A stretch of 64,000 bases of DNA from Tetraselmis striata (lineage: Eukaryota; Chlorophyta; Chlorodendrophyceae; Chlorodendrales; Chlorodendraceae): assembly GCA_006384855.1 (NCBI GenBank), contig VCJN01002370.1:62001-126000 (forward strand), given 5' to 3'. The notes below the pieces were generated by a model. That model saw only the letters and a list, made by a program, of their open reading frames with translations, was not told the origin of the DNA and made no database searches. A program made the translations under genes and the position numbers. Shown in pieces: positions 1-64,000 of the stretch (positions are counted from its first letter, which is position 1; every line of letters starts with the position of its first letter).

Positions 1-19
1 CCCCCCCCCCCCCCCCCCC
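1..19. repeat. poly-C run at window start
   Basis: The window opens in a homopolymer of C. It is the first of more than twenty C or G runs of 15-40 bases in this window, most of them intronic. Confidence 0.9.
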
Positions 20-535
20 ACTGCCACACCCGCCACAGAAACGCGAAAACTACAAAACATCATCCAGAAGCTACAGACGCCGACGCCCTTATAAGACCAT
101 TTATTGTCACAAGCCCCAAACTGCGCTTGCACAGAAGCTAATATAACAACATTTGCTCTAGTTCCGCGGCAGTTTTGCCTAATATAACAACATTTGCCTA
201 GCAGGTGGGCAGGTTTTTCTGCGCAGTGTTTTTAATATCGCGCTGGCATCCGTACGCTTTGAGTTTGCTGTGTACTAATATTGATGTTGACCCCCCCCCC
301 CCCCCCCCCCCCCCGCAACAAAGAAAGACAATTTCTACACATATCATCTGGAAACATATCAGAATACACCAGGGCACAAAATCTCCCGCTAAATACCGTT
401 ACGGATGGTGCAACACAATTCACCATTTCATAGAACTCAGAACGGAACTACGTAGTGCGATCAATGCCTTACATCAGTGTCCCTCAGTACGCGAAGGCTC
501 ATAGCGCCCCGCATGCTTCTGCCCCGCCCGTGCAG

Positions 536-3500
536 GAGGGCTTTGAGAAGTTCGTGGGCTCCAAGACGACGTACCGGCTGATCAACAACAAGTGGACGCA
601 CGTCTTCTCCAAGAAGCACCCCAAGGGCGCGAGCGAGGAGAACATCGTGCTGTTTGGCCACGGCTCTGCCAACCTTGGGGTGCGGCGCCGCGCCTTCGCC
701 CGCCTCTGAGCCCTGCCCTCCTGGGGCCATGCCAGGCCGCTGCCGGCCCCAGATACCACCGCGCCCCATCCAAACCCATGCCATCGGAGCTCCGTCCCCA
801 TGCATACGCCTCCCCTCATTCGTATCTATACATAATGTCATCTGACCTTATCCCTGCCTACGCAACCGCACTCCTTCCTATCAGGCCCCATTCCATATCG
901 TATCCATATCATGTATTCTGCGCCATCCTGCTGTAAGATTAAACCATTCACCTAAGCCCCACCCATCCCATCCCCATCCCTATCTGAAATCCACAACCTC
1001 GACCCCAACCCTCATCTTCATCCCAATCCCAAACCCAATCCCCACCTCCACCCCACCCCACCCCCACTTCATACCATCCCCATCCCCTTCCCTGCCCCCG
1101 CCCCAACCTCAACCCCCACCCGCATCTTTCATCCACAATCCCAATCCCAATCCAATCCCCAACCTCCACCCCCACCCCCACCTCCTCACCCCCACCCTCA
1201 CCCTCACCCCCATCCCCATCCCTGACCTCGCCTCCACCTCAACCCCCCCATCCTCTTTTCATACCATCCCCATCCCCATCCCGTCCAGTTCTACACTACT
1301 TCATCGCATCATACATCATCGGGTTATGCGTTTCATCATCCCAACCCTGGTTGAACCGATGCCCAACAAATGAGGTCTGAATCCTGCGAGGCTCGGGATC
1401 CAGTGTCTCAACAGCCCACCGCCAGTATTGGTCGAACGCTGATTGCATGGTAGCCTGGCCTCAAGCACCCCTCAAATTGCCCCCCCTCCCCGCATCGGCA
1501 GGGCCAGCTCACGTACCTGTGGACAGGGGAGCACGTGCTGTACCTGGCGCCTGAGTTTGCGGGGCAGTCCCGGGGGCAGTACAAGCACGGGCAGACCGCA
1601 CTCGACGAGATGGGCGTCATCAAGGTCCGCGGGCGCAACTCGGCGCCCTCGGTGAGTCCCCCCGGGTACCCCTGCCCAACATTCCCTACCCCCTTGCTCA
1701 TCCCCTGCCTCGTCGCCCCGTGCTGATGCCCCCGTAACACGGTCGAGATGACGGCAAATGCTCAGACTGCTAACCGCATTGCCGTGGGTTCAGGTGTATC
1801 TCCCGGGTTTGGTATTATGATATTTCTGTTCCAACAAGTGATACCGGCGTCCATCGTCCGATTATCTGCACCCTCACAGGGGCAAAATTATGCTTGGTGT
1901 CTGCCCCCGGAATGATGAATAAGGCCGTCCCTGGTTACCCTCAAACCCTAAAACCCTGGAACACACTGCCCCAGCGGCAGTCAGTGCTGGACTGGTCGAG
2001 GGCGGCCCAGGACGCGACAGGGGGCGGCACTGGCCGCGGCTGCTTGCCCCTCCGCGCGCGCCCCCCTTCACCCCTCCCGCCACCTGTTATACCTGTACAC
2101 ACTGGTCTCCTGGTATTCAGAGGCGGTGCCGGCGCGGTAATAGGAGCGTTGCGAATAAGAACCTGCTCTACCTCCTGGATGCGAAATGCGCACGAAAATA
2201 TAGCGGAAAGACCGCAACTGCTCCTATTCATTGCTGGCAAGCCCAATTCGAGGCTTGATATAGATAAGGGTTCGTATAAGCGCGTCGGCACCCCAATGCG
2301 CGGGTTCATGTCGGGGATTCCGTGGGGAATCTGCCTTGCCCTGCTTCTATCTGGGACGGATTGTCCATTTGATGCGTCAGCCGGTTTACATCTCCACACA
2401 CTATACCAACTGTACGAGGCGAGCCTCAGGGCTACCTCAGTTGCTTTTGACTTCTTTTCGTCTCATAGAAAGTGGCATTTTTTGTCCCGGGATGCCTTTG
2501 TCAACTCCAGGGACACCGCTTCCAGTACCTTGTACACATGTATTACTCACCTCCCCTCTTGCTGATCCCCGCATGCTGGCAGGGCATCGAGGGCATCTTC
2601 ATGGCGCTAGCGATATGCCGGAAGGTGCACCTCTATGGCTTTGGCATCGAGCCAGACCCCAATGCGCCATACCACTACCACGACAAGGTTGCCCCCCCCC
2701 CCCCCCCCCCCCCAACCTCAACCGCAGCGCCACTTTACCCAACTCGCCTAGCAAGTCGTTCATTGGCGGATGGGAGTCGACTCGCAGCCAACAAGCGTCA
2801 GGCGATAACCAAGCATCGCCTCAGTCCAGAGCCGATTCCGAAAGTTGCCGATGTTCTTTGTTTCCGATGATTGACAGGTGCCGACGCTCGTATAAAAATC
2901 CTTATTGAAAGGCTCAAATTGGGGTTGCGTGCAAGCAATGGGAACATCTGCTGTAGTTTCGCTACATATATATAGTGGTGTCTACGTTTCACATCGGCAG
3001 GCAGGGCAGGTCCCTGGTATGCCGCGTCGGCGCCCGTATGTGATGTTTTGCGTGCGGCGAGTTGGTATCTCAGTGCGTAGCAGAGATCTTCGATACTTGC
3101 GGAAAACCGCAAGATTGATACCTGTACAATGGCATCCTGATGCTGGGCGTAACCGCCCCTTTAGACTCGGGTCCGCCCAGGTCCCGAACGCTGACAGCAC
3201 CGCCTTGGTTCCTTGGCCCCCCCCCCCCCCCCCAACCCTCCTGCCCGGCTTGACCAGCTCTTTGCGCCGCACACCGCCACTGCAGGTCAGGGGCGTCGAA
3301 GCTGCGCATTCGTTCGGCTTCCAGGCGCTGCTGCTGAAGCTGCTGGTGGGTGCTTTGCCCCCCCCCCCCCCCCCCCCCCGCCCCCCCACCCCCCCCCCCC
3401 CCCCCCCCCGCCCCCCCTGCCCCTGTGCCAAAATTCATTGAGAGTCCATAGGGCCACTCGAGTATACGTCTGCACTTTGGTTGTACTTTGCTGTAGCGGG

Positions 3501-4363
3501 TGGTCAAGCACACATACAGGCGCGGCACTTCAACCGAATTGAGATGATACAGATGTATGCGACATCGCGCTGCCATAGTGCAGCAAACGTCGTGCTTTGG
3601 AGGCGGATGTCGCCTCGATTGCCGCACCCGCCCAATGAGGTGTCTCTTGTTGCGTGCTGAAACCCTTGATCCCCTCCCTCCCCCTTCTCCTTCCCTTGTC
3701 CTGCTCGCCCTTGTGGGGGCGTTCCCTGTTAGCAACTTCCCAGCACCATCATTGTCTTTGTATCGAGAATCTAAGGCAGAGCACGATACACTGTACCATT
3801 AAATATAGGGTTGCAAATCTCCGAAGTCAACAGTTGTCCCACCCCACCCGGGCAAATGACTCCGCGCTGTATTCGTGGGACAAAATGGTAAACTATTTCT
3901 ACTTTTTTCTATGTATTCATAGTTTTTACCCTCACCGCGCTTGGGAGAGGGTGTGTGTGTATGTGTGTGTGTGGGGGGGGGGGGGGGGGGGGGGCAGCCA
4001 ACCCAGAAAAGCCTGACGAGTGGCCTGTCCTGTGCCTTAAGGGTACGAGCAGCATGCCGCCATGGTGGTGCTGGTTGGTTCCTGCCTGCAGACACTAGAA
4101 GATGCCTCACTGAGGCATACCCCCCTCCCCCCCTAACCCCGGCGGCCTCCCCTTCTCCCTCACCGCTGCAGAACATGAAGAACATCTTTGGCCTGTGCGT
4201 GCCCGGCCACGACGCGGAGGAGTGCTTCGACCCCAGCCAGAGCGACCTCGGCGCGTACGACCGCGCGGTGCTGGACATGGCGGCGGCGGCGGCGGCCAAC
4301 CCCGACAAGGACCGCATCGCGGCGGCGGGGGCGGCCGGGGAGGCGGAGGAGGGGGAGCGCTGA
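536..4363 (+). CDS. GT29 sialyltransferase-like protein, 3' part
   Basis: Five phase-0 exons fit: 536-679, 1502-1651, 2583-2687, 3286-3345 and 4172-4363 (TGA), all with GT..AG introns. The 5' end lies left of the window or in unrecognised exons. The first exon carries VGSKTTYRLIN, resembling the end of sialylmotif L; the third carries GIFMALAICRKVHLYGF followed by YHYHD, resembling sialylmotifs S and III; the fourth has an AAHSFGFQ segment where the VS motif (HxxxxE) would lie, with Q in place of E. Known family members are Golgi type II membrane glycosyltransferases, and plants and algae have GT29 proteins whose acceptors are mostly unknown. The C-terminus is an Ala-rich, acidic tail. A Golgi role is inference, and the acceptor sugar cannot be told. 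A TGTAA signal follows the stop by about 60 bases. Confidence 0.72.
950..1290. repeat. C-rich low-complexity tract (CCCCAT/CCCCAC)n
   Basis: About 340 bases almost free of G, built from irregular CCCCATC and CCCCACC units, lying in the first visible intron of the GT29-like gene. The opposite strand is G-rich with many GGGG runs and could form G-quadruplexes. Confidence 0.85.
2125..2292. mobile_element. MITE copy 1 (TIR GGTGCCGRCGCG)
   Basis: The segment starts GGTGCCGGCGCG and ends CGCGTCGGCACC. Inside are blocks shared with other copies: TGCGAATAAGAACCTGC near the left end, and GCAAGCCCAATTCGAGGCTTG followed by ATAAGG near the right end. It lies in a GT29 gene intron. No clear target duplication was found. 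Confidence 0.6.
2877..3035. mobile_element. MITE copy 2, inverted orientation
   Basis: Starts GGTGCCGACGCTCG and ends GCGTCGGCGCCC. The block GGCTCAAATTGGGGTTGC near the left end is the reverse complement of the GCAAGCC..AATTTGAGGC block of the other copies, and GGCAGGCAGGGCAGG near the right end matches the copy at 19.95 kb. It lies in the same host gene as copy 1. Confidence 0.55.
3951..3994. repeat. (GT)n followed by poly-G
   Basis: A short GT dinucleotide repeat runs into about 20 G residues in the last intron of the GT29-like gene. It is one of the few tracts with G rather than C on the coding strand. Confidence 0.85.
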
Positions 4364-4422
4364 GGACGGCCCCGGTAGCGTAGGTGCGGGGACGGTGAAA
4401 CAAACCCGACTCTGCACTGTGT

Positions 4423-4427
4423 TGTAA
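4423..4427 (+). terminator. TGTAA polyadenylation signal, GT29-like gene
   Basis: TGTAA, the usual chlorophyte poly(A) signal, lies 60 bases after the stop codon of the GT29-like gene. Confidence 0.55.
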
Positions 4428-5783
4428 GCATACGCTCCGGTGGCGGCACCCTGCCCTAGATTGTTACGATGTGCATTGATTCGGGTGTATGAAGTGGAGG
4501 GGCGGGGGGATGTTGAACCTTGATTCAGAGCGTGACATCCAGGCGCCATGTGCTTTATGCATGACCGCCGTGTCAAAGCCCACATCTGTGTGGTGAGGGA
4601 ATTATGGGTGCCTGCTCACGGATGAGTGCCCGTATCATAAGCCCCCAAAAGGGCCTGCATGCAAGCAAGACAGCTACAAGAGCATTTGCATCTGTTGTAG
4701 ACTCAGAAACATTTGACTTCAGGCAGGCATGGCTGATTCATGTGGTCGCACAAGTTTGCTACGTGCTGCGTCCGGTTTGCATGGCGGGTCATACATCCAC
4801 AGGGCGTGAGGGTCCACACGACGCTCCATCCAAACGACTGATATGCATGAAGGGCGCCCTCACAAAATGGCACCGGCTGCCGCTACTGGCCCATGCAGAT
4901 TATATTATGGTTGAGGTTGCATGCCGGCTGCTCGAGGGCCCGAGGTGGCAATCTGTCCGCACACACCTATGGCAGTGCTAGGTGGACCTTCCCTCGGCGC
5001 TCCGGTGAGATGCCCCATGAATCGCGCATCAACAGCGGAGTTGCCACCTCCCCCAACCTCCACAGGAATTGTCATCCCTGGCCGAGTCTCGCTTGTTCAT
5101 CAGAGCAGGCACAACCTCTTGTACCGAAGGTACAAGACTGCAATCTCTTAACTCACATGATTGCGCAAGAGTACGTGATCGCACAAGTAAACCCACCCAT
5201 GATTTGCGGACATCGCTCTTACACCGCAAAGTGGGATACTGCTCCTTCAATGGTGCCAACCAACCCCCAATTAAAGGCACGCTGCGCTTCGCGGGATGCA
5301 TTCCTCCATAGCGATAGCAACCAAATGTTGCGTGTGGGGAGCCGCACTGCGGGGTTCAGGCTTGTTGTGTCTATGCCGGCAGCATTCGCCACTGCCAGAA
5401 GTGCTGGCTTGGACTGGTACCCTGTGATGCTGCAGCGTCGTATTGTCCCATGAAAGCACATGAATTGCACCGACACAAGTCCTACATGGGTTACACATTG
5501 GATCCCCGGATACCCCCCTTACCATTGCGCCCTAAGGTAGCACAGGGTGGTGGGTTGACAGTTGGGTGGGTGGCTGATGGCGCAGCGTTGAGGATGACAA
5601 GCCCAACTTAGCAGGGATAGGGGCTGCTTTCAGTACAAACCCCTGGGGGTAAAGAATATTACATGTAGAGCCGCGTATCGTGCAGTGCCGAGGAGCGTTA
5701 AGTTTGGGGGGGCGGGGCGGGGTAGCGGAGGGACGTAGCATCATTGAGGCAGCGCCAGGGAAATCAGGAGATGCCACAGCGTC
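4428..5783. other. intergenic region without recognised gene
   Basis: It lies between the convergent 3' ends of the GT29-like gene and the thylakoid-protein gene. Short open frames on both strands show no domain motif and no exon structure supported by splice sites. TTACA at 5659-5663 (TGTAA on the minus strand) probably serves the minus-strand gene. Confidence 0.6.
5659..5663 (-). terminator. TGTAA polyadenylation signal (minus strand)
   Basis: TTACA on the plus strand, TGTAA in the gene's sense, lies about 120 bases past the stop of the thylakoid-protein gene. Confidence 0.5.
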
Positions 5784-5996
5784 TTACAGGCTGGGGGCAG
5801 AGGCGATCTCCGCGGCGAAGGCAGCCTTGTACTCTGACAGGTTCTTGTACGCTGCAAGGTCATTGTTCACTGCAAGCAGTAGGGGGATCACATCCGTGAG
5901 ATTTCGTACATGATCCTCGAGGAGGCACGAGGGGGAGGGGAACACTCATGAAACAGTAGGAACATCGCAGCTGGGCAGACCGAGTAGATGGACACA

Positions 5997-6032
<36 letters not shown>

Positions 6033-6998
6033 AGGCGCACCGGTGTTGTCCGACAGCGCCGTGACAGCCCCCGACAGGATGGTGGCCGAGACCATGAAGG
6101 CTCCAAGTGCGTACAAGCTGCTGTTGCTGCCGTCGTCCGCAGAAGACCCGGCCACGTAGGACTTTGGCTGCGGGGAATTGGAGGGCAGGGAGGGCGGGAT
6201 CGTTTCAGAGCTGCATTCAGCGAATCGAGCGCGGCCTGGGGCCTGGGACGCCGCCGGTGCCCTCGGTGACGGAGGCGCGCGCGGACAAGCGGAGAACAGC
6301 GTCGTGGGGGCCAGGGAGCAAGGGAGAAGGTCGGAGTAGTGGGCTCACCTCTACGGCGAAGATGTTGGTCTGCCCGGCGGAGTCCTGGTCGGTGAAGCCC
6401 AACGCCGCGCGGTCGTTCGCCTTGAAGGACAGCTTGGGCTTGTCGTCGTCCTCAGCGCGGACGACGACGGCGCAGCGGCGGGCGGGCGCGGCGGTCTGCT
6501 TGCGCAGGCTGGGGCGGAGGCTGGCCTGGCGGGCCTGCGGCAAAGGTAAACCTCGACGTCAGCCTTGCCTCATCAGCCAGACTATGCGCTGCCGCCCAGC
6601 ATCAGGTTGATATATATATTCGACCCGCCAGAGCAGGTGGCTGACAAACGTCGACAGAGACGGGCTGTCGCGCGTGGTCGGCACGGTGGGCACCGCTATC
6701 ACAAGATTCTGCCAGCTGCAAGACCAACGGGTCTAGCGCCTACTGCAAATATGGCATGGCTGGTGAAACACTATGTTTGCAGCTAGGAGGTGGTATTCAC
6801 ACGCTACTTTGGTGTGAGGCTGGGCACACTGCGGGTGGGCGGGGAGCCGGGGGGGGGGGGGGGGGGGGGGGGGGTGTAAATCTGCGTGGGGTAGAGTGGT
6901 CGATAGCGCCAACCGCGGGCCTGGCAATATGCGCGGAAGAACGGGGAGGGCGCGGCACATACCGTGGGCAAGGCGACGGTGAAAGAGCAGGAAGCCAT
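5784..6998 (-). CDS. small chloroplast-targeted, putative thylakoid membrane protein
   Basis: Four exons on the minus strand join in phase: 6963-6998, 6349-6534, 6041-6167 and 5784-5869, giving 144 residues. The start (MASCSFTVALPT) and the following Arg/Ser/Ala-rich stretch up to about residue 40 (ending ..AVVVRAEDDD) look like a chloroplast transit peptide. The mature part has a conserved-looking GQTNIFAVEPKSYV segment, then one hydrophobic helix (YALGAFMVSATILSGAVTAL), then a short acidic, Ala-rich tail ending ASAPSL. It is probably a single-pass thylakoid protein, perhaps a photosystem accessory or assembly factor, but the family was not recognised and no function is claimed. Coding-strand poly-C runs sit in introns 1 and 3. 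The gene is divergent to the hydrolase gene at 7812. Confidence 0.75.
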
Positions 6999-7680
6999 TG
7001 TGCAGCGAAGTGAGGTGCAAAAGATATTTCGAAACGACGAGAGTATGGAGACGGTGTGGTGTGGGTGAGTTGTGCTTTGAAGAGGGAGCGCGCAGCTCGA
7101 ACAATACCGGCTGCGCGCCTGGCTGGGGCGATTGGCTTGCCTGTGTGGACCAGCAGGCAGCAGGCGCCAGGCGGCGCACGAGACTGCCAGCCTGTACTTC
7201 GTCGATTCGTGGCGGCTTTGGGAAAGGCCTGTCGGTGCCCTTGCAAACTGTTTTCGGTACGTTCTTGTACGTCATAGAGTCCTTTTGGAGAGACTGACCG
7301 CAAACGGGCGCCACCGAATGCTGATATGCCAATCAATTAGAACGCCACGTCGACTTAAAAACAATCTTTAGGGCCTGGAGGCAATCGCTGATCGCCCGCA
7401 GCATCAGTAGCGCGCGCAACCTTTCGCAGATAGCGTGTTCGGTTATTATTCGCATCTTGTTCGCATGACATCGCCACATAGCGCCAAACCCTACTCGTAG
7501 GTCGGAAAACGTCGATGAAAGCTCATCCTCATCCCTTTGAACAGTCACAAGCGAGGGTAGGCGACCGGTGAGGGCGGTTTAGCAGCCGGTGAGTACCAGG
7601 TACAGGTACCCGTACTCGTACTCCCGTCATTTCTTGCGGGGATGCCGTCGTTTCGCCATTCTTGCGTCGCTTCACGTGGG

Positions 7681-7711
<31 letters not shown>

Positions 7712-7811
7712 CTGTTGACTCGGGCAACTCGCTCGTCCCGCCTCCCGCCGATAGCATACGGCGACCGAAGCAGGTCGTGCAACCTGGAGTGCATCTACAG
7801 CCTCCAGCCCG
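6999..7811. promoter_or_regulatory. divergent intergenic region with poly-G run
   Basis: This 0.8-kb stretch separates the starts of two divergent genes and probably carries both promoters and 5' UTRs. A poly-G run of about 29 bases lies at 7679-7707, and overlapping TACCNGGTACC/GTACTCGTACT motifs lie near 7594-7625. No convincing TATA box was seen. Confidence 0.45.
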
Positions 7812-8721
7812 ATGAGCAGCACGCGCCTCGCCTACCGCCTCGGGCGCTGTGCACACGCGACGGCATGCGGCGGCACGCCGTCTGCGGCGGGTGGCGGCCT
7901 CCCGAACGCTACGGGGTGGGCAATCCTGACGACGTCTCGCCGAGGTATGTCGCAGTTGGCGTACCAAGAGGTGGCGAGCGGCGGGGAGTTCGCGATGGTG
8001 AGTGCTCTTTGCAGCATACGTCTAAGCTAGCATTCCGGGTAGCTGGCAGGCGCGGCTAGTGCGCGGCGGTCCGTGACGCACTGCCGCTCGGCGGCCTGCC
8101 CTGGACGCGCAGGCAGGGCAGCCTCGAACGGCGTTGCTTCTTCACGGTCTGCTGGGGTCGAAGCGCAACTGGTAGGGCCACACCTTCTGAGCACAGTGAT
8201 AGGACAAGCTCACCCTGGCAGGGGTATCTAACGCGCTGTGCATGCGCATGCACTCATGGAGGCTGAAGGGGGTGGGGGCTTGCCCTTATGGGTAGGCGCA
8301 CCTTTGCAAAGGGTTTGGCGGCGGAGCTGGCTGAGGAGACGCAGCAGCCGTGGAACTTTTACCTGCTGGACCTGCGCAATCACGGAGCCTCGCATAGGAA
8401 GCCCGGCTTCGCCGGCCCACACACGCTAGAGACGGCGGCGCAAGACCTGGTCCGCTTTGCTGAGGAGGTGGTGAGGTGACCCCCCCCCCCCCCCCCCCCG
8501 CCCCCGGCTGCCACCCCTGGTGTCCAGCCGCTGAGCATGGCGCCAAGCCCAATGGTGCATGCTATGGCTAGGCCTGAGACCGGCCAGGATCCGGACGTCG
8601 TGATCGGGCACTCGCTGGGGGGGAAGATCGTGCTGGAGTACGTCCACCAGGCGGCGGAGCATCGGCGGGTGGAGCCGCCAAAGCAGGTGAGGCGAAGCTC
8701 CGAAGGGAACCCAGCCTTGCG

Positions 8722-8755
<34 letters not shown>

Positions 8756-10836
8756 CCCCCGCCTTCAGGATTTCTGCAGCTTGCACGCCTCTACCGCATA
8801 TGGCGGCTCGCAGGCGTGGGTGCTCGACTCTGTTCCTGGAAAGTGAACACCGACAACTCAGGCGTACCCGAGATCATCGACAGCGTAAAGGTGACGCCCG
8901 TAGCCGCTTTCAAATAGTGACACTGAATGAGACCTGGGGCCGCTGTGTCATGCGGATCTCGTCTTGCTGACAATTGCGCGCACGCCTGCGCAGTCCATCC
9001 CCACACCGATTCCATCAAAAAAGTGGCTGGACTCGTATCTCAAGGACCAAGGCTACCCTGCTGAGCTGCGCCACTGGTTGGGTAGGAAACCCACCTTCCG
9101 CAGGGGCTACCCGTGGCAGAAATTCGTGTGTTCATTGTCATGCTCCCTGGTCCTGGCGAAAACCCTAGCTGTGCTCCAGTGAAACCTGCGCTGACTGCGC
9201 TGAACACTGCAGCGCAGAGCCTGGTGCCGCATTCCGAGGTGCATGGCGCGCTGGACTGGCAGTTTTGCATCCATGGCGCAGCGTCGATGTACACATCCTA
9301 TAGGTGGGGAACCGCCGACATGCACAACCCACCGCCGTAACCACGCTGTGGGTCAACTATATCTTTGGCTATCTTTGTCCCCTTGTAGTAAAGAGAGGGG
9401 ATATGTTGGCGGAAGTGAATATTATGTCGACAGTCTCATATTCACTTCCGCCACATGCAGGGCAGGGTTCAAGGAACCGCTCAGGCATGGCATGGATCCG
9501 AGCCCATCGGCGGGCAGTGGGAAATACTCGGGTGCGTAATTGTATCATAGTGTGCAGCCCGGCCACATACCCCGCGGGGACACCGACACCGCACTGTGGC
9601 AAACGGTTTGACGCATAGTCGCACAAGACGCTAGGACAAATATGCCCCAGGTGGTAGTACTGTACGGGATTATGCTGCCGGCGGTTCGCACCGCGCCCAC
9701 ACCGATGCTTTCCTAGTTTAGCGGCATCGCGCGCGGTTATCATCTCGCGACTAGTGACCTCCACTATCCTAATGCACTAGCGTGTTTATGTTCTGCGACT
9801 ACTGGGCAACGCCCTTTCACCGTGCTGCAGATGAGTACAGGTACTCAATGGATTGTATGGCATTATAGGGGGGCGAGATGTGTCGCGGATAAGCGATGTA
9901 GAAATGACATGCTTGGAGTATTGTCTTCTAATTGAACTACGAGCACCGCGGCCGATACTTAACATGCTAAATCATTGCTGCTGAATCGCCGGTTCAAAAT
10001 ACTGCGAGCTGGATAGCCGGCATGCACAGACTTACAGACCGGTGCGGAAATAAAATACCGGTGCAAAATCAAATATGCGAGCCGATGCCGGCTTAATTTA
10101 TCACCCGTGCGACTTGCAGCACCTTAATAATCATGTCGTGTAAATTATGTCTGCCTGTCGGTACTTCGATATCCCGAATATTGCGAGAAATAGTCACGCG
10201 ATAATTCTGGACGGCTGCGGAAGTCGTGTGACTGATATTAAGCGACAATATTTGCCCGTTATTTATGTAATTATGTTGCGTACGCCTGTAGTCACGACCT
10301 ATTGCATAGATAGACCCAGTCGCGCGGGCCACTTGCAGCTGATGATTTCCGGTCTGCAGTTGTATTTGTCGCTGCTCTCGCCTACCACAATAAATACAGC
10401 ACAAAATGGCAGATATGGCTCCATGGCATAAATAAACCGCATTATTTTTTTGCGATCCACAAACCCAATTAACTGTTCATCTGGTATGCGCTCTTTCATG
10501 TGAAAGGCACGTGAAAATAGTACATGGGACGCAGCGCCACCCACCATCACGCTCGACCCCATTCCGCGGGACCAGCCTCATGAGTGTGCTTCTATGTGCG
10601 CCGTCACAGAGCCTCTGAGTTTTGGCAGCTGCTGCACAAGCCGCCCCCTGAGACGGAGATCCACATCGTGCGAGCTCTGAAGTCGGACCGATGGTCCCGG
10701 AGCACCCTCACCGCCATGGGGGAGGCCGCCACCTCGTCACATGTGCGACCCCCCCCCCCCCCCCCCCCCCCCCCCGACCCACCCCTTCTCGGGCACTCCT
10801 TGTTAAGATTGCGTGTTGTGCCCCTGCCCCCCACAA

Positions 10837-10867
<31 letters not shown>

Positions 10868-10919
10868 AGAAAGCACACAATTGACGGGAACTATCCCTGT
10901 GGGGAGCAGTTCTGGTGTG

Positions 10920-10966
<47 letters not shown>

Positions 10967-11162
10967 TACTTGTCTATTATTTATACCCCCCATCCCCCCC
11001 CCCCCCCCCCCCCCCCCTCCGCTGGATGCGGTGCAGGCGGATCCCCACGTCGGCAAGTTCCACTACCTGGAGCTGGAGGACGCGGGGCATTGGCTGCATG
11101 CGGACAACCCCAAGGGCCTGCATGACATGATGGTGGCGCGGATGTCCGTGTTGGGGAACTGA
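7812..11162 (+). CDS. ABHD11-like alpha/beta hydrolase
   Basis: Nine exons fit: 7812-7997, 8122-8171, 8296-8470, 8588-8686, 8814-8890, 8994-9081, 9213-9303, 10610-10742 and 11037-11162 (TGA), about 341 residues. An N-terminal extension rich in Arg, Ser and Ala suggests organelle targeting. The oxyanion-side motif LLLHGLLGSKRNW spans exons 2-3; LRNHGASH follows; the nucleophile elbow GHSLGG is in exon 4; the catalytic His lies in AGHWLHADNP in exon 9. WVLDSVPGK and IPSKKWLDSYL match plant members of the ABHD11 branch, serine hydrolases mostly of organelles with poorly known substrates. Exon 5 lacks one base after VPGK (about 8842), so the assembled frame breaks there; a sequencing error or a real frameshift are both possible. 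Intron 7 is unusually long (1.3 kb). Confidence 0.85.
9403..9457. repeat. perfect 15-bp-stem hairpin in hydrolase intron 7
   Basis: GGCGGAAGTGAATAT at 9408-9422 is mirrored by ATATTCACTTCCGCC at 9438-9452, with a 15-base spacer; partial pairing extends a few bases outward. The rest of the intron (about 9640-10560) is AT-richer than the surrounding DNA and has no recognisable gene. Confidence 0.75.
10914..10965. repeat. (TG)n microsatellite
   Basis: About 26 TG units between two poly-C runs in the last intron of the ABHD11-like gene. Confidence 0.95.
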
Positions 11163-12579
11163 TAGCCCATTGGCGCAGCGGAGCCTGCGCACCCGGGACA
11201 CGCCCACTTGCCCGCGGGCGCAACGAGGTTGCAACTGCGTCACAGGGACGTTAAAGACACATACTTTCTAAGGTATTCTTATTACCTGCGCCCCTGGTAT
11301 CTCCATGAATGTCTGCGAATCGGTCCATATGCGCTCCGACAGGTCTGTCGCCATGTTTTTGAGCTGGGAGAAAGTGCTCAATCCCACCAAAAGTGACTTT
11401 GCCCTCAGGGGGGGGGGGGAGGGGGGGGCGCATGTGAAGCAGCAATTTCTCCATGGCCAACCTGTATTTGACCAACCTGTATTGCAGCTCCCGGCCGTGT
11501 GCCACCTCATTCACAAAGCATTGCCGACTCGCCCCGATCGCGAACCCCTCTGCCGTTTGACCACAGCGTCACTGGCTCGCATCCATGTGGTGTACCCCGG
11601 CCCCGCCTAGTCACACCACGGGGAAGAGCCACAGGAGGTGGAGCGAGGGGTTGCACCTCTGGCTGCCCGCCAGCTATTCCAACAGGCGGGTGGCTGGGAC
11701 TACCGGGTCCTGTCGCGGTACCAAGGTCACTGCGAATACAAACCTGCCCAGAGGTCAAATGCAGACGAAACTACAACCGTCCTCACTAGGGCATTGCCTC
11801 GTAACCCGACAGAGGCAGACGGTACGCCAGTCCCTCGGGCGCCGATTTGGCCTGCGCATGCTGCCCTACATGGACGATTTCATGTTCCTAGCTCGGACTC
11901 AGGCTCACGCCATCTGGCAGCGCGACTGCATCGTATACATGCCATCTCTTGGGGTTTTGGCATGCAACGCAACCCCAACACGGGCGTCTGAGAGGCGGAA
12001 GGGACATTAGTGGGTGTGCTCCCAGGTGGCATCCAAGCCCAATTTGAGGCCAATATAAGGCGTCAGTTGGGTGCGTCGGCACCCTCAGGTACGCAGTACG
12101 TGGCGTTCGTTTTCAAACTACTCTCTAGGAGAGGACGGACAATCATGTGACCGATCATACATGGGGCACATGTGTAGGTCTGTAGCATGGGGCACACCTG
12201 GGAGGTAGTGGCTACCTTATTGTCAGCAGTCAGCCCCGCAGTCAGCTAACGGCACCCTCATCCCAGAGGAACAGTGCAGAGCGGAGAGACGTGCTGCAGT
12301 CACGAGCCTGCGTTTCCTCCGGCGGAGGTGGGTGACACAATGAGTCGCCGATCGACCGCGTTCAGACGAACCGGCGAGCTCTCGAGCCCTGTGCCCCAAT
12401 GGGCCGGTGGCGGTGGCCGCGCACCGACGGTCATGGCGTGTCACAGCCATTACCGGCATGCCCACATAAAGGGGATGGAATGCGAGACAGACAGGGCCCA
12501 GGGGGGCTCAGCTGGTCGCATGCCCTACATGAAATGCTAAATTAAACACAGCGGCGGATGCCTTGCGGTGGCGGGACGG
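11163..12579. other. intergenic region with retroelement debris
   Basis: Nothing gene-like was seen except the reverse-transcriptase remnant near 11.8-12.0 kb and a MITE-type end (GCGTCGGCACCC at about 12,073-12,084, preceded by an AAGCCCAATTTGAGGC block near 12,027). Confidence 0.55.
11780..12010 (+). pseudogene. DIRS/Ty3-like reverse transcriptase fragment
   Basis: One short frame reads FGLRMLPYMDDFMFLARTQAHA and then a LGVLACNATP stretch, matching the Y[VM]DDF catalytic block and the region after it in DIRS/Ty3-like reverse transcriptases. No upstream RT motifs, gag or termini were found, so this is a relic. The block resembles, but is diverged from, the YVDDFMLL region at 55.2 kb. Confidence 0.5.
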
Positions 12580-14427
12580 CTACGACTGGGTGAGGTGCCC
12601 AAACACGCACACGACCGCGGTGCCCGCCACCAGGTCACCCACCGCGAGGCCGATGAAGGCCCCCTTCCCTGGGCTCACATTGGCCAGCAGGCCCGCTGTG
12701 GCGCCCGCGCCCGCGCAGCGCACCGTGACATACAGCACGTTGAAGGCTGTCTTGCGGGCGAGCCAGCGGGGGGCGGCCTTCTCCGCGCCCGCCGCGGGCG
12801 GCTTGTGGCCTGGCAGGAGCGCGCGCGCGGCGCAGAACGCGTAGCAGTCCAGCGCCTGCGTGACCGTCAGCTCAGCGACGTAGTTCAGGCAGGTGCTGCG
12901 CATGGCGGTGGCGGCCGTGGCGGCGCTCATGCGCCACACGCCCCAGCCGCGCCCCGCCTTGCGCCCCGCGCTCGCCCGCACGTCCTTCAGCAGCTTCCAC
13001 GCAAAGCGGCGGCTGGCGTGCGCGGCGGCCAGCAGCTCGTACGTCCGGCGCACCACCTGGATGGACAGGTCCCGCAGCACGGTGGTCTGGAAGCTCGCGA
13101 GCGCGGTGCCCAGGTCTGGCAGCGGCGGCAGGTCTGGGGGAGGGTCGCCCCGCTCCTCCGCTGCCCGTTCCCGCTCCACCACCTGCACATGAACAGGCCC
13201 GGGGTGATCTTACAGGGCTGACCTCCCAGGCGTGGCGGTCGCGACGAGGCAGTCTTTGGGGGGACGACATGCAGCATGATAGCTGTGTACAAATATTAAA
13301 CAAATTATTGTGGAAAAGGACCAAAACAAAGTAAATGCTGGAAAAAGGACCACCACAGGAAAAAAAGCGCAAGTAAATAGGGGGGGGGGGGGGGGGACGC
13401 AGTTAAGCACGCTTCACTCCTGATGGCAAAGAGAGAGGTCGGGATCCACCCGAGGTGGCGCCAGGTGGACGTCGGCTCCTCAGCCTCCGCCCCGAGAAAC
13501 GCAAAATCCGCCCCGCGGCTCACATATGTTTTATAAAAATAGAAAAGGTGGTACCATGAGTCGCTACTCGCTACTCGTACCGTACTATTCGTGGAAATGC
13601 CGACAACGCGCAAGATAATAATGGTAGTATACTCGTAGCATTAATAATATAATGGTGCCGCCTATTACCGTACATTCGCTCCAGAATAATAACAACGTGC
13701 GAACGCAGCCTACAGGCGCGAAAATATATTCGATTTAGGGTTCTAACTAAATCAAGGGACGAACCGCCACCGAGTAACCAGGACACCGGACATATATATG
13801 TATGGGTTCTAACAAGGGTTCCGAACTAAACACAAGATATGTGTATGGGTGCTAAAGAGGGAAGAACCGCCACCGAGTAACCGGGACACCACACATATGT
13901 ATGTATGGGTTCAAAAAGGGTTCTAAACCAAAGTACTAAACACCAGATATATACGTATGGGTGCTAAAGAGGGAAGAACTGCGCCACGGAGTAACCGGAA
14001 GGAGAGGCGGCAATCGCTTGTCACGGTGATGCTGGGCAGTGGCCTGCCTCCCTGTGCCGGCGTGCGGTCCAGGGCGGGGCGGTACCTCTCGGAACCAGGG
14101 GTCCATCACCGGCTGCAGGCTGAGGATGCCGCCCTTGAGCGCGCATATCGCCAGGTTCCGCGGCGCGAACACCGAGGCGACGCCTGGCGGCCGTATCGCG
14201 TGGTGTTTGTAGTATCGCGTGGCTTGCAGGTCGCGGGCCAGCGGCTGCAGGATCCCGGGCAGCAGACCGCCCGACTCGCACCACGCCACCGCGAATACCG
14301 GCTGCTGCTGCGAGCCGCGGTTGTGGCCCGCTGCGAGCATCGCCCCGGTCGCGACGGCGCCTCCCACGCCCCGGGGGCCTACTAACTGCAGCACCTCCGC
14401 CAGGCCGCTCGAAGCCGCCGCCGCCAT
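12580..14427 (-). CDS. conserved-looking protein of unknown function
   Basis: Two exons on the minus strand, 14086-14427 and 12580-13182, join in phase (GAG|GTACC .. TGCAG|GTGG) to give about 314 residues. The first exon starts MAAAASSGLAEVLQ and is followed by a Gly/Ala-rich segment and an FAPRNLAICALKGG stretch. The second has a helical, Arg-rich middle (RDLSIQVVRRTYELLAAAH) and hydrophobic segments towards the C-terminus (NVLYVTVRCAGAGATAGLL; GLAVGDLVAGTAVVCVFG), suggesting a membrane protein with two or more helices. I do not recognise the family. The 0.9-kb intron holds a sense-strand poly-C run and part of a tandem repeat. Upstream exons cannot be excluded. Confidence 0.6.
13761..13998. 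repeat. tandem repeat, units of about 103-112 bp
   Basis: Units starting GAACCGCCACCGAGTAACC begin at 13,761 and 13,864, and a third, truncated and diverged unit at 13,976. Each full unit contains a CATATxTATGTATGGGTT block and ends GTGCTAAAGAGGGAA. The array lies in the intron of the minus-strand unknown gene. Confidence 0.8.
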
Positions 14428-16504
14428 CGGCTCGTCGGGACGGGAGGCACCAGGGTTATTTAGTAAGACGAGAGCGTGTGAGGACGAACCCTCCGGAAGG
14501 CTGGCGGTATGGGTGCTTTGGCGGTACAGTATGGGTTGTCTCGCGGAATGGGTGCTCGCTGGGCATTTGCTGGGCAGAGAGCGCGACTGGCAACAGCCGG
14601 GAGAGCGGCAGGGTGATGTAGGGCCTCTTACAGCACGACCCGTCCCAGGACTGTATCTATGGACAATCGTCCATACTACGGCGCACGGAGTCACCGTCCG
14701 CGCTCTCCGGCGGTTTTAAGAAGCTGCAGATAGATACGGGCGGCAATGGACCGATATAATTCTCCTTTATATAGATAATGCCCAGACGTAATATTTTTAA
14801 TAATTCAAATACACATTCACTCGAATCAAATCCTATATATAATATTTAATTCTTAAGAAATATTTATAATAATATACATTCATTATGACATTATAGTAAT
14901 ATTCGTCAATAATGAATAATGTATGATAATATCTAAATAACTACACCTTTCCGCAAAAGTCCAGGTTGCGGGGATTCAATCGACATGCACATTCGTGACT
15001 GCATCGAAGCCGTGCACGCGTGCAGGCATGTTGCTAAGGGAATTGCGGCTTGGAAGAATGCTGTGATGACCCGATATTATTGCTAGCATTTGGTAGGCGT
15101 TCCCATCAGCATCGCAGTTTTACCTGGGCAAAAGGAGATGAGTGAGTGATGGCGCCAGCGCTTTAAAAAAACCAGATATTGCGCTATCCATGTGCAGCAG
15201 ATGTAGCCAGCATGGGAGATAGACTGCCCCCGTGTACTCACACCACACCACCCTTGGTATGATATATCCACCATGCATGTAGGCCGGAATTGAAACTAGG
15301 TTATTCAATGGAACAAGCCCTAAGTACGGGTTCCGCTACCTTCTGCTGAGCAAAATCACAGAAAAAATGATGCTGTGATCGTCGCACAAGCGGGCATGGC
15401 AAGGTTCTCGTGGCCTCCTCGCAGTAGGGCGAGGGCGAAACTTTCCTATGGTAGTGCGTGGCTACCTTCCCATCGCACGTCACCGCAAGCCGAGCGGCAT
15501 TGGAATGGCATGCAATGCAATGCATCAATTGTGGAAATATTGCTGCAAAAACAAGGTGGGGTCCGGCGTGGCGGCCGTGCGCATCACTCAAGGTGGGCAT
15601 GTGGCAAGTATGAGTGATCCCAGCGTGCGAGTTAAATCCAGCACACTGTCACGCTACCGGGTCTTGGGTATTGAAATGCATCACGCAAGTGCCGTCAAGT
15701 TTCACGCGCATGATGTGGCCACATGTAGGAGGCGTTTAGGGTTTTAGGGTGTAGGTTTTACATCCCAATACATCCTTGTGGAGTATCAACAAAAACCGCC
15801 CGCCCACACACTGATCGGTTATTATACCTGGTGCCCGCAACGGTTGCGTTTATTCAACTAGGACGTGTTTACTCAATGATGTCCGTCATTACTAGCGCCC
15901 AAAAAACCGGCGCTCTTCGTAGGATGGCCGCGTTCTATCATCTGCACCGGCTAGTATGTCTTGGCAAAGTAGTACTGGTGGCAGCACCGAAGCTCCCAGT
16001 CTACTTGAAACCACACTCGAAAGTTGAAGCCATGCCAGAGCCCCACCCAAAGTTATGACACGCAGAAAAACATTTGCAACATTGCATGAGTGGAGTCGCC
16101 CGCCGCGCAGCAACCCCCAAAGCGCCGAGATGAGCCGCAACACTTCTAGACAAAGCAACGGCTGCGCGCAACTCCGGTCCATAGCCCAGAGCCCGAGCAA
16201 TTCTGCTAGACGCAACTGAAGCGCGGCACCTCTGTACCTCTGTACCCCTCCGATGTACCAGCCCCTTACAACCGCTGCTCCGGCTCCATAGAATCGCCAA
16301 CATGCCTCATGATGCACTTCACGAACCCAACTGAGTGAGCCCGAGTCAGCGACAGGATGGGCAGGAATGTGAGTATCTGTGCTACCAAGCGTTGGAAGTT
16401 CTGGCGAGTGGCATTTGCTGGGCGCGTACCAAGCGGTATAAGGCATGCCGCAGCCCTTTGCACGTCAAGCCCTCCGGACAAAACATTACATTTGTTGCCC
16501 AGCA

Positions 16505-16547
<43 letters not shown>

Positions 16548-16814
16548 CAGATACACAGAGGACACACACGATGCCCGGAGTTGAGGCAGAGAACGGATGT
16601 GTTTTGCACTTATATGTATAGCCGTTATACTCTGTGCCGTCGTGAGCTGCTCGATGATCACGATGACGCACACCATGATCATCATGATCATCATCACCAT
16701 CATCACCATAATGAAGATCTCCCTCGAAGCTGCCGACATCCATCCTCTCGGACTTTATCGGGCAGATTGAAGGACGGCGTTTAGCAAAGTGCACGTGCAC
16801 GGCGATTGCATTCA
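14428..16814. other. intergenic region, AT-rich island and satellites
   Basis: No gene was supported. About 14,740-14,945 is strongly AT-rich (repeated AATATT/TATAAT words), unlike its neighbours. Two telomere-like TTTTAGGG units lie at 15,735-15,749, and an (AC)n run of about 20 units at 16,506-16,545. A (CAT/GAT)-rich stretch lies near 16,655-16,712. Confidence 0.6.
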
Positions 16815-17881
16815 TCATTTCCGCGCCTGCGTGAAGAAGTGGCGCAATCGCTTCGCTGCGCATGGGAGGCTCGGAGCGTCTCGCGCGACAGAGCCTTGAA
16901 TCCACAGTGGAAGCTTGGCAAGCGGCCCTGCAGCGGAGCGGCGGCGGCCGGTATCACTTCGGCCTGCTCCGAACAGCGCAACCTGCCGGTCGAACAGGCA
17001 CACGGAGATGTGTCCATCCCAGGACGTGGATGGGGACCCACCGGTGAGCGCGCCGCCCTTGGCGCCCATCGCGTACCGCTGGTCAGCAAGGACGATGGCA
17101 GCGTAGTCCTTGGCGTGCCTGATGACCCGGCCCACGCACTGGTTGACAGCCTACACAGTGCATCACCCGCACCATGATGGTCACCGGAACCCCGCCGGGA
17201 TGGCGCTTGACGGCCTGTTACGACGCCTGCGGGTCAACGCCGCCTGGAAGCGACGGTGCGCGGCGTACCTTCATGCATAAGTCTTCATAGTACTGCCGCC
17301 CGTCCAAAGCGCGATTCGAGCCAGGCTGCAAAAGGGCATCAAACATTTAAGACGCACACAAACGCACACACACACATACAAGCAGGCAGGCAGGCAGGCA
17401 GGCACAACTCTGCGGCACTCGGCCTCGCCGTGTGCACGCTCACTGCTGGCGCAGCCTACCCGCCGCGCGATCTCGTCCAATTTAGCCATCCGCTCCTTCA
17501 GCTCCGGGTCCGCGGCGTTTGGGTACGGCAAGCCGATCATCACCACGCACCTGCGGGGCGCAATGCGCCAGGCGGTCAGAGGACATGCAGAGGAGCTGGC
17601 TACGGCGTGGGTGCGTTGAATGATTGGCAAGGGAAAGGTGGGGGGAGAGGGGGAGAAAGGAGGGGAGGGGGCATGGTGGTGCATGAAACGGTATGAGTCA
17701 AATCTTCGCGTACAGTGTAATGTTGGATGCTGCGATCAAACCTTTGACACATATCAATAACGCCAAACAAATAGCAAGTAACACTCTCATACTTGCAAAA
17801 AGGCCGCAAGTGTATGTATAGCTGAGGTTGATGTCTTACATCCCGGAATGTGCTCTCCGTGGCTGGCTACGTTGAAGCTAG

Positions 17882-17939
<58 letters not shown>

Positions 17940-18911
17940 TGGTGGGCTGAAAACATAACTCAACACACACTCAACAACCTTTCGCGGCTTTAGTGTGAGT
18001 TAAAGAGAGACCGAAATGGGTAGAGAGCGACCGATTTTTGCAATTTACTCTCATCCCACCTGGGGGGTGGGGGGGGGAGGGGTGGGGTGGGGGGGGGGGG
18101 TGGGGGGGGCGCTCTGGCCAACCTGCCCAACGCGTCCCCAAAGTTGATGCCTTCGGACATCTTCCCGCCGCACACGGAGAACAGGAGCCCCCCACCGGCC
18201 GCCCCCTCGGCCTCGCTCCGCACGCAAGCCGCCGAGAACTTCTCCAGGGTCGACTCAACCGCGGTAGCGTTTCTGGGCTCGAAGAAGAGGTCTTTCCGGG
18301 ACTGCAAGCCCTTCAGTAGCCCCGTCTTCTCAAAGTGGCTGTGGACCTGGCGTGGCGGGGGAAAACGGGGCGTGTAGGGGGGGGGGGGGGGGAGTTGAGA
18401 GGGTTGCCGCTCTTGACGAATTCGCGCAATTTTGTCCGGGAACGCCCCGACATCGCCAGGGTGCCGTGGTACCTCGGCCAGGTAGCCAAATGACGGGAAG
18501 AAGACCACCATTCCGCCCGGCACAACCGCCGACAGCTCCATGAGCAAGCCCCCAATCTGCCGCCGAGCCCGGGCACCGCCAGCTCAGTCTCTCAGGTCAT
18601 CGGCGGCCAGGCGGCCGATATCGCATTGTGCACGCCGCGCAGCACAAAGGCGAGACGATAAAAAGACATGTTGATCGAACGAAGAGCATTCGGAAGGAAC
18701 CATTAATAAAAGAAATCCCATAAACGCACTACCTGCGCCGATGCTGCGAAAATAAGACCAATGTGAATAAGGTTAGCCTGGCCTACCAGGTCAAATCCAG
18801 ACACAACAATAGCGAATATTCTGGCTGCATGCAAGCCAATTTGAGGCTTATAATGAGGGGCCTTAAAAGTGAGTCGGCACCCGTAGCGGTGCGCTTGCTG
18901 TGTTAATGAAC

Positions 18912-18945
<34 letters not shown>

Positions 18946-21900
18946 CCATTCCAAAGAGAGTCGCAACGCGGCAAATCCAACTCATCTGGAAGTGTATCAG
19001 CATACGCCGCCATGGTGGAAGCGCAATCCTTGCTTTCCGACCCATGGACCCAATTAATACATTTTTCAACTGTAGTTCCTGTCGAATGGTGAAATAGCCA
19101 CAATAACATGCAGGTGGGCGATGGTCGAGGGCAAAAGACGCCGTATGGCGGGATGGGCAGCCCACCTGGTCCATCATGGCTGGCCGGGACCGGGCCGCGT
19201 GTCGAAAGTCCAGAGGCGTCCCGTCCCTGCCCGCTCCGATGGGGAGCGCAACTATCTGCCGCGCGTCGATCTGTGGGCGGCGGGCGGGTCAGGGTCTGCA
19301 TCATATATGGGCCAAGGATCAAGATCAGAGGCGTCGGGCAGATGAAGGTCGGATCATGATATTGGCATTTATTAAGGTATGTATTTGGCAGACGCATCGA
19401 ACTTTAGACATCAAGCGAGACATCGGGCATCGATTCATTGATGTATTGCAAGTCTTGACCTTTCGGCCGCGCCACCCTTGCCACAGGCCCTTTCAGGCAG
19501 GAGCAAGCGGCGATTCTGAGCAAGGCCGGCCGGCATCAGGGGAGGCCGTTTCGCTCCTCAGGTGGTAACGTGCGGGGGGGTGGAAGGTCGGTGTGGGAGG
19601 CGAGGAGGCGATTCCGGGCACCCATCAGATCGCCAAAAGCATCGATGCAATGGGCCATGCATCGCGCGGCAGGCTTGGTGCAGGCTTTGATGCAGAGTGG
19701 GGGGGAGGGCACCACGTGGCCGCAGCAGAAGCGGTGGATCCGCTCCGGCGGCGTCGTCGGGAAGAGCTGCTGCACCAGGGAGTCCACGGGGGCCAGGGTC
19801 CCGCTGGCCAGCACCACCGCGTGCGCATCCGATGTGATCTGTGGACTCCACGGCATCCATCAGAGGCGGTGGTGTTTATAAGCGGCTGCGGCCGGCTGCA
19901 GTGGACACGGGCTTGTGAGTTTGGATTTGGTTTTGAGGGTGTACGGGTGCCGACGCGATTACAGGAACACTGCAAATAGGAGCCTGCCCTGCCTGCCAGA
20001 GCTGAAATGTAGACTGAACTATGGCAGGACTACAGATAATGCTCTGACAGCTCGCATGCAAGCCCGATTTCAGGCTTGTGATAATAAGGGTTGATAATTG
20101 AATGGCGCGCCGGCGCCCGCAGTATGATATTCGGAACTAAAATACCTTCACATAGCATATACTTGCCATAAAATCAACTGGCTTCAGCGGGGAGCCAAAA
20201 AACGGATTCGTTACCCACATTGCGTCGATTATCCATACACGCGTAAGCGGTCCGCGGGACGAAAACATCGACCCCCTCCCCCTCTCCACGTGAATGGGGC
20301 AAAACCATTATTATACCGGTGAAGTCATCAAGAAGTCACCGCGAATACCACACGAATTACCCAAAGCGAAGCCGTTAAACAACAGTGGCTTGTTTTCAGG
20401 CCTGCGGGCTGATTTAAGTGTACAGAATTATCAGCACTGATGCGCAGTTTTCTTCTCGTTGGCATGGTAGGAGCGCGGGGAGATGTGTGTGCAAGGGAAG
20501 GGGTGGAGGGTAAAATAAACGTTGCGCAAACGCGAGACGGTGTTTGTGGTGCTTATTTATGATTACAGTTACAAAGGGAAGGGGCGGGCAGGGCCGCGCC
20601 TGGGCAAACTTCTGTGCCGCGTGCAGCAGCACAAACTTCAGCGTGCTCTCCCGCTCCCCTTTGTCCCCACCGGCCCGCTGCACCACAATGCGCCCGTCGG
20701 CGTCCGTGTTGGTGAGGCCCACCAGGAAGGCCGCGAGGGCCTGGAGCGGGGCGCTGCGCGCTGCCTCCCCGCCGCCGCCGGGGTCCCCGGCCCCAGCGCG
20801 GTCACCGGCTAGGTCCACCGTTCCGGCGGGAGCTTCGGACACGCTCTGCGCGTAGCCGGATATCTTGAACGCCACCTGCCGGTATCGCACCAGGGATGTC
20901 TGTGCCCGGGCTCGAAAGCCAGGTATGGATTCGCTGTGGATGGACAATACACGAAGAAACAGCCGCGAGGCAAGGGGGAGGGGGGGAGCGGGGGGTGCTG
21001 CAGCCGCATAATGTCTGCAGTGTCATACCTTGTTGTCGCGAACGTACTGCAGCAGCTGGAACATGTTGATGTTGTCCAGTCCGGACTGGAATAGAAAGTC
21101 GTTGACACCGAGGACTTGGGCAGCGGCTCCCAGCTTGCCCCCTGCGAGTCGAACAGGGGCTGCGATTATCACTTACCCTGTCGACACTGGGATGCGGCCT
21201 CTATCATGCCAACCGCATCGTGAGTAAAGTGTTAATCGATGTGATGATTGTTGGTGATGCTGCTGATTGTGGGGTAGGGTTGCAGTGGCCGTGGTAGTGC
21301 TTGCAATACCGGTGATGATGGCGAAATAAGCGGTGGTGATGGTGGTGGTGGTGGCGGTGCTGATGGTGATGGTTATGGTATTGGTGGCAGTGGTGGTGAT
21401 GATGCCAAAATAAGCGGTGGTGATGGTGGTGGTGATGGTGGTGATGGTAATGTGATGATAGTTATAGTGAGAATGCTGGTGCTAATGCTGGTGTATGAGC
21501 GGTGCTGGTGATCACTACGCGAGCTGTAATAGTGATGAGTATGATTTTGAGGATGATGACGATGATCTAGCTCGTGCTGATGCTGGTAATGCTGGCGGTG
21601 GTGGCGTTGATGGTCAGGATGAGGATAATCGAGGTGGTAGCTATCTTGTTGGCGATGCTGCTGATGCTGATGCTGATGCTGGCAGGGGTGACAGTGATGC
21701 CAGTGACGGCAAGAATGACAAGCATCAGCGTCCGCATGCACTACACCGCCAGCGACAGCATGAGCACGGGCATCAGCATCAGCATCAGCATCCTCTAACC
21801 CCCCCCCCTCGCCCATGATGCACATTCCCGGGCGTGCCAGTGCTCACTCGGTGCATGAGGTCGTGTCGCCTCCAGCAGCCGCGTTGCCACCATCAGCAAC

Positions 21901-23999
21901 GTGTCGATGTGGCACAGGTTCCCGGGCCCGAGGCGGGAGCGGAAGCGCTCCTGGTACGCGCCCAGCTGGAAGCGCGCCTGGCTCAACTGCCCCTGCGTCA
22001 CCGCCGCGCTGTGCACGGAGTTGATGGCGTCCACCAGGTTGTGGGCCTCGTCCACCACCACCACCGACCCCTTCAAGCTGATCCCAAACGACTGCAGCAC
22101 AGGAAATGGGAGGCAGGAAACCAATCAACAGTTGCTGCCATACCGTTATGGCAGCAACTTATCTCTAAAAAAATCGGCTGCCTCAATGTGGGATGCGCCG
22201 CGGTGGCCAATGCGGGTGCCCGCCGCGTGCTCTCACCTCCCGGACGTCCTCTGAGAGCAGCGTGCTGTACGGCATCAGCACCACGTCCGCCCGCGCCTGC
22301 GTGCTGCGGGTGGCGTAGTAGGGGCAGATGCTCCACTTGCTCCCCAGCTTCACCAGCTCCTCCACCTCCAGCGGCGCCTCTAGGATGGTGCTGTGCATGC
22401 GCTGCCCTTACGCCCCACGCCCGGATGTCCCACGCCCAGCGGCAAGTGGCGCAGACAGGCCTCTCAGCACTCGCCCGCCCGCTGAGCCGCACAGCGAAAC
22501 ACAATCTCACCCCCCCACACACCCCCTCCCCCCACCACCATACCTGCTGTTGCGCTGGCTTGGCGGAAAGGAACGGGCAGCGAGCCAGCTTCTGCCGCTT
22601 CCGTTTCCTACCTGGGCACACGCACCACCACACCATCACCTCTCTGCTCCTGTGCACATGCGATTGGGCCACCCTCCGGTACCACCCTCCCTCATGCCAC
22701 CTCGTAGGAGGCAGGCATTTCTTACCTGCCGCGCTGCCCTGGGCGCCAGGCTTCTTGGCAGGCTTGTTGGAGCCCTGCATGTCCAGGCAGCGCTCGTTGA
22801 TGTGTGCTGCGCTCTTCAGGCTGCGCACCTCGTCGTTGACGCACAGCGTCTGCCCAGCAAAGCGGCGCATCGCTCAGTCGGCAGGATTGCGACATGCTTG
22901 CACGGTGTTGTTCTCTGAAGTGTCCGGCACGCGCATGCAGTAGCCTTGCTGTATTGAGATTGGGTCCTTGTTATGCGCGCATATATAAGGTATATGTATA
23001 AGGTATGGGAGGCAGGCAAGTGCACACCTTCCTTGACGCCAGCGCCACGGTGGAGAGCGACCTCGCGAAGCTGGTCTTGCGCAGCTCGCCCACAAACTGC
23101 GTCAGCTGCGAGTGCGTGCGGCTGCAGAAGATCACCTGCCGCTTGGGCGGCGCTGCCGGTGAGGCGGTGTCGCCGGGGTGAGGAGATGGGGCACCCTCCG
23201 AGTCGCTGCTGCTCTCCGCCGCCCTGCTCAGAAGCGATGCGAGGGCGGTCGGTCAGCGGCATAGCACCCCGACAACCACCGCACCTGCCGAGAGAACGCG
23301 CGCGAAAGAGTCAGCCGTAACGCCCGACAGCTCGATCGACGTGGGCAACATTATACCGTGCAGTCGGATTCGCGCCATCCCCCGAGTCGTGCCACTCCTC
23401 CAGGAGAAACTCTAGCTCAGCGTCCTTTCCGGTCTCCGCCTGCATACAGTCGGCCGGGAGGGGGAGCTCAATACAGTCGAGACTCCCCACGCTCGCTCAG
23501 ATGCCTGCTCCGGAAGGGCGTCACATGAAGACATGGCGGGCGGCAGAGATCAATTTCGTAGGCGCACCCCGTATCCGCGCTTAGGCCCGCCTGTCGAGGG
23601 CTTGGCGGGCCGCTTGGCCCCAGCCGCAGCGAGGAGCTCAGCTGGGGCGGCCGCGGACGACGACGGCGCCGACCAGTCGCGCAGCCAGTCCGGCTCCTCC
23701 TGGCTGGCGCCCGCCGCGGGGTCGCCGCTCGCATCGCCCTCAACCCCGTCCTCGTCCTCGCCAGATAGTAAGTCCGCGAGCGCGTCTTCGTTCTGCCGGT
23801 CCTCCAGCCACTGCAGCGCCGCGCAGATGAGGCTGAGCGTCTTCCCTGTGCCGGTGGGGCTCTCGAACAGGCCGACTCCGCCCGCTGCCAGCGTGGCGTA
23901 CAGCTCGCGCATGAAAGCCGTCTGCACGCCGTAGGGCGGGTCGTGCGGGAACGCCGGAAAGGCCTGCCGCACGCCATGCCAGGATGAAATCCCTGCCAT
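16815..23999 (-). CDS. CHL1: DDX11/CHL1-type Fe-S DNA helicase
   Basis: Seventeen exons join in phase on the minus strand, about 872 residues: 23568-23999, 23357-23439, 23028-23223, 22726-22849, 22544-22611, 22237-22401, 21848-22091, 21029-21141, 20600-20899, 19713-19838, 19166-19255, 18473-18556, 18123-18346, 17460-17550, 17269-17325, 17042-17150, 16815-16927. Walker A reads SPTGTGKT; motif Ia region [13 protein letters not shown] box VVDEAHN; motif [11 protein letters not shown]; motif [13 protein letters not shown]. Four cysteines in TLCVND, ERCLDM, ARCPF and SICPYY fit the XPD-family Fe-S domain. [12 protein letters not shown] and [12 protein letters not shown] match DDX11 rather than XPD, FANCJ or RTEL1. 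Known relatives are nuclear 5'-3' helicases for sister-chromatid cohesion and replication. All introns appear GT..AG except intron 9, whose best donor is GC. The first five exons are duplicated at 30.4-31.8 kb. Confidence 0.9.
17881..17936. repeat. (CT)n microsatellite
   Basis: A nearly pure CT run in intron 13 of the helicase gene. A short (AGGC)n run lies nearby at about 17,383-17,402. Confidence 0.95.
18690..18872. mobile_element. diverged MITE copy
   Basis: The right part matches the MITE family: GCATGCAAGCCAATTTGAGG, then TTATAATGAGGGG, ending AGTCGGCACCC near 18,872. The left end (about GCGCCGATGCTGCGAAAATAAG) is diverged and its boundary uncertain. It lies in helicase intron 11. Confidence 0.4.
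19945..20118. mobile_element. MITE copy 3 (TIR GGGTGCCGACGCG)
   Basis: Starts GGGTGCCGACGCG and ends CGCGCCGGCGCCC. Internal blocks AATAGGAGCCTGCCCTGCC and GCATGCAAGCCCGATTTCAG match the other copies. It lies in helicase intron 9, next to the GC donor problem. Confidence 0.6.
21236..21805. repeat. imperfect trinucleotide (GGT/GAT) region
   Basis: About 570 bases of GGTGAT, GATGCT and similar triplets within helicase intron 7. Long open frames on both strands here are products of the repeat. Confidence 0.85.
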
Positions 24000-25600
24000 G
24001 TCCGCCGCACTGCTTCAGCGGGGCTTGTCTGGGCTACGGGGCGAGTAGGTGGTATCACCTGCTCGTGAATCAAGTATGCCTTGGTGTGTTGCCTGGCGCG
24101 GGCGACGATCGGCGTTCAGCATCATTCGCTTATTCCTCTGCTGTTCGCTCCTTTTTCAAATATATGTAGATATTACTTAAAACTCGGCGTTTCAACTACC
24201 TCCCCCAGTACTTTGCGTGCATTCTCCGGACGCTCTCCCTGTAACCAAAAAGTTCTTCAACTACCTACGGCGCGCGGGGGGTAGGCAAGGAAGATTAGCC
24301 GAAAAGTGCGCAGTCTTAGTTACACAGAAAGAGCTGCGGATTTGCGGCAATAATAAAGAGCCAGCACAAAAATGGAGGCGGGAGGCGGGTTGTGCGGGCA
24401 GCAGGCGACCAGCACGAACTATGAGTGGTTCCATCTAGCGGACGATGATGGTTTTACCTGTTTCGACGGGTAGTCGCTACTGGGCGACCGATGTTTTCTG
24501 CTCAGGACGGCACGCAAAGTGCCGTGCTTATTCGGCATGTTTTGTGCTAAAGCACCAAGACTGCCCGGGCGGCGTGAATTGTTCACCGCGGGCAGCCGTT
24601 GTCGACACCCGCGTACCCTAGCTCGGCGGGTAAAAGAGGGAGTAAATGAAACCCCAAGAACACAGCTTTAAACATGTCAACGTGGGGTAGGCAAGGGAGA
24701 TTAGTCACCTTGGACTGCGGAGGTTTGAGGAGGGGGCGGGGCGGCGTCCGACGGAACGGGGGCGTTGCTGAGAAGGTTGCGAAGGACCACCGTGGGAGAG
24801 AGTCAGCCGAATGAAGGAAGGAAGCGTAATCGGGTCGATGTAGCAGTCGTTGATTACCGCAGAATTGCGGGCCCAACTGCCCCAATGGCGGATTTTGTCG
24901 TCTAGGGGCACACCAACTGCGTTTCCGCCCGACGCCGCGCCTTTTGCGAGGTCCACACGGAGTGCGGACCTCGCAAAGGAGTGCGAGGTCCACACATAAC
25001 CTTCGGTGGAGGGGGGGGGGGGGGGGGGGGGGGGGCGATTAATGCGCCAACGGCGGCGGCCGCCGCCAAGCAGCGGCCCACCAAGAGCGGAGGATCATGG
25101 ATGCCACGTAGTGGGCGCTAATAACCCCTAAGACTTATGCCGCAGATAAGTCGGACTATAGCCCCGTGCCTGGCTGGGTGCGGCACGGGGCTGAGCGGGG
25201 TGGCCGGTCGTGGCGGGTCGTCGGATCTTGCGACGACCTGGAAGCCCTACGGGGTGTTTTCTGATAACACTCGCACTCTTGGTAGCGCTCGCTGGCGCCG
25301 CCGGGCAGTAGCCCCGTATATACGGGGGATGCTAACAATATTTCTGGTACGACCTCGGCCTTGCGTCGGCCTCTCCGAGATCTGCCTACGGATGGGAAGG
25401 GGGTATGTGCGACTCGGAAGGAGGCACCTTACTCGCGAGGGTTGTTCCAAATAAATAAAATTGTTGTGTTCTCGTACCTCCGTACGACCCGTGACAGACT
25501 TGCTGCAGATATGGCATTGAGTGTTGTGAAGACGGCACATGATGCAGGTTATGAAGATTTACCATATGGTATTGAAGTGTTGTCGAGACAAGGGCAATGA
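24000..25600. other. region upstream of helicase with hairpin cluster
   Basis: It presumably contains the helicase promoter, but no gene was supported. Strong inverted repeats include 24508-24524 (CGGCAC/GTGCCG), 24561-24595 (CTGCCCG/CGGGCAG), 24941-24979 (TTGCGAGGTCC and complement), 25160-25192 (AGCCCCGTGCC and complement), 25216-25238 (GGTCGTCG/CGACGACC) and the palindrome CCCCGTATATACGGGG at 25312-25327. Poly-G at about 25,010-25,035. The same set recurs in unit B, shifted by 7,799. Confidence 0.7.
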
Positions 25601-25639
25601 CTACGAGTCGGCCGCCCATGCTGCACCAGCGACGGCCGG

Positions 25640-27500
25640 CGCGCCGAGGTTTCAAACATGGAGTCGCACAAGTGTAGTAACGGACACCACGTTGAGCACG
25701 CCATGAGGCAGAGCTGCTCACCGGCGAGCGGCTCTAGGTTATCGTTGTCCTTGTGACGACGACGTTGCAGTAGGAAGCGCCAAAAACGTGACGGACCGAG
25801 CCGTGCAGACCACTACTGCAAACGTTGATGCGGCACGGGTGATAGGGCGAGGGCAACGAGCCCTCTCAAAACACAGGCACATCAGTGGCGCCATCCCCGT
25901 AGCGGGCCAATTACGCGCGCAGTTCGGGTAAGGGTCGAAGGATAGAAGACGTTAGCGAAACGCGTAACGCAGCTAATACTGCGATATGATTGGCTGAGAA
26001 TTTTACGTTCTCCGCTAAATCGATCACGTAATATACCTGAGAGCATAGAAGACGCTCGTGCGACTCAGTGTCACGTGTCACACGGGCCGGTGGTTCCGTG
26101 CGGCTGCGACCCGGTCAACAACGGCATTGCGAGCCGAATCCACCCTCGATTGGCCACTGCCGCCCACTGCCACCTGACCCACCCCCGCCGCCGCTACCCG
26201 TTACCCGCTGATACATGGTAGTCACTATGTCCTCTCGTGGCACATGGGGATGGTAGTTCCGCTTGCGCTAAGCGGCACCAACGGCGGCCGGCCGACAAGG
26301 GTGCCCACGCCTCCGGTTCCCTAGACGCTGATCCTCGCCGCCTGTCCTCTCAGTTCACCGCCGCCTCGACGCAGCACACGACCCGGCAAAACCGGAGCGC
26401 GCGGCGGGGGTACTGCGGGTGGGGTCATACTGCCCGATCATGGCGGCGGTGGCTGTGGATCTTGCGCATTGTGCGACGCAAAGCCGTGCCGCGGGGTCAT
26501 ACATGCGTTACGCGTAACATTCTTTTTGGGGTTTTTTTCATTTCGAAGTTTCCCCCAAAAAGTATTCGTTACGGTTTGTGACGAATATTTCGGAATACTC
26601 GCCACGCGAGGAAGTGACGCTGCGGTGACGCCTCGATCTACGTGGCAAGTTCTTGTGCGAGTATTTAGCGTTACGCGTCACGCAAGCGTCTTCTATCCTT
26701 CGACCCTAAACCACAACGTGTAACGATCGTCGATACCACGGCGCCATGGTGCGAGGACCTACATGCGGACCGAGTTGTAGTTTCTTGCATGACGGCGGCA
26801 AACGGCCGTCCTGACGACACGGACGTCCTCCTCCGTCCGCGCCGATTTGTTGCGGTAGGCGTAGTTGTCGTCGTTGACAACCGTGACGAGCAGCGGCCAT
26901 ATGGCATGCTAAGCGTGTTCAACCCATCTAACCTCGGGAGTTAACTGTTTCGAGAGGGTGCTCATCCACTGCGGGAGCCCGTGCAAGCCCATATTGCGAC
27001 TCGCCCCCGGGTGTTGAGGTTTAATTCCCCCAAACGGGGACTCCCATCTCTATATCAATACCGTGCGCATCGCCACCATAAAGCAGCCTAGATGCAAAGC
27101 GAGGGCAATAAACGGAAAGCGACTTCGGGCGCACGAGTCCGGAAAACCACACTACCGAGGGGGTGCCTATCAAATGCCGATAATGTAACAAATGTGCGTG
27201 GCACAGCAACGACTTACTACCGGGAAAGGGGACCTCGGTGCGGACTTGATCCGCCTATGCGACCCTCGCGCACAGCAAGTACACGAAGCCGCTGCCGAAG
27301 TTAGCGAGCTCGAAGATGGCAGGCGAGTTGCTGGTGGTTGTCCTAAGTAGCTCCCCCGCCGAGAACGCAGGGCTCACGGGCGATGGGGCGACCCGTACTA
27401 CTGATACTTGGTGGTACCGGTGACTTGCCCGGTTATTTAAAACCACGAGTAGACCATACGGGCTGCACTAGGAAAGTTAATATGTTGGGAAACCCATGAA
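25640..27500 (+). mobile_element. element of unknown type, unit A copy (degenerate ORF)
   Basis: This stretch is similar, in inverted orientation, to 53.41-54.45 kb. A conserved coding-like core reads RPDDTDVLLRPRRFVAVG then VVVVVDN (about 26,805-26,880) here and RPDDMDVLLRPRRFVAVG in the other copy; further on TSGARVRKTTLPRGCLS (about 27,120-27,175) matches TSGARVGKTTLPRGCLS. Changes at third positions with conserved protein suggest it once coded. Frameshifts and stops break it here, and a 775-bp TIR element interrupts it. No domain was recognised; element class unknown. Confidence 0.5.
25932..26706. mobile_element. 775-bp nonautonomous TIR element, TAA target duplication (unit A)
   Basis: The ends are inverted: GGGTCGAAGGATAGAAGACG at 25,932 and its complement ending at 26,706, with similarity extending to about 39 bp (..ACGCGTAACGC). 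TAA flanks both ends (25,929-25,931 and 26,707-26,709). The homologous sequence near 54.2 kb lacks the insert and reads through the site. A 3-bp TAA duplication and GGG-starting TIR fit a PIF/Harbinger-type MITE. No transposase is encoded. Confidence 0.8.
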
Positions 27501-27529
27501 CATGTTTAGAACATTACCGATGACAGTCG

Positions 27530-30391
27530 TCCTCCTGGGATGTTTAAATACGAGCCGTTCATCCGGCGGGGGCGGTGGTGGTGGTGGGCGCGCGGCGCTG
27601 CGATGGCGCGGGTGCAGCCGTCCACGCCCGGCGGGGGCGTTGACTGGCAGTTCCGGTGTTGCGATGACGGCTGCGGACGCACCTACCAGCGGCATGCCCC
27701 CCCCTTGCACGCACGTGAACCACGGGATGGAGTCCGACGACCCGGCGGTAGCTGCCATGCACGCACCTCGCCTACGCCGCGACTTTCGACCCATGTGTGT
27801 ATGTGCGGTGCGCCCCACGAGCCGGCTGCCCGCGCTCGGGCCACCACGTGTTCCATGGCGCGCGAGCGGCGGCCCGTGCCGCCACCTCCGAGTTTTGCAG
27901 CCCACCCCCCCCCCCCCCCCCCCACGGCTCCGTCCCCCAGTGTGGCTCTCCCGGCGCGCGTCGGCAGCTGGCGTGCGGACGCTGCAGCGCCAGCACGCGC
28001 CGGCTGCTACCTATGCCGCCCATGATGCCGCCCTCGCGGTCACCGCTCGGTGGTGTGCTACCCGCGACGTCTACCGCATGATGCCCCGTACGCCGCTGCG
28101 GGGTACGGCGGTCGGCGTTTGTCCAGCATCTCGGCATGTGCTCTTCCCCCTACCTGCTAGACCGTACACATGCCTATGCTGACCGCTCCCCCCTACCGAC
28201 GACCGGTCGTACGGGGCCGAAGGCGATGTTATTTTGCGTATTTGCGGGGCTAATACTGCGACCTTACCCATCCAGTAGCCCCGCACTTAAGCAGAAATTG
28301 GCGGAGCGGGGAGTGCGGCTGTGGGAGGCGGGGGATGTTGTGCGCGCCGGCTTCTCGGTGTGCGGGGTGTAGCAATTGTGGCGCGAGTCGCGGGATGGCA
28401 GCGAGTTACACAACTACATACCATATGGCGGCGGGGGAGCTGCCGGCGGGCACGTCTCGGAGTGCCCGCCGGCGGAAGCGCCGGCGGTATGCGAGGGCGC
28501 GGGCGGCCTTTGCAGAGGTTGCGGAGGGGGGGGGGGGGGGGGCTATGCTGCGGCGGATGGGGTGCCGCCGGCGATGGTAGATGCTCACCGCCGGGCGGCG
28601 AAACTCACCGTTGTGCAGGAGCTGCACCGCGCTTTTTAGGCGCTAGACACCGCCGACCTCGGTATGGTGTCCAACCCCGCTGCGGCGCTCCCTATCTTGG
28701 AAGCCCTCCATCCGCCTCCTGCTCCCACTGACCCGAAGTACTCCCTTCTCGAGGAGCCGCCGGACCTGCGGCGGGCGCCGCCGTCGTGGGGTGGCAATAC
28801 GGATGAGGTTCGGCGATGGGGGCGAAGGACCAGCGGCATGTTCTGCGCCGTGCTCCCCGCCTTTCTGTTGGGCACGTGGACTGCTGGTGGCGTTGGGAAC
28901 ACATCAGGGACATGGACGTACCTTCATGGCGCCGGTGGGTGAGCCCCTGCCTGGCGGAACGCTGCCACTCGCGAACTGCGGCTTTCTTGGCGAGTGGCAC
29001 CGTCTTTGCGCTCCACAGCAAGGACGACCCCGCCGCGCGCGAGGAGCGGGCGAAGACCGGCGAGCCGCTGCGAATACGCCCGATTGGCGTCGGCTCCGTG
29101 CTGGTGCGCTTGGCCTCCGCCCACGCTCTCGTGCATGTGGGTGCGGATGCGCGGGAGGCCATGGGGCCGGTACAACGCAGCGCTTAGCCGGGAGCTAGCT
29201 GTGAGACCGCGTATGTCAGCATGCGGGTGGCGCTTCGGGTTCTCGGCGGGCGTGGTACCGGCGGGAAAAGGCTACTACCCCTGGATATTCGGAATGCCTC
29301 CAATGAGGTATCCCGGGGTGCGATATATACTTTACGGCTTGCTTCAGCACCCGCGTCTACATGGCATGATCCCTTTTTACCGGATGTTGTACTATCGCCC
29401 TAGCAACATGTACTACTACTACGTGCCGGATGATCCTAGTACTTTGTGCGCCAAACTAAGTCTTGTACGGGTGTGCGCCAGGGTGATGTATTGGCCCCGC
29501 TATTTTTCTGCCTCGCTATCGCGGGCCCGGTGCTAGCGGTTGTGGCTCATACAGCCGTTGATACTTTCTGTCTGAGTTTCGCGGATAATTGCGGCGCGGC
29601 TACTGCCGCGGCTCAGCACGTTCCGCGTGTTTTTGACGAGTATTGTACGGAGCTTTTCGAAGGCGGACTGGTGGTACATGATAGTAAGACGCGGTACGTT
29701 CGTCGCCCCGGGGACAGCGAGGCCGAGTTGCGGGCAGTGCGGGCAAAGTTGGCCCCGGGAGGGTTTCGTACCCCGGCCGACGACCCTGTCCAGGATGGCG
29801 CCGTGTATGTGGGTGCTACTATTAGCCATTACCCCGGGTGGATGACCAGTGCGTTGGGGCGGCGCCGGGAGGCCCACGCCGCAATGTTGGAACGCATCGC
29901 CTCCTCTGGCACGTCGGGATACGGCTGCCACCATGGGGCCATGCGGCTGCTGGACGTATGCGCGGTGCGGCAGACCTGCTTCCTCGTCAGCCGCATGATG
30001 CCGCCGTCCATTGGAGCTGGACCCTTTTTTGGAGGCCGTGGACGCCGCCAACATTTCGGCTGCATTTTCGTTGTTTGGTTTGAAGGCTTGCGACCAATAG
30101 TCTACACCGCGCATGGAGGTTGGGATCGTCCAAATGAGTATGCCCGCGGATTTTGGCGGTCTGAATATGGCCTTCATGCAGTCTGAGGCCCCCGCGTCGT
30201 TTCATTCCGCGCAATCGGTTGTTCTGCCAAAGATGGTACGGGAGTACGCCCCCCCCCCTTGGCCCCTTGTACGAGCGAGGCGGTTCGCGCCGAGGTGTTG
30301 TCCGTGGCTACACGTGCTTTGCCATGGGCGCGCGAGACGCGCCGCGTGTACGAGAATGTACGGGCCCTCACCACGTTACCGCAGGAAGATG
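27530..30391 (+). pseudogene. LINE-like reverse transcriptase element, unit A (3' truncated)
   Basis: Several broken plus-strand frames read as one retroelement ORF. Near 27,640-27,700 a Cys/His-rich block (CCDDGCGRTYQRH) could be a decayed zinc finger. FLASGTVFALHSKDD and RIRPIGVGSVLVRL (about 28,985-29,115) match early RT motifs of non-LTR elements; TGVRQGDVLAPLFFCLAI (about 29,467-29,520) is the GxxQGDxLxPLLF motif; SFADNCGAA (about 29,573-29,600) stands where YADD is expected, with the second Asp replaced by Asn. DFGGLNMAFMQSEAPASF (about 30,150) resembles the region past the RT. Frameshifts separate the blocks, and the unit ends at the duplication junction. Confidence 0.6.
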
Positions 30392-30392
30392 T

Positions 30393-31798
30393 GCCGCTTC
30401 CGTTTCCTACCTGGGCACACGCACCACCACACCATCACCTCTCTGCTCCTGTGCACATGCGATTGGGCCACCCTCCGGTACCACCCTCCCTCATGCCACC
30501 TCGTAGGAGGCAGGCATTTCTTACCTGCCGCGCTGCCCTGGGCGCCAGGCTTCTTGGCAGGCTTGTTGGAGCCCTGCATGTCCAGGCAGCGCTCGTTGAT
30601 GTGTGCTGCGCTCTTCAGGCTGCGCACCTCGTCGTTGACGCACAGCGTCTGCCCAGCAAAGCGGCGCATCGCTCAGTCGGCAGGATTGCGACATGCTTGC
30701 ACGGTGTTGTTCTCTGAAGTGTCCGGCACGCGCATGCAGTAGCCTTGCTGTATTGAGATTGGGTCCTTGTTATGCGCGCATATATAAGGTATATGTATAA
30801 GGTATGGGAGGCAGGCAAGTGCACACCTTCCTTGACGCCAGCGCCACGGTGGAGAGCGACCTCGCGAAGCTGGTCTTGCGCAGCTCGCCCACAAACTGCG
30901 TCAGCTGCGAGTGCGTGCGGCTGCAGAAGATCACCTGCCGCTTGGGCGGCGCTGCCGGTGAGGCGGTGTCGCCGGGGTGAGGAGATGGGGCACCCTCCGA
31001 GTCGCTGCTGCTCTCCGCCGCCCTGCTCAGAAGCGATGCGAGGGCGGTCGGTCAGCGGCATAGCACCCCGACAACCACCGCACCTGCCGAGAGAACGCGC
31101 GCGAAAGAGTCAGCCGTAACGCCCGACAGCTCGATCGACGTGGGCAACATTATACCGTGCAGTCGGATTCGCGCCATCCCCCGAGTCGTGCCACTCCTCC
31201 AGGAGAAACTCTAGCTCAGCGTCCTTTCCGGTCTCCGCCTGCATACAGTCGGCCGGGAGGGGGAGCTCAATACAGTCGAGACTCCCCACGCTCGCTCAGA
31301 TGCCTGCTCCGGAAGGGCGTCACATGAAGACATGGCGGGCGGCAGAGATCAATTTCGTAGGCGCACCCCGTATCCGCGCTTAGGCCCGCCTGTCGAGGGC
31401 TTGGCGGGCCGCTTGGCCCCAGCCGCAGCGAGGAGCTCAGCTGGGGCGGCCGCGGACGACGACGGCGCCGACCAGTCGCGCAGCCAGTCCGGCTCCTCCT
31501 GGCTGGCGCCCGCCGCGGGGTCGCCGCTCGCATCGCCCTCAACCCCGTCCTCGTCCTCGCCAGATAGTAAGTCCGCGAGCGCGTCTTCGTTCTGCCGGTC
31601 CTCCAGCCACTGCAGCGCCGCGCAGATGAGGCTGAGCGTCTTCCCTGTGCCGGTGGGGCTCTCGAACAGGCCGACTCCGCCCGCTGCCAGCGTGGCGTAC
31701 AGCTCGCGCATGAAAGCCGTCTGCACGCCGTAGGGCGGGTCGTGCGGGAACGCCGGAAAGGCCTGCCGCACGCCATGCCAGGATGAAATCCCTGCCAT
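30393..31798 (-). pseudogene. truncated 5' copy of the DDX11/CHL1 helicase gene
   Basis: Copies of helicase exons 1-4 lie at 31367-31798, 31156-31238, 30827-31022 and 30525-30648, and exon 5 is cut after about 18 bases (30,393-30,410) by the duplication junction. The ATG, Walker A (SPTGTGKT) and first Fe-S cysteines are present, but the DEAH box and the whole second helicase domain are missing. Exon sequences appear identical to the full gene. If transcribed it would run into LINE-like sequence. Confidence 0.9.
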
Positions 31799-33438
31799 GT
31801 CCGCCGCACTGCTTCAGCGGGGCTTGTCTGGGCTACGGGGCGAGTAGGTGGTATCACCTGCTCGTGAATCAAGTATGCCTTGGTGTGTTGCCTGGCGCGG
31901 GCGACGATCGGCGTTCAGCATCATTCGCTTATTCCTCTGCTGTTCGCTCCTTTTTCAAATATATGTAGATATTACTTAAAACTCGGCGTTTCAACTACCT
32001 CCCCCAGTACTTTGCGTGCATTCTCCGGACGCTCTCCCTGTAACCAAAAAGTTCTTCAACTACCTACGGCGCGCGGGGGGTAGGCAAGGAAGATTAGCCG
32101 AAAAGTGCGCAGTCTTAGTTACACAGAAAGAGCTGCGGATTTGCGGCAATAATAAAGAGCCAGCACAAAAATGGAGGCGGGAGGCGGGTTGTGCGGGCAG
32201 CAGGCGACCAGCACGAACTATGAGTGGTTCCATCTAGCGGACGATGATGGTTTTACCTGTTTCGACGGGTAGTCGCTACTGGGCGACCGATGTTTTCTGC
32301 TCAGGACGGCACGCAAAGTGCCGTGCTTATTCGGCATGTTTTGTGCTAAAGCACCAAGACTGCCCGGGCGGCGTGAATTGTTCACCGCGGGCAGCCGTTG
32401 TCGACACCCGCGTACCCTAGCTCGGCGGGTAAAAGAGGGAGTAAATGAAACCCCAAGAACACAGCTTTAAACATGTCAACGTGGGGTAGGCAAGGGAGAT
32501 TAGTCACCTTGGACTGCGGAGGTTTGAGGAGGGGGCGGGGCGGCGTCCGACGGAACGGGGGCGTTGCTGAGAAGGTTGCGAAGGACCACCGTGGGAGAGA
32601 GTCAGCCGAATGAAGGAAGGAAGCGTAATCGGGTCGATGTAGCAGTCGTTGATTACCGCAGAATTGCGGGCCCAACTGCCCCAATGGCGGATTTTGTCGT
32701 CTAGGGGCACACCAACTGCGTTTCCGCCCGACGCCGCGCCTTTTGCGAGGTCCACACGGAGTGCGGACCTCGCAAAGGAGTGCGAGGTCCACACATAACC
32801 TTCGGTGGAGGGGGGGGGGGGGGGGGGGGGGGGGCGATTAATGCGCCAACGGCGGCGGCCGCCGCCAAGCAGCGGCCCACCAAGAGCGGAGGATCATGGA
32901 TGCCACGTAGTGGGCGCTAATAACCCCTAAGACTTATGCCGCAGATAAGTCGGACTATAGCCCCGTGCCTGGCTGGGTGCGGCACGGGGCTGAGCGGGGT
33001 GGCCGGTCGTGGCGGGTCGTCGGATCTTGCGACGACCTGGAAGCCCTACGGGGTGTTTTCTGATAACACTCGCACTCTTGGTAGCGCTCGCTGGCGCCGC
33101 CGGGCAGTAGCCCCGTATATACGGGGGATGCTAACAATATTTCTGGTACGACCTCGGCCTTGCGTCGGCCTCTCCGAGATCTGCCTACGGATGGGAAGGG
33201 GGTATGTGCGACTCGGAAGGAGGCACCTTACTCGCGAGGGTTGTTCCAAATAAATAAAATTGTTGTGTTCTCGTACCTCCGTACGACCCGTGACAGACTT
33301 GCTGCAGATATGGCATTGAGTGTTGTGAAGACGGCACATGATGCAGGTTATGAAGATTTACCATATGGTATTGAAGTGTTGTCGAGACAAGGGCAATGAC
33401 TACGAGTCGGCCGCCCATGCTGCACCAGCGACGGCCGG

Positions 33439-35299
33439 CGCGCCGAGGTTTCAAACATGGAGTCGCACAAGTGTAGTAACGGACACCACGTTGAGCACGC
33501 CATGAGGCAGAGCTGCTCACCGGCGAGCGGCTCTAGGTTATCGTTGTCCTTGTGACGACGACGTTGCAGTAGGAAGCGCCAAAAACGTGACGGACCGAGC
33601 CGTGCAGACCACTACTGCAAACGTTGATGCGGCACGGGTGATAGGGCGAGGGCAACGAGCCCTCTCAAAACACAGGCACATCAGTGGCGCCATCCCCGTA
33701 GCGGGCCAATTACGCGCGCAGTTCGGGTAAGGGTCGAAGGATAGAAGACGTTAGCGAAACGCGTAACGCAGCTAATACTGCGATATGATTGGCTGAGAAT
33801 TTTACGTTCTCCGCTAAATCGATCACGTAATATACCTGAGAGCATAGAAGACGCTCGTGCGACTCAGTGTCACGTGTCACACGGGCCGGTGGTTCCGTGC
33901 GGCTGCGACCCGGTCAACAACGGCATTGCGAGCCGAATCCACCCTCGATTGGCCACTGCCGCCCACTGCCACCTGACCCACCCCCGCCGCCGCTACCCGT
34001 TACCCGCTGATACATGGTAGTCACTATGTCCTCTCGTGGCACATGGGGATGGTAGTTCCGCTTGCGCTAAGCGGCACCAACGGCGGCCGGCCGACAAGGG
34101 TGCCCACGCCTCCGGTTCCCTAGACGCTGATCCTCGCCGCCTGTCCTCTCAGTTCACCGCCGCCTCGACGCAGCACACGACCCGGCAAAACCGGAGCGCG
34201 CGGCGGGGGTACTGCGGGTGGGGTCATACTGCCCGATCATGGCGGCGGTGGCTGTGGATCTTGCGCATTGTGCGACGCAAAGCCGTGCCGCGGGGTCATA
34301 CATGCGTTACGCGTAACATTCTTTTTGGGGTTTTTTTCATTTCGAAGTTTCCCCCAAAAAGTATTCGTTACGGTTTGTGACGAATATTTCGGAATACTCG
34401 CCACGCGAGGAAGTGACGCTGCGGTGACGCCTCGATCTACGTGGCAAGTTCTTGTGCGAGTATTTAGCGTTACGCGTCACGCAAGCGTCTTCTATCCTTC
34501 GACCCTAAACCACAACGTGTAACGATCGTCGATACCACGGCGCCATGGTGCGAGGACCTACATGCGGACCGAGTTGTAGTTTCTTGCATGACGGCGGCAA
34601 ACGGCCGTCCTGACGACACGGACGTCCTCCTCCGTCCGCGCCGATTTGTTGCGGTAGGCGTAGTTGTCGTCGTTGACAACCGTGACGAGCAGCGGCCATA
34701 TGGCATGCTAAGCGTGTTCAACCCATCTAACCTCGGGAGTTAACTGTTTCGAGAGGGTGCTCATCCACTGCGGGAGCCCGTGCAAGCCCATATTGCGACT
34801 CGCCCCCGGGTGTTGAGGTTTAATTCCCCCAAACGGGGACTCCCATCTCTATATCAATACCGTGCGCATCGCCACCATAAAGCAGCCTAGATGCAAAGCG
34901 AGGGCAATAAACGGAAAGCGACTTCGGGCGCACGAGTCCGGAAAACCACACTACCGAGGGGGTGCCTATCAAATGCCGATAATGTAACAAATGTGCGTGG
35001 CACAGCAACGACTTACTACCGGGAAAGGGGACCTCGGTGCGGACTTGATCCGCCTATGCGACCCTCGCGCACAGCAAGTACACGAAGCCGCTGCCGAAGT
35101 TAGCGAGCTCGAAGATGGCAGGCGAGTTGCTGGTGGTTGTCCTAAGTAGCTCCCCCGCCGAGAACGCAGGGCTCACGGGCGATGGGGCGGCCCGTACTAC
35201 TGATACTTGGTGGTACCGGTGACTTGCCCGGTTATTTAAAACCACGAGTAGACCATACGGGCTGCACTAGGAAAGTTAATATGTTGGGAAACCCATGAA
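33439..35299 (+). mobile_element. element of unknown type, unit B copy
   Basis: Duplicate of 25,640-27,500, including the nested TIR element. One substitution (A to G at 35,190) was noticed. Confidence 0.5.
33731..34505. mobile_element. 775-bp TIR element, unit B copy
   Basis: Identical to the unit A copy with the same TAA flanks. It arose by the segmental duplication, not by a second insertion. Confidence 0.8.
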
Positions 35300-35328
35300 C
35301 ATGTTTAGAACATTACCGATGACAGTCG

Positions 35329-38300
35329 TCCTCCTGGGATGTTTAAATACGAGCCGTTCATCCGGCGGGGGCGGTGGTGGTGGTGGGCGCGCGGCGCTGC
35401 GATGGCGCGGGTGCAGCCGTCCACGCCCGGCGGGGGCGTTGACTGGCAGTTCCGGTGTTGCGATGACGGCTGCGGACGCACCTACCAGCGGCATGCCCCC
35501 CCCTTGCACGCACGTGAACCACGGGATGGAGTCCGACGACCCGGCGGTAGCTGCCATGCACGCACCTCGCCTACGCCGCGACTTTCGACCCATGTGTGTA
35601 TGTGCGGTGCGCCCCACGAGCCGGCTGCCCGCGCTCGGGCCACCACGTGTTCCATGGCGCGCGAGCGGCGGCCCGTGCCGCCACCTCCGAGTTTTGCAGC
35701 CCACCCCCCCCCCCCCCCCCCCACGGCTCCGTCCCCCAGTGTGGCTCTCCCGGCGCGCGTCGGCAGCTGGCGTGCGGACGCTGCAGCGCCAGCACGCGCC
35801 GGCTGCTACCTATGCCGCCCATGATGCCGCCCTCGCGGTCACCGCTCGGTGGTGTGCTACCCGCGACGTCTACCGCATGATGCCCCGTACGCCGCTGCGG
35901 GGTACGGCGGTCGGCGTTTGTCCAGCATCTCGGCATGTGCTCTTCCCCCTACCTGCTAGACCGTACACATGCCTATGCTGACCGCTCCCCCCTACCGACG
36001 ACCGGTCGTACGGGGCCGAAGGCGATGTTATTTTGCGTATTTGCGGGGCTAATACTGCGACCTTACCCATCCAGTAGCCCCGCACTTAAGCAGAAATTGG
36101 CGGAGCGGGGAGTGCGGCTGTGGGAGGCGGGGGATGTTGTGCGCGCCGGCTTCTCGGTGTGCGGGGTGTAGCAATTGTGGCGCGAGTCGCGGGATGGCAG
36201 CGAGTTACACAACTACATACCATATGGCGGCGGGGGAGCTGCCGGCGGGCACGTCTCGGAGTGCCCGCCGGCGGAAGCGCCGGCGGTATGCGAGGGCGCG
36301 GGCGGCCTTTGCAGAGGTTGCGGAGGGGGGGGGGGGGGGGGGGGGCTATGCTGCGGCGGATGGGGTGCCGCCGGCGATGGTAGATGCTCACCGCCGGGCG
36401 GCGAAACTCACCGTTGTGCAGGAGCTGCACCGCGCTTTTTAGGCGCTAGACACCGCCGACCTCGGTATGGTGTCCAACCCCGCTGCGGCGCTCCCTATCT
36501 TGGAAGCCCTCCATCCGCCTCCTGCTCCCACTGACCCGAAGTACTCCCTTCTCGAGGAGCCGCCGGACCTGCGGCGGGCGCCGCCGTCGTGGGGTGGCAA
36601 TACGGATGAGGTTCGGCGATGGGGGCGAAGGACCAGCGGCATGTTCTGCGCCGTGCTCCCCGCCTTTCTGTTGGGCACGTGGACTGCTGGTGGCGTTGGG
36701 AACACATCAGGGACATGGACGTACCTTCATGGCGCCGGTGGGTGAGCCCCTGCCTGGCGGAACGCTGCCACTCGCGAACTGCGGCTTTCTTGGCGAGTGG
36801 CACCGTCTTTGCGCTCCACAGCAAGGACGACCCCGCCGCGCGCGAGGAGCGGGCGAAGACCGGCGAGCCGCTGCGAATACGCCCGATTGGCGTCGGCTCC
36901 GTGCTGGTGCGCTTGGCCTCCGCCCACGCTCTCGTGCATGTGGGTGCGGATGCGCGGGAGGCCATGGGGCCGGTACAACGCAGCGCTTAGCCGGGAGCTA
37001 GCTGTGAGACCGCGTATGTCAGCATGCGGGTGGCGCTTCGGGTTCTCGGCGGGCGTGGTACCGGCGGGAAAAGGCTACTACCCCTGGATATTCGGAATGC
37101 CTCCAATGAGGTATCCCGGGGTGCGATATATACTTTACGGCTTGCTTCAGCACCCGCGTCTACATGGCATGATCCCTTTTTACCGGATGTTGTACTATCG
37201 CCCTAGCAACATGTACTACTACTACGTGCCGGATGATCCTAGTACTTAATGCGCCAAACTAAGTCTTGTACGGGTGTGCGCCAGGGTGATGTATTGGCCC
37301 CGCTATTTTTCTGCCTCGCTATCGCGGGCCCGGTGCTAGCGGTTGTGGCTCATACAGCCGTTGATACTTTCTGTCTGAGTTTCGCGGATAATTGCGGCGC
37401 GGCTACTGCCGCGGCTCAGCACGTTCCGCGTGTTTTTGACGAGTATTGTACGGAGCTTTTCGAAGGCGGACTGGTGGTACATGATAGTAAGACGCGGTAC
37501 GTTCGTCGCCCCGGGGACAGCGAGGCCGAGTTGCGGGCAGTGCGGGCAAAGTTGGCCCCGGGAGGGTTTCGTACCCCGGCCGACGACCCTGTCCAGGATG
37601 GCGCCGTGTATGTGGGTGCTACTATTAGCCATTACCCCGGGTGGATGACCAGTGCGTTGGGGCGGCGCCGGGAGGCCCACGCCGCAATGTTGGAACGCAT
37701 CGCCTCCTCTGGCACGTCGGGATACGGCTGCCACCATGGGGCCATGCGGCTGCTGGACGTATGCGCGGTGCGGCAGACCTGCTTCCTCGTCAGCCGCATG
37801 ATGCCGCCGTCCATTGGAGCTGGACCCTTTTTTGGAGGCCGTGGACGCCGCCAACATTTCGGCTGCATTTTCGTTGTTTGGTTTGAAGGCTTGCGACCAA
37901 TAGTCTACACCGCGCATGGAGGTTGGGATCGTCCAAATGAGTATGCCCGCGGATTTTGGCGGTCTGAATATGGCCTTCATGCAGTCTGAGGCCCCCGCGT
38001 CGTTTCATTCCGCGCAATCGGTTGTTCTGCCAAAGATGGTACGGGAGTACGCCCCCCCCCTTGGCCCCTTGTACGAGGCGGTTCGCGCCGAGGTGTTGTC
38101 CGTGGCTACACGTGCTTTGCCATGGGCGCGCGAGACGCGCCGCGTGTACGAGAATGTACGGGCCCTCACCACGTTACCGCAGGAAGATGTGCGGCGCGCG
38201 CGCACGCGCCAAGTGCGGGCACGCCCATGAGGTCTTCGAGATACTTACGGTCGGTAATGCTACGGCCACCGTTGCACCGGATCCATCAGTTGGTACTACG

Positions 38301-38460
38301 GCCCGTAGGCGGATACGAGCATTAGCGGAGGAATGCGCCTCACCACGTCTTATTTACGGCCACTCCCCATGGAGTTGGTACTGGTGAGGCCGCCTCTGCT
38401 GCCCAGCAATCGCTTCGTTCCATAGCGCGTTTCCGGGCCGGAAAAATCGGACATTTTAAC
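35329..38460 (+). pseudogene. LINE-like reverse transcriptase element, unit B (extends further 3')
   Basis: This copy of the unit A element continues past the duplication boundary at 38,189. The frame after it (GNATATVAPDPSVGTT near 38,255-38,300, ending SPWSWYW before a TGA at about 38,386) seems to be the native 3' part. The TG to AA change at 37,248 creates a stop in one frame (DDPST then TAA) and an ATG for the GVRQGD frame (37,249-37,989). The RT catalytic block is FADN as in unit A, so activity is unlikely. Confidence 0.55.
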
Positions 38461-38481
38461 GTACGCGTACGCGTACGCGCC
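38459..38481. repeat. (GTACGC)n short tandem repeat
   Basis: Three to four GTACGC units just right of the LINE-like element. Confidence 0.85.
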
Positions 38482-38750
38482 CTTCAGTACCTCAACCCGT
38501 ACTGATAGTCACCATAGTGCCCGACCTATGTCTAGAGACCTTGTAGGTACCTCTGCCAAGCCCTTTGGGGGTAGTACATGCGGTGTCGGGAGGCGGCTGG
38601 TGCGCAGGCGGTGGGGGCGACCTGGCGGCCGCGTACAGCTGGGATGCAACATCTGCCACTCCACGGCATGTCACAGCAGCTTGCATAACATCTTTGCTTA
38701 CAATAGCCACGTCTTTTGCCCACCTCCCCCCGCCCCCCGTTCGGGCATAA

Positions 38751-40157
38751 TGGGCTACAAGTCAAAGAAAGGGCAGCCTGAGAAAGCCGCGGCGATGCCG
38801 GTGGTGATGGAGGAGGCCGGGCGAGTGCCAGCGGCAGCGGCATGCCGGCCGGGCCGTCGTCGCATGCATCAGCAGCGACGACTCGTGTGTCGACCCAGCT
38901 GCAAGACCTCGAGTCAAAGGTCAAGTACCTGCGGAAGAGAGCGACGGCCTCGGAGGAGGCGGAGCGTTGCTGGAGGGAGGTTGTCAACAGGTAGAAAGAA
39001 GTGGAGAAGGAGATGCGGTCCCAATTTGCGGCGGAGGAGAGGGCGCGAGTGGAGGCGGACATACTGCGACGGAAGCGCGACAAGAAAGTAGCGCGCCTAA
39101 AAGCCAAGGTACGGCTCATGTTTGAGTCAAATGGCAGCGAGGCCGAGTCAGGTGGCAGTGAGGGCATCGGCAGTGGCGAGGAGGGAGGGGGCCAAAAGCC
39201 GGGGAGGGAGCGGCCGGCATGCCTGTCCTACAAGCCGCGGGAGGCAACGACCCGAGGGACGGTGCGCAAGTTCATCGGCCGCAAGGCCGAGCAGCTGGAG
39301 GCGTGGCTCACCCACGCAGTCGGAGACGACGACAGATGGCAGTCTGTGTATGCGGAGGGCGGGCCCGGCGCACAGTTCGGAGCCCCTTCCGGCGGTGATC
39401 ACGAAGGAGCGGAGCAGCAGCAGCATCATGGCGATGTCGACGCGCATGGAGCTGACAGGGGAGGAGGCGGGCCTCGTGGAGGAGGCGGACCTAGTGGGCG
39501 AGCCAGCGGACGTGCGAGCACCGCAACCCCCCCCCCCCCCCCCCCGCTTTTTTCTAGGCGCCCTCCTAGCCAACTACCCCGAGTTGCTGGCCTCCATATT
39601 GGAGTCTTAGCAGTTTAAACATCATTTGAAAGCAACAGAGAGGCGTACCCTGCTGGCCATTAGAAAACTGTGGGAGCACAACGATGTGCTACACTGACCT
39701 GAAACTATCTCAAGATGCCTTTCAGCGTCTCATCAACCTCGACAGCTCCAAGTGGGACCCGGATATGGAAATGCTGGTGCTGATGGTGCGGCCATATGGC
39801 AACTTGATGATACAGTGGCCATCAGTGGAGGACATGCTGAAAGGTCAAGGGGAGGAGCTGGCTGCTGTGGGGCTTAGCACTCCGGAGGACATGATATCAA
39901 GCACACTGGATCTCAAGCAGGCGCTTCAGCATCGTGCCATGCTACTGCTGAAGGAGGGGCTCATCAAACCCGGGGAGTCTCTCAGCATCCAGCTAGTTGC
40001 CACAAGGACTAATGGCACAATTGTAGTGCTGAAGGCATGCGGCAATTATATTTCGATGCCGTTTATAGTCATTGTGTTTACACAACATGTCACTAAAAGG
40101 GATGGTGATGTTATGGCTGCGCAGGTTGTCTGGGCAATAGGCATGTGGCTCAGGTAA
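38751..40157 (+). pseudogene. unrecognised ORF with coiled coil, frameshifted
   Basis: A plus-strand coding-like stretch starts MGYKSKKGQPEKAAAMP at 38,751, then shifts frame (about 38,820) into a charged helical segment (LQDLESKVKYLRKRATASEEAE), passes a TAG near 38,993, and continues as KKVARLKAKVRLMFESNG (39,083-39,136), a Gly/Glu-rich linker, a second frame change (about 39,355) and a poly-Pro run. A stop at 39,607 is followed after about 75 bases by LKLSQDAFQRLINLDSSKWD (39,699 on) up to 40,157. The first part looks like a coiled coil. No known domain was recognised. With its partner on the minus strand it may be a decayed DNA transposon or giant element. Confidence 0.4.
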
Positions 40158-40312
40158 AGCAGGAGAAGCATGAGCAGGCACAGGCCAGCCCGAAGCGCAA
40201 GTTCCCATAGCACACCTTTAACACATCCCGTGCGGCAAAGAAATAGGTTGGAAATGTAATTACACACATGCTGGCATCCTCCCGCAATGCCGCCTATGCA
40301 TGCCGGTGACTA

Positions 40313-41390
40313 TCAGCGACGCCGCCTTTTCCCCGGCTTCCCGAACTGCCCCAGAAAATCTGTCACCCATGCATCATAATCATACACCCCCCTAGCTGGT
40401 GGCGGCACCTCAGACAGGTCCATGGCATATTTAACGCCAGCTGCCTTATCCTGCCCATTGAACATGGGATCGCGGTTGGGGGGATAGTTGCCGTTGGCAG
40501 CCAACCTCTCACGCCCACCTGGCACAACGAGCATCCGTAGACGCTCATTGCGCTTGGCAAGGTAGTCCTCCTCCAACGCCCTCCTCTCTTGTTGCGCCCC
40601 CCGCTTAGCACGAGACTTAGCTTGCTTCTTTAGCCACGCCGCGTGATCCCCGTATGTCACGAAGCCGGCCACATCATTTGTCAACGCCGGGTGCTGATAC
40701 CTCCTGGCAGTGACTGGGTAGTAGTAGTTAATGTGCCCTTGCTGACCCCAACACGGGCTCAGAAAAGCCCCACGTGCCCGCCTGCTGGATGAGCTGCTCC
40801 ATGTCTGGCAGCTGTAGCTTATCCTTGTATATCTCTGGCTCCTCCAGCACTGACTGCTGGAACTTGAACTGCACATACTCGCGCTGGTCACACGCCCATG
40901 GGGGGATGTGGGAATACATGGTCACCTTCGCATGCTCAAACATGAGCTCCATCGCGCGCATTGTCAAGAAGACGTAGCCACGCACGAGGCGCCCGACTCC
41001 ATGCTTCTCGTTGTCGCCGCGGTCGCTGTACTTGACCGAGGGATACTCCTGATCCCACGCCTCCGGGCTCGGCTCCCGACACTACTCGATGATGTCGTTG
41101 ACCCAACTGGCAAGCAGCGCCGAGGGGAAGACGCAAAGCTTGAAGTACTTGGCGGCATTCGAGAGCCGCCAGTCCCGGCCGAGCTCATTCCACACGGCCA
41201 ATTGGAACTGCGCCTCCCACGTTGCCCGCTCCACGACCGCCACCGGGGCCAGGAGAGGGCCGAAGCAGGCTGTGCATGCGGTGTTCTTGTAGCGCCGCGG
41301 CTCCGAGGCGTAGGCCTCCTCGAAGCACTCCACCATGCACTCTAGGCACTCGCCCTCTAGGACGCGGCTCCGCCGATTTACGGCCGCCAT
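40313..41390 (-). pseudogene. unrecognised ORF convergent with the coiled-coil ORF
   Basis: On the minus strand a frame starts MAAVNRRSRVLEGECLECMV at 41,390 and stops at a TAG (41,082-41,084) after SWVNDIIE. The same frame reopens directly (CREPSPEAWDQEYPSVKYSD) and runs through YVFLTMRAMELMFEHAKV and PDMEQLIQQAGTWGF to 40,728, where a second shift leads to INYYYPVTARRYQHPALTND, a Lys/Arg-rich helix and a GKRRRR terminus with stop at 40,313. It has several Cys near the N-terminus (ECLECMVEC; CTACFG). It reads like a once-continuous protein with one nonsense change and one frameshift; family unknown. Confidence 0.4.
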
Positions 41391-41860
41391 TAGCCCTCTC
41401 TACGTGACGGGCGGCACATGTGCAACGGAGGGGCAGTGAGGAGAACGCTTGTAACTTCTTTGACAGGGAAAAACTCGACAAACCCCCGTGTGCGTTCATG
41501 CAACTGCGCCTAAGGAACACGATGGGCGAAAAACGGCCACGCGAACGGGGATGGCAATGGAGGCGTGTTCATCCCCGTGGCAACGAGTGGGTGAGTGAGT
41601 GGGTGGTTGCGAGCCACACCTACCCAACCCAAACCCACCTGGAGGTGCCGGTTTCGCAGGCAGATGGGGCGCCCTCGGCGCCTATGCTCCCTCCTACATG
41701 TCGGTCAACGCTATGGCGGGTGCACTATACCCTGGAAGGGCGCTGGTCGAGAGCGGGTAGCTGGTGCGCACGGTGGGCCGGGCCATGATGGCCTTGCAAT
41801 GGGTGAGGCGGTTGGGCGGAGCGTCTCGCTGACGCGGCTTTTTACACTCGTGTCCCGCGC
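41391..41860. other. intergenic, nothing recognised
   Basis: Short open frames only, without motifs. Confidence 0.5.
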
Positions 41861-43290
41861 GTGCGCGATATTAAAATGTCCGCGCGTATTATAGCGGAAA
41901 TATGTTGTGTCCTATCGGTGGTACAAGTACTGCCAATACCGTTACTACGTGCTTTTGTAGCTCTCAAGATACCGTCGCCACGCGAATTAGTGACACCTCC
42001 TCCGTCAGTGGCAACTCCTTCCCTACTAGAACCGCAGCCATGCGGTACTACTGCTCCGCCCTCGGGTACGGGTACGGGTAGTGTTGCCTCCGATGTTGAT
42101 CAACCCACGACCAAGGTTGTCCAACGCCACTTGTGCCGTGCGATTCGCTTGCGTGACTTCGTGGCCCTCCTCGCTCTTGGCTTCCAGCGTACGAATGCCG
42201 CGGCCTCACGACTCGATATCTTGCGCTTGCACAGCGCGTGCGGGCCGGGCTCCCTATCGCTTTTCGAGTTGGATCACGAGGCAACCCGCAAGATTCCCAA
42301 AGCTACTGCTTACTCGGCCGTCGCTGCGCGAGTGTTGGGCCTTCGCTCGCCCGCTCGCCCGCACGGGGGTTCCGCGCTTGTCACATGCCATGGGCCCACG
42401 TGTGGTATTGACGCCTTATGCCGGCTTCGCTCTACGGATGTCTCGAACCGGAACGCCACGGATTTCGTTGTGGATCATCTGCCCATCTGCCCCGTCGCGA
42501 TGAACTACAAGCACCGCATGCACACCGCTTTGAAAATCTGTAGGCTTCCGTGACGATTGAAGCGGGGGCGGTGCTTGACCGGGACCGCTCGGGAGTCGGC
42601 GACTTGACCCTTGAAACGAGTGGGCTGCGGGGTGGGGGGGTGGGGGGCGTGCGGGGGGGGGGGGGGGGGGGGGGTGCGATTACATGATCGATTTCGCGTG
42701 CATGCATGTCCTTCGAGACCCCCACTTGGGGCAACGACCCCCGCTAGTGCACCCCGGGGATCGCGGCGACGGAGGCTAAGCACAAGAAGGTTGCGGCGGA
42801 CCGGACGTCTTCCGCCCAGTGCAGGGTGTTCACCGGTACTACCCTTTTGTGGTAGCGGACCGCGTCCGCCTCTGGAAATCCGCTTTAACGGTGGTCTACA
42901 ACTTCAGCAGGTGTTACTTGCTGTGCGCAACTTCCCTGGCGGTCCTTCTGCCCCGACTTCGCGCTTCCTTCATGGTCGGTCCGTCCAAGCTCTTCGGAAC
43001 TTTGTTGCCAGCCAACCCGTTGAGTTCCGCCATCACATGTTGCGCACGCGGCGTGGGTTGCTTTGTTGCAGCGAGTCTCGGCTTGCGTGCATGGTACCTT
43101 GGGCGGCATTCTCTTTGCCGGAGTAGTGCAGACGGCCAAGTCCTCATTCCGTTTGCCCGTGCTCATCCCGCACCCACTTTTGGTGATCCTTCCACCGCGC
43201 AAAATTGCGGTAGTGGACGTTTCTTATTACCTTTTCGGGTGGTTTCCTGATCGCCTTTTGCAGCTAGCTCGTGTACCTAATAAATACGAG
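41861..43290 (+). pseudogene. retroelement debris with possible integrase tail
   Basis: A 230-codon frame (41,861-42,553) has no recognised motif. Further right, one frame (about 42,862-43,060) reads FNGGLQLQQVLLAVRNFPGG then a SAPTSRFLHGRSV stretch, similar in pattern to the C-terminal part of retroviral-type integrases (NG..E, a helix ending in RNxP, then SPxxLLxGR). A poly-G run of about 21 bases at 42,653-42,673 splits the region. No RT, LTR or catalytic D,D,E residues were found. Confidence 0.3.
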
Positions 43291-43299
43291 CCGTAGTGT

Positions 43300-44145
43300 A
43301 AATGCCGTTTTCAGTGATAAATGGGAATATTACCAGCGCGTAAAATTCGCTGCTCGTCCGCCCAAGCAAAGGTATAAATCCTAAGTTGGTCTCTCCCCCC
43401 CCCCCTCTCTCGCTCCATTATTATATTTTTATTCCATGATCAGAAAATCGAACGAAAAGGCACAAATCCTAGGAAACGCCCACCACCGCGCGGCTGATGC
43501 GAGGTGATACCGGTAGCAGGTCGAGCACCAGCAGACGAGGATGCTGAATGAGCCCTCTCCATTTGTAAGGATTATGAGATACGTGCTTAGTCTCTATACC
43601 ATTTTCCGGTAGCGACTAGAAACTTCCGGAAACCTGTGGACATGGCAGCACGAAATCTAGCTGGCCTCAGCGGGTGTTAGTACTTAGCTGCCAGAGACTC
43701 GATGTTACGTACATCACCGCGCGCCGCCAGGGCCCAGCAGCTGCACACCCGGACTTCGAGGCAGCACTTACATCCGTTTTGCGTCCGTTGTATACACTTT
43801 GTGCATATCGCAGCTGTTCGTACTAACGCTTTCGACCGCTTACGAACTTCACCCTCACCTGCTGCTGGCGGTAAACGAGAGCCAGTACAGTACAGCATTT
43901 CGTCACTTCGGTTGTAGTACTTGAGGTGATGTCTTAAATACCTGACACGCCGCCGTCGCCTGCCATGCATGCTGCCCCGGCGTGGAGAGCAGGCGGCTAT
44001 GAATACAGCTCGCCATCGCCGCCAATGGATCCACTATCATACTCAACCTTGATCGGCATCGCAACATCTCGCTCACTCCCCCGCAACCGCGACTTTCGTC
44101 GTTTAGTACCGCGAAGAAAATTTGTTACATAGAAGTCCATACACC
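43300..44145. other. intergenic region upstream of HSP70B
   Basis: It presumably holds the chaperone promoter. No convincing heat-shock element array or TATA box was seen; a single GAAGAAAATTT stretch lies near 44,113. A minus-strand frame at 43,677-43,970 shows no known motif. Confidence 0.4.
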
Positions 44146-47222
<3,077 letters not shown>

Positions 47223-47394
47223 GGTGGTCAGCAACCGCATCAACTCATACGGGCATCTTGGCTGGGTGGTATGCGCACGCAGGCATGCACCCCGCGCACT
47301 ATCCACTCAAAATATGGCATGACATAATAGGAACAGATATTTTTGCATAGAACAAGTCAAAGCAGCTAACATGCGGGATAGGGAAAGGCATTTG

Positions 47395-47399
47395 TGTAA
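47395..47399 (+). terminator. TGTAA polyadenylation signal, HSP70B
   Basis: TGTAA occurs about 170 bases after the stop codon, a usual chlorophyte 3' UTR distance. Confidence 0.6.
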
Positions 47400-48209
47400 T
47401 GCACTGATCCTTTCAGTTGGAACCCCTGTGCAAGTTGTGCATGGATACACGGGTGTTGTGCTGCATGTTGTCTCCTTGTGGAGTGATCACAGGTGCTGCA
47501 GGTTATGGGTTGTGTTCGCTACAGGTGCAGTATTATGTTCAATAAATTGCCAGAAGGCAGACATATCTGTTACTATTTTGTCATGCCATATGCTATGAGT
47601 ATTGCACCGGGTGTGCGCCTGCGTGCACGTGCCATTGTCCTCGGTCACTTGTCACCAAGTACAGTGCAAGTTCTCCCGCGAAGGCGACCACGGATGATGG
47701 CATATTTAGTACATGATACACAATGATGATACATAGAAGAAACTGGGTGGGCTAATATTCAGTGTGAATACTGTCCGCATGATCAGCATAAGTACTACCC
47801 CAACCCTCTGTGCTATCAAACCCCACGCCCGCTTATTCTATTTAAGACAAACTCATCCTCACCGACTGCCTTCACATGATAATGTGACGAACAGAAGTAT
47901 GTGCGCCGGCCTGTCTGGGCTGTTTACGACGTTGTGTCCCGCTTCAGCCGCACATTAGCAGCACTCGCATCATCTGCCTGTAATCCAGCTCAATCACCCG
48001 CCACACGGTCCCACAGCCCATAGCCGGGGGGATATTCGATTCACCAGTGCTGTTTTGTCCTTTCTTTATTTTTTGGGTACAACCGCGTCCGCCAGTAAAT
48101 TGATGCGAATAAATGCATCCTGTGTACACGACGACTACCAGAAAAGCGAAAGGCGGGAAATTCCGGCGGCTGGAAACGACGGTGTTGGCAATGCATTGCC
48201 GATTTGCAT
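47400..48209. other. intergenic, nothing recognised
   Basis: Only short motif-free frames between the HSP70B 3' end and the piggyBac-like fragment. Confidence 0.5.
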
Positions 48210-48890
48210 GTTAGTTAGCGCAGAGTGCCCATCAAGAAGCGCACAGGTGAATTCGCTACTTACGATTTCACGCTGAACCAAATGGACATCCACAGCAAGT
48301 ATCGTGCGCGCTTCAACACTGTTGACCGCCATAACGCTCTTCGCCACGGCCACTCCTGCATCGAAAAGTCTGTCAGGACTCTGCGCTGGTGGGTTCGTGA
48401 CTTTCAGGCGCTGCTAGGCATTTCGCATGTCAATGCGTATCTGGCCTGGCGGTACTTCAAGCACGGCCAGGCGTCCTTCCCGCAACACACATTTATGCGC
48501 CGCCTGGCATATCAACTGTGCACTAACCCGGAGGTGGAGACTACTCGCTTCACCAGGGGATGTGGGAGCCGGACTCATGACCTGGTGAAGGCGCCTGGCA
48601 AGCGCGCTGTGCGCACATGCACTGTTGCGGGCTGCACCAGGAAGTCGCGCTGGTATTGCATTTGTGGCAATGCTCCAGTGATGATCACTAGGGGAGACGT
48701 GAATGACAAGGGGAAGCGTCAGGCCCAACCGCACTGCTACTTTGTTTGTGGGAAAGAGCACCCTGAGTGCTTGGCGGCGCACAAGCACGAGGCCGCTCAG
48801 CGGGCAAAGAACTCTCAGCGGTGTAGCGTAGATATGCCCATGTGCGCACTCGATTCAAGCTTATGCAGTGCAAATGTAAGGTATCCACCC
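48210..48890 (+). pseudogene. piggyBac-like transposase, C-terminal fragment
   Basis: One frame reads FNTVDRHNALRHGHSCIEKS, then RTLRWWVRDFQALLGISHVN, AYLAWRYFKHG. This matches the pattern of the last piggyBac transposase block (GVDxxDQ..Y......KWW......LLD...N.Y). A Cys/His cluster follows (RTCTVAGC, WYCICG, CYFVCGKEHPECLAAH), like the C-terminal zinc finger of piggyBac proteins. The Asp expected in the GVDxxD motif reads VDRHN, so one acidic residue is lost. The N-terminal catalytic region and TTAA-flanked termini were not found; this is a relic. Confidence 0.5.
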
Positions 48891-50929
48891 CTCAGGACAG
48901 TGCATGGTGCAGCTGGGGTCATACTGGGTGGTGCAGTGGTGGGACATGTAACAATCAACGAGCATGGTGATGGCCGTAACTTGATTATTTCGGTTAGTAT
49001 TTAGTATGCCACCGTGGCATACTACCTCCGATGGGCACAACCGCCGCGTAAACCACCGGAACGTGGGGAACTCCGCCCCCCAGGGGTACCCCAGGGTCCC
49101 GTCCGTGGTATGGGGGCCGGTGGTTGTTGAGGTACGGGGGCTGGCGGGGCAGCATCTTCGTCGCGGCGGCATCGACAAATCGGGCAAAAAAAAATGTCCG
49201 ATCTCGACTCATCGCCCACCATGAGCGGCCGCGCCGGCGCCCCAGCTTTACTCCCGCTACCACCCCCCGCCCACCGCTTATCGAGACGGGTCCTTGGGGC
49301 ACTATCCTGGCGGGAGAAGTGGACTGGCGTCCGATGCGAGGCGTGGTCACGCTGGGGGTACATGTCGTTTTTTAGACCACGGTGGCACAAACTCAGAAAT
49401 ACTAGAGAATTATATTAGTACAGACAGCCATGGCAAAATTCGCGGAAAATGAGAGTATATTCCCTTCCCTTCATATTTGCCGCCTGAAATTCGACGCTGG
49501 TGCGACCTGTGTTCTTATTTAAAGTACTGTAATCTGGAGCGGCCAAACCTTGGGTGCACCGGCTCGACCCGCATGGAATTCCGTCGATACATATCAGGCA
49601 TTGTAGCGATATATGTACGAAATCGAAAGCGGGGGTGCCTGCACGCCTGCCTGCCTGCGTCCGGAGACGTATATAATGTTTATTGCCTATCAGCACCAAG
49701 CAGAAGAAAGAAAATTGACCAAGAAAAGTAATTTTCCCGTAGTTTTACCCTTGCTCGTACGATGATAGCCTGTTTATACAGCAGCTCACAAAAGTCTGCA
49801 TGGTTTTATGGGTGTAATTTTGGTTTGGTCGCTTCTAGTCGGTAAACCCACACATAGTCATGGTGGGTGGGTAGATTATAGTACTTAGTAGTACATGCCA
49901 GTAGATAAGCGCTTTAGTCATGCACCTATAGGCCCGATCCGCTGCACTACACGGGTACCCGTACGGCAATAAAGCTCACCGCCGAAAAATCGACGCTTCG
50001 CTGGATTACGGCATGTCAAAGTTGCCCCCCCCCCCCCCCCCCTCTGTTCTGGTGTCCCACTCACTGTGGGCGGGGGCGCATGATGGGGGCATGTAATGTG
50101 CCCTTTCACGCAAGCCCCAAGGCGCGAGGACCCCTTGGATAGGTCTCAACGTCGCGCGGAGTCATTTTGGCTTTTCCCCCTGGATGATGGGTGACATGTG
50201 TCACAGCATACGCGCAGACATGATTGTACATCATTGGCGACATTGTTGTCAAGGGGGCCAGCCCGCGCTTAGCCTGCGGTGCGGGCGGTATAAGCATGCA
50301 CCTATGGAATCGAAGCAAAGGCACTTTATGTGTGCTACTTTCACACAGCGAGGCGCGCCAACGGCGCTTATATCTTGCGGTTTGGAAATTGTGGGGTGAT
50401 TTGCCCGTCACCTACGGCGACGGCATTACTAGCACACTCTCATGGAAATGCCATGCATTGCAGCATCGGTAGCGTGCATGGATTGGGCTCAAGCTCGGTC
50501 GTCTTATAGCGCATGCATACGTCAACCCACCACCTGCAGCGCGCGGGCATACGCGACGGATGGTAGCTACGCCGCCATCAAGTTGCGCCCTATTCATCGC
50601 CCGTGTTGACTTTTTTCTATGGTTTTAGCCATGTGCCAAACAATGCCATTGTCGAATAATAACAATTTTAAAAGTGCGATAACCGGGAGAAACGGCTGTC
50701 TCCGTGGCGTAGGAGGCTTGCATACAGTGGATTACAAGGCTCCATGGCCCCGTGGCCCCATGGCTTGGCTTTTGTGTGCAAAGATTTGTGTGGGCTGCTG
50801 TATGATAAACGAGTATTCTACGCGACGGGTACCTGTAGTCGTAATAATTATAATTCCTCGTCCGTTACCCGTCCTCGTACTGTACACCGCCCGATTCGGA
50901 GCCTGTCGGAGTAGTGATACCTGTGCTTA
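48891..50929. other. intergenic, no gene recognised
   Basis: An inverted repeat AGTATGCC/GGCATACT lies at 49,003-49,023; a TGCCACCGTGG core recurs inverted near 49,370-49,380, so 49,003-49,385 may be a small TIR element. A poly-C run lies at about 50,024-50,042. Other open frames lack motifs. Confidence 0.45.
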
Positions 50930-50978
50930 GGCAGAAGTTACGATCGTCAAACGAAACGTCCGGGATCGTAGAATCTGC

Positions 50979-51487
<509 letters not shown>

Positions 51488-51535
51488 TGTGCCATAACAC
51501 GGCGCTGCCAGCTGCGCGCAGGGCCCGTCATAATG

Positions 51536-52876
51536 TCACACCTTCAGAACACGCCACCTTTTCTTCTTGATCCCAAATACACATTCCGAGTCCTTTCGCA
51601 CACTTTCGCTGAGAGCGCCAGCAACCGCCAGGGCAAGTGTGCCAGCCTCATCCGGCTTCTGACCCGCCATCGTCTCTCTCCATCTGTGATAACCCCCGTC
51701 ATTGATGGCATGGACACCCTTGTGTTCGCGCAGGCTGCCATCAGATCTATACGTCTGCCAAGTGGCCTCTGTGAACATTTTGTTTTCTCTCACCTGCAGT
51801 TGAAACCAACCCCAGCATTCAATCGGCATGAGGGAACCACCATATATAGCACAAGCGGGAAGAATCAATCCGCCAGCACGCACCTCCCTTATGAACGGGT
51901 CATCTCTCACTATGGTTTTGTCATTACGACCCCCAGCAAAGGGACCGTGGACAGAAAAGATCCACCTGCACAGCAGAGGTACATAACAGCGCAACATTTG
52001 AGGGAGATACAAGAACGGCGCTGAGGCGCTTGAACCAGCAAGACCCGCTGGTTTGGGGCAAGTGGAGAGGGGGGGGGGGGGGGGGGAGGGGGGGGGGGGG
52101 GGGGGGGGGGGCTCACTTCTGGTGACCCACATTCACATTCCAAGCTAGCGTAGGGTACCCCTCCTTGCCAACCATATTGGCGCGCTCTGAAGCCGGGGCG
52201 TTGTCGTAACCGCTATTGTGGACAGCGTCTTGACTGGATACGGCACCGGGAAAGCCGCAACGAGCAAAGATGCGCTGCTGCTTCTGCACATCGGCTTTCG
52301 TTTGCGGCGCCTGGATCCACACAGGCTGAAAAGTCTGGACGAACCACCGAAACCATCCTATCACAGTCTGCTTCTTGCCTTCTTGCCTGTCCATACCGAA
52401 CATGAAAGTTCCCAAGGTAGCTTTGGACAAGTCAGAACTATCCTCAATGCCGTCGATCGGGATGCCCAGGGCAAGCATACGGAGAGCCGCAGCAAGCTTC
52501 AAGCCGAGCGGTGCGGGAGGGTTGCCAGCCTTCTTTACCGTCTCGTTGGGGAAAATTTTGGAGGCACAAGTCCGTTGTAGCAGCCAGTTGAACATGGGCC
52601 AAGGAACTCGGAACTTGAAACGGAATTCGTCCCAGGCCAATGATCCCTGACGCATACCAGACAGGTATCGGGTGTACCACTTGCCGTTATAAAAGTCGCG
52701 CTGCCTCTTTTCTTCCCGCGACCCATCTTCAGAGGCTTCCTGGTAGGGGCGGCGCGCTACCTCCAAGGGTCCACGCGCTATGCCCCGCCCGCCTTGTCGG
52801 CGCCCGCCGCCATCTTCCGGAACGACGAAGTAGTCCATGGGGTCGAAGTCATCGTCCGGGTCGCCCCGTTGCAGAT

Positions 52877-52915
<39 letters not shown>

Positions 52916-53055
52916 AGCAGCAGAATACTGCAGAGGTGCCGAGAGAGATCATTGGCTGCCTCCTCCTCTTCGGCGACTAGTTTCGCGATCGTGACCGGAT
53001 CCAAAACCCCCATCTCGTCCGATTCCGCATGCGAGTCGGCGGAGTGGGCGAACAT
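51536..53055 (-). CDS. Harbinger transposase (DDE_4 type)
   Basis: Two exons: 52117-53055 and 51536-51965; the intron (51,966-52,116) has GTGAGC..TGTGCAG ends and a sense-strand poly-C run. The start MFAHSADSHAESDEMG precedes an acidic segment; a poly-G run at about 52,880-52,914 (sense) then shifts the frame by its present length, so the ORF is interrupted unless the run length is wrong. After it come WPMFNWLLQR and LGLKLAAALRMLALG, the N-terminal helices of the family. Catalytic residues: first Asp in SSQDAVH, followed by GKEGYPTLAWNVNVGH; second Asp in FAGGRNDKTIVRDD; Glu in SVRKDSECVFGIKKKRW. All three are present, so only the homopolymer casts doubt on function. It acts in the nucleus, cutting and pasting the element. 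Confidence 0.85.
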
Positions 53056-53409
53056 GTCGTGCTATACGCTGCGGCGGGGCGTGGTTGAAGCAGAGCGGGA
53101 GTGGGCAGAGGCTCGCTGAGTCGTGTGGATCGAGGCACAATGGATGATTGATGCCCGCAGAGCCCCGCGCGCCCGTTTGAATTCGGCTGACATGCGCGCG
53201 CCCCCCGCCCGTATCGTTTGACGATCGTAACTTGGCGCGAATATCGGCGCAGCTTCCTCCAGGGAAACGGCTTGAATGGTCGAAGATCTCCTACATTCCT
53301 CCGATGGGCGCGCGCCACGCGCCCCTTTCTTTTGACGATCGTAACTTCTGCCTTATTATTCGTCGTCCGAATTCCCTTATCCCTTCATGTTCCATCGATA
53401 AGTATTAGG

Positions 53410-53884
53410 CACTGTAACGATTTGATCTAAACGTGTTTATGGGGTTTCCTAACGGATTAAAGCTGTCCTAGTGCGACCAGTACGCTCTGTAGTGGTTTCA
53501 AGCGGTTACCATCGGGTTTTGGTACGGGCTGTCCCATCGCCCACGAGCCCTGCGCTCCCGGCCGGGGAGCTACTTAGGACAGCCACCAGCAGCTCGTTTG
53601 CCATCTTCGAGCTCGCTGCCTTTGGCAGCGGCTTCGCGTACTTGGGCGCGCGAGGGTCACTGAGGCTGAACAAGTCCGCCCCGAGGTTCATCCACCCGGT
53701 AGTGAGTCGTCGTGCCGCGCACATATGCGTTACAACATCAGGCAGCGACAGACATCCCCTCGGTAGTGTGGTTTTCCCTACTCGTGCGCCCGAGGTCGTT
53801 TTCCGATTTTTGCCATGGGTTTGCAGCTGGGACGTTTTCGGGTAGCGATGCGCTCGGCAAGGAATTGGAGCTGGGGGTTCCCCG

Positions 53885-53924
<40 letters not shown>

Positions 53925-54450
53925 ACCTCAACACCCGAAGTCGAGTCGCAGTACATGCCTTCGGGGCTCTCGCAGTGGAGCGCCCTCTCGCAGTAGTCAA
54001 CTCCTGAGGTTTAGGTGAGGTGGATGGCCGCTGGTCGCCAAGGTTATCAACGACGACAACTCTGCCCACCGCAACAAATCGGCGCGGACGGAGGAGGACG
54101 TCCATGTCGTCGGGGCGGCCACATATAGTCCCGCAAGACACTTCAACCCGGTCCGCGTGTCCTCGCAGCAGGGCGTCGTGGAATCAACGGTCGTTATATA
54201 TACATGCAGTGGTTTTCCGGAACTACTCGCGTAATTGGTCTGTTCCGGGGTTGGCGCCGCTCATGCGCCGGTGTTTTGAGAGGGCTCGTTGCCCTCGCCC
54301 CAATCATGCTTCAGCAACGTTTGCTGTTGTCGCAGTGGGAGGCATTTGTCCGGCTCGTGCCGATGCGTCTCCGACGCCTCCTACTGCAACGTCGTCGTCA
54401 CAAGGACCACGACAACCTGCAGCTGCCCGCCGGGGGGTAGCTCTACCACA
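53410..54450 (-). mobile_element. element of unknown type, diverged inverted copy (empty site)
   Basis: On the minus strand a 211-codon frame (53,506-54,141) is open and similar to the unit A/B element: RPDDMDVLLRPRRFVAVG, TSGARVGKTTLPRGCLS, then NLGADLFSLSDPRAP. A poly-Pro run from a C tract sits in the middle. Similarity continues on both sides, down to GGAAACCCCATAAACACG near 53,440 and up to about 54,420. The sequence around 54,220 corresponds to the insertion site of the 775-bp element but is uninterrupted. No known domain was recognised. Confidence 0.55.
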
Positions 54451-54823
54451 TGGCGTGTCTGGCGTCTCGTGGTGTACGTAACTACCCCTGGCCAACTCTG
54501 GGTTTGGGACTTCGGCGTCCGTCGTTGGTGCATGAAGTCACCCTCGCCCGACATCATTGGCATCGTTACGGGCCGGCATGGGCTACATGTGGTCAAATCT
54601 GCGTAACACACGGAAAAATCCCCCTTTGTGACTAATAAGTAGTGCCACTATAGCGAGGGTGTTGTCGTTGTAGACATTTGCTTTTCGAATGAGGCAACGG
54701 TGCCATGGCTATATGCCAGACCTACAACCGCGGTTGGCGCATGAGGTCAAGTGTTGGGGCGGCTTCGGCTGATGACATGCGGCGAAATTTACTTTATTTC
54801 TAGTAGTTGGCGCACGACGCTGA

Positions 54824-55932
54824 CTACGACACGACGATGATGCGTCGCCTCCGCGCCAACATGTGACACGAGGGGATAAGTGGAGCTCGCGGAGGAAGAA
54901 CCGCACGGCCAGGATGGCCAACTACGACTATTGTGCCATTGTGCCTGTCCCGCCAGCGATTGCAGATCGCACACCAGGAGCCGCCGCGCGTTGCGGGACG
55001 AGCTGCCAGGCCTGCGTAGCGACGCGCTGCAACTTGTCCGTCGGGGCATGAAAGATATCCCCTCTGGGTGTCGATGTCGACCCCAAGGTGTCGCCCGAGC
55101 TCCCGCCTGGCAGGGCTCCTGAAAAGCCTCGCTTGGGGTTGCGGGACAGCCCCGGGCAAGCGAGGAGCCACGTCAGCCCCTTCCGGAGCTGGAGCGCCTC
55201 CTCCTTCGTCGAGATTAAGAGCATAAAGTCGTCGACATATACGGCAATATATCCCCCCCACCCCCCCCCCCCCCCCCCCCCCCCCCGCAAGCGCGTCCGC
55301 CGGAGAGAGCGCTTCCTGCGGCGTTCGTGCAACTTGTGCGAAAAGGGAGTTCGGTCTTGCGTAGGTAGCGGACGAAGGTCTCGATGAACGTTGTGAAAAT
55401 GTAGGGGGAGAGGGACCACTACCTCATGGGTAGACCGGTGAGTCTGTAGAGTTGCCCGCGGATGTCGACAGTGAAGTAGTTCCGGTCCTGCTCGGCGATG
55501 CCGAGGGCATTAAAGAAGCCGTCTTGTAGGTCGAACAAAAACATGTAGTCGCCCTTCCTCGTGAGGTGTTAAATCCCGAATAAGTGGGTCTCCATCTTGA
55601 GTCGCTTGCGAACTACGCAATAGGTGTTGAGCACGCGCAAGTCGACTATGCAGCGCAACTGGTTGATGCCGGCGGGTTTGGGAACAAAAAATTCTTGGAA
55701 CGAACATTGCGCATGTGCCGCTCTCCCACGCTCCGGCGGCGATGAAGCGGGCGAACTCCACCTCCGGGAAGGTGAGCTGCGCCGAGGTGGCGTTAAGCAT
55801 AGACACGCCGCAGAGGAAAGGCTTGGGGGGCAGGTTTTGGCGGAAGGGGATGCGGACGCTCTTCCGCCCGGATCCACAAAGGGTTTGTGCGCCGATGTCG
55901 CTCCATGTAGTAATGCTAGCTCCGCCGCACAC
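54824..55932 (-). pseudogene. DIRS-like retroelement reverse transcriptase, frameshifted
   Basis: Reading the minus strand: LTFPEVEFARFIAAGAWE, then LVPKPAGINQLRCIVDLRVL with LNTYCVV (about 55,700-55,600), the RT motif region 'LVPKP.G..R.IVDLR.LN'; then, after frameshifts, YVDDFMLLISTKEEALQLRK (about 55,246-55,187), the catalytic block, followed by LSRNPKRGF and an LGVDIDTQRG-like stretch. These fit DIRS-like RTs with YVDDF. At least three frameshifts and a poly-C run (55,257-55,286) break the ORF. No tyrosine recombinase or RNase H was recognised downstream. Confidence 0.6.
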
Positions 55933-55950
55933 GATGTCGCATGTATGTAC

Positions 55951-57011
55951 TCAGAGTCGGGGGTACAAGAATCGACGCACACCGTCATGCCTCGTCCTCG
56001 TCGGCGGTAGCAGTCTTCTTGCCATGGCGGTCGGGCTGGGGCGTGGTAGGCTTCGTAGGCCGCGGCGGCTGCGTCTTGTCCGTCTTCCTGCCCCTATCGG
56101 TCTTGGTGGGCTTGGTGCCGGTAGCTCTTCCGCCGCCGCGCCCGACACCCGTCCGCTGCCGCCGGGTTCTCCACTCCGCTTGAAGTGAGAGGCAGCTTGG
56201 GCTTTGGCAGCCTGCATGAGGTTGACCTCGAGTCGTTTGTCGTCGAGGGCGGCGAGTAGTCCGGCTATCCCATTGGTTCCGCGCTCGGCGACGGCGGTGT
56301 CAAAGACGCGGATGTAGACGAGCCGCGCGGCGACTCGCTCCTCGCCCGAGAGCGTCTTCTTGCACTTTAATCGACGTAGGTAGTAGGCGAGGTGGTCCTC
56401 GGACCGGGCGTTGGCCGTGGAGAGCTGGGGGAGAGCGGAGGCGAGTATGTCGTTGCAATTGGCGTGCGCGGTGCCCGTCGGGATGGCGTTACTTGCGTGA
56501 AGCGTTGCGAAAGCGTCCTCGAGCGCCGCGTGAGCAGCGGCGGTAAAGACACCATAGCACAAGAGATGCCGGTATTCGTCGCGCGTCGCGTGCTTCTTCT
56601 CCTCCGTGAGGTTCTTCTTCTCCACTCGTCTTCTCGCGAAGTCCACGTGATGGGGGCTAGCAGCCCGACGGGGGCGGGCATGCACTCGACGTACGCCCGA
56701 GGTAGGACGTCAATCCAGTCCCGCGGGACGATGAACGCCGCGGGGACAGTAGGTTGCGTGCGAAGAGAAGCCAGAGGGAGGGCCCTCGGAGCCGTCGTCA
56801 GGCGTCGGGGGATTGGGCTTGTGCTGGGGTGGGGGGGTTGGGGGAGGCGAGAGTGGGTGTATAGCTTGTCGAGCCCCAATGCTAGTCGTTGGACCACGGC
56901 AGTCATGTCGGCGACGGCGTCCGGGGCGGCACGGCGGTCGTCACCGCTCGGCTCCTCGCGTTTGTCTTCGTACATGTCGTCAGGCAGCTTGGGTTGCTTG
57001 AGCGCCATCAT
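55951..57011 (-). pseudogene. gag-like ORF of the DIRS-like element
   Basis: The minus strand opens with MMALKQPKLPDDMYEDKREE at 57,011 and, after a frameshift near 56,690, continues as a 244-codon frame rich in charged helices (EEKKHATRDEYRHLLCYG; DHLAYYLRRLKCKKTLSGEE; AARLVYIRVFDTAVAER), ending in an Arg/Pro/Ser-rich, basic tail. Its position just upstream of the RT on the same strand suggests a capsid-type protein. No zinc knuckle was seen. Confidence 0.45.
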
Positions 57012-57689
57012 ATCGTAGTCGCGTGGGTCTCGGCGAACGTCGAATGTCGAACGTCCTTGTGAGAGGGTTGTAGAGGTCGGACTTAGCGAGTCTACTAGAG
57101 TCTCGATGCCTTGCGTGAGCGATGAGCTCGTGCATAAGCTGATAAGCAGAAGGTGAGCGCCCTTGGTGGGGACCGGAGCATCATCTAGGGGCTGGGACCC
57201 GCGCGTCGCTGCCCGCGGGCCGTGTGTGTTGGTAGCTGAAACGCCCGGGGAAACTGAACAATACGTACGGATGGATTACCAGGTACCAAGTCCCGGTGTA
57301 ATCCAAACCTCAATTAATATTTTACATATGACCATTTTTTGCCCCCCACCCGGGACATGACTGGCAACAACGAACGACGAGGGGATATCTCAAGGCAACA
57401 GCAGCAGCGCGCGCAAATAATGAGGGTGAATAATGCTGCATGTCATTTTCGGCCGTAACCGCAAATAATCGTACGGGTACCCGGTACGAATTTACGGTTG
57501 CGGCTCGCGAGTAGTCGTAAACGCTCAACACGGAGTTGTATTATTGAGCCGTAACCGTAAACTGGCGGATTTGCGGCTCGAGGATTTGCGGCTGGCCTCG
57601 CTGGTCGCAAATATCGCAATATTTACGACCGCCCTAAATATGGCTCACTGAGCCGTAAATGGAAGTAGTACTTTACGCATAATATACAT
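57012..57689. other. repeat-rich spacer between two retroelements
   Basis: It contains many GCCGTAA/TTTACGG words. GCCGTAACCGCAAAT (57,452-57,466) is mirrored with two changes by ATTTACGGTTGCGGC (57,490-57,504), forming an imperfect palindrome of about 53 bp. No coding potential was recognised. Confidence 0.5.
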
Positions 57690-57965
57690 TGTTGGACCCA
57701 GGGTACCCCGGTACCCGGAATCCGCTTTTTCTCTCTGTGAAATCCGCATTTTTCTGGCTGCCGTACATGAGCCTAATTTGGACCTTATGGCAGCAGTACG
57801 GCACCAAAGCATGGCACCTAGGCATCTTTGCCAATTGGCCTTCTTAGACGGAGAGGTGTCCGTTCTAATTGACACCTAGCCGGCTGGTTTAAATTGCCAG
57901 CCTCGGCTCCTTGTAATTCAGTCAACTGCTTTTCCTAAAATATTCCGACTCACCCTTTCTCTCTC

Positions 57966-58151
57966 GTGACAGTGCCACTCAGCCATCACCACGGCGACAG
58001 CGACTACCTTTCGTCCATCGCCCACGGCTCATAGCAGCCCTTTGCCTTCCCAGTTTGCATCTCGCTTGCTGCCACTCGACGTGATTCGACGCATACACGC
58101 CGACTCTCGCCGACTCTCCCCCCATCAGTGACAGTGCCACTCAGCCATCAC
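57966..58151. repeat. 24-bp direct repeat pair in the Copia leader
   Basis: The same 24 bases, beginning GTGACAGTGCC and ending CAGCCATCAC, occur at 57,966-57,989 and 58,128-58,151, 162 bases apart. Between them CGACTCT(C)GC units also repeat. Confidence 0.85.
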
Positions 58152-58362
58152 TTCGACAATCTCCCTCCGACAGGTTTTTGGGCCCTCTCCTTTGGTTCGA
58201 CGTCTTGCCCCGTGCTCGACGCCTGCCAGAGGCTTCAACCTGCGTGTATCTCGACCCTCGACAATTTCCGACGATCGACGGCGCCGTACGACGAGTTTTT
58301 CTTCCCACCCGCCCACCCCTACAGTTATACATCCTCAAGCACAAGTGCGCCATCCCTTCGCA

Positions 58363-60140
58363 ATGTCTACCAGCATCAACACCGGCATGATGAACACCCC
58401 CCTGGCCAATCTGGCTCGGCAGAGTGCGATCAAGACCGACCCTGGCCACGCCCCACCACCTCCTGACTTCCGTGATGATAGCAATTCTGACGACACCTTC
58501 AGCATGGACGGGGCGTCAGACAATGACTCCGAGGTCGTCCAGCATATCAAGCCAGCTGCAGTGAAGCCGACACTCGACCTCAAGAAGTCCCCATCTGGGA
58601 CAACACCATCTCTACACGAGACAACGCTCAAGCCATCAAGATCGCTCTCGGCAGCGCTGGCTACTTGGACACCACCAAGGGCAAAGGCACCCGTCAGGAG
58701 CAAATGATCCTTCTGGCCGCCCTACGCCACGCAACAACCCATTATCCCATGGCACTGGCCATCGTCAACAGCATCAGCATGGATTCCAGGAAGTGTGGAT
58801 ACACCGCATGGAAGGCTCTTCTTACTGAGCTCCAGGGCTCAGCCATGGAGGAGCATAAGCGCTTGGAGGAAGAGATCACAGCGGGCCAGCTCCCGAATGA
58901 GCCGGTTCAGGTGTATGTTCGGCGCTACCAGAACCTCTGGAATCTGCTGAACAAGGCACATGGCCAGTGGACCTTCGAGTACGTGGCTGCCAACTACCTC
59001 ATCCCAGGTCTTCACCCAGACTACGATCATATCGTCGACACCACCACCTCGGCGGCCAATGTCAACGAGAAGCTGGCAACCATCATCAGCGCCGGACAGA
59101 ACATGGAGGCGCGCAAGCGTCAGCGTCAGCAGCGCGTCCGCGCCTGCCCACCCAACCTCAATTCCTACAGCCCCAGGGACCCGCAGCACACCACCGGCCC
59201 CAGCGTTGTCTGCAGGCGGTGTGACCGTCCGGGCCATACCCAGCAGCAGTGTGTGGCCAGGCGCCATGCCAATGGCATGCATATCCTGGATGACACCACG
59301 CCGACCAGCACCATGACCAACCCTCGCTATGACCGCCATCAGCGCGCGCCTGCGGAGCGTCGCGTCAACACCAACTATGGCCACCACCCGCGCGACAACT
59401 ACCGCCATCAGGCACCGCCAGGCCAGCCTTTCTACAACGACAACCGCAACAATCAGAACAGGCCCCAGCGGCAGCAACGTTGGACAAACCAGGGCGGCAA
59501 CGACGGCATGCAGCGTCATCAGCAGCCGGTCGGCTTCGTCTCCCCTGCCGGACGTCAGCACCCGGGTCATCAGCATGCCAGCGACACCTTCACCCAACGG
59601 CCGACGGGACACCAGGAGGCCTACCCGTTCGTGGGAGTGTCCCCATCAGCACAACACCACAGCAGCCTGCCTATCATGCTCACCTGCAACTCTGCCGCCC
59701 AACGAGGGGCGGACACCGGAGCACATGAGGGGGAGGGCGAGGACATCGCGGAGGATGACTTACATGACCCCTGGCACGTCCCCTACTCCGACTCTTATGG
59801 CGACTTCGAGTCCCCGTTCTCACCCTCATGGCATGTTCACCGCTCCCGCCCTCACCCCGACGCCTTCCCGATCTTCGATACCCCCGACATCCCCCCCCGC
59901 TGGAACGTTTACTCCCATCCCTACTCCCTCGATCCCCCCATCCACCTATTCGACATCAATTGGCAACGTCCCCACCCCGTCCCCACCTCAGCCCAACCCC
60001 TATGCCTCACTTCACCCACATTCCCCGCCTCGGCGGCGTTGGCATTCCACATTCTTCATGCGGAGCAAGGCGCCCTGCGTGGCGACCCGCCACCAACACT
60101 ACCGCTCCTCACCGCTGCGCCGATCCTCCCGCTGCCAACC
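58363..60140 (+). CDS. Copia gag with CCHC zinc knuckle, frameshifted
   Basis: The likely start is ATG at 58,363 (MSTSINTGMMNTPLANLARQ). The frame shifts near 58,590 at a C run; the new frame reads IWDNTISTRDNAQAIKIALG, YLDTTKGKGTRQEQM and continues open to 60,191. GYTAWKALLTELQGSAMEEH, VQVYVRRYQNLWNLL and a long helical part fit the UBN2/Copia gag domain. The zinc knuckle CRRCDRPGHTQQQC (CX2CX4HX4C) lies at about 59,212-59,253. A His/Pro/Arg/Gln-rich basic region and a Pro-rich tail follow, longer than in a usual Copia gag, and lead towards the methyltransferase. The product would package the element RNA in cytoplasmic particles. Confidence 0.75.
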
Positions 60141-61078
60141 TCTGGTCATCGACCATCTGTTTTTGCCCTGCCATGGCCCATCGGCATCTGAAGTAGAGGC
60201 GCTGGTAGGATACGGCTTCACCATCCACAAGATCACCGGCGCCGACCCGTCGCCCGAGGCTCGTACTATGTGGACGCATCGCCTACATGTCATCAGCGAC
60301 AAGTACCCGGACCGTCTGCCTCCTTCAGCATTTCAGGACTGTCATGCCAGGACCCCCATGGACGTCAACAACATCACCATCGCGGAGCTGGAGACCCTGC
60401 GTCCGGTCACCCTCATCGTGTCAAGCCCACCGTGTCAACCATGGTCGCGCGCTGGCTCACGCCTTGGCTGGCAGGACCATCGCTCTCGGACCTTTGCTTC
60501 CGTCATCAGTTTCATCCGTTTCTACCTGACTACAGAGCCCACACCGGTGCGCTACATTGTGGAGAATGTTCCAGGCGCGCTGGACTTCCCTGAGATACTC
60601 TCCTCACTTGGCACCGGCAACATCATGCGTGCGACCGCCTGCGGCTCGGCGGCTCACCGCGACACCCTCCTGTGGACCAATATCGCTTCGCAAACCGATG
60701 TCCAGGACTACATCAACAACATAAACGCCATCGAGCTCACCGACCCCGGCCCCTGCGCGTGGGACCTCCGGATCTCCGAATTCCCCCACTTTACTCTAGT
60801 GGTGACAACTGACTACTTTCCGAAGTTCGTCGCCCGCCCCGGCTCACACGCTTTTCGGATGCAAACCAACGGTCAGCCGGGCATTGGCATGGTCAACGAA
60901 CATGATGGCCCCTAGTCCTGGCAGACAACGGCAGATGGTGCGAACCCCCTGCAGCTCTACGCGCTCGCGCCATGGGCTTCACCTTGGATGATCTGCCCAC
61001 ATCTCACCTTTCTGAGGCGACACTGCGCAAACTTCTCGGCGGGGTCATCGACCTCAACGTAATGCGCAACTACATCAA
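60141..61078 (+). CDS. C5-cytosine DNA methyltransferase domain in a Copia polyprotein
   Basis: Frame 1 up to a TAG at 60,913-60,915 and then frame 3 encode a methyltransferase of about 310 residues. Motif IV is SSPPCQPWSRAG (catalytic Cys codon 60,433-60,435); motif VI is YIVENVPGALD (ENV at 60,562-60,570); motif VIII is GSAAHRDTLLWTN (about 60,643-60,681), like the SAAHR block of Dnmt3-type enzymes; after a target-recognition-sized stretch, motif IX reads ALRARAMGF and motif X LRKLLGGVIDLNVM (about 61,024-61,065). Motif II-like GADPSPEA is present. Motif I (FxGxG) is not intact: LFLPCHGPSASEVEALVGYG stands there. Known analogues are retrotransposon-borne DNMTs reported in dinoflagellates and charophytes; Dnmt3 relation is inferred from motif VIII and length only. 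The TAG and frame change fall between motifs VIII and IX. Confidence 0.88.
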
Positions 61079-61790
61079 GGCTGTCTCGGGCGCCGCCCCT
61101 TCCCCAGCCGTCATCACTGTCTGCCACACGTCATACGGCACCCTCATCACCAGCGATGGCGAGGCATGGGTGCTCATCGACTCGGGAGCATCCTCTCACG
61201 TCAACGCCCACCGCACCGACTACATCTACTACATGGACATTCCTGCGGCGGAGCAATTTCTGGTGGGCGGTTTCGGGCAACCGGCAGTCGGCATCGGCAC
61301 CACGATGGCGCCAACACTAGACATCACAGGCAGGCCACATACCATTGTGGCACGAGACTGTTACCATACTCCTGACATCACCTCCAGTGTCGGTCTCACC
61401 AACATCAGCCGCCTCCTCAGCACCCATCAACTCAGCAAGCAGGGCTACTCTTTCTACTTCAGCCGCCTCCTCAACAGCATGATCACCCCAGATGGCGCAG
61501 TCATCCACCTTCAGCCCTACCCCGGCACCACAGGCATTTACGGCATCAAGCTCCTTCCCATAATCCGCGATCCGTCTCATGGGGTCATGGCACTGCCATC
61601 TCCAACGGCCTCCTACTCCATGTGGCATCTTCGACTTGGTCATCGCTGCGCGCGCCACATGGAGCTCACCCAACAACATGCCATCGGCATCCCGAAACTC
61701 GGATCTGCACCGGAGGCCATATGCCCAGCGTGCATTCATGCCAATCCCACCAGCAGTCAGTCAACCGTCAGCCCTCCCCGCGCGCGGAGG
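61079..61790 (+). CDS. Copia aspartic protease and GAG-pre-integrase zinc finger
   Basis: In frame 3, directly after the methyltransferase, comes VLIDSGASSHV: the DSGAS active site (Asp codon 61,179), typical of Copia proteases. GRPHTIVARDCYHTPDI and LTNISRLLSTHQLSKQG match the usual 'L..V..L...' block before the integrase. MWHLRLGHRCARHMELTQQH and CPACIHAN (about 61,620-61,740) form the HHCC zinc finger of the pre-integrase domain. The protease would release gag, methyltransferase and pol products. The frame then shifts by one near 61,775. Confidence 0.82.
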
Positions 61791-62358
61791 CACCATACAT
61801 GCTCGTGGTCATCGACGACTGGAAGGGACCTTGTCCGTCGGTCACTGGCGCGCAGCATGTTTTCGGCGCGGTGGATTCCTACACTGGAGTAAAGGTAGTG
61901 ATCACCATGCGCACCAAGGACGAGGCCGTCCGCGCCGTCCATCAACTTCATGCGGCGGTTCTCGGCATGGGTCACACCGTTCAACGCATACGTGCCGATC
62001 GCAGCGTGGTTTATACCGGCTCTCCGTTTCGTCAAGCATGTGCAGACCTCAACATCGCGCCGGAGTTTACCGAATCCCACTCTCATCATCAGGCTGGCCT
62101 GGCGGAGCGCTCTTTCCGCACTATCGGTGAGTGTGCCCAAGCCATGCTTCTCCACGCCAGCCTCGACCGCACCGTCTGGGACTGGGCGTATCTTCACGCC
62201 GTCTATCTCTATCTGCAACCGCCAGTGGAGCTCGTCCGTCAACGCCATACCTTACACGCTGATGACCGGTCGCAAACCCGACCTCGCCAACCTGCATGTT
62301 TTCGGCTGTGTGGCCTGGGTCAACATACATGTGACTATGCGGGCAGCCAAAGGGAAAA
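61791..62358 (+). CDS. Copia integrase core, frameshifted
   Basis: In frame 2: YMLVVIDDWKGPCPSVTGAQ, then FGAVDSYTGVKVV with the first acidic residue region (about 61,812), RADRSVVYTGSPF with the second Asp (about 61,994), and ESHSHHQAGLAERSFRTIGE with the catalytic Glu (about 62,105). The spacing of about 37 residues fits the D,D35E pattern. The usual 'TDNGxEF' is replaced by 'ADRSVVYTGS'. After about 62,225 the frame changes again to frame 3 (PYTLMTGRKPDLANLHVFGC, the Copia 'P...W....P....LRxFGC' block) and once more at 62,359. It would insert cDNA copies in the nucleus. Confidence 0.75.
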
Positions 62359-64000
62359 ATGACACCTAAATCCTGGCCGGGCATCTACGTTGGGCACCAT
62401 GAGGACTCCGCCCGCTACCGCATATACAACCCGGCTACCATGCGCGAAACGGTTACACGCGATGTCATCTTTGATGAGGTGACACGACCCTTCTCTAGCA
62501 CACCGGCACTCTCTATGCCAGTCTTCCAGCTCCCCGACGATGACCACCTGATGGATGAGCCGCAACCCTTGGACCAACATGAGGGGCCCCACGCGCCACC
62601 TCCCATGCCGCCACCCATGCCACCATCAGCGGCGCTTGCCTCCGCGCAGGAGGGGCCCCCACCTCCGCAGCCAGAAGGGACGTATCTTCCGCGTCATCAG
62701 GAGGGGGACGCCACATCACTACCAACTCCTCACTCCAGTGAATCAGCGCACACATCTTCTCCTTATGTCGACCTTAGCGACTACCACCCCAAGCTGGTAG
62801 CATCCGCCATCGCGGAGGTTGTGCGCCCCTACCCGGCGCAGATGGCCGCCCTCGCCCTGCCAGCACCCACTGTCCGCGTGTCCAAGGCGCCGCGCAACTA
62901 CAAGGAGGCCATCTCCAGCAATCACCCCGATGACTGGAAACAGTCCATGGACCGAGAGATCGCCTCTATCACCAAGATGGAGACCTTTGTTTGGATCAGC
63001 ATTCCTGACCTTCGCCGTGACAACCCATCAACAATCATCATACATATGGCGTGGGCCTTTGCGGAGAAACAAGACAAGGATGGCAACCTCATCAAGCGCA
63101 AGGCCAGAGTGGTTGTCCGCGGCGATCAACTTACTGCCGGCGAGAACTATGATGACACTAAGACCTATGCCCCAGTCGTCAGCTTCATCGCCTTGCGCAC
63201 CACTATTGCTCTCGGGGTTCAACTTGACTGGGAGCTGTACCAGTTCGACGTCACTTGTGCTTTCCTCAACGCTAACCTCGATGAAGATGTCTACGTCTAC
63301 CCCCCTGGCTACGGCCGCAAGGATCAGGCTTGGAAACTCGTTAAGGCACTCTATGGCCTGCCGCAGGCACCCAAGGCATGGTTTCTGCACTTTTCTTCTT
63401 TTCTCCGTGACTTCGGCTTCGTCAGCTCCGAGTGCGATCCAGGCGTATGGACGCTGCTCGCAGTCGATAAATCGCTGCTGGCCATCCTATGCGTCTACGT
63501 CGATGACATCATGCTGGCTACCTCCCCGTCGTCCGACATCCGGGAGGGTTTTCAGACTTCTCTCTTCTCTACGTTTGATGCGACTACTGACGGCCTATGC
63601 ACCTGGCTTCTTGGCATGGCCATTGATCGCAAGCCGGGAGGCGTGCTCCACCTCCATCAGGAGAAATACATCAACGACATCTTGACTACCTTCAACATGG
63701 CGGCGTGCGCGCCTCGCCGCCTACCCTGCACACCGGATACCGATTTTCATGACCCTACAAGCACGCCCCTCGACACCAAACTCTTTCCCTATCCCAATCT
63801 TGTTGGTAGCCTTATCTGGTTGGCTGTGGCATCACGCCCGGACATTGCGTTCGTGGTCGGCCGCCCGTGCGCCTACATGGCGTCCCCCGCCGAGCGTCAC
63901 TGGCAGATCGCCGTATCAGTGCTGCGCTACCTCAAGGGCACCCCCAACCATGGCCTCATCTTCCGGAAGCAACGGGACAACGAGGCACCTGACTTCCTCT
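62359..64000 (+). CDS. Copia reverse transcriptase / RNase H, runs off window
   Basis: Frame 1 is open from ATG 62,359 to the window end, 547 codons without a stop. It starts MTPKSWPGIYVGHHEDSARY and VTRDVIFDE, the Copia integrase C-terminal 'GKD' block, followed by a Pro-rich linker. RT (RVT_2) starts near NYKEAISSNHPDDWKQSMDR; RKARVVVRGDQLTAGENYDD, TYAPVVSFIALR, QFDVTCAFLNANLDEDVYV, LYGLPQAPKAWF and the catalytic CVYVDDIML (YVDD at 63,496-63,507) are all in place. GSLIWLAVASRPDIAF and SVLRYLKGTPNHGLIF lead to RNase H, which is cut by the window edge. This is the best preserved part of the element and suggests recent activity. Confidence 0.93.
   Translation, partial: MTPKSWPGIYVGHHEDSARYRIYNPATMRETVTRDVIFDEVTRPFSSTPALSMPVFQLPDDDHLMDEPQPLDQHEGPHAPPPMPPPMPPSAALASAQEGPPPPQPEGTYLPRHQEGDATSLPTPHSSESAHTSSPYVDLSDYHPKLVASAIAEVVRPYPAQMAALALPAPTVRVSKAPRNYKEAISSNHPDDWKQSMDREIASITKMETFVWISIPDLRRDNPSTIIIHMAWAFAEKQDKDGNLIKRKARVVVRGDQLTAGENYDDTKTYAPVVSFIALRTTIALGVQLDWELYQFDVTCAFLNANLDEDVYVYPPGYGRKDQAWKLVKALYGLPQAPKAWFLHFSSFLRDFGFVSSECDPGVWTLLAVDKSLLAILCVYVDDIMLATSPSSDIREGFQTSLFSTFDATTDGLCTWLLGMAIDRKPGGVLHLHQEKYINDILTTFNMAACAPRRLPCTPDTDFHDPTSTPLDTKLFPYPNLVGSLIWLAVASRPDIAFVVGRPCAYMASPAERHWQIAVSVLRYLKGTPNHGLIFRKQRDNEAPDFL

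Follow-up and report, generated by a model that had tools for sequence, protein, structure and literature searches.

A decayed Ty1/Copia retrotransposon of Tetraselmis striata with a C5-cytosine methyltransferase domain, probably DNMT3-like, between gag and protease

The window analyzed here, a stretch of 64,000 nucleotides from the alga Tetraselmis striata (contig VCJN01002370.1, positions 62,001 to 126,000; C1912:62,001-126,000 in our numbering), contains most of a single Ty1/Copia retrotransposon, the 3' end of which lies beyond the window (Table 1). The host had been taken for a chlorophyte from the sequence, and this agrees with its classification in Chlorophyta and with the T. striata gene model TSEL_027319, which matches 86% of the queried part at 100% identity. 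An initial annotation had placed a C5-cytosine methyltransferase (MTase) between a CCHC gag and a DSGAS protease in this element, and the end points it gave for the domain proved correct to within a few bases. The Pfam model DNA_methylase matches the frame at 59,317-60,915 (E 1.2e-9; score 38.5 bits, cut-off 22), and motifs I, IV, VI, VIII, IX and X of C5-MTases are found in order, with the catalytic Cys, the ENV Glu and the motif VIII Arg. The proposed position inside the polyprotein was borne out by relatives in which gag, MTase and protease share a single frame, and the Copia identity by the gag_pre-integrs, rve, SH3_retrovirus and RVT_2 domains, which follow downstream in Copia order. Two domains that are faint in the window are clear in a related family, F2, in which Pfam reports zf-CCHC at E 3.2e-6 and Pol_BBD at 8.3e-10. 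Outside the element, long overlapping frames occupy the minus strand at 54,800-57,275, and none of the five that were scanned matched Pfam.

Table 1. Features of the T. striata Copia element, in window positions (position in locus L009, the window copy, plus 57,399)
Feature	Position	Strand	Remarks
Whole Ty1/Copia element	57,690-65,023		7,334 bp; most inside window, 3' LTR outside
Target-site duplication TACAT, 5' copy	57,685-57,689	+	From flanks; 3' copy beyond 3' LTR, outside window
5' LTR	57,690-58,172	+	TGTTGG...CCGACA; partner at 64,529-65,023
gag, including CCHC zinc knuckle	58,363-59,252	+	Frame changes near 58,590
CCHC knuckle	59,211-59,252	+	CRRCDRPGHTQQQC; zf-CCHC weak here, E 0.1
gag-to-MTase linker	59,253-60,140	+	His/Asn/Gln-rich, then acidic; gag frame
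C5-cytosine MTase domain	60,141-61,083	+	Motifs I, IV, VI, VIII, IX, X (60,141-61,078 in the initial annotation)
MTase motif IV	60,427-60,447	+	PPCQPWS
MTase motif VI	60,562-60,570	+	ENV
MTase motif VIII	60,646-60,660	+	SAAHR
MTase motif IX	60,960-60,980	+	RARAMGF; by codon position
MTase motif X	61,032-61,061	+	LLGGVIDLNV; by codon position
Aspartic protease start	61,170-61,390	+	LIDSGASSH 61,173-61,199, DSGAS 61,179-61,193; Pol_BBD 0.009
GAG-pre-integrase	61,578-61,742	+	PF13976, 2.2e-6, 27.8 bits, just below cut-off 28.4
Integrase core (rve)	61,790-62,083	+	Other frame; PF00665, 1.5e-7, 32.0 bits, just below cut-off 32.6
Retroviral SH3-like domain	62,347-62,487	+	PF25597, 5.8e-11
Copia reverse transcriptase RVT_2	63,037-63,729	+	PF07727, 3.9e-43; element continues beyond window end
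3' LTR	64,529-65,023		Outside window; 96.2% identical to 5' LTR

The window copy is decayed. At least six frame changes interrupt it, near 58.59, 60.14, 60.91, 61.74, 62.21 and 62.36 kb, and the MTase is split over two frames by a change near 60,906-60,915. The same gag-MTase linker is also in frame in a relative, L025. Compared with L025, the window copy shows dN/dS values of 0.50 in gag, 0.51 in the MTase, 0.57 in the protease-integrase (PR-IN) region and 0.48 in the reverse transcriptase (RT); a ratio of about 0.5 in every domain is what is expected of a copy drifting after its insertion.

A search of the T. striata genome with PF00145 gave 123 matches among 337 candidates. The 44 loci fetched (L009-L052) comprise the window copy, 23 loci of 8.4-10 kb, picked mostly for long open frames so that intact copies are over-represented among them, and 20 short stretches without their surroundings. 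An MTase of this group is present at 43 of the 44 loci, 42 of them Copia and one LINE-like, the latter label being an interpretation of domain content. By family, 19 loci belong to F1 (that of the window copy), 17 to F2, six to F3 and one to the LINE-like element D, while L052 is without a match. The MTase is free of stops in one stretch in eight F1, 15 F2 and two F3 loci and in the D copy; one of the 15 F2 loci, L019, was scored on a neighboring copy that also falls within L017, leaving 14 that are sure. Open frames span 1,767-2,483 aa, beginning in gag or in the linker and passing through MTase and PR into IN, with the full-length ones continuing to RT, and several copies hold gag-MTase-PR-IN-RT in one uninterrupted frame. 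LTR pairs are 98.7-100% identical in 16 other measured elements (the 78.6% pair of L022 was left out, being taken as spurious), indicating that these copies inserted recently. Open-frame, recently inserted relatives of the window copy, which the initial annotation had proposed looking for, are therefore present in the genome. A 5-bp target-site duplication flanks all seven elements for which the flanks were read (L009, L012 and L024-L028). LTRs of F1 end in TG...CA; those of F2 have TGTTGA...TCTAGA instead. In the window, in F2 and in the intact copies the integrase precedes RVT_2 and a GAG-pre-integrase is present, as in Ty1/Copia elements. The F2 frame continues past the RT, where Pfam names no RNase H; we take this end of the frame to resemble that of a Copia element.

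A fourth Copia family, F4, has PPCAPFS in place of PPCQPFS in its MTase, with a protease motif downstream of it, and the Copia MTase profile matches it at 338 bits. Used as a query, the F4 MTase matched 127 genome rows at E <=1e-10 (434 candidates). At least four Copia families (F1-F4) therefore carry an MTase before the protease. Another set of MTases, 33-34% identical to F4, occurs on C193, C1901, C1860 and other contigs in frames of up to 2,164 aa; neither it nor F4 is among the 123 PF00145 matches. The genome also holds a Copia family with frames of 1,561 aa in which, in the one copy read, the zinc knuckle leads directly to the protease with no MTase between them, and this family makes up many of the 150 RT hits that were scored out of 897 candidates. 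Three F2 elements of 6.7 kb (L015, L018 and L021) have LTRs 99.4-100% identical and an intact frame of gag, MTase, PR and IN, with no match to RVT_2. An RT tree had suggested two separate gains of the MTase within Copia (AU p 0.044), and this was rejected because the supposedly MTase-less L063 family carries F4. F4 matches also lie beside L065 and L066, so that only L064 among L063-L066 is without an MTase, and one MTase-less row is too few for the RT tree to be informative on the number of gains.

It could be supposed that the MTase match is due to chance, or that a Copia element inserted into an unrelated MTase gene, and the broken frames of the window copy would allow this. However, the same domain recurs at 43 of the 44 fetched loci, and at the long loci it is enclosed by the LTRs with their 5-bp duplications and shares a single frame with gag and pol. 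The intact gag-MTase-PR-IN-RT frames rule this reading out, its probability being negligible. That the element is a Copia retrotransposon with an MTase between nucleocapsid and protease is, conversely, close to certain.

In an alignment of F1, F2, F3, D and five database relatives, without F4, the motif I C-x-G, the motif IV PPCQP-S, ENV and the motif VIII Arg are invariant and the motif X Asn is nearly so. Motif I is weak in F1 (PCHGPS), with only C-x-G kept. Among 43 rows (42 distinct copies), which were found through a profile that favors these catalytic residues, the catalytic Cys and the ENV Glu are present in 43 each, and the Asn and the Arg in 40 each. A side branch of F1 among the T. 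striata gene models (P0010-P0017) has an MTase without ENV, and the motif IV Cys is gone in P0012-P0015; the N-terminal half of the MTase is kept in this branch, and P0010-P0013, read over their whole length, lack the C-terminal MTase part, the protease and the integrase. The clearest pairs within F1 and F2 give MTase dN/dS values of 0.12-0.22. These pairs indicate that the MTase is under purifying selection, although the ratio is not low throughout. The remaining F1 pairs, mostly of broken copies, lie at 0.27-0.63. Three F2 pairs that are broken or diverged give 0.34-0.52, and F2 pairs that are nearly identical have few changes and unstable values of 0.25-1.0. From F2 to F3 the MTase has diverged at about double the rate of the RT (dN 0.43 vs 0.22), with synonymous sites saturated. 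Compared with L010, L018 and L021 show an MTase dS of about 0.20 and a dS of 0.06-0.08 in gag and PR-IN; the two elements look like mosaics in which subfamilies may have swapped the MTase segment.

Among the MTases compared, those nearest to the Copia MTases lie in LINE-type elements. A Copia-only MTase profile scores 126-232 bits to nine LINE-type MTases (L029, P0031 and P0151-P0157), 49 bits to the top scorer among 113 other database hits and 23 bits to DNMT3A; in reverse, a LINE-type profile scores 160-206 bits to ten Copia MTases. The assignment of P0031, a bare MTase frame from a contig of 1,675 bases, to the LINE type is by similarity alone. The proteins P0151-P0157, from ENA and JGI contigs, contain DNA_methylase in seven of seven cases, PCIF1_WW in six and RVT_1 in the same protein in three; in P0152 an endonuclease, RVT_1, PHD, PCIF1_WW, DNA_methylase and RNase_H are joined in one protein. 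Element D (L029, on C2687) has a 3,505-aa frame, the fetched part of which, excluding the upstream third, contains RVT_1, PCIF1_WW, DNA_methylase and RNase_H. L029 and its relatives thus place two methyltransferase-type domains, PCIF1-like and C5-MTase, in one transposon. In the MTase tree, support is 97/98 for Copia and LINE-type MTases apart from the others, 94/94 for the LINE type and 91/86 for Copia. A tree without DNMT3A gave 91/78 and 67/40 for the LINE type and Copia, respectively, and another tree gave 88/87 for the Copia clade, so that a single clade of Copia MTases is tentative. For the rows tested, the profile scores and the tree show one retrotransposon MTase group, comprising Copia and LINE-type members, with the other C5-MTases tested scoring far lower. 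The initial annotation had offered two accounts of the Copia MTase, a third independent capture or a wider-spread lineage; the latter gains, since at least four Copia families together with LINE-like elements have one MTase group. The link to the LINE-like elements suggests that transposons of different classes have passed the domain among themselves, rather than capturing it from hosts time and again.

Other sources for the domain were considered and rejected. Two MTases scored from elsewhere in the same genome give 10 bits (L002, 325 aa) and 7 bits (L007, 327 aa) to the Copia profile. Free-standing C5-MTase frames of 325 aa occur at six places (L001-L006), of which L002 is far from the Copia MTases; the ORF neighboring L002 looks like that of a polinton-like virus. 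Among viruses, ten IMG/VR loci matched weakly, and none of the eight viral frames scored is among the 45 best profile rows. The Copia MTase was not found outside T. striata in database searches, whose length limits largely left out long Copia polyproteins of other species, and among the database matches listed no protein is named as coming from the retrotransposons of PMC5890265.

In sequence and fold the MTase appears nearest to DNMT3, to which it may belong. Alignment of the predicted fold with DNMT3A gives about 20% identity (the model of the window's own 257-aa piece, with a mean pLDDT of 51.5, was not used), and in a profile search of the PDB, DNMT3A stands 3 bits above HaeIII. Human DNMT3A has SPCND where the Copia MTase has PPCQP, and the stretch between motifs II and III is longer in the Copia MTase. 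We regard a DNMT3-like enzyme acting on DNA as the probable nature of the domain. The same polyprotein holds protease, integrase and reverse transcriptase, from which we infer that the MTase would be packaged in the virus-like particle alongside RT and IN, after which the protease of the element would release it. Given this position, the simplest role would be to methylate cDNA as it is made: the MTase would modify cytosines, probably those of CpG, in the double-stranded cDNA of its own element, either ahead of integration or during it, and a fresh insertion would enter the genome already marked. The mark may protect the cDNA from cleavage or from recognition as foreign, or it may set the chromatin state. 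The RT-less elements suggest that the MTase acts in cis, on the element encoding it, since these elements evidently borrow RT and yet retain the MTase.

Traces of methylation in the elements are mixed. Inside F1, 79 of 166 transitions are at CpG, which makes up 26% of G+C (about 2.6 times other C/G transitions per site), and inside F2 87 of 248, with CpG at 24.5% of G+C (about 1.7 times), in both cases from pairs that share one reference and are thus not independent. CpG transitions are not enriched between LTRs (2 of 17 vs 12.8%), and CpG observed/expected is mildly low at 0.80-0.91. Methylation by the host would give the same enrichment.

Three other roles for the domain can be weighed against methylation of the element's own cDNA. 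The MTase might methylate RNA, such as the packaged genomic RNA, the tRNA primer or, like DNMT2, host tRNA, for packaging or stability. Its position next to the nucleocapsid in Gag-Pol would suit such a role, chains of the DNMT2 type rank fairly high in the PDB search (43.2 bits vs 48.7), and the LINE-like relatives have beside the MTase a PCIF1-like domain, of a family known for RNA methylation. The fold and the joint profile are nevertheless nearer to DNMT3, and DNA is the substrate of two retrotransposon DNMT3 domains already published (PMC5890265); we consider action on RNA unlikely, though the least unlikely of the three. A domain that is no longer an enzyme and serves as a nucleic-acid-binding part of Gag-Pol would accord with the odd motif I of F1 and with its side branch, in which the N-terminal half persists without ENV and partly without the motif IV Cys. 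Against such a loss of function stand the strong constraint in the clearest pairs and the Cys and Glu found in all 43 rows, albeit via a profile favoring them, and we judge it improbable. The same degree of doubt attaches to action in trans, in which the MTase would be kept for altering the host methylome or competing with host silencing, as hypothesized for Symbiodinium (PMC5890265). The high copy number, with 127 rows at E <=1e-10 for the F4 query, speaks for it, but a benefit common to all elements is hard to maintain by selection on single copies, and a Copia family that has no MTase does well in this very genome. As an overall explanation we lean, by a little, toward a decayed Ty1/Copia copy with a DNMT3-like C5-MTase in its Gag-Pol that would have methylated the element's own cDNA; taken by itself, the claim that this methylation is the selected role we hold to be evenly balanced. 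Counting against this explanation are the weak motif I of F1, the F1 side branch that lost catalytic residues, the uneven dN/dS values, the mixed CpG traces, the success of a Copia family without the domain, the small margin of DNMT3A over HaeIII and the inactivity in yeast of the published SymbioLINE and KnitGypsy domains. More tentatively still, and rather doubtfully, the MTase may be a mobile retrotransposon module apart from host DNMTs, moving between algal LINE-like and Copia elements and placing a cis self-mark on new cDNA.

DNMT-bearing retrotransposons are known already. De Mendoza et al. 2018 describe DIRS, LINE and Gypsy carriers, among which two SymbioDIRS domains methylate CpG in yeast, while neither the SymbioLINE nor the KnitGypsy domain was active there, a result the authors call inconclusive (PMC5890265). 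By its domain order the T. striata element is Copia and differs in class from these carriers. Closest in kind is KnitGypsy-Dnmt3 of Klebsormidium nitens, which also comes from an alga of the green lineage and is an LTR retrotransposon whose polyprotein includes a DNMT3-like domain under purifying selection (PMC5890265); it is, however, Ty3/Gypsy, whereas the T. striata element is Ty1/Copia, with the integrase before RVT_2 and the MTase between gag and protease. SymbioDIRS-Dnmt3 and SymbioLINE-Dnmt of Symbiodinium also bear a C5-MTase but, compared by their description in that text, SymbioDIRS has a tyrosine recombinase and SymbioLINE no LTR, unlike the T. striata Copia. The DNMT of SymbioLINE is described there in an ORF before the RT ORF (PMC5890265), whereas in the LINE-like elements found here the MTase follows the RT, mostly beside the PCIF1-like domain. 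One sentence of a later paper (PMC12344493, Mol Biol Evol 2025) assigns some members of DNMT3 to "LTR Copia and DIRS" elements; its source is the 2018 paper, in which the elements are Gypsy and DIRS. The word Tetraselmis has no occurrence in the main text of the later paper. PMC9998398 reports no DNMT3 in the green algae of MMETSP. Beyond that passing sentence, no description of a Copia element with a C5-MTase turned up in the literature searched, which excludes bioRxiv preprints altogether and the majority of papers behind subscription; nor was any found, within the same scope, of LINEs combining PCIF1 and C5-MTase.

These elements present a paradox, in that hosts silence transposons by cytosine methylation and yet here a transposon carries the writer of that mark. 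The published cases left the purpose of a transposon-borne DNMT open. In T. striata, young carriers from several families, an MTase-less Copia family and elements that keep the MTase without an RT are found in one alga and form a natural comparison set, which lets one ask whether new insertions arrive already methylated.
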